Shown here: positions 1 to 64,000 of the stretch, piece after piece
Position numbering within the stretch: the stretch's first letter is position 1
How the letters are laid out: each line of letters begins with the position of its first letter
Assembly: GCF_029277445.1 (NCBI RefSeq)
Contig: NZ_CP119566.1
Location: forward strand, 1,676,001-1,740,000
Reading direction: 5' to 3'
DNA: 64,000 nucleotides
Origin: Pararhizobium qamdonense
Lineage (GTDB): Bacteria > Pseudomonadota > Alphaproteobacteria > Rhizobiales > Rhizobiaceae
Program-made: the position numbers and the translations under genes
The notes under the pieces: model-generated
The model's input: only the letters and a program-made list of their open reading frames with translations
Databases searched by the model: none
What the model was told of the DNA's origin: nothing

Positions 1-206
1 ATCGAGCCGGAGGTAGGCTTTTCAAGATCGGCGATGACGCGCAGGAAGGTGGTCTTGCCGCAGCCGGAGGGGCCGATGAAGGAGACGAAATCGCCTTTGT
101 TGACGTCGAGATTGACGCCTGTCAGGGCGTTGACCGGGCCGTCATTGGTCTCAAAGGTCAGGCCGAGATCGCGCGCCGAAACGACGGATGCTGGTGTTGT
201 TGTCAT
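1..206 (-). CDS. ABC transporter ATP-binding protein, N-terminal part (runs off the left edge)
   Basis: Only the first 68 codons are in the window; the gene continues beyond base 1. The N-terminus begins [19 protein letters not shown] and carries a full Walker A motif, GPSGCGKTT, near residue 50, followed by [14 protein letters not shown], so it is an ABC ATPase of the NitT/TauT/SsuB type. The ATG at 204-206 is the only good start. Its neighbours are genes for hydantoin/pyrimidine breakdown on the same strand, so the transporter probably imports a pyrimidine or hydantoin-like substrate. That substrate is inferred from context only. Confidence 0.85.
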
Positions 207-655
207 TGTATCCGATGCGCTCCGCCCTGAATGCCATTGCTGGGAAAGTTGATGTGATGTCATCCCGCCCCCTGCTTGCGATAGTCGTACTGCATATTTT
301 TCCAACGCGGTATGCCGTTGGCGATATCGTTGTCACGCAGATGTGGACATGCCTGCGGGGTCAGTTCTCGCCGGCGGATTTCCCCAGAGCGGCGCCGCGC
401 AAACAGGGAAGTGTCATCCCAATGTCTGAACGGGAGGTTCGTTATCGGTGCCGCGTTGGCTGGCCCATGGAGCCGCCTCTTGCCCGCCGGCGGGGGACAG
501 AGCGACCGGGTTGATGGAAGGCAGCGGCTCATCTGCATTTTTTCAGCGGTCCCCAGCGTGTTTGTTTTGAAGCGAATTATTTCCGGTGCAGCCGAAGTGC
601 CCGGTATCATTAGAGATACGGCCACCGCTATCAAATGCTGCGCAATCCTGGGTTT
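207..655. other. Intergenic region without a convincing gene
   Basis: About 450 bases separate the ABC ATPase start from the small membrane protein gene. Overlapping open frames on both strands are Arg/Pro/Cys-rich, lack ribosome binding sites and look like chance frames of GC-rich DNA. A short palindrome CCCGCCGGCGGG lies at 484-495. The promoter of the transporter operon is expected here, but I cannot place it. Confidence 0.5.
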
Positions 656-1087
656 TCAACGATCAATCTCCCGCTCAAAACATGGCTTTAGACTCATGCG
701 ATAGAGAATGTAGAACGTGACCATTCCTGCGGGAATGGTGTCAAATGACAGAACGAACGAAGCACTGTTGTTCGACCGTCCTGTGGTCAAGTTTGAAAAC
801 ATGCCTATGAGCGACTTGGCCAAAAATATTGCGACCGATGGTGCGACCGCTCCGCCTAGCAGAAGCACTGTCAGGCTGCGAATGCGGAAATATCGCATCA
901 CCCAAAGGAAAGCCAAAGTAAACGGCAGACCGAGAACGATCAGCGCCGCCAGCGCGAAAGGAAGATGAAATACAGAGAAGATGCCCACACCGATCGGCGT
1001 GGGGAAGAAAAAGAGTTCTGCGGCCACGATCCTCGTCACCAACCATGCGACAAAACCTGCGGGCACGGCCAGTATGTAGCCGTACAT
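656..1087 (-). CDS. Small integral membrane protein, unknown function
   Basis: 143 residues if the ATG at 1085-1087 is used. In-frame GTG codons at 1090 and 1099 are alternative starts. The product is strongly hydrophobic with about four membrane segments (around residues 4-28, 36-66, 70-95 and 110-132) and a basic C-terminal tail. I recognise no family. It sits on the same strand between hydA and the ABC ATPase gene, 38 bases downstream of hydA, so it may be cotranscribed with the pyrimidine genes. Membrane topology is the only supported statement; a role in uptake would be a guess. Confidence 0.6.
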   Translation of the reverse strand: MYGYILAVPAGFVAWLVTRIVAAELFFFPTPIGVGIFSVFHLPFALAALIVLGLPFTLAFLWVMRYFRIRSLTVLLLGGAVAPSVAIFLAKSLIGMFSNLTTGRSNNSASFVLSFDTIPAGMVTFYILYRMSLKPCFEREIDR

Positions 1088-1125
1088 CACCTGCCACACA
1101 TCAACTGGACCTGCCCCCACGATGA

Positions 1126-2580
1126 TCACACCCCGCTGGCCGGGATGCCGGTCCGCTGCACCTTGCGGGGTGCGGTAATGTCCTTCCAGGTCGAGAGCGC
1201 CTTGTTGACGGCGGTGTAGGGCTCGCGTTTGACGAATTTGCCCTGGCCTTCGCGGGTCTTCACCGTCGATTCCTCGATGGCGACAATGCCGGCGGTCAGC
1301 GTGTAGCGCGGCAGGCCGGTGACCTGTTTGCCCTCGAAGACGTTGTAATCGATCGCCGATTGCTGGGTTGCGGCCGAAATGGTCTTTTCGCGCTTCGGGT
1401 CCCAGACGACGAGATCGGCATCGGCGCCGACCAGGATCGCGCCCTTCTTCGGATAGATGTTGAGGATCTTGGCGATATTGGTCGAGGTAACGGCCACGAA
1501 CTCGTTCATGGTGATGCGGCCGGTGGCGACGCCGTGCGTCCACAGCATCGGCATGCGGTCTTCAAGCCCGCCGGTGCCGTTGGGGATCTTGGTGAAATCA
1601 CCGGCGCCGAAGCGTTTCTGCGCCGTGGTGAAGGCGCAGTGATCGGTAGCGACCACCTGTAGGGACCCGGCTGAAAGTCCAGCCCAGAGACTGTCCTGAT
1701 GCTGCTTGTTGCGGAACGGCGGCGACATCACGCGGCGCGCGGCATGGTCCCAATCGGGATTGGCATATTCGCTTTCATCCAGCGTCAGGTGCTGGATCAG
1801 CGGCTCGCCATAGACGCGCATGCCGTTTTGACGGGCGCGGCGGATGGCCTCATGCGCCTGTTCGCAGGACGTGTGCACCACATAGAGCGGGCTGCCGGCC
1901 ATATCGGCGATGATGATGGCGCGGTTGGTGGCTTCGCCCTCGACGGCGGCCGGGCGCGAATAGGCGTGGGCCTCGGGGCCATTATTGCCGTCCGCCAGCA
2001 GCTTTGCCTGCATCTGCGCGACGATATCGCCGTTTTCGGCGTGCACCATCGGCAGTGCGCCAAGCTCGGCGCAGCGCTGGAACGAGTGGAACATCTCGTC
2101 GTCATCCACCATCAGCGCGCCCTTGTAGGCCATGAAGTGCTTGAACGAGTTGATGCCCTTGTCCTCTACGATCGTCTGCATCTCGTTGAAGACCTGCTCG
2201 CCCCACCAGGTGATCGCCATGTGGAAGGAGAAATCGCAATTGGCCCGCGACGTCTTGTTGTCCCACATGGTGAGCGCTTCGAGCAGCGACTGGCCAGGCG
2301 CCGGCAGCGCGAAATCGACGACCATGGTCGTGCCGCCGGACAGTGCCGCGCGCGTGCCGCTCTCGAAATCGTCGGAGGAATAGGTGCCCATGAACGGCAT
2401 TTCGAGATGCGTATGCGGATCGATGCCGCCGGGCATGACATAACAGCCGGTCGCATCCAGCGTCTCATCACCAGTGAGATCAGGCCCGATCTCCACGATC
2501 CTGCCACCATCGATCTTGACGTCGGCCTTGTAGGTGAGGTCGGCGGTGACGATGGTTCCGTTTTTGATGACTGTGGTCAT
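1126..2580 (-). CDS. hydA: Dihydropyrimidinase / D-hydantoinase
   Basis: 484 residues, normal length for the amidohydrolase-superfamily dihydropyrimidinases that open 5,6-dihydrouracil or dihydrothymine to the N-carbamoyl beta-amino acid in the cytoplasm. The metal site is visible: DPHTHLEMPF (His56 and His58), the lysine expected to be carbamylated in the segment SFKHFMAYKG, the histidines in VHAENGD and VVHTSCEQ, and the Asp in ATDHCAF. The start ATG overlaps the stop of the upstream DUF559 gene by four bases (ATGA), implying translational coupling. With preTA and the downstream amidohydrolase it forms the reductive pyrimidine pathway. The family also accepts 5-substituted hydantoins, so the true substrate range is open. 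Confidence 0.95.
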   Translation of the reverse strand: MTTVIKNGTIVTADLTYKADVKIDGGRIVEIGPDLTGDETLDATGCYVMPGGIDPHTHLEMPFMGTYSSDDFESGTRAALSGGTTMVVDFALPAPGQSLLEALTMWDNKTSRANCDFSFHMAITWWGEQVFNEMQTIVEDKGINSFKHFMAYKGALMVDDDEMFHSFQRCAELGALPMVHAENGDIVAQMQAKLLADGNNGPEAHAYSRPAAVEGEATNRAIIIADMAGSPLYVVHTSCEQAHEAIRRARQNGMRVYGEPLIQHLTLDESEYANPDWDHAARRVMSPPFRNKQHQDSLWAGLSAGSLQVVATDHCAFTTAQKRFGAGDFTKIPNGTGGLEDRMPMLWTHGVATGRITMNEFVAVTSTNIAKILNIYPKKGAILVGADADLVVWDPKREKTISAATQQSAIDYNVFEGKQVTGLPRYTLTAGIVAIEESTVKTREGQGKFVKREPYTAVNKALSTWKDITAPRKVQRTGIPASGV

Positions 2581-3011
2581 GGATCGGATTTCCTTCTGTT
2601 TTTTACGGTAGCGGCCGGCGAGTAGAAGCCCGAGGCTGGGTCTTCTTCCAGCGCTCCGTCAAGGGCGGCCAGAATGGTTTCGAGGACGGATGTGCGTCCC
2701 TTGGAAATGTCATGGTTCCAAAACCGCAACACGGAATAGCCCTGTGTGTTGAGCCACACCGTTCGGGCGGCATCATAGCGGCTTTCGGCATGATGAAATC
2801 CATCGATCTCGACGACGAGCCGACGCTCTCGGCACACGAAATCGACGATGTAGGGTCCCAGCGGAATTTGCCGTGCAAACTTGAAGCCGTTCAGCCGCCG
2901 GGCGCGCAGATCGCTCCAGAGATTGTATTCTTCCTCGGTCTCATTTTGCCGCAGGTGTCTTGCAAAGGCGGTCTTGCCCGAACGGCGTTTGGTTGCATCG
3001 TTCTTCGGCAT
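2577..3011 (-). CDS. DUF559 (Vsr-like endonuclease fold) protein
   Basis: 144 residues from the ATG at 3009-3011. It shows the DUF559 layout: an N-terminal basic part (AFARHLRQNETEEEYNLW), then KFARQIPLGPYIVDFVC, LVVEIDGFHH and VLRFWNHDI. These resemble the D...ExD active-site region of the PD-(D/E)XK/Vsr fold. The stop overlaps the hydA start by four bases. The frame stays open upstream through the palindromic repeat at 3021-3139, but that part is repeat-derived and the ATG just inside the repeat edge is the sensible start. DUF559 proteins are common in rhizobia and their role is unknown; nothing links this one to pyrimidines except the overlap. Confidence 0.8.
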   Translation of the reverse strand: MPKNDATKRRSGKTAFARHLRQNETEEEYNLWSDLRARRLNGFKFARQIPLGPYIVDFVCRERRLVVEIDGFHHAESRYDAARTVWLNTQGYSVLRFWNHDISKGRTSVLETILAALDGALEEDPASGFYSPAATVKNRRKSDP

Positions 3012-3020
3012 GCGCGGCGC

Positions 3021-3139
3021 CCCCTCATCCGACCCTTCGGGCCACCTTCTCCCCGTGGGGGAGAAGGGAAAAACCGCTGGCGGCGTCCTCCCTCCCTTCT
3101 CCCCTTGGGGAGAAGGTGCCCGCAGGGCGGATGAGGGGG
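3021..3139. repeat. RIME-like rhizobial intergenic palindromic element
   Basis: The outer arms CCCCTCATCCG (3021-3031) and CGGATGAGGGG (3128-3138) are inverted. Inside lie two smaller hairpins, each built from TTCTCCCC and GGGGAGAA halves (about 3047-3066 and 3097-3116). This layout of CCTCATCCG ends with CTTCTCCCC/GGGGAGAAG inner stems is the one I know from the Rhizobium intergenic mosaic elements. It fills the gap between the amidohydrolase gene and the DUF559 gene and could form a strong RNA structure between them. Confidence 0.75.
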
Positions 3140-3160
3140 TGAAGCGCACTGCGTTTGGCA

Positions 3161-4414
3161 TTACCCCACAATCCCCGCCGTCTCCACCACCGCATGAAAC
3201 AGCACGTCGCACCCGGCCGAGGCCCATTCCTTGGATATTTCCTCCGCCTCGTTGTGGCTGAGGCCGCCGACGCAGGGGCACATGACCATGGTGGCGGGGG
3301 CGACCTTGGCGGCCCAGCAGGCGTCGTGGCCGGCGCCGGAGATGAGGTTCATGTGGCTGTAGCCGAGCCGTTCGGCGGCGGAGCGCACTGCGGTGACCAG
3401 GGCCGGGTCGAAGGTGACCGGCTCGAAATGGCCGATGGCTTCAACGGAACAGCCGACGCCGAGCGCCTCGGTGATCCTGGGGGCTTCGGCCTCGATCTTG
3501 GCGCGCATGCGGTCGAGCTTGGCCTTGTCGGGAGAGCGGATATCGACGGTAAAGACGACCTTGCCCGGCAGCACGTTGCGGGAATTGGGCGAGAAGAACA
3601 CCTGGCCGACGCCGCCGACGGCACCCGGCTGGTTTTCCATGGCAACGCCCTGGACCATTTCGACGATCCGCGCCATGGCAAGGCCGGCATTGACGCGCAG
3701 GTTCATCGGCGTCGAGCCGGTATGGGCCTCGCGGCCGGTCAGCGTGAATTCCAGCCACCACAGGCCCTGACAATGCGTCACCACGCCGATGGTCTTTTCC
3801 TCCGCCTCAAGAATCGGGCCCTGCTCGATATGATATTCGAAATAGGCGTGCATTTTGCGGGCGCCGACCTCTTCTTCGCCTTGCCAGCCTATCCGCTTCA
3901 ACTCGTCGCCGTAGGTCTTGCCCTCGGGGTCCTTGCGGCCATAGGCGTAGTCGAGCTCGTGAATGCCGGCAAAGACGCCGGAGGCGAGCATGGCGGGTGC
4001 AAAGCGCGCACCTTCCTCGTTGGCCCAGTTGGTGACGACGATCGGATGTTTGGTCTTGATGCCGAGATCGTTCATGGTGCGCACGACTTCCAGCGCGCCG
4101 AGCACGCCGAGCACGCCGTCATATTTGCCGCCGGTCGGCTGGGTGTCGAGATGGCTGCCGACATAGACGGGCAGCGCATCGGGATCGGTGCCGGGGCGGG
4201 TGGCAAACATCGTGCCCATCTTGTCGACGCCCATCGTCATGCCGGCGTCTTCGCACCATTTTTGAAACAGGTGGCGGCCTTCGCCGTCCTCGTCGGTCAA
4301 TGTCTGGCGGTTGTTGCCGCCGGCAATGCCGGGGCCGATTTTCGCCATGTCCATCAGTGAATCCCACAGACGGTCGGCATTGACGCGCATGTTCTCGCCC
4401 GGTGCATGAGCCAT
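3161..4414 (-). CDS. Zn-dependent M20-family hydrolase, N-carbamoyl-beta-alanine / N-carbamoyl-L-amino-acid amidohydrolase
   Basis: 417 residues, standard for the beta-ureidopropionase/AmaB/HyuC family, which releases CO2 and ammonia from N-carbamoyl amino acids. Metal-binding motifs are present: SHLDTQPTGGKYDG (His, Asp), NEEGARF (Glu) and GAGHDACWAA (His). I chose the ATG at 4412-4414 because AGGAG lies seven bases upstream; an in-frame ATG five codons earlier has no such site. It completes the reductive pyrimidine route after HydA. It is transcribed towards hydA, with the RIME-like repeat and the DUF559 gene between, and is divergent from rutR. The sequence does not decide between beta-ureidopropionate and hydantoin-derived carbamoyl amino acids. 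Confidence 0.9.
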   Translation of the reverse strand: MAHAPGENMRVNADRLWDSLMDMAKIGPGIAGGNNRQTLTDEDGEGRHLFQKWCEDAGMTMGVDKMGTMFATRPGTDPDALPVYVGSHLDTQPTGGKYDGVLGVLGALEVVRTMNDLGIKTKHPIVVTNWANEEGARFAPAMLASGVFAGIHELDYAYGRKDPEGKTYGDELKRIGWQGEEEVGARKMHAYFEYHIEQGPILEAEEKTIGVVTHCQGLWWLEFTLTGREAHTGSTPMNLRVNAGLAMARIVEMVQGVAMENQPGAVGGVGQVFFSPNSRNVLPGKVVFTVDIRSPDKAKLDRMRAKIEAEAPRITEALGVGCSVEAIGHFEPVTFDPALVTAVRSAAERLGYSHMNLISGAGHDACWAAKVAPATMVMCPCVGGLSHNEAEEISKEWASAGCDVLFHAVVETAGIVG

Positions 4415-4552
4415 GACGGTTCTCCTCATTCTTTTTAAGGGAAGCGCATTATGGTGCGCATCCCGCCGTTCCCTTGATCAAATCGGGGCGATCTGGTTTT
4501 TTCGATTGCCCTGCGATCAGCCGTTGCGTTTGTGTTTGAACTGACTGATAAT

Positions 4553-4568
4553 TTGACCGGTTGGTAAA
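4553..4568. promoter_or_regulatory. RutR-like operator between the amidohydrolase gene and rutR
   Basis: TTGACCGGTTGGTAAA matches 12 of 14 defined positions of the E. coli RutR palindrome TTGACCA-NN-TGGTCAA. It lies in the divergent promoter region of the two genes. A sequence sharing 13 of 16 bases lies upstream of preT (10056-10071). The assignment rests on known RutR specificity plus this shared occurrence. Confidence 0.6.
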
Positions 4569-4719
4569 ACATTACAACTTCCTTTGCCGCACTCAAGGTG
4601 AAAAACAGAAAAAACGTTAGTGCCGTCCGAATTTTTGGATCATGCGGTTTTCGGATGTTTTTGAGGCCGCGCGCAGGCGGCGATTGGTGAGAAGACGTTG
4701 TGAGAAGACTGGGGGAAAA

Positions 4720-5370
4720 ATGGTACTTCCGAGGGCAGCCCGAACGCAAAGGCGAACCCGCATCCAGGAGGAGAAGGAAGAACTGATTCTGGAGGCGGCG
4801 CTGGACGTGTTTGCCATTCACGGCTTTCGCGGCAGCACCATCGATCAGATCGCCGATGTGGCGGGCATGTCCAAACCCAATCTGCTCTATTATTTCCGCA
4901 CCAAGGAGGCGATGCACCGGGCGCTGATCGACCGCGTGCTCGACAGTTGGCTGGATCCGCTGCGCGAATTCGATGCGGAGGGAAACCCGGTGTCGGAAAT
5001 CCGCAGCTATATCCGCCGCAAACTGGAGATGGCACGGGATTTTCCACGCGAAAGCCGGCTGTTCGCCAATGAGATCCTGCAAAGCGCGCCCCATATCGAG
5101 GACGAGTTGAAGGGGCCTTTGAAATCGCTGGTCGATGAGAAGGCCGAGGTGATCCGCAGCTGGGCCAAAGCCGGCAAGATCGCTAAATGCGATCCGTATC
5201 ACCTGATTTTCGCCATCTGGTCGACGACGCAGCATTACGCCGATTTCGATGTGCAGGTGCGCGCAGTGCTGGGTGACGGGCGCTCCGGCGACGGGCGTTT
5301 TGAGGACGCGGCGCGGTTTCTCGAGCAATTGTTCGTCAGCGGCCTGGAAATCAGGGACGGCGGCGCCTGA
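4720..5370 (+). CDS. rutR: TetR-family pyrimidine regulator, RutR-like
   Basis: 216 residues from the ATG at 4720, preceded by a GGGGG-rich ribosome binding site; an upstream in-frame ATG at 4642 adds an Arg-rich, non-family extension. The N-terminal helix-turn-helix reads AALDVFAIHGFRGSTIDQ then MSKPNLLYYF. The C-terminal half follows E. coli RutR closely from memory (LFANEILQSAPHIEDELKG, KSLVDEKAEVIRSW, HLIFAIWSTTQHYADF). RutR binds uracil or thymine and controls pyrimidine genes. Divergent from the amidohydrolase gene, with a RutR-like box between them, it probably represses both the hydrolase branch and preTA and is induced by pyrimidines. Confidence 0.85.
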   Translation: MVLPRAARTQRRTRIQEEKEELILEAALDVFAIHGFRGSTIDQIADVAGMSKPNLLYYFRTKEAMHRALIDRVLDSWLDPLREFDAEGNPVSEIRSYIRRKLEMARDFPRESRLFANEILQSAPHIEDELKGPLKSLVDEKAEVIRSWAKAGKIAKCDPYHLIFAIWSTTQHYADFDVQVRAVLGDGRSGDGRFEDAARFLEQLFVSGLEIRDGGA

Positions 5371-5420
5371 CCGGCTCTCAAACGCTTCGCAATCTTTCTG
5401 CTTAGCGTGCAGCACTCCTG

Positions 5421-7088
5421 TCAGGCCAACGGGCGTGTCTCGCGTTTTTCCGCTTCGATCATAGCCCCGATTTCGGCGGCATCATAAACGATCAGGGTTT
5501 CAAGCGTGCCGGTGCGGCCGCGGATCGAGATATTGTAGCTTTCCCGGTCATCGACTTTCAGCCCGGCGTAGCGGACGACATCGGCGGAGACGGCGAGCTG
5601 CGCATCGTATTCCTTGGCGAAGCCTTCCAGGCGGCTGGCCGCATTGATCGTGTCGCCGACGGCGGTCAGCGCCGAGGCCTTGCCATAGCCGATCTGGCCG
5701 ATAATGGCCGGCCCGGCATGCATACCCATGGCGATGCGCAGGGGTTTGTCGAGTTCGCTCAGGAAATTGCGGTTGAGCACATCGATGCCCTTCGCAATGC
5801 GCGCCGTTGCTGTCAGCGCTTGCGCGCAGGCATCTTCGATGCGGTTGTTCAGTCCGAACAGTGCGAGTGCCCCGTCGCCGATGAATTTGTCGATCACGCC
5901 GCCCGATTCCTCCACCGCTTCTCCGATGGTCTCGAAATAGCGGTTGAGCAGGAAGACCGTGTCGAAGGGGAGCTGCTTTTGCGCCAGTAGCGTGAAATCG
6001 CGCAGGTCGCAAAACAGCACGGCGATGTGGCGTTCGCGTCCGGCCGCCTGCTGTTCCGTTGGCTGGGCCCTCAGGCCAATATTGTCGCCGCCGAGAATGG
6101 GCGAGATCGACAGATTGTGGATCGGCCGCAACTGGCAGGCAAGACGCACATTGTCGGGTGCGCGGATACGCGTCAGCGTCGTGCGCTCGGCATCGCTGGG
6201 GCCAGGCTGGCGTTCCAGCCCCTCCGTCACCCGGACCCGGCAGGTCGAGCAGCGTCCGCGTCCGCCGCATACCGACAGATGCGGGATCCCTGCGGCACGG
6301 CTTGCTTCCAGCACGCTGAACCCTTTTGCAACGGAAATTGCCCGATCGGGATAGGTGACACGGATTTTTCCCCTGACCGGAATGGCGCGCAGGAGGAGGG
6401 TGCCGCCGACTGCCGTGATCAGCGTGGCGAAGATGATGCGGCGGATATCCGACAGGATTTCGGGCGGCGTGTGAACCGGTTTGAACCAGGTATCGGAGGC
6501 CATTGCCGGAATAGACCGTGCGCCAACGACGAAGCCGAGCAGGGCGAGAAGCGGAACGAGCAGGGCGAAGGAATAGATCAGCAGAAAGTATTTCGGATAC
6601 CAGTCCCGGCCGCGCATCCAGAACCAGAAGCCGAGACAGCCATGCGCCCAGGCCAAGACAAGTGCTATCGATTGCGTGCTGGCAGAGAAGGGGCTCGCCC
6701 AAAGCCGTGACAGGACTTCGTAATAGCCGTCGCCAAACCCGGTCAGCGCTGATTCGATGCGTGTGTTGATGACATGGCTGACAAGCAGGAACGGAAAGGA
6801 CAGGCCGAAGACGATCTTCAGCATCTCGCGCACCGGCATGCGCAGGGTCTGCCGGCGGTAGAGGCTTTCGAGCGCCAGCACGAAGTGCACGAGAAGCGAT
6901 CCGTAGAGCAGCACCGTGCCCAGCCAGGTGCGCCAGACCATATTGAAGATCCGGCGCGCGCCTTCCATCGCCTCGACAGAGACGAGGCCAAGCGCGTGGT
7001 TTAAGAAATGCGTGAGCAGGAATAGGCCCAGGCAAACGCCCGTCAGGAGATGCAGCCTTTTGCGCGTACGTGGGGAGGCGATCTTCAA
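5421..7088 (-). CDS. Membrane-anchored (heme-type) 2Fe-2S ferredoxin-adenylyl cyclase fusion
   Basis: 555 residues in three parts. Residues 1-235 form about six membrane helices with histidines at 27, 31, 68, 105 and 149, which could ligate heme as in SdhC-like diheme anchors. Residues 240-330 are a plant-type 2Fe-2S ferredoxin with Cys274, Cys280, Cys283 and Cys318 (CGGRGRCSTC ... LACQ). Residues 350-540 are a class III cyclase with metal ligands Asp361 and Asp405 (FIGDGALALFG), Lys401/Thr476 as in class IIIb adenylyl cyclases, and TINAASRLE. The only start that keeps the first helix is TTG at 7086-7088. It lies on the preTA strand, 220 bases after preA with a hairpin between. Redox or quinone control of cAMP synthesis is an inference; S. 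meliloti CyaC, with a diheme anchor, is the nearest described relative I recall. Confidence 0.85.
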   Translation of the reverse strand: MKIASPRTRKRLHLLTGVCLGLFLLTHFLNHALGLVSVEAMEGARRIFNMVWRTWLGTVLLYGSLLVHFVLALESLYRRQTLRMPVREMLKIVFGLSFPFLLVSHVINTRIESALTGFGDGYYEVLSRLWASPFSASTQSIALVLAWAHGCLGFWFWMRGRDWYPKYFLLIYSFALLVPLLALLGFVVGARSIPAMASDTWFKPVHTPPEILSDIRRIIFATLITAVGGTLLLRAIPVRGKIRVTYPDRAISVAKGFSVLEASRAAGIPHLSVCGGRGRCSTCRVRVTEGLERQPGPSDAERTTLTRIRAPDNVRLACQLRPIHNLSISPILGGDNIGLRAQPTEQQAAGRERHIAVLFCDLRDFTLLAQKQLPFDTVFLLNRYFETIGEAVEESGGVIDKFIGDGALALFGLNNRIEDACAQALTATARIAKGIDVLNRNFLSELDKPLRIAMGMHAGPAIIGQIGYGKASALTAVGDTINAASRLEGFAKEYDAQLAVSADVVRYAGLKVDDRESYNISIRGRTGTLETLIVYDAAEIGAMIEAEKRETRPLA

Positions 7089-7251
7089 GCAGACATCCGG
7101 TGTTGGCGGCCTGGCCGCGTCTTGTTTTCCTGCCTGTTATTGACGAGTTCGCGGTGAGGGGCAACGCACGTTTTGTAGACGCATCGTCGTGATTTCGTGT
7201 CCAATGGGCTTTGCACGGGGATCAACGGGGTTTTCCGCTGTCGCAAATGCA

Positions 7252-7286
7252 ATCAGCCGCCTCGCGTGTGCGGCGAAGCGGCTGAT
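7252..7286 (-). terminator. Hairpin after preA
   Basis: Arms ATCAGCCGC (7252-7260) and GCGGCTGAT (7278-7286) pair perfectly around a 17-base loop, 22 bases beyond the preA stop in the direction of transcription. No strong T-run follows, so it may attenuate rather than stop transcription into the cyclase gene. Confidence 0.5.
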
Positions 7287-7308
7287 ATCTGGTCTTCCCG
7301 TGAAGATA

Positions 7309-8622
7309 TTATTCGGCGGCCTGGCGGGCCATCGGGTTGTTCGGGTGTGTCGTCCAGTTGGCGTAGTTCGGATCGACCGTCTTGCCGGTGCGTTCATCCA
7401 GCACACCCGGCTCAAGGCCGACCATGGTGATGCAATCCTGTACGGGACAGACATTGACGCAGAGATTGCAGCCGACGCATTCGTCTTCCATCACCTCGAA
7501 ATGCCTTTTGCCATCGACATATTGGGTGATCGCCTGGTGCGAGGTGTCCTCGCAGGCGATGTGGCAGCGGCCGCATTTGATGCAGGCATCCTGGTCGATG
7601 CGCGCCTTGGCGATATAGTTGAGGTTGAGATATTGCCAGTCGGAGACGTTGGGCACGGCGCGCCCGCAGATGTCGTCGAGGGTGCGATGGCCCTTGGCGT
7701 CCATCCAGCTGGATAGGCCGGTGATCATCTCCTGGACGATCTTGAAGCCATAGGTCATCGCAGCCGTGCAGACCTGGACATTGCCGGCGCCAAGCACGAG
7801 GAATTCGGCCGCATCCCGCCAGGTGGTGATCCCGCCAATGCCGGAGATCGGCAGGCCGTAGGTTTCCGGATCGCGGGCGATTTCCGCCACCATGTTGAGC
7901 GCGATCGGCTTGACCGCCGGGCCGCAATAGCCGCCATGGCTGCCCTTGCCGTCGATCGAGGGTTCCGGCGAGAACGTGTCGAGATTGACCGAAGTGATCG
8001 AATTGATCGTGTTGATCAGCGATACGGCATCGGTGCCGCCGGATTTGGCGGCGCGGGCGGGCTTGCGCACATCGGTGATGTTCGGCGTCAGCTTGGTGAT
8101 GACCGGCATGCGGGTATATTGCTTGCACCAGCGCACGACCATTTCGATATATTCCGGCACCTGTCCGACCGCAGCGCCCATGCCGCGTTCCGACATGCCG
8201 TGCGGACAGCCGAAATTGAGCTCGATGCCATCGGCGCCGGTTTCCTCGACCAGCGGCAGGATCGATTTCCAGGCGTTTTCCTCGCAAGGCACCATGATCG
8301 AGGCGATCAGTGCCCGGTCCGGCCAGTTCATCTTCACCTGCTTCATTTCGCGCAGGTTGGTGTAGAGGTCGCGGTCGGTGATCAGTTCGATATTGTTGAG
8401 GCCCAGCAGACGGCGGTCGGCGCCCCAGATCGCGCCGTAGCGCGGACCGTTGACGTTGACGACGGGCGGGCCTTCCTCGCCCAGCGTCTTCCAGACGACG
8501 CCGCCCCAGCCCGCCTTGAAGGCGCGCTCGACATTGTAGGCCTTGTCGGTCGGCGGCGCCGAAGCCAGCCAGAAGGGGTTCGGGGACTTGATGCCGACGA
8601 AGTTGTTGCGCAGATCAGCCAT
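7309..8622 (-). CDS. preA: NAD-dependent dihydropyrimidine dehydrogenase, subunit PreA
   Basis: 437 residues. An FMN-binding TIM barrel reduces uracil or thymine at C5-C6. The active-site segment NFGCPHG puts the catalytic cysteine at residue 139, equivalent to Cys671 of mammalian dihydropyrimidine dehydrogenase, followed by KLTPNITDV. The C-terminus holds two 4Fe-4S motifs, CIKCGRCHIAC and CVGCNLCVNVCP, which pass electrons to the flavin. The ATG at 8620-8622 has GGGGAG upstream and lies 15 bases after the preT stop, so the two subunits are cotranscribed. It catalyses the first step of the reductive pyrimidine pathway completed by hydA and the M20 hydrolase in this window. Confidence 0.95.
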   Translation of the reverse strand: MADLRNNFVGIKSPNPFWLASAPPTDKAYNVERAFKAGWGGVVWKTLGEEGPPVVNVNGPRYGAIWGADRRLLGLNNIELITDRDLYTNLREMKQVKMNWPDRALIASIMVPCEENAWKSILPLVEETGADGIELNFGCPHGMSERGMGAAVGQVPEYIEMVVRWCKQYTRMPVITKLTPNITDVRKPARAAKSGGTDAVSLINTINSITSVNLDTFSPEPSIDGKGSHGGYCGPAVKPIALNMVAEIARDPETYGLPISGIGGITTWRDAAEFLVLGAGNVQVCTAAMTYGFKIVQEMITGLSSWMDAKGHRTLDDICGRAVPNVSDWQYLNLNYIAKARIDQDACIKCGRCHIACEDTSHQAITQYVDGKRHFEVMEDECVGCNLCVNVCPVQDCITMVGLEPGVLDERTGKTVDPNYANWTTHPNNPMARQAAE

Positions 8623-8637
8623 GGTTCATTCTCCCCT

Positions 8638-9999
8638 TCACGCGACGGCAACGGCCGGCTGCGACGCAGCGGCGAGCATATGGTTGATCGATTCGGCGGC
8701 ATCGCGGCCATGTGCCACGGCCGAGACCGTCAGGTCTTCGCCGCCAAGCACACAGTCGCCACCCGCCCAGACACGGTCGAGCGATGTGCGGCCTTCGGCA
8801 TCGACGACGATGCGGCCGGATTGCAGGGTGATGATGCCGAGGCCGTCGGCCTCGAACGTCTGGCCGATGGCTTTCAGCACATGGTCGGCGGTGATGACGC
8901 CGGTTTCGCCGGTTGTGGTCAGGCGGCCGTCGGCAAGGGTGGTATAGTCGAGTTCGATCCCGGCCACCTTGCCATCGCGGGAAATGATGCGCTTGGGCTG
9001 CAGCCAGTGGCGGATGGTCACGCCCTTGGCGGCGGCAAGATCCTGTTCGAACACGGACGCATTCATGTGCTCCTTGCCGCGGCGGTAGCAGATGGTCACT
9101 TCCTCGGCGCCAAGCAGCTTGGCCTGCACGGCCGCGTCGACGGCAGTCATGCCGCCGCCGAGCACCACGACGCGGCGGCCGATGGCGATGTCGGACTTGG
9201 TTGCCGACTGGCGCAGCGCGGCGATGAAATCGACGGCATCCTCAACGCCTTCGGCAGTCTCTCCCTCAGCCCTCAGCGCATTGACGCCGGCAAGGCCCAA
9301 GCCGAGAAAGACGGCATCATGCTTGGCCAGCATGTCGCTCAGCGAAAAGTCACGGCCGAGCATCATGCGGTTGCGGATGTCGATGCCGCCGATTGACAGC
9401 ACATAATCGACTTCGGCCTGGGCGAAATCATCGACCGCCTTGTAGGTGGCGATACCATATTCGTTGAGGCCGCCGGCCTTTTCGCGCGCATCGTAGATGG
9501 TGACCTCATGGCCCTTGACGGCGAGACGGTGGGCGCAGGCGAGACCGGCCGGGCCGGCGCCGATGACGGCGATGGATTTGCCCGTCGGTTCGGCGCGCTG
9601 GTAGAATTGCCGGTTTTCGCGCATGGCGATATCGGTCGCATAACGCTGCAGCCGTCCGATCTCGACCGGCCGGTGTTCCGCCTCGTTGCGCACGCAGGCC
9701 TGTTCACACAGCGTTTCGGTGGGACAGACGCGGGCGCACATGCCCCCCAGAATGTTTTGGTCGAAAATGGTGTTGGCCGACCCGATCGGGTTTCCGGTCG
9801 ATATCTGCCGGATGAACAGCGGGATATCGATGGAGGTGGGACAGGCCGTCATGCAGGGCGCGTCATAGCAGAAGTAACAGCGGTCGGAGGCGACCAGAGC
9901 TTCATGGTCGTCGAGCGGCGGATGCAGATCGGAAAAATTATGTTCGTATTCGACGGGAGACAGGCGCCCGCCCAGTATTCCAGTGTCAGTCGTTCCCAT
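8638..9999 (-). CDS. preT: NAD-dependent dihydropyrimidine dehydrogenase, subunit PreT
   Basis: 453 residues, related to the glutamate synthase small subunit. The N-terminus holds the Fe-S cysteines CYFCYDAPCMTACP and GGMCARVCPTETLC. A first Rossmann motif IGAGPAGLACAH binds FAD and a second, VLGGGMTAVDAA, binds the nicotinamide cofactor. It passes electrons between NAD(H) and PreA. The ATG at 9997-9999 follows GGGAGCAAAAA. It is the first gene of the preT-preA unit, and a RutR-like box lies 57 bases upstream, between it and the divergent smo regulator gene. Confidence 0.95.
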   Translation of the reverse strand: MGTTDTGILGGRLSPVEYEHNFSDLHPPLDDHEALVASDRCYFCYDAPCMTACPTSIDIPLFIRQISTGNPIGSANTIFDQNILGGMCARVCPTETLCEQACVRNEAEHRPVEIGRLQRYATDIAMRENRQFYQRAEPTGKSIAVIGAGPAGLACAHRLAVKGHEVTIYDAREKAGGLNEYGIATYKAVDDFAQAEVDYVLSIGGIDIRNRMMLGRDFSLSDMLAKHDAVFLGLGLAGVNALRAEGETAEGVEDAVDFIAALRQSATKSDIAIGRRVVVLGGGMTAVDAAVQAKLLGAEEVTICYRRGKEHMNASVFEQDLAAAKGVTIRHWLQPKRIISRDGKVAGIELDYTTLADGRLTTTGETGVITADHVLKAIGQTFEADGLGIITLQSGRIVVDAEGRTSLDRVWAGGDCVLGGEDLTVSAVAHGRDAAESINHMLAAASQPAVAVA

Positions 10000-10055
10000 T
10001 TTTTGCTCCCAAATGTCGTGCCTCAGGATGTCGGAACGGTACCACGCTTTATTTA

Positions 10056-10071
10056 TTTATCAAACGGTAAA
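10056..10071. promoter_or_regulatory. RutR-like box upstream of preT
   Basis: On the minus strand this reads TTTACCGTTTGATAAA, identical in 13 of 16 positions to the box upstream of rutR (4553-4568). It sits in an AT-rich stretch typical of a promoter, 57 bases before the preT start. Its match to the E. coli RutR consensus alone is weaker; the sharing between the two promoters is the main support. Confidence 0.45.
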
Positions 10072-10203
10072 AATTTTAAAATGAAAATTGCAGGAGTCCC
10101 GGTGTGCTGGGCGTTTGAAGGGCTTTCGATGCGACGCTGCGATCGTCTGTGTTTGACAGAAGCCGGGAAAAAGTGTCAGCACATCGTTCAGGGAGTACGG
10201 ACA

Positions 10204-11157
10204 ATGGCGCGCAGACCGGAAGGCAATAACAGGCTCGATGATGCCGCGCGTGCAGGCTGGCTCTACTATGTCGCCGGGCGCACGCAGGACGAAATTGCCG
10301 CCGCCATGGGCATCTCGCGCCAGTCGGCGCAGCGCCTGGTGTCGCTGGCCATGGCCGAGCGGCTGATCAAGGTTCGCCTCGACCACCCGATCGCAGCCTG
10401 TCTCGAGCTTGGGCTGCGCCTCAAGGAGAAGTTCGACCTTAGGCAAGTGGATATCGTGCCGAGCGACCCTGGATCGTCATCGACCACGGTCGGCATTGCC
10501 GAGGCGGGGGCAGCCGAGATCGAGCGCTGGCTGAAATCGGCCGATCCGATCATCCTGGCGATCGGCACGGGGCGAACGCTGAAGGCGGCGATCGACCAGC
10601 TGCCAGCGATGGAATGTCCCCAGCACCGCATCGTCTCTCTAACCGGCAATATCGGCCTGGATGGGTCGGCGGCCTATTACAACGTCATCTTCTCGATGGC
10701 GGATGCGGTCAAGGCGCGGCATTTTCCAATGCCCTTGCCGGTTCTGGTCTCGTCACCGGAAGAGCGGGCGCTGCTCCACAATCAGGCGCTGGTCAAATCG
10801 GCGCTGCAGCTCGGGTCGGAAGCCAATGTCGCCTTTGTCGGCGTGGGTGAGCTTGGTCAGCAGGCGCCGCTTTGCGAGGACGGTTTCCTGGCGGCAGACG
10901 AGATGGCCCGGTTGATGGACGAGGGGGCCGCAGGGGAAATCTGCGGCTGGATGTTTGATGGTGACGGGCGGATGATGTCCGGCACGATCAACCAGCGCGT
11001 CGCCAGCGTGCCCTTGCCGTCACGCGATTCGGCGACGGTGATCGGCATGGCCAAGGGCAGGCGAAAATATATCGCGCTGAGGGCAGCATTGCGCGGCCGG
11101 GTGATCAACGGTCTGATCACCGATGAGACGACGGCGCAGTTTCTGCTCAAGGATTGA
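10204..11157 (+). CDS. smoC: SorC-family polyol-responsive transcriptional regulator
   Basis: 317 residues. The N-terminal helix-turn-helix (TQDEIAAAMGISRQSAQRLVSLA) is followed by a SorC/DeoR sugar-binding domain with IGTGRTLKAAIDQL and VGVGELGQ. The ATG at 10204 has AGGGAG upstream. It lies directly before the smoEFGK-smoS-mtlK operon, as in other rhizobia. An inverted repeat in the smoE promoter (11255-11287) is a probable binding site. The inducer is likely sorbitol, mannitol or a phosphorylated relative; this is inferred from position. Confidence 0.8.
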   Translation: MARRPEGNNRLDDAARAGWLYYVAGRTQDEIAAAMGISRQSAQRLVSLAMAERLIKVRLDHPIAACLELGLRLKEKFDLRQVDIVPSDPGSSSTTVGIAEAGAAEIERWLKSADPIILAIGTGRTLKAAIDQLPAMECPQHRIVSLTGNIGLDGSAAYYNVIFSMADAVKARHFPMPLPVLVSSPEERALLHNQALVKSALQLGSEANVAFVGVGELGQQAPLCEDGFLAADEMARLMDEGAAGEICGWMFDGDGRMMSGTINQRVASVPLPSRDSATVIGMAKGRRKYIALRAALRGRVINGLITDETTAQFLLKD

Positions 11158-11233
11158 GCGAACCCCCATAAATTTTCATTAGCAAAATCAAAACAATGCG
11201 GTTTCGTTTCTGCACTGCAGCAACGAATGCCGA

Positions 11234-11287
11234 TTGACATTTTTTGTGAATGTGTGAGTAATTGCCCACGAGCAAGGCAAATGCTCA
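11234..11287 (+). promoter_or_regulatory. smoE promoter with inverted-repeat operator
   Basis: TTGACA at 11234-11239 is a consensus -35; a 17-base spacer leads to AGTAAT. Overlapping the -10 is an inverted repeat, TGAGTAATTGCC (11255-11266) and GGCAAATGCTCA (11276-11287), whose arms match at 10 of 12 positions. This position suits control by the neighbouring SorC-type regulator. Confidence 0.5.
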
Positions 11288-11310
11288 TAACTCTTCTGGG
11301 AGGAAGATAT

Positions 11311-12621
11311 ATGAACTTGAAAACTTTCCTGCTGGGCACGTGCTCGGCAATCGTCATCGCGGGTTTCGCACAGGCAGAAACCCTCACCATTGCCACGGTG
11401 AACAATGGCGACATGGTCCGCATGCAGACGCTGACGGACGATTTCACCAAAGCCAATCCCGACATTCAGCTCGAATGGGTCACCCTTGAAGAAAACGTGC
11501 TGCGCGAACGCGTCACCACGGATATCGCCACCAAGGGCGGCCAGTACGACGTTCTGACGATCGGCACCTATGAAGTTCCGATCTGGGCCAAGCAGGGCTG
11601 GCTTCTGCCGCTCGACAAGCTCGGCACCGATTATGACGTCGATGACCTGCTTCCGGCCATCCGCTCGGGCCTGACCATGGACGACAAGCTCTATGCGGCG
11701 CCGTTCTACGGCGAAAGCTCGATGGTCATGTACCGCAAGGACCTGATCGAAAAGGCTGGCCTGACCATGCCGGATGCTCCGACCTGGGAGTTCATCGGTG
11801 AGGCTGCCCGCAAGATGACCGACCGTGCGGCCGGCATCAACGGCATCTGCCTTCGCGGCAAGGCCGGCTGGGGCGAGAACATGGCGTTCCTGACCGCCAC
11901 GTCCAACGCTTTTGGCGCCCGCTGGTTTGACGAAAACTGGAAACCCCAGTTCGATCAGCCGGAATGGAAGGCAACGCTCGACATGTATGTCAAGCTGATG
12001 AACGATGCAGGCCCGCAGGGCGCCTCGTCCAACGGCTTCAATGAAAACCTGGCGCTGTTCCAGCAGGGCAAGTGCGGCATGTGGATCGATGCCACGGTGG
12101 CAGCGTCCTTCGTGACCAACCCGAAGGATTCCACCGTTGCCGACAAGGTCGGTTTCGCTCTGGCGCCCGACACGGGTCTTGGCAAGCGCGGCAACTGGCT
12201 GTGGGCCTGGAACCTGGCCATCCCGGCAGGCACCCAGAAAGCGGAAGCGGCCGAGAAGTTCGTGTCCTGGGCAACCAGCAAGCACTATCTCGACATCGTT
12301 GCGGCCAAGGAAGGCTGGGCCAACGTTCCTCCGGGCACGCGCACCTCGCTCTACAATAATCCCGAGTATCAGAAGGCGGCTCCGTTCGCCAAGATGACCC
12401 TCGAAAGCATCAATGCCGCCGATCCGAAGAACCCGTCCGTAAAGCCCGTGCCTTACGTCGGTGTTCAGTTCGTCGCCATCCCGGAATTCCAGGGTCTCGG
12501 CACGACGGTCGGCCAGCTGTTCTCGGCAGCTCTTGCCGGTCAGATGACGGTTGACGATGCGCTGGCGCAGGCACAGCAGGTCACCACTCGCGAAATGACA
12601 CGCGGCGGTTACATCAAGTAG
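11311..12621 (+). CDS. smoE: Sorbitol/mannitol ABC transporter substrate-binding protein
   Basis: 436 residues with a Sec signal peptide (basic N-terminus, hydrophobic core to about residue 20, cleavage near FAQA-ETL). The mature part is a family-1 extracellular solute-binding protein (LEWVTLEENVLRERV, DVLTIGTYEVPIW). The ATG at 11311 has GGGAGGAAG upstream. It is the periplasmic receptor for the SmoF/SmoG/SmoK importer. A long untranslated stretch with two hairpins separates it from smoF, which probably gives more binding protein than permease. Confidence 0.9.
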   Translation: MNLKTFLLGTCSAIVIAGFAQAETLTIATVNNGDMVRMQTLTDDFTKANPDIQLEWVTLEENVLRERVTTDIATKGGQYDVLTIGTYEVPIWAKQGWLLPLDKLGTDYDVDDLLPAIRSGLTMDDKLYAAPFYGESSMVMYRKDLIEKAGLTMPDAPTWEFIGEAARKMTDRAAGINGICLRGKAGWGENMAFLTATSNAFGARWFDENWKPQFDQPEWKATLDMYVKLMNDAGPQGASSNGFNENLALFQQGKCGMWIDATVAASFVTNPKDSTVADKVGFALAPDTGLGKRGNWLWAWNLAIPAGTQKAEAAEKFVSWATSKHYLDIVAAKEGWANVPPGTRTSLYNNPEYQKAAPFAKMTLESINAADPKNPSVKPVPYVGVQFVAIPEFQGLGTTVGQLFSAALAGQMTVDDALAQAQQVTTREMTRGGYIK

Positions 12622-12643
12622 GTTCCTTCCCAAGGACAGGCGG

Positions 12644-12673
12644 CCCGGACTACCATCCGGGTTGCCACTTTTT
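12644..12673 (+). terminator. First hairpin after smoE
   Basis: CCCGGA (12644-12649) and TCCGGG (12656-12661) pair around six bases, 23 bases after the smoE stop, and a T-rich stretch ending in TTTTT follows. It resembles a weak intrinsic terminator or an mRNA 3' stabiliser inside the operon. Confidence 0.5.
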
Positions 12674-12674
12674 A

Positions 12675-12730
12675 CCTGACGCCAGACACGGTGAAGTCTA
12701 TTGTCGCTGCGTCTGACGTCAGGCTTTTTT
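12675..12730 (+). terminator. Second hairpin with T-run between smoE and smoF
   Basis: CCTGACGCCAGAC (12675-12687) pairs with GTCTGACGTCAGG (12711-12723) with a single mismatch; C and six T residues follow (12724-12730). This is a good intrinsic-terminator shape with a 23-base loop. Partial read-through would lower smoF and downstream expression relative to smoE. Confidence 0.6.
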
Positions 12731-12793
12731 AAAAAGAAGACCAAGGCGGCCGGCTTGCTGCCCTCCCGGCGGGGCGGGTGCCCATACCGGCAC

Positions 12794-12823
12794 CGCAAGG
12801 ACCGGTATCGCAAGGACCGGCAT
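12794..12823 (+). repeat. Tandem 15-bp direct repeat before smoF
   Basis: CGCAAGGACCGGTAT is followed immediately by CGCAAGGACCGGCAT, with one difference. It lies 33 bases upstream of the smoF start in the untranslated region after the smoE hairpins. Function unknown. Confidence 0.6.
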
Positions 12824-12856
12824 TCAAAATACGGGCGTCAAAGGGAGGGTGTTGAA

Positions 12857-13729
12857 ATGGCTACGCAGAATACGCGCGTGCTTGCGCGCTGGATGATGGC
12901 CCCGTCGGTTGGGCTTTTGCTGATCTGGATGATCGTGCCTTTGGCGATGACGCTGTGGTTTTCGTTCCAGAACTACAATCTGCTCAATCCGGGCAATGTC
13001 AGTTTCGCTGGCCTGTTCAACTACCAGTATTTCTATTCGGATCCCGCGTTTTTTCAGTCGATCTGGAACACGCTGGTCATCGTGGTCGGCGTGCTTTTGA
13101 TCACCGTCATCGGCGGTATCTCGATTGCGCTGTTGCTTGATCAGCCGATGTGGGGCCAGGGGCTGGTGCGCATCCTGGTGATCTCGCCGTTCTTCGTCAT
13201 GCCGCCGGTGGCAGCCTTGGTGTGGAAGAACATGATCATGCATCCGCAATATGGCGTGTTTGCCGATATCAGCCGCTTCTTCGGGCTGCAGCCGGTCGAC
13301 TGGTTCGGGCAATATCCGCTGTTTTCGATCATCATCATCGTCGCCTGGCAATGGCTGCCATTTGCCACGCTGATCCTTTTGACTGCGCTGCAATCGCTGG
13401 ATGGCGAGCAGAAGGAGGCAGCCGAAATGGATGGCGCCGGCTTTGCCAACCGTTTCATCTATCTGACCGTGCCGCATCTCGCCCGCTCGATCACCGTCGT
13501 CATCCTGATCCAGACGATCTTTCTGCTGGGCGTCTACGCCGAAATCCTCGTCACCACCAATGGCGGCCCGGGCTATGCCTCGACCAACCTGCCGTTCCTG
13601 ATCTACCGCACGGCCCTGCTCGGCTACGATGTCGGCGGTGCGTCGGCAGGCGGTATCATCGCCGTCATCCTTGCCAATATCGTCGCCTTCTTCCTGATGC
13701 GCGCCGTCGGCAAGAACCTCGACAAATAA
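12857..13729 (+). CDS. smoF: Sorbitol/mannitol ABC transporter permease
   Basis: 290 residues with six predicted membrane helices, of the MalF type. The EAA loop reads EAAEMDGAGFANRFIYLTVP. The ATG at 12857 follows GGGAGGGTGTTGAA; the frame extends upstream only through low-quality Arg-rich sequence. It forms the inner-membrane channel with SmoG, powered by SmoK and fed by SmoE. Eleven bases separate it from smoG. Confidence 0.9.
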   Translation: MATQNTRVLARWMMAPSVGLLLIWMIVPLAMTLWFSFQNYNLLNPGNVSFAGLFNYQYFYSDPAFFQSIWNTLVIVVGVLLITVIGGISIALLLDQPMWGQGLVRILVISPFFVMPPVAALVWKNMIMHPQYGVFADISRFFGLQPVDWFGQYPLFSIIIIVAWQWLPFATLILLTALQSLDGEQKEAAEMDGAGFANRFIYLTVPHLARSITVVILIQTIFLLGVYAEILVTTNGGPGYASTNLPFLIYRTALLGYDVGGASAGGIIAVILANIVAFFLMRAVGKNLDK

Positions 13730-13740
13730 GGGAGAAGACC

Positions 13741-14565
13741 ATGGCCAGAGCCGTTTCGACCAGAAGAACCGTCTTCTTCACCATCGTTGCCTGGGTCATC
13801 GCGCTGGTGATCTTCTTTCCGATCCTCTACACGATCATCACCTCGTTCAAGTCCGAGACCGAGGCGATCCAGGGGTTCAACCTCATTCCGTCGGGCACGG
13901 TGGAAAGCTATGCCGCCGTGCAGGCGCAGAGCAATTACTTCAAGTTCTTTTTGAACTCCGTGATCATCTCGGTCGGCTCGACGCTGATTGCGCTGTTGAT
14001 CTCGGTGCCGGCCGCCTGGTCGATGGCGTTTTCGCCGACCAACAGGACCAAGGACATCCTGATGTGGATGCTCTCCACTAAGATGATGCCGGCGGCCGCC
14101 GTCATGGTGCCGATCTATCTTCTGTTCCGCGACTTCGGCCTGCTCGACAGCCGCTTTGGCCTCACCATCATGCTGACGATGATCAACCTGCCGATCGTGG
14201 TGTGGATGCTTTACACCTACTTTCGCGAAATCCCCGGCGAGATCCTCGAAGCCTCGCGCATGGACGGCGCATCGCTGTGGGGCGAGATCTGGTACGTGCT
14301 GACGCCGATGGCGGTGCCCGGCATTGCGTCGACCATGCTGCTCAACATCATTCTCGCCTGGAACGAGGCCTTCTGGACGATCCGGCTGACCACCACCAAT
14401 GCCGCACCGCTGACGGCCTTCATCGCGTCCTTCTCCTCGCCGCAGGGCCTGTTCTGGGCCAAGCTTTCGGCCGCCTCGACGCTGGCCATCGCCCCGATCC
14501 TGATCATGGGCTGGTTCTCACAGAAACAACTTGTCCGCGGCCTGACCTTCGGCGCCGTGAAATAA
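13741..14565 (+). CDS. smoG: Sorbitol/mannitol ABC transporter permease
   Basis: 274 residues, MalG type, with six membrane helices. The EAA loop reads EILEASRMDGASLWGEIWYV. The ATG at 13741 follows GGGAGAAGACC. It is the second permease subunit of the Smo importer and lies between smoF and smoK in one operon. Confidence 0.9.
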   Translation: MARAVSTRRTVFFTIVAWVIALVIFFPILYTIITSFKSETEAIQGFNLIPSGTVESYAAVQAQSNYFKFFLNSVIISVGSTLIALLISVPAAWSMAFSPTNRTKDILMWMLSTKMMPAAAVMVPIYLLFRDFGLLDSRFGLTIMLTMINLPIVVWMLYTYFREIPGEILEASRMDGASLWGEIWYVLTPMAVPGIASTMLLNIILAWNEAFWTIRLTTTNAAPLTAFIASFSSPQGLFWAKLSAASTLAIAPILIMGWFSQKQLVRGLTFGAVK

Positions 14566-14613
14566 CGCAAAAGAAAAGACTTGAACGCAAAAACAAAGTC
14601 TTGGGAGGCACGC

Positions 14614-15611
<998 letters not shown>

Positions 15612-15615
<4 letters not shown>

Positions 15616-16385
15616 CACGGCTCACGGGGAAAAGCGCGCTGATCACGGGATCGGCGCGCGGTATCGGACGCGCATTTGCGGAAGCCTATATCCGCGAGGG
15701 GGCAACCGTTGCGATTGCCGATATCAATCTTGAGCGGGCGAAAACCACGGCGGGCGAGCTTGGCCCATCGGCCTATGCCGTCGAAATGGATGTAACCAGC
15801 CAGGTCTCGATCGATGACGCGATTGCCGCTGTCACGGCAAAAGCCGGTGGCCTCGATATCCTCGTCAACAATGCCGCCCTGTTCGATCTCGCCCCGATCG
15901 TCGAGATCACCCGGGAAAGCTATGACAGGCTGTTTTCGATCAACGTGTCCGGCACGCTGTTTACCCTTCAGGCCGCTGCAAAACAGATGATTGCGCAGGG
16001 GCGCGGCGGCAAGATCATCAATATGGCGAGCCAGGCGGGCCGCCGGGGCGAACCGCTCGTCGCTGTTTATTGCGCCACCAAGGCGGCGGTGATCAGCCTC
16101 ACCCAGTCGGCAGGGCTTGATCTCATCAAGCACGGCATCAACGTCAATGCGATTGCGCCCGGCGTTGTCGATGGCGAGCATTGGGACGGCGTCGATGCGA
16201 TGTTTGCCAAATATGAAAATCGTCCGCTGGGCGAAAAGAAGAAGCTTGCCGGCGCAGAAGTTCCCTTCGGGCGCATGGGCACGGCGGAAGACCTGACCGG
16301 AATGGCGATCTTCCTCGCCTCCGCTGAGAGCAACTATGTCGTTTCGCAGACTTACAATGTCGATGGCGGCAACTGGATGAGCTGA
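15612..16385 (+). CDS. smoS: Sorbitol dehydrogenase, short-chain type
   Basis: 257 residues. Classical SDR: cofactor motif TGSARGIG (residues 11-18), NNAAL, and the catalytic Ser-Tyr-Lys in NMASQAG and YCATK. It oxidises D-glucitol to D-fructose with NAD; the family also acts on galactitol. The start overlaps smoK by four bases. It differs from the Zn-type mannitol/sorbitol dehydrogenases and has the normal length for SmoS. Confidence 0.9.
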
Positions 16386-16412
16386 GCACACAGCTCGTCG
16401 AAAGGAATGAAC

Positions 16413-17897
16413 ATGACGACCAAACTCTCGCTCGCCAATCTGGATGCCATCAAGGCAACTGCCGCGATCCCGGCCTATGAACGGTCCGCATTGACGGCAG
16501 GCATCGTCCATTTCGGTGTCGGCAATTTCCACCGCGCCCATCAGGCCATCTATCTCGACGATCTGTTCAACACCGGCAGCGACCACGACTGGGCGATCGT
16601 CGGGGCAGGGGTCTTGCCGTCCGATGAAGCGATGCGGGCCAAGCTCGAAGCACAGGACTTCCTGACCACGGTTGTCGAGCAGGATAACAACAAGAGTGCG
16701 GCCCGTGTCACGGCACCGATGATCGACTATTTGCGGCCCGGCAATGCGGCGGCGACCATCGCCCGGCTTGCCGACCCTGCCATCCGCATCGTGTCGCTGA
16801 CGATCACCGAGGGCGGTTATTTTCTCGACCCGGCCTCCGGCATGTTCAATCCGCAACACCCCGCCATCGCCGCCGATGGCAACAATCCCGGCGATCCGAA
16901 GACCGTGTTCGGTCTGATCATTGCCGGTTTGAAGGCGCGCAAGGACAAGGGCATCGTGCCGTTTACGGTGATGTCCTGCGATAATATTCCGGGCAATGGC
17001 GAAGTCACGCATGCGGCCGTGTCCGGTCTGGCACGGCTTTCCGATCCGGCTTTTGCCGAATGGATCGAGGCCAATGTCGCGTTTCCGAACGGCATGGTCG
17101 ATCGCATCACACCGGCGACCGGTCCGCGCGAAGTCGGCATCGTTGCCGATGACTATGGTATCGACGACAATTGGCCGGTCTTTTGCGAAGAGTTCAAGCA
17201 ATGGGTGCTGGAGGATCATTTTCCAGCCGGCCGTCCCGCGCTCGAAAAGGTCGGCGTCCAGTTCGTGCCGGATGTCGCACCCTACGAGCATATGAAGATC
17301 CGCATTCTCAACGGCGGCCATGCGGCGATTGCCTATCCGGCAGCCCTGCTCGATATCCATTTCGTCCATGAGGCGATGGAGGACAAGACGGTGTGCGCCT
17401 TCCTGGCAAAGCTGGAGGAAGACGAGATCATCCCGGTCGTTCCGCCCGTGCCCGATACCGATCTCAATGCCTATTTCAAAAAGGTGGAATCGCGGCTGTT
17501 CAACCCGAAGATCGCCGACACCATTCCGCGCCTGGCGCAGGACGGGTCCAACCGCCAGCCAAAATTCATCCTGCCGACGACGGCGGACCGGCTGCGGCGC
17601 GGCGAGGATGTCGTCGGCCTGTCGCTGGTGTCTGCGCTCTGGTGCCGGTATTTTGCCGGAACCACCGACAGTGGCAAAGCGATCACCTTCAACGATGGCA
17701 GCGCCGACCGGCTGCATGCCGCAGCCGTAAAAGCCAAGGACGATCCACAGGCCTTTCTTGCGCTTTCGGATATCTTCGGCGATGTTGCGCAATCAACGCT
17801 GTTCCAGAAACGGTTCGCACATGCGCTGCGCACGCTCTGGGACAAGGGCACGCGGGCCACGCTGCAGCTTTATCTCGACGGAAAACTTGGAGAATGA
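16413..17897 (+). CDS. mtlK: Mannitol 2-dehydrogenase
   Basis: 494 residues, long-chain polyol dehydrogenase. An N-terminal Rossmann region begins IVHFGVGNFHRAHQA, and the family signature KIRILNGGHAAIAYP carries the catalytic lysine. It oxidises D-mannitol (also D-arabinitol and D-sorbitol in the family) with NAD. GAAAGGA spaces better to the ATG at 16413 than to the ATG two codons upstream at 16407. It follows smoS by 27 bases in the same operon. Confidence 0.92.
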   Translation: MTTKLSLANLDAIKATAAIPAYERSALTAGIVHFGVGNFHRAHQAIYLDDLFNTGSDHDWAIVGAGVLPSDEAMRAKLEAQDFLTTVVEQDNNKSAARVTAPMIDYLRPGNAAATIARLADPAIRIVSLTITEGGYFLDPASGMFNPQHPAIAADGNNPGDPKTVFGLIIAGLKARKDKGIVPFTVMSCDNIPGNGEVTHAAVSGLARLSDPAFAEWIEANVAFPNGMVDRITPATGPREVGIVADDYGIDDNWPVFCEEFKQWVLEDHFPAGRPALEKVGVQFVPDVAPYEHMKIRILNGGHAAIAYPAALLDIHFVHEAMEDKTVCAFLAKLEEDEIIPVVPPVPDTDLNAYFKKVESRLFNPKIADTIPRLAQDGSNRQPKFILPTTADRLRRGEDVVGLSLVSALWCRYFAGTTDSGKAITFNDGSADRLHAAAVKAKDDPQAFLALSDIFGDVAQSTLFQKRFAHALRTLWDKGTRATLQLYLDGKLGE

Positions 17898-17901
17898 TCT
17901 C

Positions 17902-17973
17902 ATGACGCTTCAGCTTCCGCGTAACGTCGTGGCCGCAGGATGCGGCCACTCTGGCGGGCAAGCGGTGGCCTGA
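17902..17973 (+). CDS. Possible 23-residue coupling peptide between mtlK and the HAD gene
   Basis: ATG at 17902, ribosome binding site GGAG nine bases upstream, and a stop TGA at 17971-17973 whose last base begins the HAD gene ATG. The product MTLQLPRNVVAAGCGHSGGQ (then AVA) resembles nothing I know. Its value may lie only in delivering ribosomes to the HAD start, which has a poor ribosome binding site of its own. It could equally be chance. Confidence 0.35.
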   Translation: MTLQLPRNVVAAGCGHSGGQAVA

Positions 17974-18668
17974 TGACGATGCATCCGCCCAAATTGGTGA
18001 TTTTCGATTGCGACGGCGTTCTCGTCGATAGCGAGCCCTTGTCGCTCGATGTCCTGGTCCGGGTGCTGCGCAATGCCGGTGTCGATATGGACGCCGAGGA
18101 GGCGACCGAGCGGTTTCTTGGCAAGAGCCTGAAGACCATGTCGGATATCCTGCATGACGATTACGGTCTTGCGGTGGACGATCATTTTCTGGAGCAGATG
18201 CGCCTCGACCTCTACCAGCGCTTCCGGCAGGAATTGCAGCCGGTCGCCGGGATCGCCACGGCGCTCGACGAGCTCGATCTTCCCAGATGCGTGGCCTCTT
18301 CCAGCCAGATGGAGCGCATAAGGCTATCGCTGACCATTACCGGGCTGATCGGCAAGCTCGAACCGCATCTGTTCAGCTCCAGCATGGTCAAGCACGGCAA
18401 GCCGGCCCCGGACCTCTTTCTGCATGCCGCAGCCGAAATGGCGACGCCGCCGGAAAACTGCATCGTCGTCGAAGACAGCCCGGCCGGCATCGAGGCGGCA
18501 AAGGCTGCGGGCATGCGGGTTTTTGCCTTTGCCGGCGCCTCGCATGCACGGTCCGAGCGCCATCTGGAGACTTTGCGGCGGCTTTCGCCTGACGTGCTGT
18601 TTGACGACATGCGTGAATTGATCCATTTTGTCCGTAAAGAACAAAGGGATGGGAACGCAGGTCTCTGA
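17973..18668 (+). CDS. HAD-superfamily sugar-phosphate phosphatase / beta-phosphoglucomutase-like
   Basis: 231 residues. Motif I is FDCDGVLVDSEP (DxDG), motif II VASSSQ, motif III lysine KHGKPAPDLF, and motif IV VEDSPAGIEAA. This is the subfamily of beta-phosphoglucomutase and small sugar-phosphate phosphatases. Start ATG 17973 (or 17979). It ends in a one-base overlap with the FGGY kinase gene (TGATG). In the smo operon it probably acts on a polyol- or ketose-derived phosphate, perhaps as a phosphate-removal safety step; the substrate is not readable from the sequence. Confidence 0.85.
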   Translation: MTMHPPKLVIFDCDGVLVDSEPLSLDVLVRVLRNAGVDMDAEEATERFLGKSLKTMSDILHDDYGLAVDDHFLEQMRLDLYQRFRQELQPVAGIATALDELDLPRCVASSSQMERIRLSLTITGLIGKLEPHLFSSSMVKHGKPAPDLFLHAAAEMATPPENCIVVEDSPAGIEAAKAAGMRVFAFAGASHARSERHLETLRRLSPDVLFDDMRELIHFVRKEQRDGNAGL

Positions 18669-20248
18669 TGGCTGATTTGATCGTTGCGGTCGATGTCGGA
18701 ACCGGCAGCGCTCGCGCTGGCATTTTCGATCGGCATGGCAAGCAGCTGGCGCGCGCGGATTATCCGATCGCGATGAACCGGCCTGAGGAAAATCACGCCG
18801 AACATGATTCCGAAAATATCTGGTCCGCCGTCTGTATCGCCGTCAAGACCGCGCGTGCCAAGGCAGGCGTTCCCGCCGAAGCGATCGCCGCGATCGGGTT
18901 TGACGCGACCTGCTCGCTTGTGGTGCGCGACCGGGACGGAGCCCCCTTATCGGTCAATCGCAAGGGCGATCCGCGCTGGGATACGATCGTCTGGCTCGAT
19001 CACCGCGCGTTGAAGCAGGCGGATTTCTGCACGGCCACGCAGCATCCGGTCCTCAACCATTCCGGCCGCGTCATGTCGCCGGAAATGGAAATGCCCAAGC
19101 TGATGTGGCTGAAGCAGAACCTGCCGCAGCAATGGGAAAAGACCGGTTTCTTCTTCGATCTCGCCGATTTCATGTCCTGGCGGGCAACCGGCAATGCCGC
19201 ACGCTCGCGCTGCACGCTGACGGCCAAGTGGAACTATCTATCGCACAAGGAACACGGCTGGCAGGACGAATTTCTCGACGCAATCGGACTGGAAGACCTG
19301 CGCGTGCGCGGCGGCCTGCCGGAAAAGACGCTGCCGGTCGGGCAATCGGCCGGGCACCTGACGGCTGCGGCTGCGGCCGAACTCGGCCTGCACGAGGATT
19401 GCGCGGTGGCGACGGGGCTGATCGATGCCTATGCCGGGGCCATTGGCGTTCTCGGCGGCTTTGCCGGAGAACCGGAGACGCTGGAGCGGCAACTGGCCCT
19501 GATCGCCGGGACCTCCAGCTGCATCGTTGCCTTTTCAAAAGACATGAAGCCGGGTTTTGGCATGTGGGGACCCTATTTCGAGGCGGCCTTTGCCGGCAGC
19601 TGGCTGATCGAGGGTGGGCAATCGGCAACCGGCGCGCTGCTGGATCATGTGGTGCGCAGCCACAGTGCCGGCGGCGAGCCCGATGCGGAAATTCACCAGC
19701 GGATCGTTCTGCGCATTCAGGAATTGCGCGCGGCCTACGGCACCGAGTTTGCGGCGCGCCTGCACGTTCTGCCCGATTTCCACGGAAACCGCTCGCCGCT
19801 TGCCGATCCGCATGCGCTGGGGGTCATCAGCGGCCTGACGCTGGACAGTTCGTTCGACGCGCTCTGCCGGCTCTACTGGCGCACCTGCGTCGCCATCGCG
19901 CTTGGTATCCGCCACATTCTCGAAATGATGAAACAGGCGGGCTACGATCTCGACACGCTGCATGTGACCGGTGGCCATGTCCGCAACGTATTATTGATGG
20001 AGCTTTACTCCGACGTCACCGGCTGCACGGTCGTTGTGCCGGAAACCAATGATGCCGTCCTGCTCGGGACGGCCATGGTCGCGTCGGTTGCCGGTGGCCT
20101 TTATCCGGATTTGCGTGCGGCTGGACCGGCCATGTCTCCCGGCGGTCATGCGCAATATCCGAACCCCGCTCTGCGGGAAACCTATGACAGCGATTACCGG
20201 AAGTTCCTGAGCCTCTACCGGCATCGCGCCGAGCTGGAAACGCTGTAA
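18668..20248 (+). CDS. FGGY-family pentulose kinase (D-ribulokinase type)
   Basis: 526 residues. The N-terminal ATPase motif is VDVGTGSARAGIFD; WLDHRA and GGHVRN are typical of the ribulokinase-like FGGY branch. The enzyme should phosphorylate a ketopentose such as D-ribulose. Since MtlK and SmoS also oxidise pentitols, the kinase would extend the operon to ribitol or arabinitol use; this is inference. The gene ends the operon. An EcfG-type promoter and a candidate small RNA start 43 bases downstream. Confidence 0.85.
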   Translation: MADLIVAVDVGTGSARAGIFDRHGKQLARADYPIAMNRPEENHAEHDSENIWSAVCIAVKTARAKAGVPAEAIAAIGFDATCSLVVRDRDGAPLSVNRKGDPRWDTIVWLDHRALKQADFCTATQHPVLNHSGRVMSPEMEMPKLMWLKQNLPQQWEKTGFFFDLADFMSWRATGNAARSRCTLTAKWNYLSHKEHGWQDEFLDAIGLEDLRVRGGLPEKTLPVGQSAGHLTAAAAAELGLHEDCAVATGLIDAYAGAIGVLGGFAGEPETLERQLALIAGTSSCIVAFSKDMKPGFGMWGPYFEAAFAGSWLIEGGQSATGALLDHVVRSHSAGGEPDAEIHQRIVLRIQELRAAYGTEFAARLHVLPDFHGNRSPLADPHALGVISGLTLDSSFDALCRLYWRTCVAIALGIRHILEMMKQAGYDLDTLHVTGGHVRNVLLMELYSDVTGCTVVVPETNDAVLLGTAMVASVAGGLYPDLRAAGPAMSPGGHAQYPNPALRETYDSDYRKFLSLYRHRAELETL

Positions 20249-20290
20249 AAACAACGGCCTTTCATCCACCAAAAAAAATCAGAAAAGCCC

Positions 20291-20315
20291 GGAACTATTT
20301 GTTCGTCCGTCCGTT
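20291..20315 (+). promoter_or_regulatory. EcfG-type promoter of a candidate small RNA
   Basis: GGAAC (20291-20295), exactly 16 bases, then CGTT (20312-20315): a perfect match to the EcfG/RpoE2 promoter GGAAC-N16/17-CGTT. No start codon with a ribosome binding site follows, but a structured region ending in an intrinsic terminator does. ecfG itself lies 2.5 kb away. Confidence 0.75.
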
Positions 20316-20321
20316 TTTATG

Positions 20322-20449
20322 ATGTCTGGATAGCGGTTCACATCGCCCCCAATGGGAACCACAATTTAATATCCGGTACCCAACTCACACGCCCCCTCGG
20401 TGAGTTGCAATATCAGCCAGTGCCTTCCCCCGGCGCTGGCTGTTTTTTT
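20322..20449 (+). ncRNA. Candidate EcfG-dependent small RNA with three C5-loop hairpins
   Basis: The transcript predicted from the EcfG promoter to the terminator is about 128 nt. Hairpin 1: GGTTC/GAACC (20335-20339, 20356-20360) plus CAT/ATG, loop CGCCCCCA. Hairpin 2: CAACTCAC/GTGAGTTG (20381-20388, 20400-20407), loop ACGCCCCCTCG. Hairpin 3 is the terminator, loop TTCCCCC. All three loops expose five cytosines, as expected for an RNA that pairs with G-rich ribosome binding sites. It resembles in concept GsrN, the C-rich-loop stress sRNA of Caulobacter, and other C-rich alphaproteobacterial sRNAs. I cannot assign it to a known RNA family. The 5' end is estimated from the promoter. Confidence 0.65.
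20414..20449 (+). terminator. Strong intrinsic terminator
   Basis: CAGCCAGTGCC (20414-20424) pairs with GGCGCTGGCTG (20432-20442) over 11 base pairs with one G-U, loop TTCCCCC, then seven T residues. It ends the candidate small RNA and may also stop read-through from the smo operon into the convergent kinase gene. Confidence 0.9.
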
Positions 20450-20506
20450 GTCTAAAGTTCAGCGCCAAAAATTTGCGGGAAGGGCACTCCTATCAGCCCC
20501 GCCGCA

Positions 20507-21544
20507 TCACGCTTCGTTGATGATTTCATATTCCCGCGACGGGACGGTCAAACGGTATTCGATCCGGTCCGGCGCCTGCAGGTATTGCGCCTTGCCGCCG
20601 ATTGCCACCGGCACCACCCGTTCCAGCACCGTGCGCGCAAACGTATGTTCGTCCACTTCCCGCTGGGCAGCGGCGGGCGGCAGGTGCTCCACCCAGGCCA
20701 GTTCGATGGCCGGATGTCCGTCAAGGATGGTGTCGAAACACTCGATCGTCAGCGCATTCATGCCCGCCGATATCGCACCATGCGATGCCGAATTGACGAT
20801 CAGTTCGTGCAGTGCAAGGCCAATATGCAGGGCGGCATTGGGGGAAAGATGGGCATTGATGCCTTTGACCGAAATCGGTGTTTCGGAATCCGGCCAATAG
20901 GCGCTGAACTGCCGCTTGGCCAACTCGAACAGATAGGCACCGCGCCAGCTGGAATCGGTGACCAGGTCCTGCGAATAGGCAAGGGACTGGATACGCCCGC
21001 GAAACTTGATGAGAAAATAATCCAGCGACAGCGCTTGCCGCGCCGTCTGGGTGGCGATGCCCTGGATGATTGCTAGCAGGTTTTTGGAGCGGTGGCTGAG
21101 TTCGCGCAGCAGCGTCTTTAAAATTCGCTCGCGATGCCGGGTTTCGGAGATGTCGGTGATGACGCTGAGGATGCCGGTCATCCCGGTGGCATCAACACGC
21201 TCGATATCGATCCGGTATGTCAAGACGCCCGTGGCGGACGCCATGTCGATCTCGGTCGATGTGGAGGTATTCGTGGAGATGACATTGCGTTTCAAGGCGA
21301 TCAGCCGTGCGCCATCGTCCGCGCCAAACACTGCCTGTTCCGCCTGTTCTTCCGTTGCGAGCTGCTGCAATCCCTCAGGCAGGTTTCCCGATAGAACAGT
21401 GAAGAGATCGTCGGACTGGTAAACATAGCCAGCCCCTGACTTGCGCAAAACCAGTTCCATCAGGATCTTGCTGGTATCGGCGCCGGTCTCGTTTGAGGCT
21501 GAGTTGCCTGCATTGCCCACGCGAAGCGCCTTCCATGTTTTCAT
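20507..21544 (-). CDS. PAS-HWE/HisKA_2 sensor kinase with degenerate ATP-binding region, next to phyR
   Basis: 345 residues from the ATG at 21542-21544; the frame extends upstream to a TTG but without a ribosome binding site. A PAS-like region (residues 30-135) precedes the HisKA_2 helix LLRELSHRSKNLLAII with His151. The N-box ALHELIVNSASHG carries Asn251. The later ATP-binding elements are altered: the usual W-x-E-x-x-G-PP is WVEHLPP, and the usual GFG before the LIER helix is TFA (residues 301-303). It lies on the phyR strand, 173 bases downstream. It probably tunes PhyR phosphorylation; the changes suggest weak kinase activity or a phosphatase or scaffold role. Confidence 0.8.
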   Translation of the reverse strand: MKTWKALRVGNAGNSASNETGADTSKILMELVLRKSGAGYVYQSDDLFTVLSGNLPEGLQQLATEEQAEQAVFGADDGARLIALKRNVISTNTSTSTEIDMASATGVLTYRIDIERVDATGMTGILSVITDISETRHRERILKTLLRELSHRSKNLLAIIQGIATQTARQALSLDYFLIKFRGRIQSLAYSQDLVTDSSWRGAYLFELAKRQFSAYWPDSETPISVKGINAHLSPNAALHIGLALHELIVNSASHGAISAGMNALTIECFDTILDGHPAIELAWVEHLPPAAAQREVDEHTFARTVLERVVPVAIGGKAQYLQAPDRIEYRLTVPSREYEIINEA

Positions 21545-21645
21545 CTGTCGTCTGCGCAGTTCCCGCGCGGGGGAAAAAGCAGACTTTCGGACGGTCTTCA
21601 AACCGGATTTGGCGCCGGTTCGAATGCGATGCGCCCTGTCCCGGA

Positions 21646-21664
21646 GCGCCGCTGCAAGCGGCGC
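21646..21664 (-). terminator. Hairpin between phyR and the kinase gene
   Basis: GCGCCGCT and AGCGGCGC pair perfectly around three bases, 53 bases past the phyR stop. No T-run follows, so it is more likely a processing or attenuation element than a full terminator. Confidence 0.4.
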
Positions 21665-21717
21665 CCGGTTTGTTTCCGTTTCAATGGACGATCCGGCCCA
21701 AAATATGGGCTGACTTC

Positions 21718-22512
21718 TCAGGCGGCAGCCTTGGTCGATTCATTGAAGAACAGGGCCTGGCTGATGAGTGCCTTGACCATGTCCGGATTGAACGGCTTGG
21801 TGACCAGGAAGGTCGGTTCGGGGCGTTCGCCAGTCAAGAGACGCTCGGGGAACGCGGTGATGAAGATCACCGGGATGGCTGTGTTTTTCAGGATGTCGTT
21901 GACGGCATCGATGCCGGAGCTGCCATCAGCAAGCTGAATATCGGCAAGCACCATGCTCGGCTGTGTCGCCTTGAACAGCGCGACCGCCTCGTCACGGGTG
22001 CGGGCGATGCCGGTCACATTATGGCCGAGGCTTTCAACCATCTGCTCGATATCGATCGCGATCAGGGGCTCGTCCTCGATGATCATGATATCGGTTGCAA
22101 CCTGGCGCGAAATCTCTTCCGATGCGCGCTCGAGCAGCTGGTTCATGCCGCTTTCAGTCGTATCGAGAACTTCGGCCGCTTCGCTGGTACGGAAGCCTTC
22201 GACCGACACCAGGAGGAAAGCCTGACGGGCAAGCGGCGAAACCGAGGCAAGGTTGATCGATGCGCGCTTTTCCCAGGCAAAGGGCGAAACCGGTTCCGGG
22301 ATGAGGACGGAAGACGAGCCGAACAGCTTTGTATAGAGCTGGAACAGGGCAACCCTGTCATTGCTGGCTTCCGGGAAAATGCTGACATCTGTGATAAGCG
22401 CTTCCAGAACGGCTGCGACATAGGCGTCGCCCGAGGTCTGCGATCCGGTCAATGCGCGCGAATACCGGCGCAGATAGGGCAGGAACGGAGCGATCCGGGT
22501 GGAAAGTGACAT
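21718..22512 (-). CDS. phyR: General stress response anti-anti-sigma response regulator PhyR
   Basis: 264 residues. An N-terminal sigma-factor-like domain (residues 1-135, including SPLARQAFLLVSVEGF and SEAAEVLDT) is fused to a C-terminal receiver domain with acidic pocket MIIEDEPLIAID, phosphoacceptor Asp191 (MVLADIQL), ITAF and the KPF lysine. Phosphorylated PhyR uses its sigma-like domain to pull NepR off EcfG. The ATG at 22510-22512 has GGGAG upstream. A perfect EcfG promoter lies 50 bases upstream, so the regulator is under positive feedback. Confidence 0.97.
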   Translation of the reverse strand: MSLSTRIAPFLPYLRRYSRALTGSQTSGDAYVAAVLEALITDVSIFPEASNDRVALFQLYTKLFGSSSVLIPEPVSPFAWEKRASINLASVSPLARQAFLLVSVEGFRTSEAAEVLDTTESGMNQLLERASEEISRQVATDIMIIEDEPLIAIDIEQMVESLGHNVTGIARTRDEAVALFKATQPSMVLADIQLADGSSGIDAVNDILKNTAIPVIFITAFPERLLTGERPEPTFLVTKPFNPDMVKALISQALFFNESTKAAA

Positions 22513-22561
22513 ATAAAAACTCCCTCAATCTGGCCGAGGTTCAAGGCCATGACAGCCCAAG

Positions 22562-22586
22562 AACGCGATGCGAAAAAAAAGGTTCC
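22562..22586 (-). promoter_or_regulatory. EcfG-dependent promoter of phyR
   Basis: Read on the minus strand: GGAAC (22586-22582), 16 bases, CGTT (22565-22562). It matches the GGAAC-N16-CGTT consensus perfectly and leaves a leader of about 45 bases to the phyR ATG. Confidence 0.85.
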
Positions 22587-22593
22587 TTTCGAC

Positions 22594-22618
22594 GGAACAT
22601 TTTTTTCCGCCACGCATT
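22594..22618 (+). promoter_or_regulatory. EcfG-like promoter of nepR-ecfG
   Basis: GGAAC (22594-22598), 16 bases, CATT (22615-22618): one mismatch in the -10. The -35 elements of this and the divergent phyR promoter form an inverted repeat, GGTTCC and GGAAC, seven bases apart, so only one RNA polymerase could occupy the site at a time. Confidence 0.7.
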
Positions 22619-22654
22619 ATGCCGCCAGATGAATATTGAAGGTATTTGGCATTG

Positions 22655-22846
22655 ATGACGGACAAACTTGGGGCAGGGCGCGAGAGACCTTCTCGCACCG
22701 ACAATCCTAACGCGCAGATTGCAACAAAGCTCCGCGCGCTTTATCTCTCTGTACAGGAAGAAGCTATTCCGGACCGCTTTCTCGATCTGCTTGAGCAGCT
22801 CGACGCGGTCGAGCGCCAGTCGTCGATGACGGATGCGACAGAATGA
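22655..22846 (+). CDS. nepR: Anti-sigma factor NepR
   Basis: 63 residues from the ATG at 22655; a TTG at 22646 would add three residues. The conserved NepR core is IATKLRALYLSVQEEAIPDR followed by FLDLLEQLD. NepR binds EcfG and blocks it until phospho-PhyR competes it away. The stop overlaps the ecfG start by four bases (ATGA), which keeps anti-sigma and sigma factor in balance. It is divergent from phyR, the standard alphaproteobacterial layout. Confidence 0.95.
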   Translation: MTDKLGAGRERPSRTDNPNAQIATKLRALYLSVQEEAIPDRFLDLLEQLDAVERQSSMTDATE

Positions 22847-23406
22847 GCGGCGGTATGTCTGAAGAACCCAGTTTCAAGCGCGAAATGCTGGCGGCTCTTC
22901 CGAGCCTGCGCGCCTTTGCCATGTCCCTGATCGGCCGTCACGACCGCGCTGACGATCTGGTTCAGGACACCATCATGAAGGCCTGGGCCAAACAGGACCA
23001 TTTCGAGATGGGCACCAACATGAAGGCGTGGCTTTTCACCATCCTTCGTAACGAGCTTTACAGCCAGATGCGCAAACGCGGCCGCGAGGTTCAGGATAGT
23101 GACGGGTACTTCACCGAATCGCTTGCCCAGCACCCGGCCCAGTATGGCTCGCTCGATCTGCAGGATTTCAAGCGGGCACTCGACACGCTTCCTCCCGATC
23201 AGCGCGAGGCGATCATTCTTGTTGGAGCCTCCGGCTTTTCCTATGAGGAAGCGGCTGAGATCTGCGGTTGCGCACTCGGTACGATCAAGAGCCGCGTCAA
23301 CCGCGCCCGGCAACGGCTTCAGGATATTCTCCAGGTCACAGGTGAAAACGAATATGGTCCGGATGCCACCTCGGCACCGATGACCTCCCGTGCCTTCATC
23401 TCCTGA
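22843..23406 (+). CDS. ecfG: Extracytoplasmic-function sigma factor EcfG (RpoE2)
   Basis: 187 residues. Sigma region 2 is visible around RHDRADDLVQDTIMKAWAK and MKAWLFTILRN; region 4 is LPPDQREAIILVGASGFSY then CALGTIKSRVNRARQRL. This is the general stress sigma factor that reads GGAAC-N16/17-CGTT promoters, several of which are in this window. It is translationally coupled to nepR. A 36-base palindrome follows the gene. Confidence 0.95.
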   Translation: MSGGMSEEPSFKREMLAALPSLRAFAMSLIGRHDRADDLVQDTIMKAWAKQDHFEMGTNMKAWLFTILRNELYSQMRKRGREVQDSDGYFTESLAQHPAQYGSLDLQDFKRALDTLPPDQREAIILVGASGFSYEEAAEICGCALGTIKSRVNRARQRLQDILQVTGENEYGPDATSAPMTSRAFIS

Positions 23407-23421
23407 TGCCTTTACCTTCGG

Positions 23422-23457
23422 CGCCCGCCAAACCGTGCATGCACGGTCTGGCGGGCG
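23422..23457 (+). terminator. Large palindrome after ecfG
   Basis: CGCCCGCCA and TGGCGGGCG, together with an inner ACCGTGCATGCACGGT, form an almost perfect 36-base hairpin with one mismatch, 15 bases after the ecfG stop. The T-rich tail (TTGCTGTT) is weak. It probably terminates or protects the nepR-ecfG mRNA. Confidence 0.65.
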
Positions 23458-23584
23458 TTGCTGTTGGCAGGCAGCTTGAGATGAGATTGCATCGCAGGCT
23501 GCATTCGTGCAGAAACTATGACGGGCACTTTGCAGTGCCAAGGTTGTACAATGTTTGGTGTCACCTTGGCCGGGTATGGAATTC

Positions 23585-25090
23585 ATGAGCGATAAGACGA
23601 GCGATCTGCAGCCGGTGGTGACGGCTGCTCTGACGTCGGCCCAACGGCTCGATGTCCTGCGCGCTGTTATTCCCGACATGGCCGAGCCCGATGCCGATTT
23701 TCGCGATCTGGCGGATATGGCTGCCAATTTGTTTGATGCCCCCGTCGCATTGGTGACGCTTGTCGATGCTGAAAACCAGTGGTTCAAGGCCGCGAGCGGC
23801 ATCACTGAAACGCAGGCGCCCTCCGCCGATTCCTTTTGCGTGCACACCATTGCCGGATCTCAGGACGGCGCGCTTGTCGTTGCCGATGCCACGGCCGATC
23901 CCCGGTTTGCCAACCAGCCACGCGTTGCCGGTTCGCCGTTCCTGCGGTTTTACGCGGGCGTTCCGCTGGTTATCGACAGTCAACCGGTAGGCACGATCTG
24001 CGTTTTCGACGTGCAGCCGCGTCACGATCTGCCGCCGCAACTGGTGGCCCAACTGCAACGGCTGTCACGCGTGGCTTCTTCACTTTTCGTCTTGAAGCAC
24101 GACGCTCGCCAGCGGGCCTTGAAGGAGGCGGCACTGTCGCGCGAGGAGCAGCGGCATGCACATGCGCTTGATGCTGCCAATATTGGCAGCTGGCTCTGGG
24201 ATATCCGCTCTGGCACGGTCTCCTGCAATGAGCCGATGATGCGGATGTTCGGCATGCCGTCCGCCAAAAGCGTCCATGCCCGCGATATCTTCAGCGCCAT
24301 TCATCCGGAAGACCGTGTGGCGACGCTCGCCAAACTGCGCGCCGCGATGGCCCAGGACCAGGAATATGACGGCACATTCCGCGTCGGCGCGACAGGACGC
24401 TGGCTGCTCGGCCGGGGCCGTGTCTACGAGCGGGATGCGAAGGGCAAGCCAACGGTTTTTCTCGGTATCAATATCGATGTGACGGAGCAGCAGGGCGCAA
24501 CCCAGCGCACCAGGCTTTTGCTGCGCGAACTTAATCACCGGGTGAAGAACACGCTTGCGATGCTGCAATCGCTCGCCCGTCAGACATTGCGTCAGACCAG
24601 CGACCCGCAGGAGTTCATGACCGCCTTTGCCGGAAGGCTGCAGGCGATTTCCGAGGCGCATGGGCTGCTTTCGGATCATGAATGGGGTGAAATCCGGCTG
24701 TCGGCCCTTCTGGCCAAGCAATTGGCGCCGCATGTGCGGGACTATGAAACCCAGATCGAAATTCACAAGGACGAGATCCTGCTCGGCCCGGACCAGGCCG
24801 TGGGTCTGGGGCTCGTCCTCCACGAACTGGCGACCAATGCCGCGAAATACGGGTCGCTCTCGGTCTATCGCGGCCGCGTTGTCCTGACCGCGCGCAGCGT
24901 CGATGAAGACGGCCGCCGTGTGCTGCACATGACCTGGACCGAGGTGGATGGGCCACCGGTGGAGGAGCCGTCGCGGCGCGGTTTCGGGTCGATCCTGATC
25001 GAGCGAAGCCTGGATAAGGTGATGGGCAGTTCGGTGAAGGTGGAATATCTGCCGGCAGGCCTGACTGCGATCGTCCGCCTGCCGCTCTGA
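23585..25090 (+). CDS. GAF-PAS-HWE sensor histidine kinase
   Basis: 501 residues without membrane segments, hence a cytoplasmic sensor. A GAF domain (residues 20-170, WFKAASGI and FYAGVPL), a PAS domain (190-300, NIGSWLWDIRSG) and a HisKA_2/HWE transmitter with His318 in LLLRELNHRVKNTLAML. The N-box ALV-type segment VLHELATNAAKYGSL and the full W-x-E-x-x-GPP and GFGSILIER elements are intact, unlike the kinase beside phyR. It lies 178 bases downstream of ecfG on the same strand and is the best candidate here for phosphorylating PhyR. The signal is unknown. The ATG at 23585 was preferred over an in-frame upstream start without family sequence. Confidence 0.85.
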   Translation: MSDKTSDLQPVVTAALTSAQRLDVLRAVIPDMAEPDADFRDLADMAANLFDAPVALVTLVDAENQWFKAASGITETQAPSADSFCVHTIAGSQDGALVVADATADPRFANQPRVAGSPFLRFYAGVPLVIDSQPVGTICVFDVQPRHDLPPQLVAQLQRLSRVASSLFVLKHDARQRALKEAALSREEQRHAHALDAANIGSWLWDIRSGTVSCNEPMMRMFGMPSAKSVHARDIFSAIHPEDRVATLAKLRAAMAQDQEYDGTFRVGATGRWLLGRGRVYERDAKGKPTVFLGINIDVTEQQGATQRTRLLLRELNHRVKNTLAMLQSLARQTLRQTSDPQEFMTAFAGRLQAISEAHGLLSDHEWGEIRLSALLAKQLAPHVRDYETQIEIHKDEILLGPDQAVGLGLVLHELATNAAKYGSLSVYRGRVVLTARSVDEDGRRVLHMTWTEVDGPPVEEPSRRGFGSILIERSLDKVMGSSVKVEYLPAGLTAIVRLPL

Positions 25091-25118
25091 AATCCTTTAG
25101 ATCCTGCGATCGTCCGCG

Positions 25119-25550
25119 TTAGGCGTGGTCGCTGCCACCCGGTTTGCGCAGCAGTCCCAGAACCGTGCCCACGCCGACCGCAAGGCCTGCGGCAAGAAGC
25201 GGCTTGCGGCGGAACAGCGTCATTGCCGTGGCAATGGCAAATGTTGTCTGCGCCTGCGACCGGCGCCGTTTTTCGGCTGCCAGGCGCTTATCGCGCGCAT
25301 TCAGGGCATACATGATACCGATGATGACAAGGCCGATGACGATGGAGGCGGCTGCGAGGATGATCGTGGCCTTCAGCGGCGTGTACAGCATGCTCAGATA
25401 GATGGCGCCAGCGATCAGCGCGAAGATATAGGCTGTTGCAAAGAACAGCGATGCGACGGCCCACAGGGCGCCGTTGCGCTTATAGCGCGAGACGGTACCG
25501 CCCATATCCGTCACGACAAGAGCCGACAGCATCGAGACCAGAGGACCCAT
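25119..25550 (-). CDS. Small membrane protein (phage-holin-like/DUF1469-type)
   Basis: 143 residues. Two long hydrophobic segments (about 30-55 and 60-85) are followed by a basic linker (NARDKRLAAEKRRRSQAQ) and a C-terminal hydrophobic stretch. The ATG at 25548-25550 has GGAGAAAAA upstream. The layout resembles the YqjE/holin-like proteins that travel with DUF883 proteins, as here, where the DUF883 gene is 114 bases upstream on the same strand. An EcfG promoter before the pair suggests a role in envelope stress; exact function unknown. Confidence 0.65.
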   Translation of the reverse strand: MGPLVSMLSALVVTDMGGTVSRYKRNGALWAVASLFFATAYIFALIAGAIYLSMLYTPLKATIILAAASIVIGLVIIGIMYALNARDKRLAAEKRRRSQAQTTFAIATAMTLFRRKPLLAAGLAVGVGTVLGLLRKPGGSDHA

Positions 25551-25664
25551 TTTTTTCTCCAGGAAGCGGATGACACAAAGGCCGGCTGACAACTTCGTTG
25601 CTTCGCCAGCCTTTGACAGGAATGCAGGCGAACGGTCCGACCGCCGCCTGCTGGATCGATTGGA

Positions 25665-26054
25665 TTATCGGCGCAGCAGTGCTGCAACCAGGATACCGAC
25701 AGCGGCCGCTGCACCCAGCGTCGCGATGGGATGCTGGCGCACGGTCTGGCGGACCTGCTTTTCAGTCGAGGAATAGCGGCTGCGCAGTTCGGCAATTAGC
25801 GCCTCGCCATTTTCCAGAAGGTCCTGGAGGCCCGATTCAGCCTGGTCGCGCACGTCATAGGCGCGGCTGCGAACGTCTTTGGATGCTTCCGATGCCCGGG
25901 CCCGTACATCCTTCGACGCATCGGCGCCGCGCTTCGACAGGAGCTTTGCCAGCGAGGCGATATCATCGCGGATTTCGCTGATCTGGTCCTCGATCGGGGC
26001 ATCGAGAAGGCTGCCATTGCGTTTCTTGGCGCTGGAAAAAAGACCGGTGGCCAT
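25665..26054 (-). CDS. DUF883 (ElaB/YqjD-like) membrane-anchored protein
   Basis: 129 residues: a charged, helical N-terminal and central part rich in Asp, Arg and Ala (SKDVRARASEASKDVRSRA), then RQHPIATLGAAAAVGILVAA as a single C-terminal membrane anchor, the DUF883 hallmark. E. coli YqjD and ElaB are stress-induced inner-membrane, ribosome-associated proteins. The ATG at 26052-26054 follows AGGAGC. A perfect EcfG promoter lies about 100 bases upstream, placing the gene in the general stress regulon. Confidence 0.85.
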   Translation of the reverse strand: MATGLFSSAKKRNGSLLDAPIEDQISEIRDDIASLAKLLSKRGADASKDVRARASEASKDVRSRAYDVRDQAESGLQDLLENGEALIAELRSRYSSTEKQVRQTVRQHPIATLGAAAAVGILVAALLRR

Positions 26055-26155
26055 GGGGGAAGCTCCTTCATGCGTCGGGCTGCGGCTCAAAGCCTGTTCC
26101 CGGTGTGCGGTAGTGCCGGCAGGTGACATGGTCACCGTCAGCGGTTCGCCCCAAC

Positions 26156-26180
26156 AACGCATGGAAAGCGGTTTGGTTCC
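26156..26180 (-). promoter_or_regulatory. EcfG-type promoter of the DUF883/membrane protein pair
   Basis: On the minus strand: GGAAC (26180-26176), 16 bases, CGTT (26159-26156), a perfect match to the EcfG consensus and correctly oriented towards the DUF883 gene. Confidence 0.75.
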
Positions 26181-26261
26181 ATTGGGAGAGGCTATCAGTG
26201 TCGTCCGGCCTTGGCTTGCCTTGCTGCAAACGCCGGCTGTCACTGACACCAAGAAATGCCC

Positions 26262-26291
26262 TTGACTTAGAGCGCACTCCAACTTGTATCT
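26262..26291 (+). promoter_or_regulatory. MerR-type promoter with central dyad
   Basis: TTGACT (26262-26267), an 18-base spacer and GTATCT (26286-26291). The spacer contains the imperfect dyad TTAGAG-CGC-ACTCCAA. A dyad between -35 and -10 with a lengthened spacer is the MerR-family arrangement, so the product of the following gene probably controls its own promoter. Confidence 0.6.
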
Positions 26292-26321
26292 CTTGCTGCG
26301 TCGTGACGGGAACAGGTGCTC

Positions 26322-26750
26322 ATGAAGATTGGCGAACTGGCTAAGCGTTCGGGATTGTCGGCCCACACCATCCGCTATTATGAGCGGATCGGGCTGCTTC
26401 CCTACGCGGACAGGGATCAATCGAGCCAACGGGACTACGACGCATCAATCCTCGTCTGGATCGAATTCCTCGGGCGTCTGCGCACAACCGGAATGCCGAT
26501 CCGGGAGATGCTGCGCTATGCAGCCTTGCGGGAGCGCGGCGTCAACACGGAGACGGAACGGCGCGACATGCTGGAACAGCATCGCGCGCGCGTTCGCATC
26601 CATGCAGCCGAACTTCAGGCCGCTCTTCTTGTCCTCGACACCAAGATCGCCGGTTACGCTGGCCAGGAACAGAGGATAAAGGACTATGATACAGCACCAC
26701 CAGAGCGCCGGCGAAAGCCGGCTGGAACGCGGGCGGCGCGCGCTCGCTGA
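26322..26750 (+). CDS. MerR-family transcriptional regulator
   Basis: 142 residues. The N-terminal winged helix begins MKIGELAKRSGLSAHTIRYY, the MerR signature, followed by a coiled coil (MLEQHRARVRIHAAELQAAL). It lacks conserved metal-binding cysteines, so it belongs to the non-metal AdhR/NmlR-like branch. The ATG at 26322 is preferred over a GTG two codons earlier. Its end overlaps the next gene by 65 bases in another frame, so the two are coupled. Confidence 0.85.
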   Translation: MKIGELAKRSGLSAHTIRYYERIGLLPYADRDQSSQRDYDASILVWIEFLGRLRTTGMPIREMLRYAALRERGVNTETERRDMLEQHRARVRIHAAELQAALLVLDTKIAGYAGQEQRIKDYDTAPPERRRKPAGTRAARAR

Positions 26751-27102
26751 TATTGACGGCCAAGCCGGGGAGAAGGTTGTCGCCGCGCTGGCCGATATCG
26801 CGCCGGACTTTGCAACCTATCTCATCGAGTTTCCGTTCGGCGACATCTATAGCCGCCCCGGCCTTGACCTGCGCGCCCGCGAGATCGCCACCATCGCCGC
26901 ATTAACGGCGCTGGGCAATGCAGCCCCGCAATTGAAAGTGCATATCGAGGCGGGCCTCAATGTGGGGCTGTCGCGTGATGAAATCACCGAGGTGATCATG
27001 CAGATGGCTGTCTATGCCGGATTTCCCGCCGCGCTCAACGGCCTGTTCGCCGCCAAGGCGGTGTTTGCGGGTCTGCCTCCCCGGAAAGAGGAGGGTAAGT
27101 GA
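26686..27102 (+). CDS. Carboxymuconolactone decarboxylase-family protein
   Basis: 138 residues with the CMD core (REIATIAALTALGNAAPQLK, HIEAGLNVGLSRDEITEVI). It has no cysteine at all, so it cannot act like the peroxidase AhpD, whose CxxC is essential. It starts inside the merR gene with AAGGA upstream of the ATG at 26686. MerR-CMD pairs are common in proteobacteria; the substrate is unknown. The gene converges with hmuV, 12 bases away. Confidence 0.8.
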   Translation: MIQHHQSAGESRLERGRRALADIDGQAGEKVVAALADIAPDFATYLIEFPFGDIYSRPGLDLRAREIATIAALTALGNAAPQLKVHIEAGLNVGLSRDEITEVIMQMAVYAGFPAALNGLFAAKAVFAGLPPRKEEGK

Positions 27103-27114
27103 TGCCGTCGCGCG

Positions 27115-27900
27115 TCAGGCCGCCGTATGCGGCAGGACGAAGGGGGTGTTGCCGGCCGGTGTTGCATTGACCCGCATGGCGCAGCCGAAGACGGCTTCCA
27201 TCACTTCGTCGGTCATCACCTCACGGGGATGGCCGGCGGCCTTGACGCGGCCGGCCTTCATCATGACCATCTGATCGGCGAACATCGCCGTCAGATTGAG
27301 GTCATGCATGATGGCGATGACGCCGCCGCCACGTTCGCAGAAATTGCGGGCGAGCCGCATGATGGTCAGCTGGTGGCGGATGTCGAGGCTCGATACCGGT
27401 TCGTCCAGGAGCAGGAAGGCGGGTTCGCCGTGCTGCACCGGTTCCCAGATCTGGCAGAGTGCGCGCGCAAGCTGAACCCGCTGCTGTTCGCCGCCCGATA
27501 GTTCCTGATAGAAACGGCCCGCAAATCCGGAGAGATCGACGGCTTCGAGCGCGTCGCGGGCAATCCGGTCGGTATCGGCCGCATCGGCCTTGGCTCCGAC
27601 CGAAAGGCCCATGCGGACGATTTCGCGCACGGTGAAGGGAAAGGAAATGACGGTGGATTGCGGCAGCACAGCCCGTTTCAAGGCCAGTTCCCAGGGTTTT
27701 AGCGTCGCGATGTCGTGGCCGTTGATGCGGACGCTGCCGTCATAGGACAGTTCGCCGGCTATCGCCTTGAGGCTGGTGGTCTTGCCGGAGCCGTTGGGGC
27801 CGACGATTGCGGTTAATTGTCCGGCCGCAGCCTCGATGCTGACGCCGTGCAGGACCTGCGTGCCGGACAGCCGGACAGAAAGATTGCTCGCCTTGATCAT
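27115..27900 (-). CDS. hmuV: Heme ABC transporter ATP-binding protein
   Basis: 261 residues. Walker A GPNGSGKTT (residues 34-42), signature LSGGEQQRVQLARAL, Walker B FLLLDEPVSSLD and the switch histidine IMHDLN. FecE/HmuV family, powering heme entry into the cytoplasm through HmuU. Its ATG lies three bases after the hmuU stop. Last gene of hmuPSTUV. Confidence 0.95.
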   Translation of the reverse strand: MIKASNLSVRLSGTQVLHGVSIEAAAGQLTAIVGPNGSGKTTSLKAIAGELSYDGSVRINGHDIATLKPWELALKRAVLPQSTVISFPFTVREIVRMGLSVGAKADAADTDRIARDALEAVDLSGFAGRFYQELSGGEQQRVQLARALCQIWEPVQHGEPAFLLLDEPVSSLDIRHQLTIMRLARNFCERGGGVIAIMHDLNLTAMFADQMVMMKAGRVKAAGHPREVMTDEVMEAVFGCAMRVNATPAGNTPFVLPHTAA

Positions 27901-27903
27901 GGT

Positions 27904-29028
27904 CTAAAGTCCCATATGGGAGCGCCCGCGCAGCAGGATCCACAGGAAGAACGGCGCGCCGGCAAAGGCAGTGATGATGCCGATCGGCAATTCGGCCGGC
28001 GGAACGATGGTGCGGGCGATCATATCGGCAAAGATCAGCAGGGTGCCACCAAGCAGCGCCGATGCGGGCAGAAGATACCGGTGGTCGGGGCCGATCAGCA
28101 TCCGCAGCACATGCGGAACGACGATGCCGACAAAGCCGATGCCGCCGCTGACGGCGACCGAAGCACCGGTCGAGGCGGCGACGCTGACGATGGCGATATT
28201 CTTCAGGCGCTGAACCGGGATGCCCATATGGAAGGCTGCGGCCTCTCCCAGTGTCAGTGCGTTGAGGCCGCGCGCGAGAAAAGGAACGACCGCAAGCGAA
28301 ACGAGAATGATCGGCCCTGCCGACAGGATCTTCATCCAGTTGGCGCCGGCCAGTGATCCCAGGCCCCAGAAGGTAAGGTCACGCAATTGCTTGTCGTCGG
28401 CCATGAAGATCAGCACGCCGGTGACGGCGCCCGCGAGCGCCCCGAGCGCAATACCGGCCAGAAGCATGGTGGCGACCGATGTCTGGCCGCTGCGGGTGGC
28501 GATCTTGTAGAGCAGCAAGGTGGTGACGAGGCCACCGGCAAAAGCTGCAACCGGAAGGGCATAAAAACCGAAGACGGCAAAGAGCGGGCCGAAAAACGAA
28601 CTGCCGAGCACGATGAGCAAGACAGCGCCGAGGCTCGCGCCGGAGGAGACGCCGACAAGGCCGGGATCTGCCAGCGGATTGCGGAACAGGCCCTGCATGA
28701 CAGCGCCGGAGACGGCAAGCGAGGCGCCGACCATCAGGCCGAGCACGGCGCGCGGCAGGCGGATATCCAGGATGATGATGCGGTCGCGCACGCTCAATGC
28801 CTGCTCGGCACCCTCCATGCCGACCAGCCAGCGCAGCACATTGAAAAGCGATGCATCGGCAGCTCCTGTCATGATCGAGGCCGCAAACATTGCGGCGGCG
28901 ATCACGATGAGGAGGAGGATGAGCAAGCGGGCGAGCCGCGAGCGGTCGCCCAGGTGCCATTCGGATTTCAAGCGTGCCGCAAAGGACGGCGACCGGCCAT
29001 CACCCACGGCCATTTCACTGCGAGGCAT
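27904..29028 (-). CDS. hmuU: Heme ABC transporter permease
   Basis: 374 residues, FecCD family, with about nine to ten membrane helices. Family segments: RLPRAVLGLMVGASLAVSGA, GLFRNPLADPGLVGVSSGAS and HVLRMLIGPDHR. The ATG at 29026-29028 lies inside the hmuT end, giving a 14-base overlap; an ATG six codons later is possible. It is the inner-membrane channel for heme delivered by HmuT. Confidence 0.93.
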   Translation of the reverse strand: MPRSEMAVGDGRSPSFAARLKSEWHLGDRSRLARLLILLLIVIAAAMFAASIMTGAADASLFNVLRWLVGMEGAEQALSVRDRIIILDIRLPRAVLGLMVGASLAVSGAVMQGLFRNPLADPGLVGVSSGASLGAVLLIVLGSSFFGPLFAVFGFYALPVAAFAGGLVTTLLLYKIATRSGQTSVATMLLAGIALGALAGAVTGVLIFMADDKQLRDLTFWGLGSLAGANWMKILSAGPIILVSLAVVPFLARGLNALTLGEAAAFHMGIPVQRLKNIAIVSVAASTGASVAVSGGIGFVGIVVPHVLRMLIGPDHRYLLPASALLGGTLLIFADMIARTIVPPAELPIGIITAFAGAPFFLWILLRGRSHMGL

Positions 29029-29965
29029 TCGGGTTTTTTCCGTAGATGGCGGCGTTGAGTTCGCGCACCGTGCTGGCCGTGCGCGGCCCAAAGCCGAGCA
29101 TATGCAGGCCATCCATGCGGATGATCGCCCTGTTCTTTGCCGCCGGCGTCAGGCTCAGAGCCGGATGGGCAAACAGGTCGTCGTCGCTGATGGCATGGCT
29201 GCCGCTGCGGGTCATCATCAGGACGACATCGGGCCTGGCTTCGATGATCGCTTCGTCGGTCAGCGGTTTGTAGCCGGAAAAGGTGCCGGTGGCATTGACG
29301 GCGCCGGAAAGGGTGATGATACCGCCTGCAGCGGTGCCGTCGCCGGACGCCATGATCTTGCCGCCCTGCGTGCTCAAGATGAAGAGGACGCGCTTGCGCT
29401 CGCTTTCCGGGCGCTTGGCCGCATCGGCCACGGCCGCATCGAGATCGGCCTTGACCTGATCAGCAAGCACGGCTGCCTTTTCGGGGACGCCGAGGAAATC
29501 GCCGACGGCGCGGATCTTTGAAAGAATGCCGTCGCGATCATAGGTTTCCGGAATGGTCTGGAACGGGATCTTTGCCTCTTTCAAAACCGCAAGCGTCTCG
29601 GGCGGGCCGCTGCCTTCGACGGCGATGATGGCGCTCGGATTGATGCCGATCACGCCTTCCGGCGACAATTGCCGCATATAGCCGACATCCGGCAGCTTGG
29701 TGGCGGCTTCCGGATACAGGCTGGTCGAATCGCGGCCGACAAGCCTTCCGTCTTCGCCGAGCGCATAGATGATCTCGGTGATGGCGCCGCCGACGGAAAC
29801 GAGACGGGACGTATCGGGCTTTTGCATCTCCTGCGCCACGGCTGTGCGCACGAAGGATGTGCCGCCGGGCAGGGCTGCCGGCAGCACGAAGGGGGTGGAA
29901 ACCGCGAAGATCGCGAGCGCCAGTTCCCAGGAACGGAGCCGGCGGACATCATAGGGTGCTTTCAT
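29015..29965 (-). CDS. hmuT: Periplasmic heme-binding protein
   Basis: 316 residues with a long signal peptide (hydrophobic to about residue 45, ending AVAQ-EMQ). The periplasmic-binding fold of the FepB/HmuT type: RLVSVGGAITEIIYALGEDG, VGRDSTSLYPEA and LSPEGVIGINPSAIIA. It takes heme from the TonB-dependent receptor, whose gene is not in this window, to HmuUV. It starts 21 bases after hmuS. Confidence 0.93.
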   Translation of the reverse strand: MKAPYDVRRLRSWELALAIFAVSTPFVLPAALPGGTSFVRTAVAQEMQKPDTSRLVSVGGAITEIIYALGEDGRLVGRDSTSLYPEAATKLPDVGYMRQLSPEGVIGINPSAIIAVEGSGPPETLAVLKEAKIPFQTIPETYDRDGILSKIRAVGDFLGVPEKAAVLADQVKADLDAAVADAAKRPESERKRVLFILSTQGGKIMASGDGTAAGGIITLSGAVNATGTFSGYKPLTDEAIIEARPDVVLMMTRSGSHAISDDDLFAHPALSLTPAAKNRAIIRMDGLHMLGFGPRTASTVRELNAAIYGKNPNASQ

Positions 29966-29986
29966 GACCGTTCCTTTGAGCCCGTT

Positions 29987-31045
29987 TCAGGCCGCTTCAA
30001 TGATATCGAGCCGGGCGAGGTTTTCCATGACGGAGCGCCATTCCTCGCGCTCGGCAAAGCCTTCCTTGCGCTTGCCAAAGAACTGGATGACCATGTCGCC
30101 CTTGGCGTCGAGCGCCTCGAGCGAGGTGACGTGGCCATCGGCTGTCGGCTTGCGAACGGCCCAGATCTCGGCAAGGTGATCGCTGCGCAGGTGCAGATGC
30201 AATGTTGGATCCATGATATTGAGCCAGGGACCCATGGTCTGGATATTGTCGACCGGACCGGAGTGGATCTGGATGATGCCGTGATTGCCGACAAAGCACA
30301 TGATCGGCACCTGAATGCTTGCCGATTGGCGCAGCATGTCCTCGACGGCTTGCGGCTGCAGCTTCCAGGCGTAATCCTCGCCAACCGACTGCAGCGCTTC
30401 GCGGCGGCCGACCTTCAGCTTGCGCAGCAAACCGTGGAACTGATGCGTGTCCGTCATCTTGCTCCATTCGTCGCGCAGCGCCGCCACATCGACGGGAACA
30501 ACGTCGCCATCGGCGATGCTTTCGATCTTCGGCTCGGCTGCAAATTCCTGCGACTGGTCTTCCAGCCGGAACGCCTCGACAATGCTGTTATAGGCATCGA
30601 GATTGGACGCCGGGCGCAGATGCACCTTGTGGACGGCGGTGCCCTGCTTGTCGAAGAATTGCAGGCTGCGGCGGACAGTGTCGCCATCGGTCTTGGTCAC
30701 GGCAAAGCCATGCGACCAGGCGCCGGGGAAGATGCGCAGGTCGATATTTTCACCAAGCACGATCGAGGCATGCTTGCCGGGGGTGATGTTTTCAAAAACG
30801 CCGATCTTTTCGTGAACCGCACTTTCGTTGCGGGTCAGCGCCATCACTTCGCCAAGTTCAGCGGCCCGTTCCAGAAAACGATTGGCGCTACCATCGATAC
30901 GAATGCTGGTCAGGCCGCATTCGGCGGCAACCAGGGCTGCTTCTGAAACGCCGAGCTGGGCGGCAATGTCGCGCTCGCGCATTTTCGGATTGGCGGCCCG
31001 GTAGGCGCGGATTTCGGACGGGGTCGGGGAGGATGTCTCAGTCAT
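29987..31045 (-). CDS. hmuS: Hemin-degrading/heme-chaperone protein HmuS
   Basis: 352 residues, the usual length of the HmuS/HemS/ShuS family, with two related halves (for example ERAAELGEVMALTRNESAVHEK and the second-half counterpart). The family binds cytoplasmic heme and releases iron or passes heme on. The ATG at 31045 lies 8 bases after the hmuP stop. It is the second gene of the operon behind the RirA-type box. Confidence 0.93.
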   Translation of the reverse strand: MTETSSPTPSEIRAYRAANPKMRERDIAAQLGVSEAALVAAECGLTSIRIDGSANRFLERAAELGEVMALTRNESAVHEKIGVFENITPGKHASIVLGENIDLRIFPGAWSHGFAVTKTDGDTVRRSLQFFDKQGTAVHKVHLRPASNLDAYNSIVEAFRLEDQSQEFAAEPKIESIADGDVVPVDVAALRDEWSKMTDTHQFHGLLRKLKVGRREALQSVGEDYAWKLQPQAVEDMLRQSASIQVPIMCFVGNHGIIQIHSGPVDNIQTMGPWLNIMDPTLHLHLRSDHLAEIWAVRKPTADGHVTSLEALDAKGDMVIQFFGKRKEGFAEREEWRSVMENLARLDIIEAA

Positions 31046-31053
31046 TGTCTGGC

Positions 31054-31227
31054 CTATTTGTTCAGAATAAGTTTGCCTTGGCGGGTGATCTTCATGCGGT
31101 AGATCGCCCCTTCATGCGCAATAAGGATTTCATTTCCGCCCCGGAAAAGCTCGCGGCTTTCAACGATTCGTTGTGTTTGTCCTGCCGGTAAGGCAACCTG
31201 AGCGGTATCTGGTTCGTTCGGTGTCAC
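31054..31227 (-). CDS. hmuP: Hemin uptake regulator/protein HmuP (HemP family), GTG start
   Basis: 57 residues from GTG at 31225-31227. The C-terminal HemP signature is unmistakable: IVESRELFRGGNEILIAHEG, then YRMKITRQGKLILNK and the stop at 31054-31056. The frame stays open upstream to 31311 but contains no ATG there, so GTG is the best start, with AGGAC as a weak ribosome binding site. HmuP is needed for heme-receptor expression in rhizobia. It is the first gene of hmuPSTUV. Confidence 0.85.
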   Translation of the reverse strand: MTPNEPDTAQVALPAGQTQRIVESRELFRGGNEILIAHEGAIYRMKITRQGKLILNK

Positions 31228-31306
31228 CGGCTTGCGGTCCTGGTCATGGCGGCCGAAAACAGGGGATTTTTCCCCTTCTGCGGCCGGGTCATTGCGATTA
31301 GTATCT

Positions 31307-31321
31307 TGACTTCATTACTCA
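31307..31321. promoter_or_regulatory. RirA-type iron-responsive operator
   Basis: TGA-N9-TCA (TGACTTCATTACTCA) lies between hmuP and the divergent secreted protein/tonB genes. This is the published core of the iron-responsive operator bound by RirA in rhizobia. On the plus strand it overlaps a TTGACT -35-like hexamer. Both directions should be repressed under iron sufficiency. Confidence 0.6.
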
Positions 31322-31453
31322 TCTTTCTTTATGGACGCAATACAGGATTTTACAGTCCAGTTTAATTACCAAGCTGTAATGTGCAGCAAGCGGGGGCTCC
31401 CAAGACGCCGATGCCGCCTTGCCAATGTGCCACTCCGTGGGAATGGATAGACC

Positions 31454-31891
31454 ATGATGAAATTTTCTCGCCTTTTGTCTCTGACTGTTTTGACAGCACT
31501 TTCCACGGCTGCACCGGCACTGGCGCAGGATGCCGCTGCAACCGGCACGCTGTCGATCGAGATCAACGATCTCACGCCATCCGAGAAGGGCTGCAAATTG
31601 ACATTCGTGGCGGCAAACGCGCTGCCGCAATCGCTGTCGAAGGCTTCCTTCGAATTCGTGCTGTTTGATGAGAAGGGTTTGGTCGAGCGCATGGCGGTTC
31701 TCGACTTCCGCGATCTGCCCGCCGGCAAGACGAAGGTCCGGCAGTTCGATCTGCCGGGGACGAAATGCGAGGCTGTGAAGAGCCTGTTGATCAACGACGC
31801 TCCTGTTTGCGCCGGTGAGGGCGTTGCCAAGGATGCCTGCATGAAGGCGCTGAAGACAGGTTCAAAGTCACCCGTCGAACTGAAGGGCTGA
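31454..31891 (+). CDS. Secreted protein of unknown function upstream of tonB
   Basis: 145 residues with a clear signal peptide (MMKFSRLLSLTVLTALSTAA, cleavage near ALAQ-DAA). The mature domain has three cysteines (GCKLTFVAANAL, TKCEAV, PVCAG) and a predicted beta-rich fold. It lies 25 bases before tonB on the same strand and shares the RirA-type upstream region, so it is likely iron-regulated and periplasmic. I know similar genes beside tonB in rhizobia but no function. Confidence 0.75.
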   Translation: MMKFSRLLSLTVLTALSTAAPALAQDAAATGTLSIEINDLTPSEKGCKLTFVAANALPQSLSKASFEFVLFDEKGLVERMAVLDFRDLPAGKTKVRQFDLPGTKCEAVKSLLINDAPVCAGEGVAKDACMKALKTGSKSPVELKG

Positions 31892-31916
31892 TGCGGTTTT
31901 TGCATCGGTATCTGTG

Positions 31917-32831
31917 ATGAACACTATTCTCAAATGGACCGGGGCGATCCTCCTTTCGCTCCTGGCGCATGCGGGCGCAACGCAACTGTTTGAACCGAAC
32001 GAAGAGCCGCAGGAGCTGGCACTCGTGGCGGGTGGCGAAGCCATGGAAGTGGCTGTGCTGGGCAATGCGTTCGAAGAGACCGTGCTTTCGGGCGATCCTA
32101 CAGAAGCGATCGAGCCGGACGAGGCGGAGCCCGAGGAGATCGTGCCGGAGCCGACGGAGGTGGCGGAGGTGCCGCCCGTGCAATCCGAAGTGACGGCCGA
32201 GACGCCGTCCGACATCGTTCCAACTGAAGCCGATGTCATTCTTCCCGCCGAAGAGATCGTGGAAGCAGTGACGGCACAGCCGGAGATCACCGCAACCGTT
32301 GCTGCGGTAGAGACCGTGGTGCCTCAGGAAAAGCCGGACATCAAGCCGGAGCCCGAGAAGAAAGCCGAGCCGAAGAAAGAGCCGGAAAAGGAAAAGCCGA
32401 AGAAGAAGGTTGTCAAGAAACGGGCTGGCGATGCCGGTAAGCAGGTGGAAACTGCGGTCAAGGGCCAGGCTGATGGTGTTGAAGGCGCTGCCGCTACGGC
32501 AAGCACGGGTAAAAAGGGCAAGGTCGCCCAGGCATTCGGCAATGCGGCAGAAAGCAATTACAAGGGCAAGGTCCGTTCACGCGTGCAGCGATATTTCCGG
32601 TTTCCCAGATCGGCTGATCGGGCAGGTCTTGGTGGAACGGTTACCGTGAGCTTCACCGTATCGACCGTTGGTGGTGTCTCCGGTGTGCGGATCGTCAAGG
32701 GATCCGGATCACCGGTTCTTGACGAGGCTGCTATCAATGCGGTGCGCAAGGCGGAACCTTTCCCGAAGATTCCAGAGGCTGCCAATCGCACCAGCTGGCT
32801 TTTTACCATTCCACTGCAGTTTGCCCGGTAG
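31917..32831 (+). CDS. tonB: TonB energy-transducing protein
   Basis: 304 residues from the ATG at 31917 (a GTG precedes it). One N-terminal membrane anchor (about residues 5-22), an acidic then Lys/Glu/Pro-rich periplasm-spanning linker (PEPEKKAEPKKEPEKEKPKK), and a C-terminal TonB domain (YKGKVRSRVQRYFRFPRSA, GTVTVSFTVS, AINAVRKAEPFP). It transmits proton-motive force to outer-membrane heme or siderophore receptors. No exbB or exbD is nearby. Confidence 0.92.
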   Translation: MNTILKWTGAILLSLLAHAGATQLFEPNEEPQELALVAGGEAMEVAVLGNAFEETVLSGDPTEAIEPDEAEPEEIVPEPTEVAEVPPVQSEVTAETPSDIVPTEADVILPAEEIVEAVTAQPEITATVAAVETVVPQEKPDIKPEPEKKAEPKKEPEKEKPKKKVVKKRAGDAGKQVETAVKGQADGVEGAAATASTGKKGKVAQAFGNAAESNYKGKVRSRVQRYFRFPRSADRAGLGGTVTVSFTVSTVGGVSGVRIVKGSGSPVLDEAAINAVRKAEPFPKIPEAANRTSWLFTIPLQFAR

Positions 32832-33011
32832 GAAGCGGGACCCGTTTCCCTGCCAATATCGAGAGTTTGAGCCGCGATCCGTCGTTGCGGCGAAACGTTC
32901 CTCGATAATATGATAAAAAAACTCATGTTTATACTTTACTCTTTTAATCAGGTTTAATAGGGTTCCCGCACGATCAGCCGGACGGCCGATTCCGAACACG
33001 CGGAGACTGAC

Positions 33012-33431
33012 ATGGGTGACAAACGGCAGCAGCTGAAGCCGAAGCAGAAGCAGGGCCGCGAGGCGGAAACGCGCGCTGCGCCGGTTTCCGCAAAAACGCG
33101 GGAAACGAAGCTTGAGGGCCGCAGCTTCCTCTATGTCGGCGGCCGCGATTGCCAGGTGGCGCATCTGCGCCAGATCGCCAGTTCGCACGGCGCCGAACTC
33201 ATCCATCACGATGGCGGCCTGCGCGAGGCGGTGTCGCGCATCGACAATATCCTCCCCTCCGTCGACTGCGTTTTCTGCCCGATCGACTGTATCAGCCATG
33301 ATGCGTGTCTGCGGGTAAAGACCGGCTGCAAGAAGTGGGGCAAGGCCTTCGTGCCCTTGCGCAATGGCAGCAAGTCGAGCCTGGAACGCGCCTTCCTCGA
33401 TCTGAAGGCAAGCCGCAGCAACGCCAGTTGA
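33012..33431 (+). CDS. DUF2325 domain protein
   Basis: 139 residues. A Lys/Gln/Arg-rich N-terminal tail (about 35 residues) precedes the DUF2325 core: FLYVGGRDCQVAHLRQIASS, HHDGGLREAV, and a cysteine cluster CVFCPIDCISHDACLRVKTG followed by CKKWGKAF. The cysteines suggest metal or heme binding, but none is proven. It lies 180 bases after tonB. In other rhizobia such genes lie near iron/heme genes. Confidence 0.8.
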   Translation: MGDKRQQLKPKQKQGREAETRAAPVSAKTRETKLEGRSFLYVGGRDCQVAHLRQIASSHGAELIHHDGGLREAVSRIDNILPSVDCVFCPIDCISHDACLRVKTGCKKWGKAFVPLRNGSKSSLERAFLDLKASRSNAS

Positions 33432-33492
33432 TCTGCCGGCCGCGCCGGGATGCGGGCTTACTCCGCAGCGCGATTTTTCTGGAGATAATGAC

Positions 33493-33756
33493 ATGAACAA
33501 TGAGCGTCCCGATCCCTACACGATGATCGGACTGCACAAGCTGGCCGCGCAATCGGGCGACGGTCTGGTGCCGGAACTGTATGAACTGATGTCGCGCCGG
33601 GCGCGCATGGTCGAGGACAATCCGAATGTGGCGGAATTTCCGGTCTGGCAGGCGCGGCCGCCGGCGCGCGCCGTTTTGGGGCTTGCGCGGACGGCGAGAG
33701 ACAATATCCTGCCGTTTCCGGCCATCGCTGCGGCTACGGCCAAAGATCAAGCTTGA
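33493..33756 (+). CDS. Hypothetical protein, 87 residues
   Basis: Begins at the ATG at 33493 with GGAG ten bases upstream (TGGAGATAATGAC). Contains MIGLHKLAAQSGDGLVPELY and a Pro/Arg-rich second half; soluble, no cysteine. It ends 11 bases before the heme-monooxygenase-like gene on the same strand and follows the DUF2325 gene by 61 bases, so the three form a small operon. I do not recognise a family. Confidence 0.65.
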   Translation: MNNERPDPYTMIGLHKLAAQSGDGLVPELYELMSRRARMVEDNPNVAEFPVWQARPPARAVLGLARTARDNILPFPAIAAATAKDQA

Positions 33757-33767
33757 AGGTATCCCGC

Positions 33768-34082
33768 ATGTTTTTCGCAATGAACAGGTTCAAAATCGCG
33801 ATCGGCCATGAAACGGCGTTCGAAGACGTCTGGAAGAACCGCGATTCCAGTCTTGCGGAAAATCCGGGTTTCAAGGAGTTCAAGCTGTTGCGCGGTGAGA
33901 CCGTCGCCGACGAAGGCTATACGCTGTTCGTCTCGAGCTCGATCTGGGAAAGCCGGGACGCTTTTCTGGCCTGGACAAAGTCCGAGAATTTCCGCGCAGC
34001 CCACAAGAATGCCGGCGATAACCGGGCGATGTATCTGGGACCGCCGAAATTCGAAGGTTTCTCGGTCGTCGAAGGCGCCTAA
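33768..34082 (+). CDS. Antibiotic-biosynthesis-monooxygenase-fold protein, IsdG/HmuQ-type heme oxygenase
   Basis: 104 residues from the ATG at 33768 with AAGG upstream. The ferredoxin-like ABM fold with the HmuQ/HmuD pattern: MNRFKIAIGHETAFEDVWKN, ENPGFKEFKLLRGE, SIWESRDAFLAWTKSENFR, then AAHKNAG. The Asn, Trp and His positions match those used by IsdG-type enzymes to bind and open heme. Being 2.7 kb from hmuPSTUV supports heme degradation. Its end overlaps the convergent DUF423 gene by four bases. Confidence 0.75.
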   Translation: MFFAMNRFKIAIGHETAFEDVWKNRDSSLAENPGFKEFKLLRGETVADEGYTLFVSSSIWESRDAFLAWTKSENFRAAHKNAGDNRAMYLGPPKFEGFSVVEGA

Positions 34083-34447
34083 GCGTCCTTGCGCATGAAG
34101 AAAGCGCCGGCAGCGACAGAAAGCCAGCCGAGCATCATCAAGACACCGCCTGCCGGTGCCGACATCGGAAACAGCCCTTGGCCGAGGAAATGCCGCGCCG
34201 TCAGATCGGCGGCGAACAGGGCGGTTCCGGTTGACAGCAGCAGAGCTGCAATCGCTGCCGTGCGCATGACCGGCCAGGCGGCATAAAGCGCGATGAGGGC
34301 AGGGGCATGCGCCAGGCACATGGCCGAAGCGCCACCGAGCAGGCGCGGATCAGCCCCGTGGGACGCAGCCGCCGCGCTGATGACGCCGAACAGGCCCATC
34401 AGGCCGGCAATGAAAAGGGTCACGGCCCGCAACTGCCCGTTTTGCAT
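34079..34447 (-). CDS. DUF423 family membrane protein
   Basis: 122 residues with four membrane helices. The DUF423/YgdD pattern is present: GLMGLFGVISAAAASHG near the N-terminus and a Gly-rich last helix GGVLMMLGWLSVAAGAF. Function unknown in all species. The ATG at 34445-34447 lies two bases after the stop of the hemoglobin gene, so the two are cotranscribed. Confidence 0.8.
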   Translation of the reverse strand: MQNGQLRAVTLFIAGLMGLFGVISAAAASHGADPRLLGGASAMCLAHAPALIALYAAWPVMRTAAIAALLLSTGTALFAADLTARHFLGQGLFPMSAPAGGVLMMLGWLSVAAGAFFMRKDA

Positions 34448-34449
34448 CT

Positions 34450-34845
34450 TTATTCGTCCTTGTTCTGCATGTGATGGGCAAGCCGCGTCACCGGCTCCAG
34501 AATGATCGACCGCAATTGCGGATGCGGCACGGTCTCTTCCAGCGCCTGGGTGAAACAGAGCAGCCACTCGTCGCGTTCTGCCGCGCCGATCGCTGCGCCG
34601 AAATGGCGGCTCCTGAGGCGTGGATGGCCGCGTTTGTCGGTGTAGAGCGGCGGTCCGCCGAGCCAGCCGGTCAGGTATTCGTAGAATTTCTCTTCGCTTC
34701 CGGACAGATCGGCGGGGTGGACCGCGCGGCAGCGGGCAGCCTGCGGCAGCGTATCCATCAACTGGTAGAAACGATGGGTGAGTGCCCGCACGGTCCTGTC
34801 GCCGCCGATCGCGTTGTAAAGTGTTTCCGTCTGGCCGTCCGTCAT
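34450..34845 (-). CDS. Group II truncated hemoglobin
   Basis: 131 residues. The TrHbII pattern is clear: LYNAIGGDRTVRALTHRFYQ, WLGGPPLYTDKRGHPRLRSR with the proximal histidine in RSRH, and the Trp of DEWLLCF that lines the distal pocket. Such proteins bind O2 or NO and protect against nitrosative or oxidative stress. The ATG at 34843-34845 has AGGAAAG upstream. It lies close to heme genes but on its own promoter. Confidence 0.85.
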   Translation of the reverse strand: MTDGQTETLYNAIGGDRTVRALTHRFYQLMDTLPQAARCRAVHPADLSGSEEKFYEYLTGWLGGPPLYTDKRGHPRLRSRHFGAAIGAAERDEWLLCFTQALEETVPHPQLRSIILEPVTRLAHHMQNKDE

Positions 34846-34965
34846 CGTGGCTTTCCTGCTTGGTGATGTTCTAGCGCGTCGCGCTTCGCCGTTCCAACCG
34901 TTTTTCAAAGGGTCGCCGCAGTTGCGTCGATTGACCGCGCCGGCTGTCAAAGCGTCACTCTCATC

Positions 34966-34995
34966 TTGACAAACCGTCCAGCCGGTATCTTAATA
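34966..34995 (+). promoter_or_regulatory. Promoter with TetR-type dyad
   Basis: TTGACA (34966-34971) and TTAATA (34990-34995) flank the dyad ACCG-TCCAGC-CGGT (34973-34986). The ATG of the TetR gene follows at 35000, so the mRNA leader is very short or absent. The dyad is a likely autorepression site. Confidence 0.5.
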
Positions 34996-34999
34996 CGGC

Positions 35000-35560
35000 A
35001 TGTCCATCGCTCATCATCGCCGCAAGCAACCGGAATTGGTCCGCCAACAGCTTCTGGAGGTGGCCGCGCGCCTGTCTTTGGAGCAGGGGGCGGCGGGCGT
35101 GACGCTGGATGCGGTGTCGCAGGCGGCCGGTGTGAGCAAAGGCGGGCTGCTGCATCATTTTCCCAACAAGATCGCGCTGCTGAACGGCCTGTTCGATGAT
35201 CTCACTGCACAATTGGACCGGGCGATCGAGGAGGAGATGCGCAACGACCCCGTTGCTCACGGCCGGTTTACCCGGGCCTATCTGTCCGTGGTCTTTGCGC
35301 TGGAGGAGAATGCGGACGCGCGGGGCTGGCAGGTGCTGACTGCGGCACTTCTGTCGGAGCCGCAATTGCGTGATCGCTGGCGGTTGTGGGTGGCCGATCA
35401 CGCCGATGAATTCGTTGGCACCGATTCGTCCGCCGGATGCCTTTTGGCGCGGTTTGCAGCCGATGGCCTCTGGTTGGCCGACATCCTCAAAAGCCACGAT
35501 GTCGATCAGCCAACGCGCCAAGTGATGCAGGCGCAACTCTTCGCACTTTCCCTGCAATAA
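35000..35560 (+). CDS. TetR-family regulator of a small multidrug efflux gene
   Basis: 186 residues. The N-terminal helix-turn-helix (AARLSLEQGAAGVTLDAVSQ, VSKGGLLHHFPNK) is typical; the C-terminal ligand domain is unassigned. It lies 19 bases upstream of the SMR gene on the same strand, the usual arrangement of a drug-responsive repressor with its pump. It has no canonical ribosome binding site and may be translated from a leaderless mRNA. Confidence 0.85.
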   Translation: MSIAHHRRKQPELVRQQLLEVAARLSLEQGAAGVTLDAVSQAAGVSKGGLLHHFPNKIALLNGLFDDLTAQLDRAIEEEMRNDPVAHGRFTRAYLSVVFALEENADARGWQVLTAALLSEPQLRDRWRLWVADHADEFVGTDSSAGCLLARFAADGLWLADILKSHDVDQPTRQVMQAQLFALSLQ

Positions 35561-35579
35561 CCGGCTATCGGAGCCTCAT

Positions 35580-35921
35580 ATGAACCCCGCAATGCTCTAC
35601 GCCGTGCTCGTGCTCGCCATTGTTTTCGAGGTGCTCGGCACATCGGCCATGCAGGCCGCCCAGCATTTTACGAAACTGGTGCCGACGGTGATCATGGTGG
35701 TCTGCTATGCCATCGCTTTCTATTTCCTGTCCTACACCTTGCGGGTCATTCCTGTCGGGATCGCCTATGCGATCTGGAGCGGGCTCGGCATCGTGCTGAT
35801 TTCGCTCGTCGGCTATCTCGTGTTCGGACAGAAGCTTGATCTGGCCGCCATTCTCGGGCTCGGGCTGATCATTGCCGGCGTCGTCGTGCTCAACGTCTTT
35901 TCCAAATCCACCTTTCATTAA
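35580..35921 (+). CDS. Small multidrug resistance (SMR) efflux protein
   Basis: 113 residues with four membrane helices. It has the SMR pattern AIVFEVLGTSAM with the essential membrane Glu, AIWSGLGIVLIS, and GLGLIIAGVVVLN. EmrE/QacE-like proton-coupled export of cationic compounds, acting as a dimer. The Gdx (guanidinium) subtype is possible and not excluded. Cotranscribed with the TetR gene. Confidence 0.88.
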   Translation: MNPAMLYAVLVLAIVFEVLGTSAMQAAQHFTKLVPTVIMVVCYAIAFYFLSYTLRVIPVGIAYAIWSGLGIVLISLVGYLVFGQKLDLAAILGLGLIIAGVVVLNVFSKSTFH

Positions 35922-35980
35922 ACCGGCCCCGCCGCCCGATTTTCACTTGCAAAAGGGCCGCGTCGATTCTATCGCTGGAA

Positions 35981-35998
35981 ATTGAAAGCGGTTTCAAT
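35981..35998. promoter_or_regulatory. LacI-family operator upstream of thuA
   Basis: ATTGAAA-GCGG-TTTCAAT is a palindrome with a central CG, the LacI/GalR-family type. It lies 44 bases before the thuA start. The LacI gene at the other end of thuAB is its natural partner. Confidence 0.75.
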
Positions 35999-36042
35999 TT
36001 TATCGGATGCGGATGCATGCGGCATCGAAAGAAGGATTGGTC

Positions 36043-36828
36043 ATGACCATCAAGGCAGTTGTCTGGGGCGAAAATATCCATGAGCAGACCAACGAGGTCG
36101 TGCGCAATATTTATCCGAACGGCATGCACAATACGATTGCCGCAGCGCTGAACACGGATCCGTCGATCGAAGCCACCACAGCGACGTTGCAGGAGCCGGA
36201 GCATGGCTTGAGCGTCGAGCGCCTGGCTAAAACCGACGTTCTGCTCTGGTGGGGTCACAAAGATCACGGCGCGGTATCGGACGACATCGTCGAGCGGGTT
36301 GCCAAGCGCGTCTGGGAGGGCATGGGGCTGATCGTTCTGCATTCTGGCCATTTCTCCAAGCCGTTCAAACGGCTGATGGGCACGCCCTGCGCGCTGAAAT
36401 GGCGCGAGGCAGGGGAGCGCGAGCGGCTGTGGGTCATCAATCCGCGCCATCCGATCGCCGACGGCCTGGACGGGAATTTCGTGCTTGAAAACGAGGAAAT
36501 GTACGGTGAGCAGTTCTCCGTGCCGGAGCCGCTGGAAACGGTGTTCATCTCCTGGTTTGCCGGTGGCGAGGTGTTCCGCTCGGGTCTGACCTGGCGGCGC
36601 GGTGCCGGCAATATCTTCTATTTCCGCCCCGGCCACGAAACCTATCCGACCTATCATGACGCCAATGTGCACAAGGTTCTGCGCAACTCGGTGAAGTGGG
36701 CCTATAACCCCCAGGGTACCTATAGCGCGATCCATGATGCGCCCAACGTGCCGGTCGAAAAGGCGCTGGAGCCGATCGTCGAGCGCGGGCCGCGGCTGCA
36801 TCAGGCTGGCGAAGCGGGGTACAAGTGA
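36043..36828 (+). CDS. thuA: ThuA-family protein
   Basis: 261 residues from the ATG at 36043 with AAGGA upstream. ThuA domain (class I glutamine-amidotransferase-like fold): [35 protein letters not shown] and [11 protein letters not shown]. In S. meliloti and Agrobacterium ThuA acts with ThuB on 3-keto derivatives of trehalose and related disaccharides. Here the trehalose transporter genes are absent, so the substrate may differ. The stop overlaps thuB by one base. Confidence 0.85.
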
Positions 36829-37880
36829 TGACGCCGATCCGTCTTCTGGTTCTTGGTACCGGCGGCATGGCCAATACCCATGCGATGAACTTTTCCACCA
36901 TCGCCGGCGTCGAACTCGTGGCCGCCGTTGATGTCGATCAGATCCGGGTGCAGTCCTTTGCGCTGCGCCATGACATCGCCAAGACCTTCACCTCGCTCGA
37001 CGACGCGATTGCGTGGGGGCAATTCGATGCCGTCACCAATGTGACGCCGGACAAGATCCACTATCCGACGACGCTGAAGCTTTTGGCTGCCGGCAAGCAT
37101 GTGCTCTGCGAAAAGCCGCTGGCCGAGGACTATGCCAAGGCCGACGAGATGGCGGCAGCCGCGGAAAAATCCGGACTGGTGACGATGGTCAACCTGACCT
37201 ACCGCAATGTTGCCGAGGTGCAGAAGGCGCGGCTGATGGTGCTTTCGGGCGAGATCGGCAAGGTCCGCCATATCGAGGCGTCCTACCTGCAGAGCTGGCT
37301 GGTCTCCAAGGCCTGGGGCGACTGGGCGACGGAATCGCAATGGCTCTGGCGGCTCTCGACCAAGCATGGTTCGAACGGCGTGCTCGGCGATGTCGGCATT
37401 CATATTCTCGATTTCGCCGGCTATGGCGCGGCTGCCGATGTGGAGCATATTTTTGCGCGGTTGAAGACCTTTGACAAGGCACCCGGAAACCGGATCGGCG
37501 AATATGACCTCGATGCCAATGACAGCTTCACCATGACGGCCGAGTTCGACAATGGCGCCATGGGCGTCATCCATGCCAGCCGCTGGGCGGTCGGCCATCT
37601 CAACGAGTTGCGGCTGCGCATGCATGGCGACAAGGGGGCGATCGAGGTGATCCATACGCCCGACGGATCGACGCTCAAGGCTTGCCTGGGCGACGATATC
37701 GAAAAGGGCATCTGGAGGGATGTGGATGCGGGCGAGGTGCAGACCAACTACCAGCGCTTCATCGACGCGGTGCGGGAAGGCAAGACGGTCGAGCCCGGCT
37801 TCCGCCATGCCGCCGATCTGCAGAAGGTGCTGGATCTCGCCATGGTCACCGAGAAGGAACGCCGCGAGCTTTCGGTTTAG
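36828..37880 (+). CDS. thuB: Gfo/Idh/MocA-family oxidoreductase, ThuB-like
   Basis: 350 residues. The N-terminal Rossmann motif is LGTGGMANTHA; the family CEKPLAEDYAKADEM carries the conserved lysine, and GDVGIHILD follows. NAD-dependent sugar oxidoreductase, probably forming or reducing a 3-keto sugar handled by ThuA. The ATG at 36828 is part of TGATG with the thuA stop. It converges with the LacI gene, and the two stops overlap by four bases. Confidence 0.85.
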   Translation: MTPIRLLVLGTGGMANTHAMNFSTIAGVELVAAVDVDQIRVQSFALRHDIAKTFTSLDDAIAWGQFDAVTNVTPDKIHYPTTLKLLAAGKHVLCEKPLAEDYAKADEMAAAAEKSGLVTMVNLTYRNVAEVQKARLMVLSGEIGKVRHIEASYLQSWLVSKAWGDWATESQWLWRLSTKHGSNGVLGDVGIHILDFAGYGAAADVEHIFARLKTFDKAPGNRIGEYDLDANDSFTMTAEFDNGAMGVIHASRWAVGHLNELRLRMHGDKGAIEVIHTPDGSTLKACLGDDIEKGIWRDVDAGEVQTNYQRFIDAVREGKTVEPGFRHAADLQKVLDLAMVTEKERRELSV

Positions 37881-38896
37881 GCTTTTTTTACCGCAGCCGT
37901 CGAGTTGCGGATGACCAGTTCCACCGGCCAGACCTCGCGCAGGTTTTCGGCCGGCGTTCCCTGCAGCATGTCCAGGACCATTTCGCCGATCCGCGCGCCC
38001 GCCGCGCGGATTGATGAGCGCGTCGTCGAGAGTGTCGGCGACAGATGGTCGGGGCTGATATAGGGAAAGACGTCGTCATGGGCGATCAGCGAGATGTCCT
38101 CGCCGACGGTCAGGCCGGCGATGCGGATTGCCCGCATGGCGCCCAGCGCCGACATCATCGAGCCGGCGACGACGGCAGTCGGCCGGTTTTCCAGCTTCAA
38201 AAAGCCCTGCGTCAGCCGAAAGCCCATCTCGTCGGTGAATTCGCCATGCCCGCAGAGTGCGGCGTCCGGCGTGACGCCGCGCGCGCTGAGCGCCGTCTGA
38301 TAGCCATCCTGCCGGTGCTCGGCAAAGATGCGGCCGCGATAGCCGTTGAGCAGCGCGATGCGGCGATGGCCGAGATCGAGCAGGTGGCTGGTGGATTGGC
38401 GAACCGCGCCGAAATTGTCGATATCCAGCCAGCCGAAATTGCCGCCGGTATTGGTGCGTCCATGGACGATGAAGGGCAGGCGCAGCGAATTGAGCAGCGC
38501 GATGCGCGGATCGTCGAGAAAGGGCGAATGCAAAATGACGGCATCGACGCGCTTGCTGGCGGCGAGACGCCGGTAGGTGGCAAGCTCGGCTTCCTGCGAA
38601 TCCACCGTCGAGACGAGGATGTCGATTTCCTCCTGCTGCAGCCGTCCGCCCAGTCCGCCCATGAATTCGCTGGTATGCGGCCCAAACTCGCCGCCGCCCT
38701 TCAAGACGATGCCGATGGCGCCGACCCGGCCGGTGGCAAGCCCGAGCGCGCTGGTATTCGGCCGGTAGCCATATTCGAGTGCCGCCTTCAGCACCCGTTC
38801 GCGGGTTGCCTGCTTCACCTCCGGATAGCCGCTCAAGGCACGGCTGACCGTCGTCTGCGACAGTTCGAGCCGGTTTGCGAACTCCTTGAGGTTCAT
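37877..38896 (-). CDS. LacI-family transcriptional repressor
   Basis: 339 residues. N-terminal headpiece MNLKEFANRLELSQTTVSRA with hinge RPNTSALGLATGR, then a periplasmic-binding-like sensor (HDDVFPYISPDHLSPTLSTT). It resembles the AglR/ThuR group. It likely binds the operator at 35981-35998 and controls thuAB, with a disaccharide derivative as inducer; this is inferred from proximity and operator type. Confidence 0.88.
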   Translation of the reverse strand: MNLKEFANRLELSQTTVSRALSGYPEVKQATRERVLKAALEYGYRPNTSALGLATGRVGAIGIVLKGGGEFGPHTSEFMGGLGGRLQQEEIDILVSTVDSQEAELATYRRLAASKRVDAVILHSPFLDDPRIALLNSLRLPFIVHGRTNTGGNFGWLDIDNFGAVRQSTSHLLDLGHRRIALLNGYRGRIFAEHRQDGYQTALSARGVTPDAALCGHGEFTDEMGFRLTQGFLKLENRPTAVVAGSMMSALGAMRAIRIAGLTVGEDISLIAHDDVFPYISPDHLSPTLSTTRSSIRAAGARIGEMVLDMLQGTPAENLREVWPVELVIRNSTAAVKKA

Positions 38897-38936
38897 GCCT
38901 GTATCCCTGTTGTCTGCGGTGCCAGTGTAAGGCGCA

Positions 38937-39980
38937 TCACGGCTGCGGCAAAGGGGCGATGCCCGGCACGCCCTCGCGGATTTTCTGCGAGAAATCGCCG
39001 GAATTGTCCGCTGCCTGCGCGCGGGCGCTGATGGCGCCGCCGTTTTCGAGTTGCTCCAGGGTAAAGCCGGGCGTGAAGCCTTTCACGTCGATGATGTAGG
39101 AGGGCAGATAGCCTGACAGGATCAGCCGGTAATCCAGCGGCAAGGCGCCGGAGACGATCTGGTTGATCATGGCAAACACGATCGTCGTGCAATTGGCGGT
39201 GATCGTATTGTAATATTGCGGCGTCTCGTTGAGGCCGTTGGCCGTATCGACATAGGACAGGAACAGCGATCGCATCGCGGGCTTGGGAATGGCTAGGCGG
39301 TAGAGATGCACATCTTCCTTGCGGATATTGGTGCGCACCCGGACGATATCGCGTTCGTCGGCGGCAATAACGCTCATCTCGAATTGCTTGAAGAACCCGC
39401 CGATCTCGGAGAAGCTCTCGGTTTTCTCCTTGCGGATCTCAACCGAAAACGTGACGAACTGGCCGTCGTCAAAGCCGAACGAGACCAGCGTATGGGCAAT
39501 CGCTGGCCCCGCCCAATAGGACAGGAGCAGATCGACCGAGGCGAGCTTGTCGAGATCATATGTGCGGTTTTCCCAGCGCACTGTGTAATCCGTGGGTGAC
39601 CGCCAGTCGAAATTGCGGACATTGGCCAGGGTGACTTCGGGGCCGTTGACAACACCGGCAACGATATGCGCGACCTCGTCGGCCCAGTCGCGATTGTTGT
39701 TTGCCGGTATGGCATTCCACCAGAACAGCAGTGCGGCAATCATGAAGGGATAAAGCAGCGTGACAACACGCGAACGCCAGCGCAGATAGGCATAGAGCGC
39801 CGTAAGTGAGAGGATTGCCCAAAGTGCCGCGCAGAGGATCTTGACGGGCGCGGGGCCGGGCGCCTGGTAGAAAAGCGCCATCGCCCCCCATGCCGTAAAG
39901 CCCAGAATGGCCAGCGTCGAAATCACGCGGACGGTGATGATGAAGAAACGGAAGCGGCGGGTCTGGGTGGGATCGCTCAT
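38937..39980 (-). CDS. DUF4105 membrane protein
   Basis: 347 residues. Three N-terminal membrane helices (about 15-35, 45-65, 70-88) are followed by a periplasmic DUF4105 domain (FDWRSPTDYTVRW, LLLSYWAGPAIAHTLVSFGF) with the conserved ITANCTTIVF cysteine segment. The Cys plus nearby His suggests a papain-like hydrolase fold, but the activity is unproven. It lies 40 bases upstream of the LacI gene on the same strand. Confidence 0.8.
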   Translation of the reverse strand: MSDPTQTRRFRFFIITVRVISTLAILGFTAWGAMALFYQAPGPAPVKILCAALWAILSLTALYAYLRWRSRVVTLLYPFMIAALLFWWNAIPANNNRDWADEVAHIVAGVVNGPEVTLANVRNFDWRSPTDYTVRWENRTYDLDKLASVDLLLSYWAGPAIAHTLVSFGFDDGQFVTFSVEIRKEKTESFSEIGGFFKQFEMSVIAADERDIVRVRTNIRKEDVHLYRLAIPKPAMRSLFLSYVDTANGLNETPQYYNTITANCTTIVFAMINQIVSGALPLDYRLILSGYLPSYIIDVKGFTPGFTLEQLENGGAISARAQAADNSGDFSQKIREGVPGIAPLPQP

Positions 39981-40344
39981 CGATCAATGCCTGCGTGCTT
40001 GAATGCCGTTGCTGCCCGCGCTGTTTGCCCTTGCGTGACCATCCAAGGCCTCCTTCGTTTTCATGCCCTGCAATGCCAGATTTTCCGGCCGGAGGACATT
40101 CGATTTTTTGCTTTTATAAATGATCAAACAGTCAATGCGTCCAGTCCTGCACCGTTGTAAATATTGCGCACCCGAAGGTTAGCAATCCAGTAAGCCTTTC
40201 TATCATCATTGTTTTTTCGGCTGTTGAAATTCGAAGAAGGCGCATTGTTATTTATCATATGATTGACTAGCATCCCGATCTTGACCAACCGGACAAAATT
40301 GTCTGGCGCCACCATATGGATCAGGCAGGACAGGAATTTTTCGA
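39981..40344. other. AT-rich intergenic region with a dyad upstream of the dipeptidase gene
   Basis: 364 bases, visibly AT-richer than the flanking genes from about 40095 to 40270. No convincing gene; a 63-codon minus-strand frame at 40124-40315 lacks a ribosome binding site. A dyad CCGGACAA-AA-TTGTCTGG (40289-40306, one mismatch) just after TTGACC (40281-40286) looks like an operator at the promoter of the dipeptidase/peptide-transport genes. Confidence 0.5.
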
Positions 40345-41400
40345 ATGCAGGCGGTTTTCGACGGCCACAACGATGTGTTGCTGAGATTGTGGAGCAAAGC
40401 CAAAAATGGCGCTGACCCGGTCATTGAATTTTCGGAAGGAACGGCGGAAGGCCATATTGATGGCCCGCGTGCCAGGAAGGGCGGCCTCATCGGCGGGCTG
40501 TCGGCGATCTATATCCCGTCCGACCATCTCGTGTTGAAGACCCCTGACGAGAACGGCCATTATGCGACGGAGCTGTCCGAGCCGCTGGAGCGGCAGCCAT
40601 CGCTCGATATCGCCTTGGAATTCGCCGCCATCGCGCTGCGGCTTGATCGCGCCGGGGCCTGGAAGCTTTGCCGCTCGACCGCCGATATCCGTGCGGCCAT
40701 GGAAAACGACGTCTTTGCCGCCGTGCTTCACATGGAAGGCTGCGAGGCGATCGGTGCTGATCTGACCGCGCTGGAAACATTCTATGCTGCCGGCTTGCGG
40801 TCGCTTGGTCCGGTCTGGAGCCGCAACAACATCTTTGGCCATGGCGTGCCCTTCGCCTTTCCGATGGGGCCGGACACCGGGCCGGGCCTGACGGCTGCGG
40901 GCTTTGACCTGGTGCGCGAATGCAACCGCCTCGGCATCCTCATCGACCTCGCCCATATCACCGAAAAGGGTTTCTGGGATGTGGCAAAGACTACCGACCA
41001 GCCGCTGATCGCCAGCCATTCCAACGCCCATTCCCTGACCACTGTTGCCCGCAACCTCACGGATCGCCAGCTCGATGCGATCCGCGACAGCAAGGGGCTG
41101 GCGGGCTTGAACTATGCGACGACGATGCTGCGGCCCGACGGGCTGGAAAATGCCCATACGCCGATCTCCGACATGGTCCGTCATATCGATTACATGGTGG
41201 AGCGCATGGGCATCGATTGCGTGGCGCTCGGCTCCGACTTCGATGGTGCAACCATTCCGGAGGGGATCACCGATGCGGCCGGCAACCAGAACCTGATTGC
41301 CGCTCTGCGGGACGCCGGATATGGTGATGCGGAATTGATCAAAATATGCCGGGAAAACTGGCTGAGGGTTTTGGCGCAGGCCTGGCACGAAGCCGCTTGA
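40345..41400 (+). CDS. Membrane dipeptidase (peptidase M19, renal dipeptidase family)
   Basis: 351 residues. Zinc ligands are visible: FDGHNDVLLR at the N-terminus, HMEGCEAIG, IDLAHITEK, ASHSNAHSL and LGSDFDG at the C-terminus. It hydrolyses dipeptides, in some members with a D-residue at the C-terminal position. No signal peptide, so it acts in the cytoplasm. It lies 50 bases upstream of the peptide ABC transporter, which suggests import of dipeptides followed by cleavage. Confidence 0.9.
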   Translation: MQAVFDGHNDVLLRLWSKAKNGADPVIEFSEGTAEGHIDGPRARKGGLIGGLSAIYIPSDHLVLKTPDENGHYATELSEPLERQPSLDIALEFAAIALRLDRAGAWKLCRSTADIRAAMENDVFAAVLHMEGCEAIGADLTALETFYAAGLRSLGPVWSRNNIFGHGVPFAFPMGPDTGPGLTAAGFDLVRECNRLGILIDLAHITEKGFWDVAKTTDQPLIASHSNAHSLTTVARNLTDRQLDAIRDSKGLAGLNYATTMLRPDGLENAHTPISDMVRHIDYMVERMGIDCVALGSDFDGATIPEGITDAAGNQNLIAALRDAGYGDAELIKICRENWLRVLAQAWHEAA

Positions 41401-41412
41401 GCCGGGAATAGA

Positions 41413-41429
41413 AGGCCCGTCGCGGGCCT
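41413..41429 (+). terminator. Short hairpin between dipeptidase and binding-protein genes
   Basis: AGGCCCG and CGGGCCT pair around TCG, 12 bases after the dipeptidase stop, followed by an A-run rather than T. It cannot be a normal intrinsic terminator on this strand; it may mark RNA processing in front of the highly expressed binding-protein gene. Confidence 0.4.
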
Positions 41430-41450
41430 GAAAAAAAAGGGAACAGAGAG

Positions 41451-43094
41451 ATGATGCATTCACTGAACAAGCATGTCCGCATGTTGACGGCTGGCGCCGC
41501 AATGTCGCTGATCTTGATGGCGGCAGCACCGGCATTTGCCGAAACGCCGGCCGATACGCTGGTCGAAGGCTGGGCAATCGACGACATCATCACGATGGAC
41601 CCGGGTGAAGCGTTCGAGCTGTCCACCGCCGAAGTGACGGCCAATACCTATAGCTATCTCGTCCGCCTCGACATCAACGACACGTCCAAGGTCGTCGGCG
41701 ATCTCGCAGAAAGCTGGACCGTTTCCGACGATGGCCTGACCTACACGTTCAAGCTGAAGCCCGGCACCAAGTTTGCCTCCGGCAATCCGGTAACGGCTGA
41801 TGATGTGGCCTACTCGATCGAGCGCGTCGTCAAGCTCGACAAGAGCCCCGCCTTCATCCTCACCCAGTTCGGCCTGACCGGCGACAATGTCACCGAAAAA
41901 GCCAAGGCGACGGATGCCGGCACCTTCACCTTCACCGTCGACAAGGCCTATGCGCCGAGCTTCGTGCTCAACTGCCTGACCGCAACGGTCGGTGCCGTCG
42001 TCGACAAGAAGCTCGTGCTTGAGCATGTCGCCGCCGTCACGCCATCGGCGGAATACAAGTACGACAACGATTTCGGCAATGAATGGCTGAAGACCGGTTA
42101 TGCCGGTTCGGGTGCCTTCAAGCTGCGCGAATGGCGCGCCAACGAAGTCGTCGTGATGGAGCGCAACGACAATTATTATGGCGACAAGACGCCGCTCGCC
42201 CGCGTCATCTACCGTCACATGAAGGAAAGCTCCGGCCAGCGGCTGGCGCTGGAAGCCGGTGACATCGATGTGGCGCGCAATCTCGAGCCGGGCGATTTCG
42301 ACGCTGTTTCGAAGAATGCCGATCTTGCCACCACCAGCGCGCCGAAGGGCACCGTCTATTATTTCAGCCTCAACCAGAAGAACGCCAATCTGGCAAAGCC
42401 TGAAGTGGCCGAAGCCTTCAAGTACCTGGTCGATTATGATGCAATCGGCTCGACCCTGATCAAGGGCATCGGCGAGGTTCACCAGACCTTCCTGCCGAAG
42501 GGTGTTCTCGGCGAACTGCCGGAAAACCCCTACAAGCTCGACGTCGCCAAGGCCAAGGAACTGCTCGCCAAGGCCGGTCTTGCCGACGGGTTCTCGGTGA
42601 CCATGGACGTGCGCAACACCCAGCCGATCACAGGTATTGCCGAATCCGTCCAGCAGACGCTGGCGCAGGCCAATATCAAGATGGAAATCATTCCGGGCGA
42701 TGGTAAGCAGACGCTGACCAAATACCGCAACCGCACGCATGACATCTATATCGGCCAGTGGGGCCAGGATTACTTCGATCCAAACTCGAATGCCGAAACC
42801 TTTACCGTCAATCCCGACAATTCCGACGAGGGCAAGAACAAGACGCTCGCCTGGCGCAACACCTGGGACGTTCCGAAGGAATGGACCGAGGAGAGCAAGG
42901 CTGCCCTGCTCGAGAAGGATGCGACCAAGCGCGCCGATATGTACAAGGACCTCCAGAAGAAAGTGCTTGAGAAGAGCCCGTTCGTGATCATCTTCCAGCA
43001 GACGGAAGTTGCCGGCACGCGCGCCAATCTGAAGGGCTTCAAGCTCGGTCCGAGCTTCGACACCAACTATGTCTTCACGGTTTCCAAGGATTGA
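41451..43094 (+). CDS. Peptide ABC transporter substrate-binding protein (DppA/OppA family)
   Basis: 547 residues. The Sec signal peptide ends near AFAE-TPA. Family-5 binding protein features: GDLAESWTVSDDGLTYTFKL, then DDVAYSIERV, FLPKGVLGELPENPY and GQWGQDYFDPNSNAETF. It starts a five-gene ABC operon. ATG at 41451 or 41454. The paired dipeptidase supports dipeptides as the substrate, but opines or other small peptides remain possible. Confidence 0.9.
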   Translation: MMHSLNKHVRMLTAGAAMSLILMAAAPAFAETPADTLVEGWAIDDIITMDPGEAFELSTAEVTANTYSYLVRLDINDTSKVVGDLAESWTVSDDGLTYTFKLKPGTKFASGNPVTADDVAYSIERVVKLDKSPAFILTQFGLTGDNVTEKAKATDAGTFTFTVDKAYAPSFVLNCLTATVGAVVDKKLVLEHVAAVTPSAEYKYDNDFGNEWLKTGYAGSGAFKLREWRANEVVVMERNDNYYGDKTPLARVIYRHMKESSGQRLALEAGDIDVARNLEPGDFDAVSKNADLATTSAPKGTVYYFSLNQKNANLAKPEVAEAFKYLVDYDAIGSTLIKGIGEVHQTFLPKGVLGELPENPYKLDVAKAKELLAKAGLADGFSVTMDVRNTQPITGIAESVQQTLAQANIKMEIIPGDGKQTLTKYRNRTHDIYIGQWGQDYFDPNSNAETFTVNPDNSDEGKNKTLAWRNTWDVPKEWTEESKAALLEKDATKRADMYKDLQKKVLEKSPFVIIFQQTEVAGTRANLKGFKLGPSFDTNYVFTVSKD

Positions 43095-43108
43095 GCCGGA
43101 GATAGCCG

Positions 43109-44176
43109 GTGAGCATTCCCGAAACAGCACCAACGGCCGGGCGCTCACGCGCCCGTGCCAACGGCTGGGCCAAGAGCATCCTGCGCTTCCTGGTCATCAT
43201 CGTCACGACCTATCTCGGTCTCCTGGCCGTGACATTCTTCATCGGCCGCGTCATACCGATCGATCCGGTGCTTGCCGTTCTCGGCGACCGGGCGCCCGCC
43301 CATGTCGTGGAGCGCACCCGCGAGCTGATGGGCTTCAACAAGCCGCTCTATGAGCAGTTTTTCATCTATGTGCGCGATGCGCTGACGGGCAATTTCGGCA
43401 CGTCGGTGCTGACCACCAATCCCGTCATGAGCGATATCCGCCGCGTCTTTCCCGCAACGCTGGAACTGGCAACGCTCGGCACCATCATCGGCAGCCTGAT
43501 CGGCGTGCCGCTTGGCGTTCTCGCTGCCGTCAAGCGCGGCTCGATCGCTGACCAGATCGTGCGCGTCGTCGGGCTTGTCGGCTATTCCGTGCCGATCTTC
43601 TGGCTAGCGCTTTTGTCGCTGTTGTTCTTCTATGCCAAGCTGCGCTGGGTCGCCTATCCCGGCCGCATCGATATCGTCTATGAATATAGTTTCACGCCCG
43701 TCACAGGTCTTTTTCTGCTGGATTCGCTCTGGCAGGGGCAGTGGGACGTGTTCCGCGACGTGTTCCGCCACATCATCCTGCCGGCAGGCCTGCTCGGGTA
43801 TTTCTCGCTCGCCTATATCAGCCGCATGACCCGCAGCTTCATGCTCAACGAGCTCGGCCAGGAATATATCGTCGCGGCGCGCGCCAAGGGCCTGTCGGAA
43901 ACCCGGATCATCTGGGGGCATGCGCTGCGCAATGCCGCAGTGCCGCTGGTCACCGTGATTGCGCTCTCCTATGCCGGGCTTCTGGAAGGGTCCGTCCTGA
44001 CGGAGACCGTGTTTGCCTGGCCGGGACTGGGGCTCTACATCACCAATTCCCTGCAGAATGCCGACATGAACGCGGTTCTGGGCGGCACCATCGTCATCGG
44101 TTCCGTCTTCATCGCCATCAATATCCTGTCCGATCTTCTCTACCGGACACTTGACCCGAGGACGCGCGCGCGATGA
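43109..44176 (+). CDS. Peptide ABC transporter permease (DppB type), GTG start
   Basis: 355 residues. GTG at 43109 has GGAGATAG upstream and lies 14 bases after the binding-protein stop. One N-terminal helix, then the GTS-bearing loop NFGTSVL and the EAA-type loop GQEYIVAARAKGLSETRIIW. About six membrane helices. Overlaps the next permease by four bases. Confidence 0.9.
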   Translation: MSIPETAPTAGRSRARANGWAKSILRFLVIIVTTYLGLLAVTFFIGRVIPIDPVLAVLGDRAPAHVVERTRELMGFNKPLYEQFFIYVRDALTGNFGTSVLTTNPVMSDIRRVFPATLELATLGTIIGSLIGVPLGVLAAVKRGSIADQIVRVVGLVGYSVPIFWLALLSLLFFYAKLRWVAYPGRIDIVYEYSFTPVTGLFLLDSLWQGQWDVFRDVFRHIILPAGLLGYFSLAYISRMTRSFMLNELGQEYIVAARAKGLSETRIIWGHALRNAAVPLVTVIALSYAGLLEGSVLTETVFAWPGLGLYITNSLQNADMNAVLGGTIVIGSVFIAINILSDLLYRTLDPRTRAR

Positions 44177-45108
44177 GCCAGTCCAGCCTTCAAGCCACCC
44201 CGATGACCCGCCGCCAATGGCTGATGTCCGACAGGCCGCAATCGCGGCTGCAGGCGCGGCTTGGCCGTGCCTACATGACCTGGCAGCGGTTCTCGGCCAA
44301 CCGGCTCGCCGTTGCCGGTCTGTGCATCATCCTGCTCCTCATCCTGATTGCCATCTTTGCCGATGTGCTTGCACCGCATTCGCCCGTCATTGGCGATCTC
44401 GGCGGCGCACGCCTTTTGCCGCCCGGAAGCCCCGGCTATCTGCTCGGCACCGACGACCAGGGCCGGGATATCCTTTCGCGCCTGCTGCATGGATCGCGGC
44501 TGACGCTGCTGGTCATCGTGCTGGTGGCGATCATCGCGGCGCCCATCGGCCTTCTGGTCGGGGCCGTCTCCGGCTATGCCGGCGGCTGGGTCGATGCGGT
44601 CCTGATGCGCATCACCGATATCTTCCTCGCCTTCCCCAAGCTGGTGCTGGCGCTGGCCTTCGTGGCGGCCATGGGGCCGGGCATCCAGAATGCGATCATC
44701 GCCATCGCCATCACCTCCTGGCCGCCCTATGCGCGCATCGCCCGGGCTGAAACGCTGAGCGTGCGCAATTCCGATTATATCGCCGCCGTCCGGCTGATGG
44801 GCGCTTCGCCGTTCCGCATCGTGCTCAGACATGTCATGCCGATGTGCATGTCGTCGCTGATCGTGCGCGTCACGCTGGATATGGCCGGCATCATTCTCAC
44901 GGCTGCCGGTCTCGGTTTCCTCGGTCTCGGCGCCCAGCCGCCGCTGCCGGAATGGGGCGCGATGATTGCGTCGGGACGCCGCTTCATTCTCGATCAATGG
45001 TGGGTCGCCACCATGCCCGGCATTGCCATCCTGATTGTCAGCCTCGGTTTCAACCTGCTTGGCGACGGCCTGCGCGATGCGCTCGACCCACGGGAGAGCG
45101 GCCAATGA
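44173..45108 (+). CDS. Peptide ABC transporter permease (DppC type)
   Basis: 311 residues; six helices; DppC features LLGTDDQGRDILSRLLHGSR and the EAA loop NSDYIAAVRLMGASPFRI. Starts with ATGA overlapping the DppB-type gene and ends with ATGA overlapping the first ATPase gene, so the whole operon is translationally coupled. Confidence 0.9.
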   Translation: MSQSSLQATPMTRRQWLMSDRPQSRLQARLGRAYMTWQRFSANRLAVAGLCIILLLILIAIFADVLAPHSPVIGDLGGARLLPPGSPGYLLGTDDQGRDILSRLLHGSRLTLLVIVLVAIIAAPIGLLVGAVSGYAGGWVDAVLMRITDIFLAFPKLVLALAFVAAMGPGIQNAIIAIAITSWPPYARIARAETLSVRNSDYIAAVRLMGASPFRIVLRHVMPMCMSSLIVRVTLDMAGIILTAAGLGFLGLGAQPPLPEWGAMIASGRRFILDQWWVATMPGIAILIVSLGFNLLGDGLRDALDPRESGQ

Positions 45109-45938
45109 GCACCATGCTGAATGTCGATGATCTGCGGGTCTCGTTTCCGACACGCACCGGCCTGATCGAGGCGGTGCGCGGCGTTTCCTTCACGCTGGGG
45201 CGCGAGCGGCTCGGCATTGTCGGCGAAAGCGGCTCGGGAAAATCGCAGACGGGCAGGGCGATCATGGGCCTGACGCCGGCGCATGCAAGGATTTCGGCCA
45301 AGACCCTGAATTTCGACGGTATCGATCTCCTGACGGCACCGGCGAAAGTCAGGCGGTCCCTGCGCGGCAGCCGCATCGCGATGATCCTGCAGGACCCGAA
45401 ATATTCGCTCAATCCGGTAATGAGCATCGGCCGCCAGATCGTCGAAACGTTGCGCACCCATGAAAATGTCGGCAAGAGCGAGGCCCGCGACCGCGCCATC
45501 GCCATGCTCGAGGCTGTGCAGATCCGCGATGCCGGCCGGGTCTTCGACCTGCATCCGCATGAGGTTTCCGGCGGCATGGGCCAGCGGGCGATGATCGCGA
45601 TGATGCTGATTGCAGGGCCCGAACTCCTGGTTGCCGACGAGCCGACCTCGGCGCTCGACGTCACGGTGCAGCTCGAAGTGCTCGGTATTCTCGACAAACT
45701 GGTGGCCGATCGCGGCATGGGCCTGATCTTCATCTCGCATGATCTGCGGCTGGTTTCGTCCTTCTGCGACCGGGTCATCGTCATGTATGCCGGCAAGATC
45801 GTCGAGGAACTGGCGGCATCCGATCTCGGCAATGCCAAACATCCCTATACCCAAGGCCTGCTCAACTGCATGCCGACGCTCGGCACGAACCGGCACCCGT
45901 TGCCCGTGCTCGACCGCCAGCCGGAGTGGGCGCTATGA
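45105..45938 (+). CDS. Peptide ABC transporter ATP-binding protein (DppD type)
   Basis: 277 residues. Walker A GESGSGKSQT, the signature VSGGMGQRAMIAMML (Met in place of the usual Gln-rich LSGGQ), Walker B LLVADEPTSALD and FISHDLRLV. The C-terminal HPYTQGLL motif is typical of oligopeptide ATPases. It is somewhat shorter than DppD (about 325), lacking most of the C-terminal Fe-S extension. Confidence 0.88.
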   Translation: MSTMLNVDDLRVSFPTRTGLIEAVRGVSFTLGRERLGIVGESGSGKSQTGRAIMGLTPAHARISAKTLNFDGIDLLTAPAKVRRSLRGSRIAMILQDPKYSLNPVMSIGRQIVETLRTHENVGKSEARDRAIAMLEAVQIRDAGRVFDLHPHEVSGGMGQRAMIAMMLIAGPELLVADEPTSALDVTVQLEVLGILDKLVADRGMGLIFISHDLRLVSSFCDRVIVMYAGKIVEELAASDLGNAKHPYTQGLLNCMPTLGTNRHPLPVLDRQPEWAL

Positions 45939-46699
45939 CGGCCATTGTCTCTGTTGAAAACCTCACCGTCGCCTATGACGATTTCCTGGCGCTGGACGAT
46001 GTCAGCATCGCTGTCGCGCCGGGAGAATCCTTCGGCCTCGTCGGCGAATCCGGTTCCGGCAAATCGACGCTTCTGCGCGCCATCGCCGGCCTGTCGCCGG
46101 TCTCGGCCGGCAGGATCGTGCTGGATGGCAAGCCGCTGGATGTGAAACACCGCGAAAAGCCGTTCTACCGCAAGGTCCAGATGGTGTTCCAGGATCCCTA
46201 CGGTTCGCTGCATCCGCGCCAGACCGTCGACCGGCTGCTCCAGGAGCCGCTGGCGATCCATGGCATTGAAGACGCCGAACGCCGCATCCTGCGGGCGCTC
46301 GACGAGGTGGGTCTCGGCTCGTCCTTCCGCTTCCGCTATTCGCACCAGCTGTCGGGCGGCCAGCGCCAGCGCATCGCCATTGCAAGGGCGCTGATCATCG
46401 AGCCGCAGATCATGCTGCTCGACGAGCCGACCTCGGCTCTGGATGCCTCGGTTCAGGCCGAAGTCCTCAATCTGCTCGAACAGGTCCGGCGCGACCGCAA
46501 GCTCACCTATATCATGGTCAGCCACGACCTCGGCGTCGTCACCCATATGTGCGAACGCCTGGCGGTGATGAAAAACGGTAAAGTCGTCGAACGCCTGTCC
46601 TCCGACGATCTCGTGGCAGGGCGGCTGAAAGAGGATTATACCAAGAACCTGATGGTGGCGAGCAAGGGGTTCGTGCGCGAGGCGGTTGCCGCGCCGTAA
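45935..46699 (+). CDS. Peptide ABC transporter ATP-binding protein (DppF type)
   Basis: 254 residues. Walker A GESGSGKST, QMVFQDPYGSLHPRQTVDR, signature [15 protein letters not shown], Walker B MLLDEPTSALDAS, MVSHDLGVV. Starts ATGA overlapping the DppD-type gene. It lacks the C-terminal oligopeptide extension. It is the last gene of the operon; I see no strong terminator after it. Confidence 0.88.
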   Translation: MTAIVSVENLTVAYDDFLALDDVSIAVAPGESFGLVGESGSGKSTLLRAIAGLSPVSAGRIVLDGKPLDVKHREKPFYRKVQMVFQDPYGSLHPRQTVDRLLQEPLAIHGIEDAERRILRALDEVGLGSSFRFRYSHQLSGGQRQRIAIARALIIEPQIMLLDEPTSALDASVQAEVLNLLEQVRRDRKLTYIMVSHDLGVVTHMCERLAVMKNGKVVERLSSDDLVAGRLKEDYTKNLMVASKGFVREAVAAP

Positions 46700-46818
46700 C
46701 GCCACTTTAATTCCGTTCATAGGAACTTGCGCAAAGTTGCGCCGGGGAGGCCATGCAAGGCTCTGATGGAGCGCGGCCGTCAAGACGGTTGCTATGTCGG
46801 TGACATGACGGAGAAAAT

Positions 46819-46895
46819 TGGTGCACCCGACTGGATTCGAACCAGTGACCCCTGCCTTCGGAGGGCAGTACTCTATCCAGCTGAGCTACGGGTGC
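46819..46895 (-). tRNA. tRNA-Arg (anticodon CCG)
   Basis: A full cloverleaf on the minus strand: acceptor GCACCCG (5' end at 46895) with CGGGTGC, D-arm GCTCAGCTGGATAGAGT, anticodon stem CTGCC/GGCAG with loop CTCCGAA (anticodon CCG, reads CGG), T-arm with GGTTCGAATCC, and an encoded CCA (46819-46821). It lies in a 390-base gap between the peptide transporter and the SDR gene. Confidence 0.97.
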
Positions 46896-47091
46896 ATCCG
46901 CGACGGCAAGCGTCGAAGCAGGCTGTGCCCGGTTCATAGCCCAGGACGCACGGCGCATCAATGGTCAATACGCATCGCCAGCCGAATTTCACCAGGATGG
47001 TGGCGGCATCGATCCGTCCCGCGTCCGCCTGCGTAGACATCCCTGTATTGAAAGGCGATCCGCAGGTGCGGTGGCTGGCGGGGAGGCGGAT

Positions 47092-47787
47092 ATGGATTCT
47101 CTGGGCGGGGCCTATAAGGCAACCATCATCGGTTCGACCGGCGGCATCGGGCATGCGCTTGCGGATGTTCTGGAGGAGGATCCGAATTGCGCCGTGGTCG
47201 TCAGGCTATCGCGCAGTCAGACCGGTTTTGATCTTGGCGACGAAGCGTCGATCGAGCGGGCCGCCGCCGGCATCAAGGATGCGCATGGCGACATGGATCT
47301 GGTGTTTGACGCGACCGGCGCGCTGGAGATCGACGGCACCGGTCCTGAAAAAAGCCTGCGTGCGATCGATCCCGCCGTAATGGCGCGGCAGTTTGCGGTC
47401 AATGCCATCGGGCCGGCGCTGATCCTCAAGCATTTCTCGCCGCTGATGCCGCGGGCACGCCGCGCCCTTCTTGCGACGCTGTCTGCACGCGTCGGCTCGA
47501 TCGGCGATAATAGGCTGGGTGGCTGGATATCCTACCGGGCTGCCAAGGCGGCTCTCAACCAGATCGTCAAGACCGCTTCGATCGAGATCGCCCGGACCCA
47601 TCCGCAGGCGATCGTCACCGCTCTTCATCCTGGCACTGTCGCGACCGCGCTCACCGCGCCCTTCCGCCATGGCGAGGCCATCGCGCCGATTGATGCGGCA
47701 CGGCAGTTGCTTGGCGTGCTTGATCATCTTCAGAGCGCATCGACGGGCGGGTTCTTCGCCTATGACGGTCAGGCGGTGGACTGGTGA
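47092..47787 (+). CDS. Short-chain dehydrogenase/reductase upstream of phrB
   Basis: 231 residues from the ATG at 47092 (ribosome binding site GGGGAGGCGG). C-factor-like SDR: IIGSTGGIGHAL cofactor motif, FDATGAL, and the catalytic TLSARVGS, YRAAK (Tyr, Lys). Substrate unknown. The stop overlaps the phrB GTG start by four bases (GTGA), a coupling also seen for SDR/photolyase pairs in other bacteria. Confidence 0.85.
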   Translation: MDSLGGAYKATIIGSTGGIGHALADVLEEDPNCAVVVRLSRSQTGFDLGDEASIERAAAGIKDAHGDMDLVFDATGALEIDGTGPEKSLRAIDPAVMARQFAVNAIGPALILKHFSPLMPRARRALLATLSARVGSIGDNRLGGWISYRAAKAALNQIVKTASIEIARTHPQAIVTALHPGTVATALTAPFRHGEAIAPIDAARQLLGVLDHLQSASTGGFFAYDGQAVDW

Positions 47788-49331
47788 AGGCGCGTCATCT
47801 GATTTTCATTCTGGGTGATCAGCTTTCCGCCGGGATCAGCAGCCTTGAGGGTGCTGATCCAAAGCGCGATGCGGTGCTGATGTGCGAGGTGATGGAGGAG
47901 GCGACCTATGTGCGCCATCATCCGAAGAAGATCGCCTTCATTTTCTCGGCCATGCGCCATTTCGCCGAAGACTTGCGGCAAAAAGGATTTACCGTCGATT
48001 ATCAGAGGCTGGATGCGCCCGGGAATACCGGATCGTTCACGGGCGAGCTGCAACGCGCAATCACGCGTTTCGAGCCGCAGACGGTGCGGATCACCGAGCC
48101 CGGCGAATGGCGGGTCCTGCAGATGATCGAGGCTTGGGCTGGCATTCTGCCCTGTCCGGTTGATATCCTTGAGGACACGCGGTTTCTCAGTTCGCGCAGC
48201 GAATTTGCCGCCTGGGCTAAAAATCGCCAGCAATTGCGCATGGAGTTTTTCTATCGGGACATGCGCCGCAAGACCGGCCTGTTGATGCGTGGAGACGATC
48301 CGGAAGGTGGGCGCTGGAATTTTGATGCGGAGAACCGCAAACCTGCGTCACCCGACCTGTTTGCGCCCAAGCGGCAAGGGGTTGCGCCGGATCACATTAC
48401 GAAAGAGGTGCTCGATCTCGTCGGGCGCCGCTTCAAGGCGCATTTCGGTTCGCTGGCAAATTTCAATTTTGCGGTGACGGCGACGGACGCCGACATTCTG
48501 CTTGAGAGCTTCATCGCGGATCAGCTTGCGACCTTTGGCGAGAGGCAGGACGCGATGCTGTCGTCGGATCCGTTTCTCAGCCATTCGCTGCTGTCCTTCT
48601 ATATCAATGCCGGATTGCTCGATCCGCTCGATGTTTGCCGCCGTGTCGAGACCGCCTATCTCGCCGGCAATGTCCCGCTCAATTCCGCCGAAGGGTTCAT
48701 TCGCCAGATCATCGGCTGGCGCGAATATATGCGTGGGGTCTATTGGCTGAAGATGCCGGATTACCGCGACGCCAATTTCCTCGATGCCGAGCGGCCGCTG
48801 CCGGATTTCTACTGGACGGGCGAGACGGACATGAACTGCGTGCACACCGTCGTGTCGGAGACCCGCGACAATGCCTATGCCCATCATATCCAGCGGCTGA
48901 TGATCACCGGGAATTTCGCGCTGCTGGCCGGTATCCGGCCGCAGGCTGTGCACGAATGGTATCTGGAAGTCTATGCGGATGCCTATGAATGGGTGGAGCT
49001 GCCCAATGTGATCGGCATGAGCCAGTTTGCAGACGGCGGATTTCTGGGGTCGAAACCCTATGCCGCCGGCGGCAATTACATTCACCGGATGTCGGATTAT
49101 TGTGCGACATGCCGCTATGACGTGAAGAAGAAGACCGGCGAAAAAGCCTGTCCGTTCAACGCGCTCTACTGGGATTTTCTCGATCGCAACAGCGGCAAGC
49201 TGAAGCGCAACCAGCGGCTGGGGCCGGTCTATGCCGCCTGGAGCAAGATGACCGAGGCGCAGAGGAATGATTACCGGCACAGCGCTGCCGCATTTCTGGC
49301 CAAGCTGGACAGCGCGGTCAGCACCTATTGA
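47784..49331 (+). CDS. phrB: Iron-sulfur (6-4) photolyase / bacterial cryptochrome (FeS-BCP)
   Basis: 515 residues, close to the 507 of Agrobacterium PhrB. The N-terminal domain begins LIFILGDQLSAG. The four 4Fe-4S cysteines are at 352, 440, 443 and 456 (MNCVHT, YCATC, KACPF), matching Cys350, 438, 441 and 454 of PhrB with a shift of two. The FAD-binding half includes HHIQRLMITGNFALL. It repairs (6-4) photoproducts using light; family members carry a lumazine antenna. GTG start at 47784. Confidence 0.93.
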   Translation: MKARHLIFILGDQLSAGISSLEGADPKRDAVLMCEVMEEATYVRHHPKKIAFIFSAMRHFAEDLRQKGFTVDYQRLDAPGNTGSFTGELQRAITRFEPQTVRITEPGEWRVLQMIEAWAGILPCPVDILEDTRFLSSRSEFAAWAKNRQQLRMEFFYRDMRRKTGLLMRGDDPEGGRWNFDAENRKPASPDLFAPKRQGVAPDHITKEVLDLVGRRFKAHFGSLANFNFAVTATDADILLESFIADQLATFGERQDAMLSSDPFLSHSLLSFYINAGLLDPLDVCRRVETAYLAGNVPLNSAEGFIRQIIGWREYMRGVYWLKMPDYRDANFLDAERPLPDFYWTGETDMNCVHTVVSETRDNAYAHHIQRLMITGNFALLAGIRPQAVHEWYLEVYADAYEWVELPNVIGMSQFADGGFLGSKPYAAGGNYIHRMSDYCATCRYDVKKKTGEKACPFNALYWDFLDRNSGKLKRNQRLGPVYAAWSKMTEAQRNDYRHSAAAFLAKLDSAVSTY

Positions 49332-49341
49332 GCTGACCGGT

Positions 49342-49364
49342 CCGGGGAGGGGGCGCCTCCCCGG
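49342..49364. terminator. Bidirectional hairpin between phrB and xylG
   Basis: CCGGGGAGG and CCTCCCCGG pair perfectly around five bases, 10 bases after phrB and 17 bases beyond the convergent xylG stop. GC-rich, without a long T-run, serving both convergent genes. Confidence 0.65.
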
Positions 49365-49381
49365 AACGGCGCAATTTTCAG

Positions 49382-50167
49382 TTATGCAGTCTGCATGGCG
49401 CCGGGGCCGGCAATAGCCTTCGGCGGAACCTTGCCGAGGATGATCATGCCCAGGACCTCGTCCTTGGTGACGTCCTCGGTGCGGGCATGGCCGACGACCT
49501 GGCCGTTCTTCATCACCGAGACGCGGTCGGCAAGGTCGAAGACGTCGTGGATATCGTGACTGATCAGGAAGATGCCGATGCCTTCGCGCTTCAGCTGCTT
49601 GATCAGTTCGCCGACCTGCGCCGTTTCCTGTGGCCCCAGTGCCGCCGTCGGCTCGTCCATGATCAGGATGCGGGCATCGAACAGGATGGCGCGGGCGATG
49701 GCCACCGACTGGCGCTGGCCGCCCGACAGAGCCTTCACGGGTTCCTTGAAACGGCGGAAGTTCGGGTTGAGCCGCCCCATCACTTCGCGCGCCTTGGCTT
49801 CCATCGCCACATCGTCGAGCGTGCCCCAGGGGGTGCGCAGCTCGCGGCCGAGATAGAGGTTGGCGGCCGCATCGACATTGTCGGCGACGGCAAGCGTCTG
49901 GTAGATCGTCTCGATACCGTATTTCTTGGCGTCGCGCGGATTGCTGATTGCAGCGGCTTCGCCATTAATCAGGATTTCGCCGGCATCGCGCTTGTAGGCG
50001 CCCGACAGGATCTTGATCAGCGTCGATTTGCCGGCACCATTATGGCCGAGAAGGGCCACGACTTCGCCGGGGTAAAGGTCGATCGAGGCATTGTCGACAG
50101 CATGGATGCCGCCGAAGGAGATGGAAATATTCTTCATTTCCACAAGTGGAGTGCGGGTGTCCGTCAT
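49382..50167 (-). CDS. xylG: Xylose-type sugar ABC transporter, single-domain ATP-binding protein
   Basis: 261 residues. Walker [10 protein letters not shown], then [20 protein letters not shown], signature [14 protein letters not shown], Walker [13 protein letters not shown] and ISHDIHD. It has one ATPase domain, about half of the E. coli XylG (around 510 residues with two). Single-domain ATPases also occur with the rhizobial fructose transporter FrcA, so the protein probably works as a homodimer. The ATG at 50167 has GGAGG upstream and lies 14 bases after xylH. Confidence 0.88.
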
Positions 50168-50181
50168 TGTTCGGCCTCCTC

Positions 50182-51495
50182 TTACTTGGCCCGGCCGCGA
50201 TAGACCGTATCGAGCCAAACGGCCACGACCAGGACGATACCGACGACGATGCGTTGCAGCGGGCTGTCGATGCCCAGAAGCACCATGCCCGATTGCAGCG
50301 ATTGCATGACAAAGGCGCCGAGCATGGCGCCGGCGATGGTGCCGGTGCCGCCGGCAAGCGACGTGCCGCCGATCACGGCAGCCGCGATAGTATAGAGTTC
50401 GTCGAGCTCGCCCTGCGCATTGGTGGCTGCGTTCAGGCGGGCGGTGGAGATAGCGGCCGCGATGGCGCAGAGCATGCCCATCAGCGCAAAAATCCGCACC
50501 GTGACCCAGCGCGTCTTGATCCCGGCAAGTTCGGCTGCCTCCGGATTGCCGCCGATGGCAAAGACGTAGCGGCCAAAGCGCAGGCGTGTCGAGATGAAGG
50601 TCATGACGATGCCGACGACGACGGCCATCAGCACGGGAATGGCGATGCCGTGTGGGATCTGCAGACCGCCTTCAGGCCAGGCAATGCCGTTGGCATCGGC
50701 ATATTTGCGGGCGATATTGGTCGGCCAGTAATAGTGGTTGGCGACGGCCACGGCGCCGATGACCAGCGCACAGCCGAGCACGGAGAGGAAATATTCAGCC
50801 CAGACCGGGCGGCGCGGAAAGCCGAAGCGCTTGCGCTGCTTGCGCGAATTGATGATCGTCGCGACAATGGCGATGCAGGCAAGCACGGCCACGATCCAAC
50901 TTGCCGTGGCGCCGATCGAACCTTCCGTGCCGCCGCCCATCAGGCGGAAATTGACGTCCATGGGCGCAACGGTGCGGCCGCTGGTGACAAACCAGGTCGC
51001 GCCGCGCCAGACCAGCAGGCCGCCCAGCGTGACGATGAACGAGGGCACGTTGAGGAAGGCGATGATGACGCCGTGGAATGCGCCAATGGACGCGCCGAGC
51101 AGGATGCCGGCCAGCAGCGTGATGATCCAGGTTGCCGGATTGTTGAAGCCGATGATCTGCGGCAGGATTTCCGCCTGCAGCACGCCCATGAACATCCCCA
51201 CGAAGCCGAGAATGGATCCGACGGAAAGGTCGATGTTGCGCGTCACGATGACCAGCACCATGCCGGTTGCCATGACGGCGACGGACGCTGTCTGTACCGA
51301 CAGGTTCCACAGATTGCGCGGCGTCAGGAAGAGGCCGTCGGTCATGATCTGGAAGCCGATCCAGATGATCAGCAGGGCGCCGATCATACCCAGAAGGCGG
51401 GTGTCGAGCTCGGTTGCCCGGAAGAAGCGCCGCAACGGATTTTCCGTCGTATTCCGGGCACTGCTTACGTGTGCGGTATGTGTCGTGTTGGCCAT
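50182..51495 (-). CDS. xylH: Xylose-type sugar ABC transporter permease
   Basis: 437 residues with about ten to twelve membrane helices; RbsC/XylH family segment [18 protein letters not shown] and [20 protein letters not shown]. The long form with an extra central loop ([14 protein letters not shown]) is typical of XylH. The ATG at 51493-51495 follows GGGAG. It lies 130 bases after xylF with a strong hairpin between. Confidence 0.9.
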
Positions 51496-51562
51496 GGTGT
51501 TGCCGCTCCCCCACCGGTCTATATCTTGATTTGCGCGTGTGCAGGCGCCATCCACCTGCGTA

Positions 51563-51591
51563 AACGCCGCAACGTGTCGCGTTGCGGCGTT
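51563..51591 (-). terminator. Hairpin between xylF and xylH
   Basis: AACGCCGCAAC (51563-51573) and GTTGCGGCGTT (51581-51591) pair perfectly around seven bases, just after the xylF stop. No T-run, so it more likely protects the xylF mRNA end or attenuates than terminates completely. Confidence 0.55.
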
Positions 51592-51625
51592 ACAATCAGG
51601 TCAGTCTAGCAAAATCTGCGCGTGA

Positions 51626-52663
51626 TTACTTGCACGCTGCGACGTCGCCCTTGACGCCCTGGCAGGCTTCTTCCTTGGAAATCCAGCCGGCGTCGATGAC
51701 GACGTTGAGATTGTCCTTGGTGATTGGCAGCGGAGCGAGGAAGACCGATTTCATTTCGACGCCCTTCGGACCGCCCTTGAAAGCTGCGACGCCTTCAATC
51801 TCGTCCATGGTCTTGCCAGCCGCGAGCGAAGCGGCGATTTCAGCCGCGCGCTTGCCGAGTTCACGGCTGTCCTTCCAGACGGAGACCGTCTGGGTGCCGA
51901 GAGCAACGCGGTTAAGCGCGGCCTTGTCGGCATCCTGGCCGGACACCGGCACGGAACCGGCGAGACCCTGTGCGTCGAGTGCCGCGATCGCGCCACCGGC
52001 AGTACCGTCATTGGAGGCGACGACAGCATCGACCTTATTGTCGTTGGCGGTCAGGAACTGCTCCATGTTCTTCTGGGCATTTTCTGGCTTCCAGCCGTCT
52101 GTATAGGCTTCGCCGACATTCTTGATCTTGCCTGCATCGATCGCAGCCTTCAGCACTTCTTGCTGACCGGCGAAGAGGAAGTCTGCGTTCGGATCGGAAG
52201 ACGAGCCCTTGATGAAGACGTAGTTGCCTTCAGGCTTTGCCTTGAAGACTTCCTGCGCCTGCAGGCGGCCGACTTCCTTGTTGTCGAAGGTGATGTAGAA
52301 CGCGGCCGGATTTTCGATCAGGCGGTCATAGCCGACGACGGGAATGCCTTCTGCGGCGGCCTTTTCGATGGCCGGGCCGATCGCGTCGCTGTCTTGCGCA
52401 AGAATGATCAGCGCATTGGCGCCCTGCGAGATCAGCGATTCCACGTCGGTCAGCTGCTTGGCAGCCGAAGACTGGGCGTCGGCGGAGATATACTTGTCGC
52501 CGGATGCTTCGAGTGCTGTCTTGATTGCGGCTTCGTCGGTCTTCCAGCGCTCTTCCTGGAAGTTCGACCAGGAAACGCCGACGACCAGATCCTTGGCCAT
52601 GGCTGCCGTGTGCAGGGATACGATGATGGCAGCGCCTGCCATCAGTGTCAAAACTGATTTCAT
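51626..52663 (-). CDS. xylF: D-xylose-binding periplasmic protein
   Basis: 345 residues. Signal peptide ending near AAMA-KDL, then the XylF fold: [41 protein letters not shown] and [14 protein letters not shown]. The ATG at 52661-52663 has GGGAGGACTTC upstream. It is the receptor of the xylFHG importer, and its promoter carries a perfect palindrome for the divergent ROK repressor. Confidence 0.9.
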
Positions 52664-52754
52664 GAAGTCCTCCCAAGTGGCCGCTGACCGTCCGCGCGAA
52701 CCTCCCGCACGGCCCCCGGCCAGCAAATTTGCCTGCCGCAAACCCGAAAGAGTT

Positions 52755-52804
52755 TTTTCTCGACAGTCGAGAAAATAGATGTCAGAGTTTTCCAAGCCTG
52801 TCAA
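52755..52804 (-). promoter_or_regulatory. xylF promoter with perfect 21-bp palindromic operator
   Basis: On the minus strand TTGACA (52804-52799) is followed by an ATCTAT-like -10 near 52780-52775. Directly downstream lies a perfect palindrome with arms TTTTCTCGAC (52755-52764) and GTCGAGAAAA (52766-52775) around a central A. It overlaps the expected transcription start, ideal for repression by the ROK protein encoded divergently. Confidence 0.75.
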
Positions 52805-52891
52805 CACGGCTCTGGACAGGCCGTTTGACATAGGGCAGATGCTTTGGGAGGGGCATGTGTGTGGGGAATTCGTGAATAACAGGGACGCTCA

Positions 52892-54127
52892 ATGCTGATC
52901 AAATCCAGCACCGAACTGGTGCGTCAGCAAAACAGCGCCCTCGTGCTTGCGACCTTGCGCCGCCTTGGGCCGCTCTCCCATACCGATATATCCGAGCATA
53001 CGGGCCTTGCGTCCGCGACGGTGTCGGCGATCACAGCCGAGCTGGAACGGGCAGGGGTCATCGAAAAGGCGGAGCAGCAGGTGCCGTCGGGCCGCGGGCG
53101 GCCGCGCGTGCTGTTTGCGCAGCGCCGCGACAGCGGCTTTCTCATCGCCGTGCGGATCTCCTCGGATGTGGTGCAATATTCGCTGGTCGATTATTCCGGC
53201 CGGTTGATCGACCGGTTCGAGGAACCGCGCAATCACAAGGTTGCCGGCACGCAGCATTTTGCCGATGAATTCCTCGATGCGCTGGCCCGCCTCATTCACC
53301 GGTCGCGGCTGGAAAAGGCGCAGATCCTTGCCGTGTCGATTTCCAGCAAGGGCACCGTCGATGCCGACGGCAAGCGGCTGTTGTGGTCGCCGGTCTTTGG
53401 TGGGGAACAGATCGATTTCGTTTCGCTGCTGCAGCCGGAATGGCGCGCGAAAGTCACCTTAAACAACGAGACGCTTCTGGTCGCGCAGGCGCTGGGGATG
53501 AAGGCGGATGCCAGCCAGTCCGGCGCGTTTCGCGCGCTTGCCGCCCTGTCGCTTGGCCACAGCATTGGGCTCGGCGTTGCCCGCAAGGACCGGTTCGGCG
53601 AACTGGAAGTGACGGCCCCCAATTTCGGCCATATGCTGCATGCGGCCAATGGTTGCCTGTGCCGCTGCGGCGCGTTTGGCTGCATCGAGGCCTCGGCAGG
53701 CTTTTACGGAATTTTGCGCACCGCCTTTGAAGTGCCGCCCGATACGATCCCGGCCAAGTTCGTGCCGCTGGCGGAAATGGACAAGATCGCTTTGAGCGCG
53801 CGCCAGGGAAACCGCATGGCGGGCTACGCCTTCCGCCAGGCCGGCATTGCGCTCGGCAACGGTCTTTCCCGGCTGCTCAGCCTTTACGGCCGCATGCCGA
53901 TCCATATTACGGGGCCGGGAACGCGCTATTTCGACCTTCTGCAACGTGGCATCGACGAGGGGCTCGAGCAGTCGCATGAGGTGCGTCTGCAAGGAAGGCC
54001 CGACATTTCGGTGATTGTCGATGAGCAGCGGCTGGTCTTCGACGGACATCTGGACCGGGCCCTGACCGACATGGACCACGACATCGCCGCCTTCCGGCCC
54101 TTGCCGGCATCGGCAGACCAGGCTTGA
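52892..54127 (+). CDS. xylR: ROK-family xylose repressor
   Basis: 411 residues. An N-terminal winged helix (LSHTDISEHTGLASATVSAI) is fused to a ROK sugar-binding domain with the zinc motif NGCLCRCGAFGCIEA (around residues 250-265). Regulatory ROK proteins of this kind repress sugar genes until the sugar binds. Divergent from xylFHG with the palindrome at 52755-52775 between, it most likely represses the transporter and is induced by xylose. Confidence 0.88.
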   Translation: MLIKSSTELVRQQNSALVLATLRRLGPLSHTDISEHTGLASATVSAITAELERAGVIEKAEQQVPSGRGRPRVLFAQRRDSGFLIAVRISSDVVQYSLVDYSGRLIDRFEEPRNHKVAGTQHFADEFLDALARLIHRSRLEKAQILAVSISSKGTVDADGKRLLWSPVFGGEQIDFVSLLQPEWRAKVTLNNETLLVAQALGMKADASQSGAFRALAALSLGHSIGLGVARKDRFGELEVTAPNFGHMLHAANGCLCRCGAFGCIEASAGFYGILRTAFEVPPDTIPAKFVPLAEMDKIALSARQGNRMAGYAFRQAGIALGNGLSRLLSLYGRMPIHITGPGTRYFDLLQRGIDEGLEQSHEVRLQGRPDISVIVDEQRLVFDGHLDRALTDMDHDIAAFRPLPASADQA

Positions 54128-54152
54128 TACGAAAACGGCCGGATACGAGAAA

Positions 54153-54172
54153 GGCCGGGGCGAACCCCGGCC
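54153..54172. terminator. Bidirectional hairpin between xylR and idhA
   Basis: GGCCGGGG and CCCCGGCC pair perfectly around CGAA, flanked by GAGAAA and TCTC that extend the stem. It lies between two convergent genes. Confidence 0.7.
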
Positions 54173-54193
54173 TCTCGTGACTGCGCCCAGCCG

Positions 54194-55189
54194 TTATTCC
54201 CCGACGCGGATCTGGCGTTTTTCGGTGACGGACTTGACGGCGGCGTCGGCCAGCGCCAGGGCCGCGAGGCCGTCGGCGCCCGATGGGGTGATCTTGGTGC
54301 CCTTTTCGATCGCGGAAATGAAGCCGGCGATTTCGTTGGCATAGGCTTCGGTGTAGCGGGTCATGAAGAAATCATGCAGCGGCGGGCGGGTATAGCCGTC
54401 GCCATTGGCGATTTCGATCGAGACGGCGCGCTGGTTTTCGGCGGAGACGACGCCCTTGGAGCCGTGCACTTCGATGCGCTGGTCGTAGCCATAGGTGGCG
54501 CGGCGCGAGTTCGAGATGATCGCCTGCTTGCCGGATGCCGTCTCCAGAATGACCGAGACGCTGTCATAATCGCCAGCCTTGCCGATTTCCGGATCGACCA
54601 GCACGGCCGCATGTGCGGTGACGGCGACCGGCTCCTCGCCGAGCAGGAAGCGCGCCATGTCGAAATCATGGATGGTCATGTCGCGGAAAATGCCGCCCGA
54701 CCGCTTGATGTAATCGACCGGCGGAGCGCCGGGATCGCGCGAAATGATCGTCACCATTTCCACATCGCCGATCTTACCGTCGTCGATCGCCTTGCGCACG
54801 GCCATGAAATGCGGATCGAAGCGGCGGTTGAAGCCGACCATCAGCTTGCCCTTGGTCTCCTCGACGACCTTCATGCATTCGCGCACGCGGGTGACGTCGA
54901 GATCGATCGGCTTTTCGCAGAAGATCGCCTTGCCGGCGCGGGCAAAGCGCTCGATCAGGTCGGCATGGGTGTCCGTCGGGGTGCAGATGACCACGGCGTC
55001 GATATCCGCCGATGTTTCGATCTCTTCGATGGTGCGGACCGCGCAGCCATATTGCTTGGCAATGGCGTTGGCGGCCTCTGGAAAGGCATCGGCAACGGCG
55101 ACGAGGATGGCATCCGGATTGCCGCTGACGGCTTTAGCGTGGACCTTGCCGATACGGCCGGCGCCGAGAAGACCAAATCTGACGGTCAT
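54194..55189 (-). CDS. idhA: myo-Inositol 2-dehydrogenase
   Basis: 331 residues from the ATG at 55187-55189 (AAAGAG upstream). Gfo/Idh/MocA family: LLGAGRIGKVHAKAVSGNP, CEKPIDLD with the conserved lysine, GGIFRDMTIHDFDMARFLLG with the catalytic Asp and His. It oxidises myo-inositol to 2-keto-myo-inositol. No other iol genes are adjacent. Its neighbour xylR is convergent, so it is transcribed alone. Confidence 0.88.
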   Translation of the reverse strand: MTVRFGLLGAGRIGKVHAKAVSGNPDAILVAVADAFPEAANAIAKQYGCAVRTIEEIETSADIDAVVICTPTDTHADLIERFARAGKAIFCEKPIDLDVTRVRECMKVVEETKGKLMVGFNRRFDPHFMAVRKAIDDGKIGDVEMVTIISRDPGAPPVDYIKRSGGIFRDMTIHDFDMARFLLGEEPVAVTAHAAVLVDPEIGKAGDYDSVSVILETASGKQAIISNSRRATYGYDQRIEVHGSKGVVSAENQRAVSIEIANGDGYTRPPLHDFFMTRYTEAYANEIAGFISAIEKGTKITPSGADGLAALALADAAVKSVTEKRQIRVGE

Positions 55190-55392
55190 GTTCATCTCTT
55201 TTTGACGAGCGGCACAGCGCCGCGAAGGGACGGGGTGATGACGCTCACTCCGGACAGGCGTTGCGGAAGACAGATCCGCGCTGATGCGTGTGAAGACAGT
55301 CTCAGGCGCCTGCCGGTCGCGTTTGGCGGGCGGGCGCACTCTCTCTCCCTGTTTTCTCCATACCGATCACCGCCTCACTCCTCCGGTAAATC

Positions 55393-55442
55393 GAAAATCG
55401 GAATAAAAACGTAACAAACGTGATTTTCGGAATATTTATTCT
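55393..55442 (-). promoter_or_regulatory. Repeat-rich upstream region of idhA with IolR-like site
   Basis: GAAAATC (55393-55399) is inverted as GATTTTC (55422-55428), and CGGAATA occurs as a direct repeat at 55399-55405 and 55428-55434. GGAA-TATTTA-TTCT (55429-55442) is one base from the GGAA-N6-TTCC site I recall for rhizobial IolR. A 200-base leader separates it from the idhA start. Confidence 0.4.
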
Positions 55443-55566
55443 ATTTGAGGCGGCGCCGTCAAGCTGTTAAGCCACCACCTCTTGCGGCAAATATGCTTTT
55501 GGCCATAAAGCTGTGGCCTTTGATAGGCGGCCCGCATGGCCGGCCGGACCCTCAAGGACAGTTTGC

Positions 55567-55794
55567 ATGATAAAGCTCATCGACCCCGACCACCCGTTTT
55601 ACAGGCCGCTTTGGGTCAGGCTTTTGATCGTGGTGCTGTGCTCAGCGTGGACGGCCGTCGAGTTCTGGAACGGTGCCAACACCTGGGGCATGATCTTTCT
55701 TGCGGTTTCTGCCTATACGGCCTGCGTGCTGATCATCTTCTTCAAGCCGAAAACCGAGATTGCCGAAGAGGTCAAAACCGACGATCCGGCCTGA
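55567..55794 (+). CDS. Small membrane protein, DUF3329-like
   Basis: 75 residues from the ATG at 55567 with AAGGAC upstream. Soluble N-terminus IDPDHPFYRPLWVR, then two adjacent membrane helices (about 16-32 and 36-57) and an acidic tail. Similar short proteins are annotated DUF3329 in rhizobia; function unknown. The gene converges with the J-domain-like gene, three bases apart. Confidence 0.7.
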   Translation: MIKLIDPDHPFYRPLWVRLLIVVLCSAWTAVEFWNGANTWGMIFLAVSAYTACVLIIFFKPKTEIAEEVKTDDPA

Positions 55795-55797
55795 CGG

Positions 55798-56265
55798 TCA
55801 GCGCCGCTGCATCAGCCGCAGGCGCCGTTGCGCCTCGTCGATCAGCATGTTGGCGATTTTCATCCGCATGGTCGCGTTGTTGCGAAAGTCCGGATCGTGC
55901 AGGTCCGGATGGTTTTCCGAGGCAAAACGGCGGCGTTTGTCGGCGAGGCTTTGCACGCTCTCGGCGTCCGTCAGCCCCAGATCGGCGGCGATCTCGTCGG
56001 GACGGATGCGGGCGAGATGCTGCGGCATGACGGGCTTTGGGAGAGGTTTTGCCGGGGCCAGCATCTCGTCGCTGGCCGTGTCGAAATAGGCGCGCTGAAC
56101 CGTGGCTCTGCCGGAAAAACCCGATGCTGGAAGGTCGCCGACGAAGCCGCCGTTCAGGCCACGGATATGGGCCGCCGGCGCCTGCTCATCCTCAGTAGCT
56201 TCAACGCCGTCTTCTTCCGCCTTCAACCGCTCCAGAACCGACTGGAACACCGACATCCCGAACAT
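55798..56265 (-). CDS. J-domain-like protein of unknown function
   Basis: 155 residues, soluble. The C-terminal part (about 88-150) contains a helix, then RRRFASENHPDLHDPDF with the HPD tripeptide at 119-121, then a second helix MRMKIANMLIDEAQRRL. Helix-HPD-helix is the J-domain core that stimulates DnaK. The N-terminal half is acidic and without known domain. No DnaK or GrpE gene is nearby. Similar short proteins exist in rhizobia, but I know no function. Confidence 0.65.
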   Translation of the reverse strand: MFGMSVFQSVLERLKAEEDGVEATEDEQAPAAHIRGLNGGFVGDLPASGFSGRATVQRAYFDTASDEMLAPAKPLPKPVMPQHLARIRPDEIAADLGLTDAESVQSLADKRRRFASENHPDLHDPDFRNNATMRMKIANMLIDEAQRRLRLMQRR

Positions 56266-56318
56266 CTGTCTCTCCGCTTTGCGGGGTCACATAGCATGTC
56301 AAGGTTTTGCGGGCCTGA

Positions 56319-57296
56319 TCAGGCGGAGCTCTGTTTCAGGATCAGGTCGTAAAGCAGCTTGGCGCTGGGCGGCAGCGCGCGGCCACGCGCGGTGATCAGG
56401 CTGTAGGGGCGGATCTTGATATCGAAATCGGTTGGAAGAACTCGGATTTCGCCCGCCTGGCTGCCGCTTCCGGCAATCAGCGTGGCGACGTCGCGGGCAA
56501 CCGGCGCAATCGCATTGGTGTGGCGGACGATGGATACCGTCAGGATGGTCGAGGAGGTGTTGATGATGGTCGCGGGCAGGGGCGTTCCGGCCGACAGGAA
56601 GCTGTCCTCGACGGCACGCCGCAAGAGCGTTCCCGACGGCTGGAACACCCAGTCGTAACCGGGCAGATCGGCGGAGCTCACACTGTCTTTTTCCAGCAGC
56701 GGATGACCGGTGCGCACGATCAGGCAAACATCCTCCTCGCCGAGTTCGATCAGGTTGAACTGGCGCGGATCCGTGTCGTCGGGGATGCGGCCGATGATGA
56801 AGTCGTGCCGTGCCGCCAGCAATTCGCGCACCAGCACGTTGCTGTTTTCGATCTGGATGTTGATCTCGATGCCGGGATAGGCGGTCGATACTTGGCGGAT
56901 GGCGGGGACGGCGAGGTTGAGGGCCGGACCGGTAACGGAGCCCAGCGAGACCGAGCCGCCGCTTCCGGTTTTCAGTTCGTTGATCTCGCGCGTCGTTTCG
57001 CGCAGTTCCAGGAAGATGGTGCGGGCGCGGCGCGCCAGTGCCCGGCCATATTGCGTCAGCTCGACGCCGCGGGCGACGCGGGCACAGAGCGGAGCCTTCA
57101 GGATCGTCTCGATTTCGCTGAGCATGCGCGACGCCGCCGGCTGCGAGATGCTGAGAGAATCAGCCGCCGCACTGATCTGGCCATGCTCTTCGATGGCCAA
57201 AATCAGTTGCAGGTGACTCATTTTTAAGCCTAAGCGAAAAATTCCCCGCTCGGAATAATCCACCGCACCGGTCAACGCCGGTATCGAATCGTCCAT
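56319..57296 (-). CDS. gbpR: LysR-family regulator of chvE, GbpR
   Basis: 325 residues. The LysR helix-turn-helix begins MSHLQLILAIEEHGQISAAA, after a 25-residue extension kept because the ATG at 57294-57296 has GGAAGG upstream. The ligand domain is standard (VSLGSVTGPALNLAVPAI). In Agrobacterium, GbpR activates chvE in response to arabinose, galactose or fucose. It is divergent from chvE, as expected. Confidence 0.9.
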   Translation of the reverse strand: MDDSIPALTGAVDYSERGIFRLGLKMSHLQLILAIEEHGQISAAADSLSISQPAASRMLSEIETILKAPLCARVARGVELTQYGRALARRARTIFLELRETTREINELKTGSGGSVSLGSVTGPALNLAVPAIRQVSTAYPGIEINIQIENSNVLVRELLAARHDFIIGRIPDDTDPRQFNLIELGEEDVCLIVRTGHPLLEKDSVSSADLPGYDWVFQPSGTLLRRAVEDSFLSAGTPLPATIINTSSTILTVSIVRHTNAIAPVARDVATLIAGSGSQAGEIRVLPTDFDIKIRPYSLITARGRALPPSAKLLYDLILKQSSA

Positions 57297-57588
57297 ATTT
57301 TGCCCACCTTCCGAGAAAAATGCCTTCGCATCTGCGAAAAATCACACTGTTGCGCCCTACTATATCTAAATTGTTATAAGTATGCACCCATATTGTATTT
57401 GACAGTTATGATGTTTGATTCCAGTTTGCGACGATGTGCGCCAGCGTGCTCGGGAGCGTTAAGGCCTGGGAGGGCTTTCTTTCACCCCTTAAACTTCCGC
57501 CAAGAGATTCTGATCTCTCGGCATGCGAAGCGCTGCACATATCGAGGCCGGCCGGTCGCCGCCTGGATCAACACTCAGGGAGAGATAC
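57297..57588 (+). promoter_or_regulatory. gbpR-chvE divergent promoter region
   Basis: 292 bases without a gene. An AT-rich core (57355-57420) contains TTGACA on the plus strand just upstream of TTATGATG, a possible chvE promoter element, and LysR-type T-N11-A sequences around TTATAAGTATGC. I cannot fix the exact GbpR site. Confidence 0.45.
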
Positions 57589-58656
57589 ATGAGATTAGTT
57601 ACTTCGCTTCTCGCCGCCGCAGCGCTCAGCGTGGCGTCGTTCGTCGTTCCGGCGATTGCCCAGGACAAGGGCACCGTTGGCATCTCGATGCCCACCAAGA
57701 CCTCGACCCGCTGGATTTCCGACGGCGAGACCATGGAAAAGCTGTTCAAGGAAGCCGGCTACACGGCGGACCTGCAGTTTGCTGACGACGACATTCCAAA
57801 CCAGCTGGCCCAGATCGAGAACATGGTCACCAAGGGTGCCAAGGTTCTGATCATCGGCGCCATCGACGGCACGACGCTCTCCGACATCCTGGCCAAGGCG
57901 CACGAAGCCGGCGTCAAGGTCATCGCTTACGACCGTCTGATCCGCGATTCCGGCAATGTCGACTATTACGCAACGTTCGACAACTTCCAGGTTGGCGTTC
58001 TGCAGGCAACGACCCTCGTCCAGGGCCTGAAGCTTGACGGCGCAACCGAGCCGAAGAATGTCGAACTGTTCGGCGGTTCGCCGGATGATAACAACGCCTT
58101 CTTCTTCTACGACGGCGCAATGTCGGTTCTGCAGCCGCTGATCGATGCCAAGAAGATCGTCATCAAGTCCGGCCAGACCGGCATGGAAACGGTCGGCACG
58201 CTGCGTTGGGACGGTGCCGTTGCACAGGCCCGCATGGAAAACCTTCTGTCCTCGACCTATACCGATGCCAAGGTTGACGGCGTTCTGTCGCCTTACGATG
58301 GTCTCTCCATCGGCATCATTTCGGCCCTGAAGGGCGTTGGCTACGGTTCCGGCGACATGCCGATGCCGATCGTCACCGGCCAGGACGCCGAACTTCCGTC
58401 GGTCAAGTCGATCCTCGCTGGCGAACAGTATTCTTCGATCTTCAAGGATACCCGCGAGCTTGCCAAGGTTGCCGTCTCGATGACGGACGCCATCATTGGC
58501 GGCAAGGAGCCGGAAATCAACGACACCAAGACCTACGACAACGGCGTCAAGGTTATCCCGTCCTACCTCCTGAAGCCGGTCGCTGTTGACAAGACCAACG
58601 TCAAGGATGTCCTGGTCGGCGCTGGTTACTACACGGAAGACCAGATCAACAACTGA
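57589..58656 (+). CDS. chvE: ChvE, galactose/glucose/arabinose-binding protein
   Basis: 355 residues. The signal peptide ends near AIAQ-DKG. The mature protein follows ChvE closely ([76 protein letters not shown]). ChvE feeds sugars to GguAB and, in Agrobacterium, signals sugar presence to VirA. The ATG at 57589 follows GGGAGAG. A strong hairpin follows the gene. Confidence 0.96.
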
Positions 58657-58674
58657 TCCCATCTGTTCCATCCT

Positions 58675-58703
58675 GGGCCCGCGATTGATTTGCGGGCCCT
58701 TTT
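58675..58703 (+). terminator. Hairpin with T-run after chvE
   Basis: GGGCCCGC (58675-58682) and GCGGGCCC (58692-58699) pair perfectly around nine bases and TTTT follows, 18 bases after the chvE stop. It is an intrinsic-terminator shape that should raise chvE transcript above gguAB. Confidence 0.75.
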
Positions 58704-58776
58704 ATCTTGATGAGACACTTGTATTGTCGCTGTGTCTGGCCTCATCATCCACGGACTGCCGCAGGAATACCCGAAC

Positions 58777-60312
58777 ATGGACAACATCATTCTTGAAATG
58801 CGGGGCATCACCAAGACGTTTCCGGGCGTAAAGGCCTTGGACAACGTCAACCTCAAGGTTCGCGAAGGTGAAATTCACGCATTGGTCGGCGAAAACGGCG
58901 CCGGAAAATCGACGCTGATGAAGGTGCTGAGCGGTGTCTATCCCGCCGGAACCTATGACGGCGAAATTCACTACGACAATGAAGTTCGCAACTTCTCAAC
59001 GATCTCCGACAGCGAGCATCTGGGCATCATCATCATCCACCAGGAACTGGCGCTCGTGCCGCTTCTGTCGATCGCCGAAAACATCTTCCTCGGCAACGAA
59101 CTCGCCACAAACGGCGTCATCGACTGGAAGCAGACCTTTTCGCGCACCCAGGAACTGCTCGACAAAGTGGGCCTGAGAGAACCGCCGACGGCACGCATCA
59201 CCGATATCGGCATCGGCAAGCAGCAACTGGTCGAAATCGCCAAGGCGCTGTCCAAGAAGGTCCGGTTGCTCATCCTCGACGAGCCGACCGCATCGCTCAA
59301 CGAAACCGATTCCGACGCGCTGTTGAAGCTCCTGATGGAGTTCCGCAAACAGGGCATGACCTCGATCATCATTTCGCACAAGTTGAACGAGATCAAGAAG
59401 GTCGCCGACAAGATCACCATCATCCGCGACGGCGGAACTGTCGAAACGCTCGACTGTCATAACGAGGATATCAGCGAAGACCGGATCATCAAGGGCATGG
59501 TCGGCCGCGATATGGAAGACCGCTACCCGGCGCGCGAGCCCAAGATCGGCGAAACGCTTCTGGAAGTGAAGAACTGGAACGTCTTCCACCAGCATCACCG
59601 CGACCGGCAGTTCCTGCACGATATCAATTTCACCGTGCGGGCCGGCGAAGTCGTCGGTATTGCCGGCCTGATGGGGGCAGGGCGCACCGAAACGGCGATG
59701 AGCATCTTCGGCAAGTCCTGGGGTCACAAGATCACCGGCGAAGTGCTGATGCACGGCAAGACCGTCGATGTCAGCACCATTCCGCGCGCCATCGATGCCG
59801 GTCTTGCCTATGTGACGGAAGACCGCAAGCATCTCGGCCTGGTGCTCAACAACAACATCATGCACAACACGACGCTGGCAAATCTCGATGCCGTGGCCAA
59901 TGGCGGTGTCATTGACGGCCACCGGGAAGCCAAGGTCGCCACCGACTACCGCACCAAGCTGCGCATCCGGTCGCACTCGATCTATCAGGAAGCCGTCAAT
60001 CTGTCGGGCGGCAACCAGCAGAAGGTCGTGCTGTCAAAATGGCTGTTCACCAACCCGGAGGTTCTCATTCTCGACGAACCGACGCGCGGCATCGACGTCG
60101 GTGCGAAATATGAAATCTACTCCATCATCAACCAGCTTGCGGCCGAAGGAAAAGGCATTCTGATGATCTCGTCGGAAATGCCGGAACTGCTCGGAACATG
60201 CGATCGTGTCTACGTCATGAACGAAGGACGCATCGTCGCCGAGCTTTCGAAAGCGGAAGCAAGTCAAGAATCCATCATGCGCGCCATCATGCGCTCCGGG
60301 GAGAAACACTAA
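58777..60312 (+). CDS. gguA: Sugar ABC transporter ATP-binding protein GguA
   Basis: 511 residues with two ATPase domains: Walker [10 protein letters not shown] near residue 40, first Walker [13 protein letters not shown], a second domain with [10 protein letters not shown], and [15 protein letters not shown] near the end. RbsA/MglA/XylG type, here of full double-domain length, unlike the xylG-like gene in this window. The ATG at 58777 has AGGAA upstream. Ends TAATG, overlapping gguB by one base. Confidence 0.95.
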
Positions 60313-61520
60313 TGGCCGCCGAAAAAAGCGTTCAGAAAACCACACCATCCCTTGGCGATTACTTCAGAAGCAATATCCGGGAATACGGCCTGCTCATCGC
60401 CCTCGTCGTCATCATGCTGTTTTTCCAGTTCATGACCGGCGGCGTTCTGTTCCGCCCCGTCAACATCACCAACCTGATCCTGCAGAACTCCTTCATCGTC
60501 ATCATGGCGCTGGGCATGCTGCTGATCATCGTGGCCGGTCATATCGACCTGTCGGTCGGGTCGATCGTGGCGTTTACCGGCGGCCTGTCGGCCATCATGC
60601 TGGTAAAGTGGGGCATTCATTACTCCATCGTCGTGCCGGTCTGCCTCATCCTCGGCGGTCTGGTGGGGGCGGCGCAGGGATACTGGGTCGCCTACCAGAA
60701 GATCCCGGCCTTCATCGTGACGCTGGCGGGCATGCTCGTCTTCCGCGGCCTGACCTATCTCATCCTGCAGAACCGGCCGATTGGCCCATTCCCGAAGGAT
60801 TTCCAGTCGCTGTCGACCGGCTTCGTCCCCGACTTCCTGTATTTCCTCAATCCGCTGCCGGGCACGATCACCAACTTCTTCGCGCTTGTCGTCGTCGTCG
60901 CCCTGATTGCGCTTGCCATCTATTACGGCGTGCGCGACCGCCGCAACAATGACAAGCACGGCACCGAGAACGAGCCTTTCGCGTTCTTTGCCGGTCAGAT
61001 GGCCATCATTGCCGGCGTGGCGATCTTCCTCGGCTTCCAGCTCTCGACCTACAAGGGCTTTCCGAACGTCCTGATCGTCATGGGGCTCCTGATCGCGCTC
61101 TACACGTTCATCACCACACGCTCGACGATCGGCCGCCGCATCTATGCGATGGGCGGCAACGAGAAGGCGGCAAAGCTCTCCGGTATCAACACCGAGCGGC
61201 TGACGTTCTATACCTTCGTCAACATGGGCGTTCTGGCGGCTCTTGCCGGCATGATCATAGCGGCCCGCCTGAATTCGGCAACGCCGAAGGCCGGCGTCGG
61301 CTTTGAGCTCGACGTGATCGCGGCCTGCTTCATCGGCGGCGCGTCTGCATCGGGCGGCGTTGGCAAGATCACCGGCGCTGTCATCGGCGCGCTGATCATG
61401 GGCGTGATGAACAACGGCATGTCGATCATGGGTCTCGGCATCGACTACCAGCAGCTGGTCAAGGGCCTCGTGCTTCTGGCTGCGGTCTTCTTCGACGTCT
61501 ACAACAAGAACAAGGGCTGA
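60312..61520 (+). CDS. gguB: Sugar ABC transporter permease GguB
   Basis: 402 residues, about ten helices; RbsC/XylH family with [19 protein letters not shown] and GRRIYAMGGNEKAAKLSG. Works with GguA and ChvE to import glucose, galactose and arabinose. Its start ATG at 60312 is formed with the gguA stop. Confidence 0.95.
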   Translation: MAAEKSVQKTTPSLGDYFRSNIREYGLLIALVVIMLFFQFMTGGVLFRPVNITNLILQNSFIVIMALGMLLIIVAGHIDLSVGSIVAFTGGLSAIMLVKWGIHYSIVVPVCLILGGLVGAAQGYWVAYQKIPAFIVTLAGMLVFRGLTYLILQNRPIGPFPKDFQSLSTGFVPDFLYFLNPLPGTITNFFALVVVVALIALAIYYGVRDRRNNDKHGTENEPFAFFAGQMAIIAGVAIFLGFQLSTYKGFPNVLIVMGLLIALYTFITTRSTIGRRIYAMGGNEKAAKLSGINTERLTFYTFVNMGVLAALAGMIIAARLNSATPKAGVGFELDVIAACFIGGASASGGVGKITGAVIGALIMGVMNNGMSIMGLGIDYQQLVKGLVLLAAVFFDVYNKNKG

Positions 61521-61572
61521 CCGGTTCCGGTCCGTCCCGCGCGCCGGGCCTTGTCCGGCGGCGAAAATGGGT

Positions 61573-61615
61573 GCCGGAGCGCGTCCCGCGCTGACATTTG
61601 GCGGGATGCTCCGGC
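61573..61615 (+). terminator. Long hairpin between gguB and gguC
   Basis: GCCGGAGC (61573-61580) pairs with GCTCCGGC (61608-61615), and inner TCCCGC pairs with GCGGGA. A stable structure in the 231-base gap. No T-run follows; likely attenuation or processing before gguC. Confidence 0.5.
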
Positions 61616-61751
61616 CCACGCATCATAAAGAGAACGGCGGCCCTGCCGCCACCCACGGGAGCATGCGCCATGCCTCCCAATGGGTTGTCATTGCCGGAAG
61701 CCAGCCGCTGGACACCGAAACGACAGCCCGGATCGAAAAAAGGATAGTGCT

Positions 61752-62744
61752 GTGCTGATTTCCCAGGTGAAGAACAATGACGGATCGATCACGGTCGCCG
61801 TCCGCGAAGAAGGCCAGGCCGCACGCGCGGTCAATAACGCCGCAAGCGTCTACGCACTGGCGATGGAAGCGGCCAATTCCGGTAAAAGCCTCAAGGCGGT
61901 CGTCGAGACCTATGGTTTTGGCGCTGATGTCGATTTGCAGGACGCCTATGCCAAGGGCAATTTCCTGCCGCCGATCACCCATCCCGATGACGCGCATCTG
62001 CACCTGACCGGCACCGGCCTGACGCATCTGGGCTCGGCCTCGACGCGTGATGCGATGCACGCTGCGGTGTCCAAGGTAGAAGAGGGCGCCACAGACACGA
62101 TGAAGATGTTCAAGATGGGCCTGGAAGGCGGCAAGCCGAAGCCCGGCGAAAAGGGCGTTCAGCCCGAATGGTTTTACAAGGGCAATGGCAGCCAGACGGT
62201 CGCCCCCGGCGGCGATCTCGTCTCGCCCTCCTTTGCGCAGGATGGCGGCGAAGAGCCGGAAATGGCCGGCATCTACGTGATCTCCGACACGGGCGCTCCC
62301 TTCCGCATCGGCTTTGCCGTCGCCAACGAATTCTCCGATCATGTGACCGAGCGCGTCAACTATCTCTATCTCGCCCATTCCAAGCTGCGGCCGGCAAGCT
62401 TTGGCCCGGAAATCCGGGTCGGCGAAGCGCCCAGCGATATCCGCGGAACCTCGCGCATCCTCCGCAATGGTGCCGTCCTTTGGGAAAAGCCGTTCCTGTC
62501 GGGCGAAGCCAACATGTCCCATACTTTCGCCAATCTGGAGTATCACCACTTCAAATACGGACTGTTCCGTGCGCCGGGCGATGTCCATGTCCATATGTTC
62601 GGCACGGCGACGCTGTCCTTCGGTGACGGCATCAAGACCGAGGCGGGCGATGTCTTTGAAATAGAGGCCGCCGAATTCGGCCTGCCGTTGCGCAACACGC
62701 TGGCGATTGCAGGCGAAGACGACGTGACGATCGGCCAGCTCTGA
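61752..62744 (+). CDS. gguC: GguC, AraD1-family (FAH-superfamily) protein
   Basis: 330 residues from GTG at 61752, with AAAAAGGAT upstream. The fumarylacetoacetate-hydrolase-like fold is suggested by PEWFYKGNGSQTVAPGGDL and GIYVISDTGAPFRIGFAVAN. The AraD1 family takes part in sugar-acid (L-arabinonate/galactarate-type) degradation. Followed by a semialdehyde dehydrogenase, GguC probably acts in oxidative breakdown of the sugars imported by ChvE-GguAB; the exact reaction is not established for GguC. Confidence 0.88.
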   Translation: MLISQVKNNDGSITVAVREEGQAARAVNNAASVYALAMEAANSGKSLKAVVETYGFGADVDLQDAYAKGNFLPPITHPDDAHLHLTGTGLTHLGSASTRDAMHAAVSKVEEGATDTMKMFKMGLEGGKPKPGEKGVQPEWFYKGNGSQTVAPGGDLVSPSFAQDGGEEPEMAGIYVISDTGAPFRIGFAVANEFSDHVTERVNYLYLAHSKLRPASFGPEIRVGEAPSDIRGTSRILRNGAVLWEKPFLSGEANMSHTFANLEYHHFKYGLFRAPGDVHVHMFGTATLSFGDGIKTEAGDVFEIEAAEFGLPLRNTLAIAGEDDVTIGQL

Positions 62745-62810
62745 TTTCTATGGATTTGACTGCGGGCGCCTGTTTGAGGGCGCCTGTGCAACCAAGGAGG
62801 CTTCAAGCCT

Positions 62811-64000
62811 ATGACACTCCATCACAACCTGATCGCCGGCGAATGGGTCGGCAGCAACGGTGTCGAGAACATCAACCCCTCCAACACCAATGAAGTGGTC
62901 GGACTTTACGCGACGGCGAGCGCCGACGATGCCAAGACCGCAATCGCGGCTGCCAAGGCTGCATTTCCGGCCTGGTCGCGCTCGGGCATTCTCGAACGTC
63001 ACGCTATCCTGAAGAAGACCGCCGACGAAATCCTCGCCCGCAAGGACGAACTGGGCAAGCTTCTGGCTCGCGAAGAAGGCAAGACCCTGCCGGAAGCGAT
63101 CGGCGAGACCATCCGTTCGGCGCAAATTTTCGATTTCTTTGCCGGAGAAGCCTTGCGATTGGCAGGCGAAGTGCTGCCGTCGGTGCGCCCCAATATCGGC
63201 GTCGAGATCACCCGCGAGCCGATCGGCGTCATCGGCATCATCACGCCGTGGAACTTTCCGATTGCCATTCCCGCCTGGAAGATCGCGCCGGCGCTGTGCT
63301 ACGGCAACACCATCGTCTTCAAGCCGGCCGAACTGGTGCCGGGCTGCTCCTGGGCCATCGTCGATATCCTGCATCGCGCCGGTCTTCCGAAGGGCGTGCT
63401 CAACCTCGTCATGGGCAAGGGTTCGGTCGTCGGTCAGGCAATGCTCGACAGTCCTGATCTGGCCGGTATCACGTTTACCGGCTCGACCGGGACCGGCAAG
63501 CGCGTCGCTGCCGCTTCGATCGAGCATAACCGCAAGTTCCAGCTGGAAATGGGCGGCAAGAACCCGATGGTCGTGCTTGACGATGCCGACCTCACCGTCG
63601 CCGTCGAAGCCGCTGCCAATTCCGGCTTCTTTTCGACCGGCCAGCGCTGCACCGCATCGTCGCGTCTGATCGTCACCGAAGGCATCCACGACACGTTCGT
63701 GGCGGCTCTGACCGAAAAGCTGAAGACGCTTGTGGTCGATGATGCGCTGAAGGCTGGCACCCATATCGGTCCTGTGGTCGATGAACGGCAGCTGGCAACC
63801 GATACCGACTATATCGCGATCGGCAAGCAGGAAGGCGCCAAGCTTGCCTTCGGCGGCGAGACGATCACCCGCGACAATCCGGGCTTCTACCTGCAGCCGA
63901 CGCTGTTTACCGAAGCCACCAACCAGATGCGTATCTCGCGCGAAGAGATTTTTGGCCCCGTTGCCTCGGTCATCCGGGTCAAGGATTACGACGAGGCGCT
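62811..64000 (+). CDS. NAD(P)-dependent aldehyde dehydrogenase, probably alpha-ketoglutaric semialdehyde dehydrogenase (runs off the right edge)
   Basis: The first 396 codons are present. The ATG at 62811 has AAGGAGG ten bases upstream. ALDH features: TPWNFPIAIPAWKIAPAL, cofactor loop FTGSTGTGK (residues 222-230), general base Glu246 (LEMGGKNP) and catalytic Cys280 (GQRCTASS). Two bases past codon 396 reach the window end. Lying 66 bases after gguC, it fits the last step of non-phosphorylative arabinose or galactose degradation to 2-oxoglutarate; succinate semialdehyde or glycolaldehyde are alternatives. Confidence 0.85.
   Translation, partial: MTLHHNLIAGEWVGSNGVENINPSNTNEVVGLYATASADDAKTAIAAAKAAFPAWSRSGILERHAILKKTADEILARKDELGKLLAREEGKTLPEAIGETIRSAQIFDFFAGEALRLAGEVLPSVRPNIGVEITREPIGVIGIITPWNFPIAIPAWKIAPALCYGNTIVFKPAELVPGCSWAIVDILHRAGLPKGVLNLVMGKGSVVGQAMLDSPDLAGITFTGSTGTGKRVAAASIEHNRKFQLEMGGKNPMVVLDDADLTVAVEAAANSGFFSTGQRCTASSRLIVTEGIHDTFVAALTEKLKTLVVDDALKAGTHIGPVVDERQLATDTDYIAIGKQEGAKLAFGGETITRDNPGFYLQPTLFTEATNQMRISREEIFGPVASVIRVKDYDEA

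Follow-up and report, generated by a model that had tools for sequence, protein, structure and literature searches.

The window, by which we mean the whole 64-kb stretch of DNA analysed here, contains a general-stress hub of the textbook alphaproteobacterial kind, in which profile matches identify a HWE kinase, PhyR, NepR, EcfG and a second HWE kinase (Table 1). To the left of the hub lies a polyol (smo) operon, the last gene of which encodes an FGGY kinase, and a small RNA (sRNA) unit on the plus strand is sited between this gene and the first HWE kinase gene. The EcfG of the window is 88% identical to the copy at an R. etli-like locus, and its first HWE kinase is 53% identical to the kinase there. 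The assignment of the 63-aa NepR depends on the Pfam profile, the NCBIfam NepR model giving 20.1 bits only on the same frame against a cut-off of 100.

Table 1. Coordinates of the sRNA unit, its parts and the neighbouring genes in the window, and of alpha-r14/NfeR1 loci elsewhere in the same genome
Feature	Position	Strand	Remarks
FGGY-family pentulose kinase, last gene of the polyol operon	18668..20248	+	
EcfG-type promoter GGAAC-N16-CGTT	20291..20315	+	GGAAC 20291-20295, CGTT 20312-20315
ReC64-type sRNA unit, ~128 nt	20322..20449	+	predicted start 7 nt past the -10; end, T-tract
5' domain	20326..20376	+	closing stem 20326-20331/20371-20376 enclosing hairpin 1 (20335-20360)
Loop 1, CGCCCCCA, presumed main pairing loop	20344..20351	+	
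Hairpin 2	20381..20407	+	loop ACGCCCCCTCG 20389-20399
Hairpin 3 and T7, intrinsic terminator	20414..20449	+	hairpin 20414-20442, loop TTCCCCC 20425-20431, T7 20443-20449
HWE histidine kinase (TcrY-like), convergent with the sRNA	20507..21601	-	
PhyR response regulator/anti-anti-sigma factor	21718..22512	-	NF006623, 381.9 bits
NepR anti-sigma factor, 63 aa	22655..22846	+	PF18557, 57.3 bits
EcfG sigma factor	22843..23406	+	NF009169, 382.3 bits
alpha-r14/NfeR1 loci, G000	C1:2834756-2835174, C1:2430932, C2:308891, C2:860295, C3:66840, C4:207490		

The sRNA unit and its promoter

The unit is preceded by an exact GGAAC-N16-CGTT promoter, which begins 42 nt past the stop codon of the FGGY kinase gene on the same strand. 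Three copies of this exact pattern are present in the 64 kb of the window, where 0.50 would be expected (2 of 100 shuffles contain as many), and all of them lie within about 6 kb of one another; when a spacing of 15-17 is allowed, the three sites against 1.53 expected are not unusual (17 of 100 shuffles). One of the other two sites (22562-22586, minus strand) lies ahead of phyR and is consistent with autoregulation of the hub. The third (26156-26180, minus strand) lies about 100 nt upstream of a small-protein ORF at about 25665-26054 on the minus strand, presumably DUF883-like, which is a plausible further EcfG target. The sole sigma-70-like site between 20200 and 20600 falls inside the transcript (20337-20365, 9 of 12 matches).

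The region 20316-20449 folds at -48.2 kcal/mol (z = -4.53), and none of 200 shuffles was as stable. Hairpin 1 is enclosed by a closing stem of CTGGAT paired with ATCCGG, which adds to the hairpin 1 of the first-pass annotation, an earlier reading of the raw sequence; in the minimum free energy fold of hairpin 2, the C and G flanks of the loop pair further. Written as RNA, the three loops are CGCCCCCA, ACGCCCCCUCG and UUCCCCC. A terminator search recovered exactly hairpin 3 with its T7, terminator-like sites being common (0.8 expected per shuffle), and a chance terminator was set aside as a reading of the unit. A coding gene was likewise set aside, there being no convincing ORF: the only plus-strand ORF of at least 20 aa that overlaps the unit starts within hairpin 2 (at 20400) and extends, in antisense, into the kinase gene. 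The first-pass annotation had described an exact EcfG-type promoter at 20291, followed by no gene but by three hairpins, the last of them a terminator with seven T residues, between the smo operon and the phyR-side kinase; the promoter is there to the letter, the fold, ORF and terminator searches bear out the hairpins, and the gene calls bear out the position.

Conservation of the RNA, its promoter and its place

Because a plain DNA similarity search at E 1e-3 gave matches in no more than 12 of 151 family genomes, we adopted a covariance model, R1, which was built on the transcript alone from 19 sequences (the window and 18 relatives, none of them from genus g29). Genus g29 was identified as Rhizobium sensu stricto through cyoB, which among the matches listed agrees at 80-100% with the gene on R. 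etli plasmid p42e. A covariance search of Rfam and of other Rhizobiaceae had been proposed as a check of the candidate. No Rfam family reaches its gathering score at the sRNA (in the window only a tRNA does), and R1 finds the RNA in all 26 genomes of the window's genus and in all 148 genomes of Rhizobium sensu stricto. Across the family, R1 reports matches in 78 of 394 sampled genomes, and in 66 of the 394, belonging to 13 of 106 genera, the E-value of the match is at most 1.8e-7. We attributed the remaining 12, which are weak, to chance; three matches at about 1e-6 to 1e-3 were read and taken as such, namely L068, which is in the window's own genome, and L079, both inside the same kind of ORF (transporter-like, by eye), and L076, upstream of which GGAAC was not seen. 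Since the family search scored eight candidates per genome, absence of the RNA from the remaining family genomes is unproven.

R1 excludes the promoter, and conservation of the promoter was read separately in 83 upstream regions, which include that of the window itself and come in many cases from close relatives. GGAAC was found in every one of them, and in 81 it is followed by N16 and a -10 of the form [CTG][AGT]TT (CGTT in 60, CATT in 12, TGTT in 8 and GATT in 1), the two exceptions having an N17 spacer and a different -10, respectively; letter-shuffled upstream regions match GGAAC-N15-17-[CT][AG]TT in 0.2% of cases. The conservation of the promoter in related genomes, by which the first-pass annotation proposed that its reading be judged, was thus found.

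The structure was examined in an alignment of 28 distinct sequences, mostly from the window's genus, with genera g92 and g9 added. Left out were the window itself met again (L030), a locus of the same species (L058), two near duplicates (L024 and L027), a match cut at a contig end (L062) and the genus genomes lacking a returned locus. Of 951 cells, 96.6% pair as the named structure requires, and pairing falls to 28-38% when the partners are slid by one to three columns. Two-sided changes occur at 7 of 34 pairs, a number reached by 9 of 500 shuffles, and in 20 cells against 5.8 in shuffles (none of 500). Further pair types are no more numerous than shuffling would give (98 of 500). The compensation lies mostly in hairpin 1 (4 of 9 pairs, 91.6% of cells paired), plus one pair in the closing stem (1 of 6, 93.5% paired). 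In hairpins 2 and 3 all cells pair and 6 of 8 and 9 of 11 pairs, respectively, never vary; covariation therefore says little about these two hairpins.

The loops are conserved to different degrees. Loop 1 is identical in all 28 aligned sequences, and the linker that follows hairpin 1 occurs in 26 forms; this invariance beside a diverging linker makes loop 1 the best candidate for the working part of the RNA. C5 is kept in 27 of the 28 second loops, and the third loop has C5 in 20 and C4 in all 28. At 30 loci of Rhizobium sensu stricto, hairpin 1 mostly carries a shorter C-run, a run of C4-C5 comes after it, within the closing region, and CCCCUCCC is seen in hairpin 2. That each loop exposes CCCCC, as had been claimed, is true of this genome and does not extend to all of its relatives (C5 in 28, 27 and 20 of 28 for the three loops, and shifted C-runs in Rhizobium sensu stricto); judged from these sequences, the strict triple C5 is a local form.

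The place of the RNA is also conserved. At all 17 loci with enough context, phyR lies on the opposite strand 54-1283 nt from the aligned end of the sRNA, the FGGY kinase is absent at 3 of these loci and a close TcrY-like kinase at 6, so that among the 17 loci compared the linkage of the sRNA to phyR is steadier than that to the kinase or the sugar operon. At five loci (L069, L072, L073, L074 and L075) the PhyR is 54-56% identical to that of the window, the EcfG is 79-82% identical and no close TcrY-like kinase adjoins the sRNA; compared with the window, these loci point to two kinds of PhyR at one locus.

These observations bear on a rival explanation of the unit, in which it would be only the structured terminator at the 3' end of the smo operon, and the EcfG site would be incidental or would make a short inert transcript. 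Such an origin would fit the promoter, 42 nt past the kinase stop in the same orientation, and the intrinsic terminator that closes the unit; however, no smoK homologue was found within the 6-15 kb examined at three loci (two in Rhizobium sensu stricto and one in genus g103), where the RNA and its promoter are still there. Because the RNA persists where a smoK homologue was not found nearby, it is more than the 3' end of the smo operon. Moreover, linker and spacer have diverged, in contrast to the conserved loop 1 and promoter, and the R. etli RNA ReC64 is described as a separate transcript (PMC3892343). We therefore consider it very improbable that the unit is only an operon end.

Probable orthology with ReC64 of Rhizobium etli

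Whether the RNA is a homologue of GsrN or belongs to a known alpha-rhizobial sRNA family had been left undecided by the first-pass annotation, and our data point to ReC64. One genome of Rhizobium sensu stricto (G427) carries a cyoB that is 100% identical to that of R. etli CFN42 plasmid p42e, at the same coordinates, and by this match it is almost certainly R. etli CFN42. R1, although built without that genus, matches G427 with 66.8 bits (E 6.4e-16), and there the RNA converges with a kinase gene 41 nt away and with phyR 1216 nt away. The same convergent intergenic position downstream of phyR and the kinase is common to the window and the R. etli-like locus L110, and GGAAC-N16-CGTT lies directly upstream in both the window and L108. 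Jans et al. 2013 (PMC3892343) place ReC64 downstream of phyR-tcrY with an EcfG1 consensus ahead of it, in agreement with a start mapped by 5' RACE. They further report that the ReC64 promoter fusion is silent in ecfG1 mutants and retains 82% in ecfG2, and that EcfG1 and EcfG2 both activate ReC64 in E. coli. Salt shock raises ReC64 (PMC4167512); a matrix search in the same article gave overlapping SigA and RpoH promoters, not EcfG, for ReC64, which speaks against an exclusively EcfG-based view.

The published length of ReC64 is 88 nt (PMC3892343), whereas the distance from promoter to terminator predicts 126-128 nt. In G427, the expected start and the terminator end span 126 nt; an 88-nt RNA counted from this assumed start would stop immediately ahead of the terminator hairpin's core. 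Vercruysse et al. 2010 (PMC2881028) reported a larger, unexplained ReC64 band, which in the simplest reading would be the primary transcript, with the 88-nt RNA as its 5' product. Beyond locus and promoter, ReC64 shares the three hairpins with the window RNA, and it differs in that its C5 lies outside the loop of hairpin 1 and that no smo operon was found adjoining it.

By R1 match, locus and promoter, the window RNA is of the ReC64 type and thus a member of a described kind, which has already been proposed as a GsrN relative. The existence of a conserved, EcfG-linked sRNA, correctly seen from the raw sequence, is confirmed: control by EcfG is strongly supported by the conserved promoter, the covariation of the stems, the invariant loop 1 and the published ecfG1-dependence of the R. 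etli relative. For the window RNA, conservation, structure, promoter and locus were observed directly in our analysis. Transcription, the start site and EcfG dependence were established by others in R. etli, and by analogy the copy in the window is presumably transcribed in the same manner. The earlier interpretation thus holds as to an EcfG-controlled sRNA, now with a known relative, and gives way as to a strict triple C5 beyond this genome. We consider it very probable that the window RNA is a stand-alone, EcfG-dependent sRNA of ~128 nt, orthologous to R. etli ReC64, which most likely acts in trans as an antisense RNA through its C-rich loops.

In S. meliloti Ak57 the orthologue adjoins rsiB1, the S. 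meliloti phyR. The locus (L008) is on CP090106.1, a 3.72-Mb sequence labelled 'plasmid pSymB', which appears to be a mislabelled chromosome because it carries 6S RNA, RNase P RNA and rsiB1. SmelC601 resembles the orthologue in its RpoE2 promoter, its length of 127 nt, its minus strand and its location in the same part of the chromosome, but coordinate offsets in Ak57 (from 6S RNA and RNase P) place it about 12 kb from the orthologue; we rejected SmelC601 as the S. meliloti name, and it is probably another RNA. From the order of the numbers, that name may be SMc_sRNA_298.

Proposed loop pairing, candidate targets and related sRNAs

The features of the unit suggest a model for its action. Under stress, PhyR would free EcfG from NepR, and RNA polymerase with EcfG would transcribe the ~128-nt sRNA; its 5' domain and hairpin 2 would display C-rich loops, and hairpin 3 would end transcription. 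Loops 1 (invariant) and 2 (C-rich) would then most likely pair with G-tracts in mRNA leaders, like the 5' loop of GsrN, and this pairing would alter the stability or translation of the mRNAs concerned. The first-pass annotation proposed pairing with G-rich ribosome binding sites and a repressing role, which is possible; GsrN, the relative known best, has an activating effect on katG. In the open-access literature we found no target set, sign of regulation or further functional study for a rhizobial EcfG sRNA, and subscription journals may hold some; the terms searched for were absent from the accessible text of PMC2573895 and PMC2873474. The invariant loop 1 offers a precise site for a mutant.

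The search for candidate targets, made in the 26 genomes of the genus, required an exact complement of loop 1 (10-mer) in the 18 nt ahead of an ATG. There were 59 matches in 23 of the 26 genomes against 7 for a reversed control, which ignores codon usage, and for that reason we make no claim from the counts; the window genome itself had none. Among the 30 loci returned (28 distinct places), two only have an ATG, a long frame and an in-frame stop right before, and both are the same cadherin-like surface-protein gene, present in G401 and G334 with 97% identity over 501 aa and with a frame that extends past the returned locus. There, TTTGGGGGCGA, the exact complement of loop 1, lies 7-8 nt before the ATG (L148, 1500-1520, plus strand; L154, about 1500-1522, minus strand), and as two close copies of one gene it provides a lead to a candidate target. 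Other matched strings recur in two to four genomes, and those read had no convincing start.

The position of this complement, where a ribosome binding site would lie in two genomes of the genus, would also suit an RNA acting in the manner of alpha-r14/NfeR1, the three loops of which redundantly silence translation starts (PMC7143759). The window RNA could be the EcfG-driven counterpart of this family, its three loops serving as redundant anti-Shine-Dalgarno silencers of many mRNAs, and possibly an alpha-r14 copy that came under EcfG. The plan of three C-rich-loop hairpins ending in a terminator is the same, and RF02344 gives a full-length match to the window RNA (25.0 bits, E 0.0034, 161 bases). 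However, this score falls far short of the Rfam gathering threshold (58.8), which seven loci elsewhere in the genome do exceed; these alpha-r14/NfeR1 loci include a tandem pair and are distributed over four contigs (Table 1). On these grounds we rejected membership in alpha-r14. In addition, no ar14 match up to E 10 was found in any of 15 relatives (46.8 kb searched), nor one up to E 5 in the R. etli copy, and the alpha-r14 loops are CCUCCUCCC, not CCCCC. Such a counterpart therefore appears unlikely to us.

A second alternative is that the window RNA is a strict orthologue of GsrN and acts mainly by activating katG through its leader. In Caulobacter crescentus, GsrN activates katG by base pairing between six C's in its 5' loop and a G-tract in the katG leader, and cleavage of GsrN yields two products, of which the 5' one is stable and the 3' one less so (PMC5869019). 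Tien et al. 2018 (PMC5869019), who noted the C-rich 5' loop, used position, promoter, expression data or BLASTn to predict rhizobial GsrN homologues in R. etli, S. meliloti, Agrobacterium and Brucella; the window RNA has the features on which they relied, namely an EcfG promoter, a C-rich 5' loop and a position at the general-stress locus. In three of five Rhizobium sensu stricto genomes, which are close relatives and not independent, GUGGGGCG lies about 60 nt before the katG start. At the loci concerned (L125, L126 and L124, of the R. etli group), this string complements GCGCCCC-like parts of the local ReC64. We set aside calculated duplex energies, which take no account of how each RNA folds on itself. 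Against strict orthology, a G-run of at least four occurs in only 5 of 20 intact katG upstream stretches of 110 nt, and in 1 of 9 in the window's genus, a count from which the katG of G402, broken into five pieces, was dropped; 6 of 26 genomes have no katG match; and the BLASTn matches of GsrN are confined to Caulobacteraceae in the account of PMC5869019. The katG of the window genome has no G-run of four or more in the 110 nt upstream, where true leaders may be longer. Strict orthology with a mainly katG-directed action is thus distinctly improbable, and orthology with ReC64 is the reading that we prefer.

We further propose, tentatively and with more doubt than conviction, that Rhizobiaceae possess a multi-loop 'G-tract' sRNA proper to their EcfG general stress response. 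This RNA may have arisen in parallel to or from an alpha-r14-type RNA and become established next to phyR as a core element of the circuit. Like GsrN, it might be cut before the terminator into a stable two-loop 5' form, and its loops might redundantly retune many leaders, perhaps including those of the cadherin-like protein in some strains of the genus and of katG in the R. etli group.

The window RNA thus resembles two known systems in part. With alpha-r14/NfeR1 (RF02344), as with SmelA075/SmelA099, it shares the arrangement of three (or four) C-rich-loop hairpins in a stress-responsive RNA, and with alpha-r14/NfeR1 also a last hairpin that is the terminator; alpha-r14/NfeR1 is, in contrast, multicopy and has a sigma-70 promoter, whereas the window RNA has an EcfG site upstream. 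With GsrN it shares a promoter of the general-stress sigma factor and a C-rich loop in the 5' part, but it has two further C-rich loops and the katG upstream stretch of its genome is without a G-tract, and the likeness rests on promoter, loop and position. ReC64 and the rhizobial GsrN candidates, which were described separately, are now tied by one structural model.
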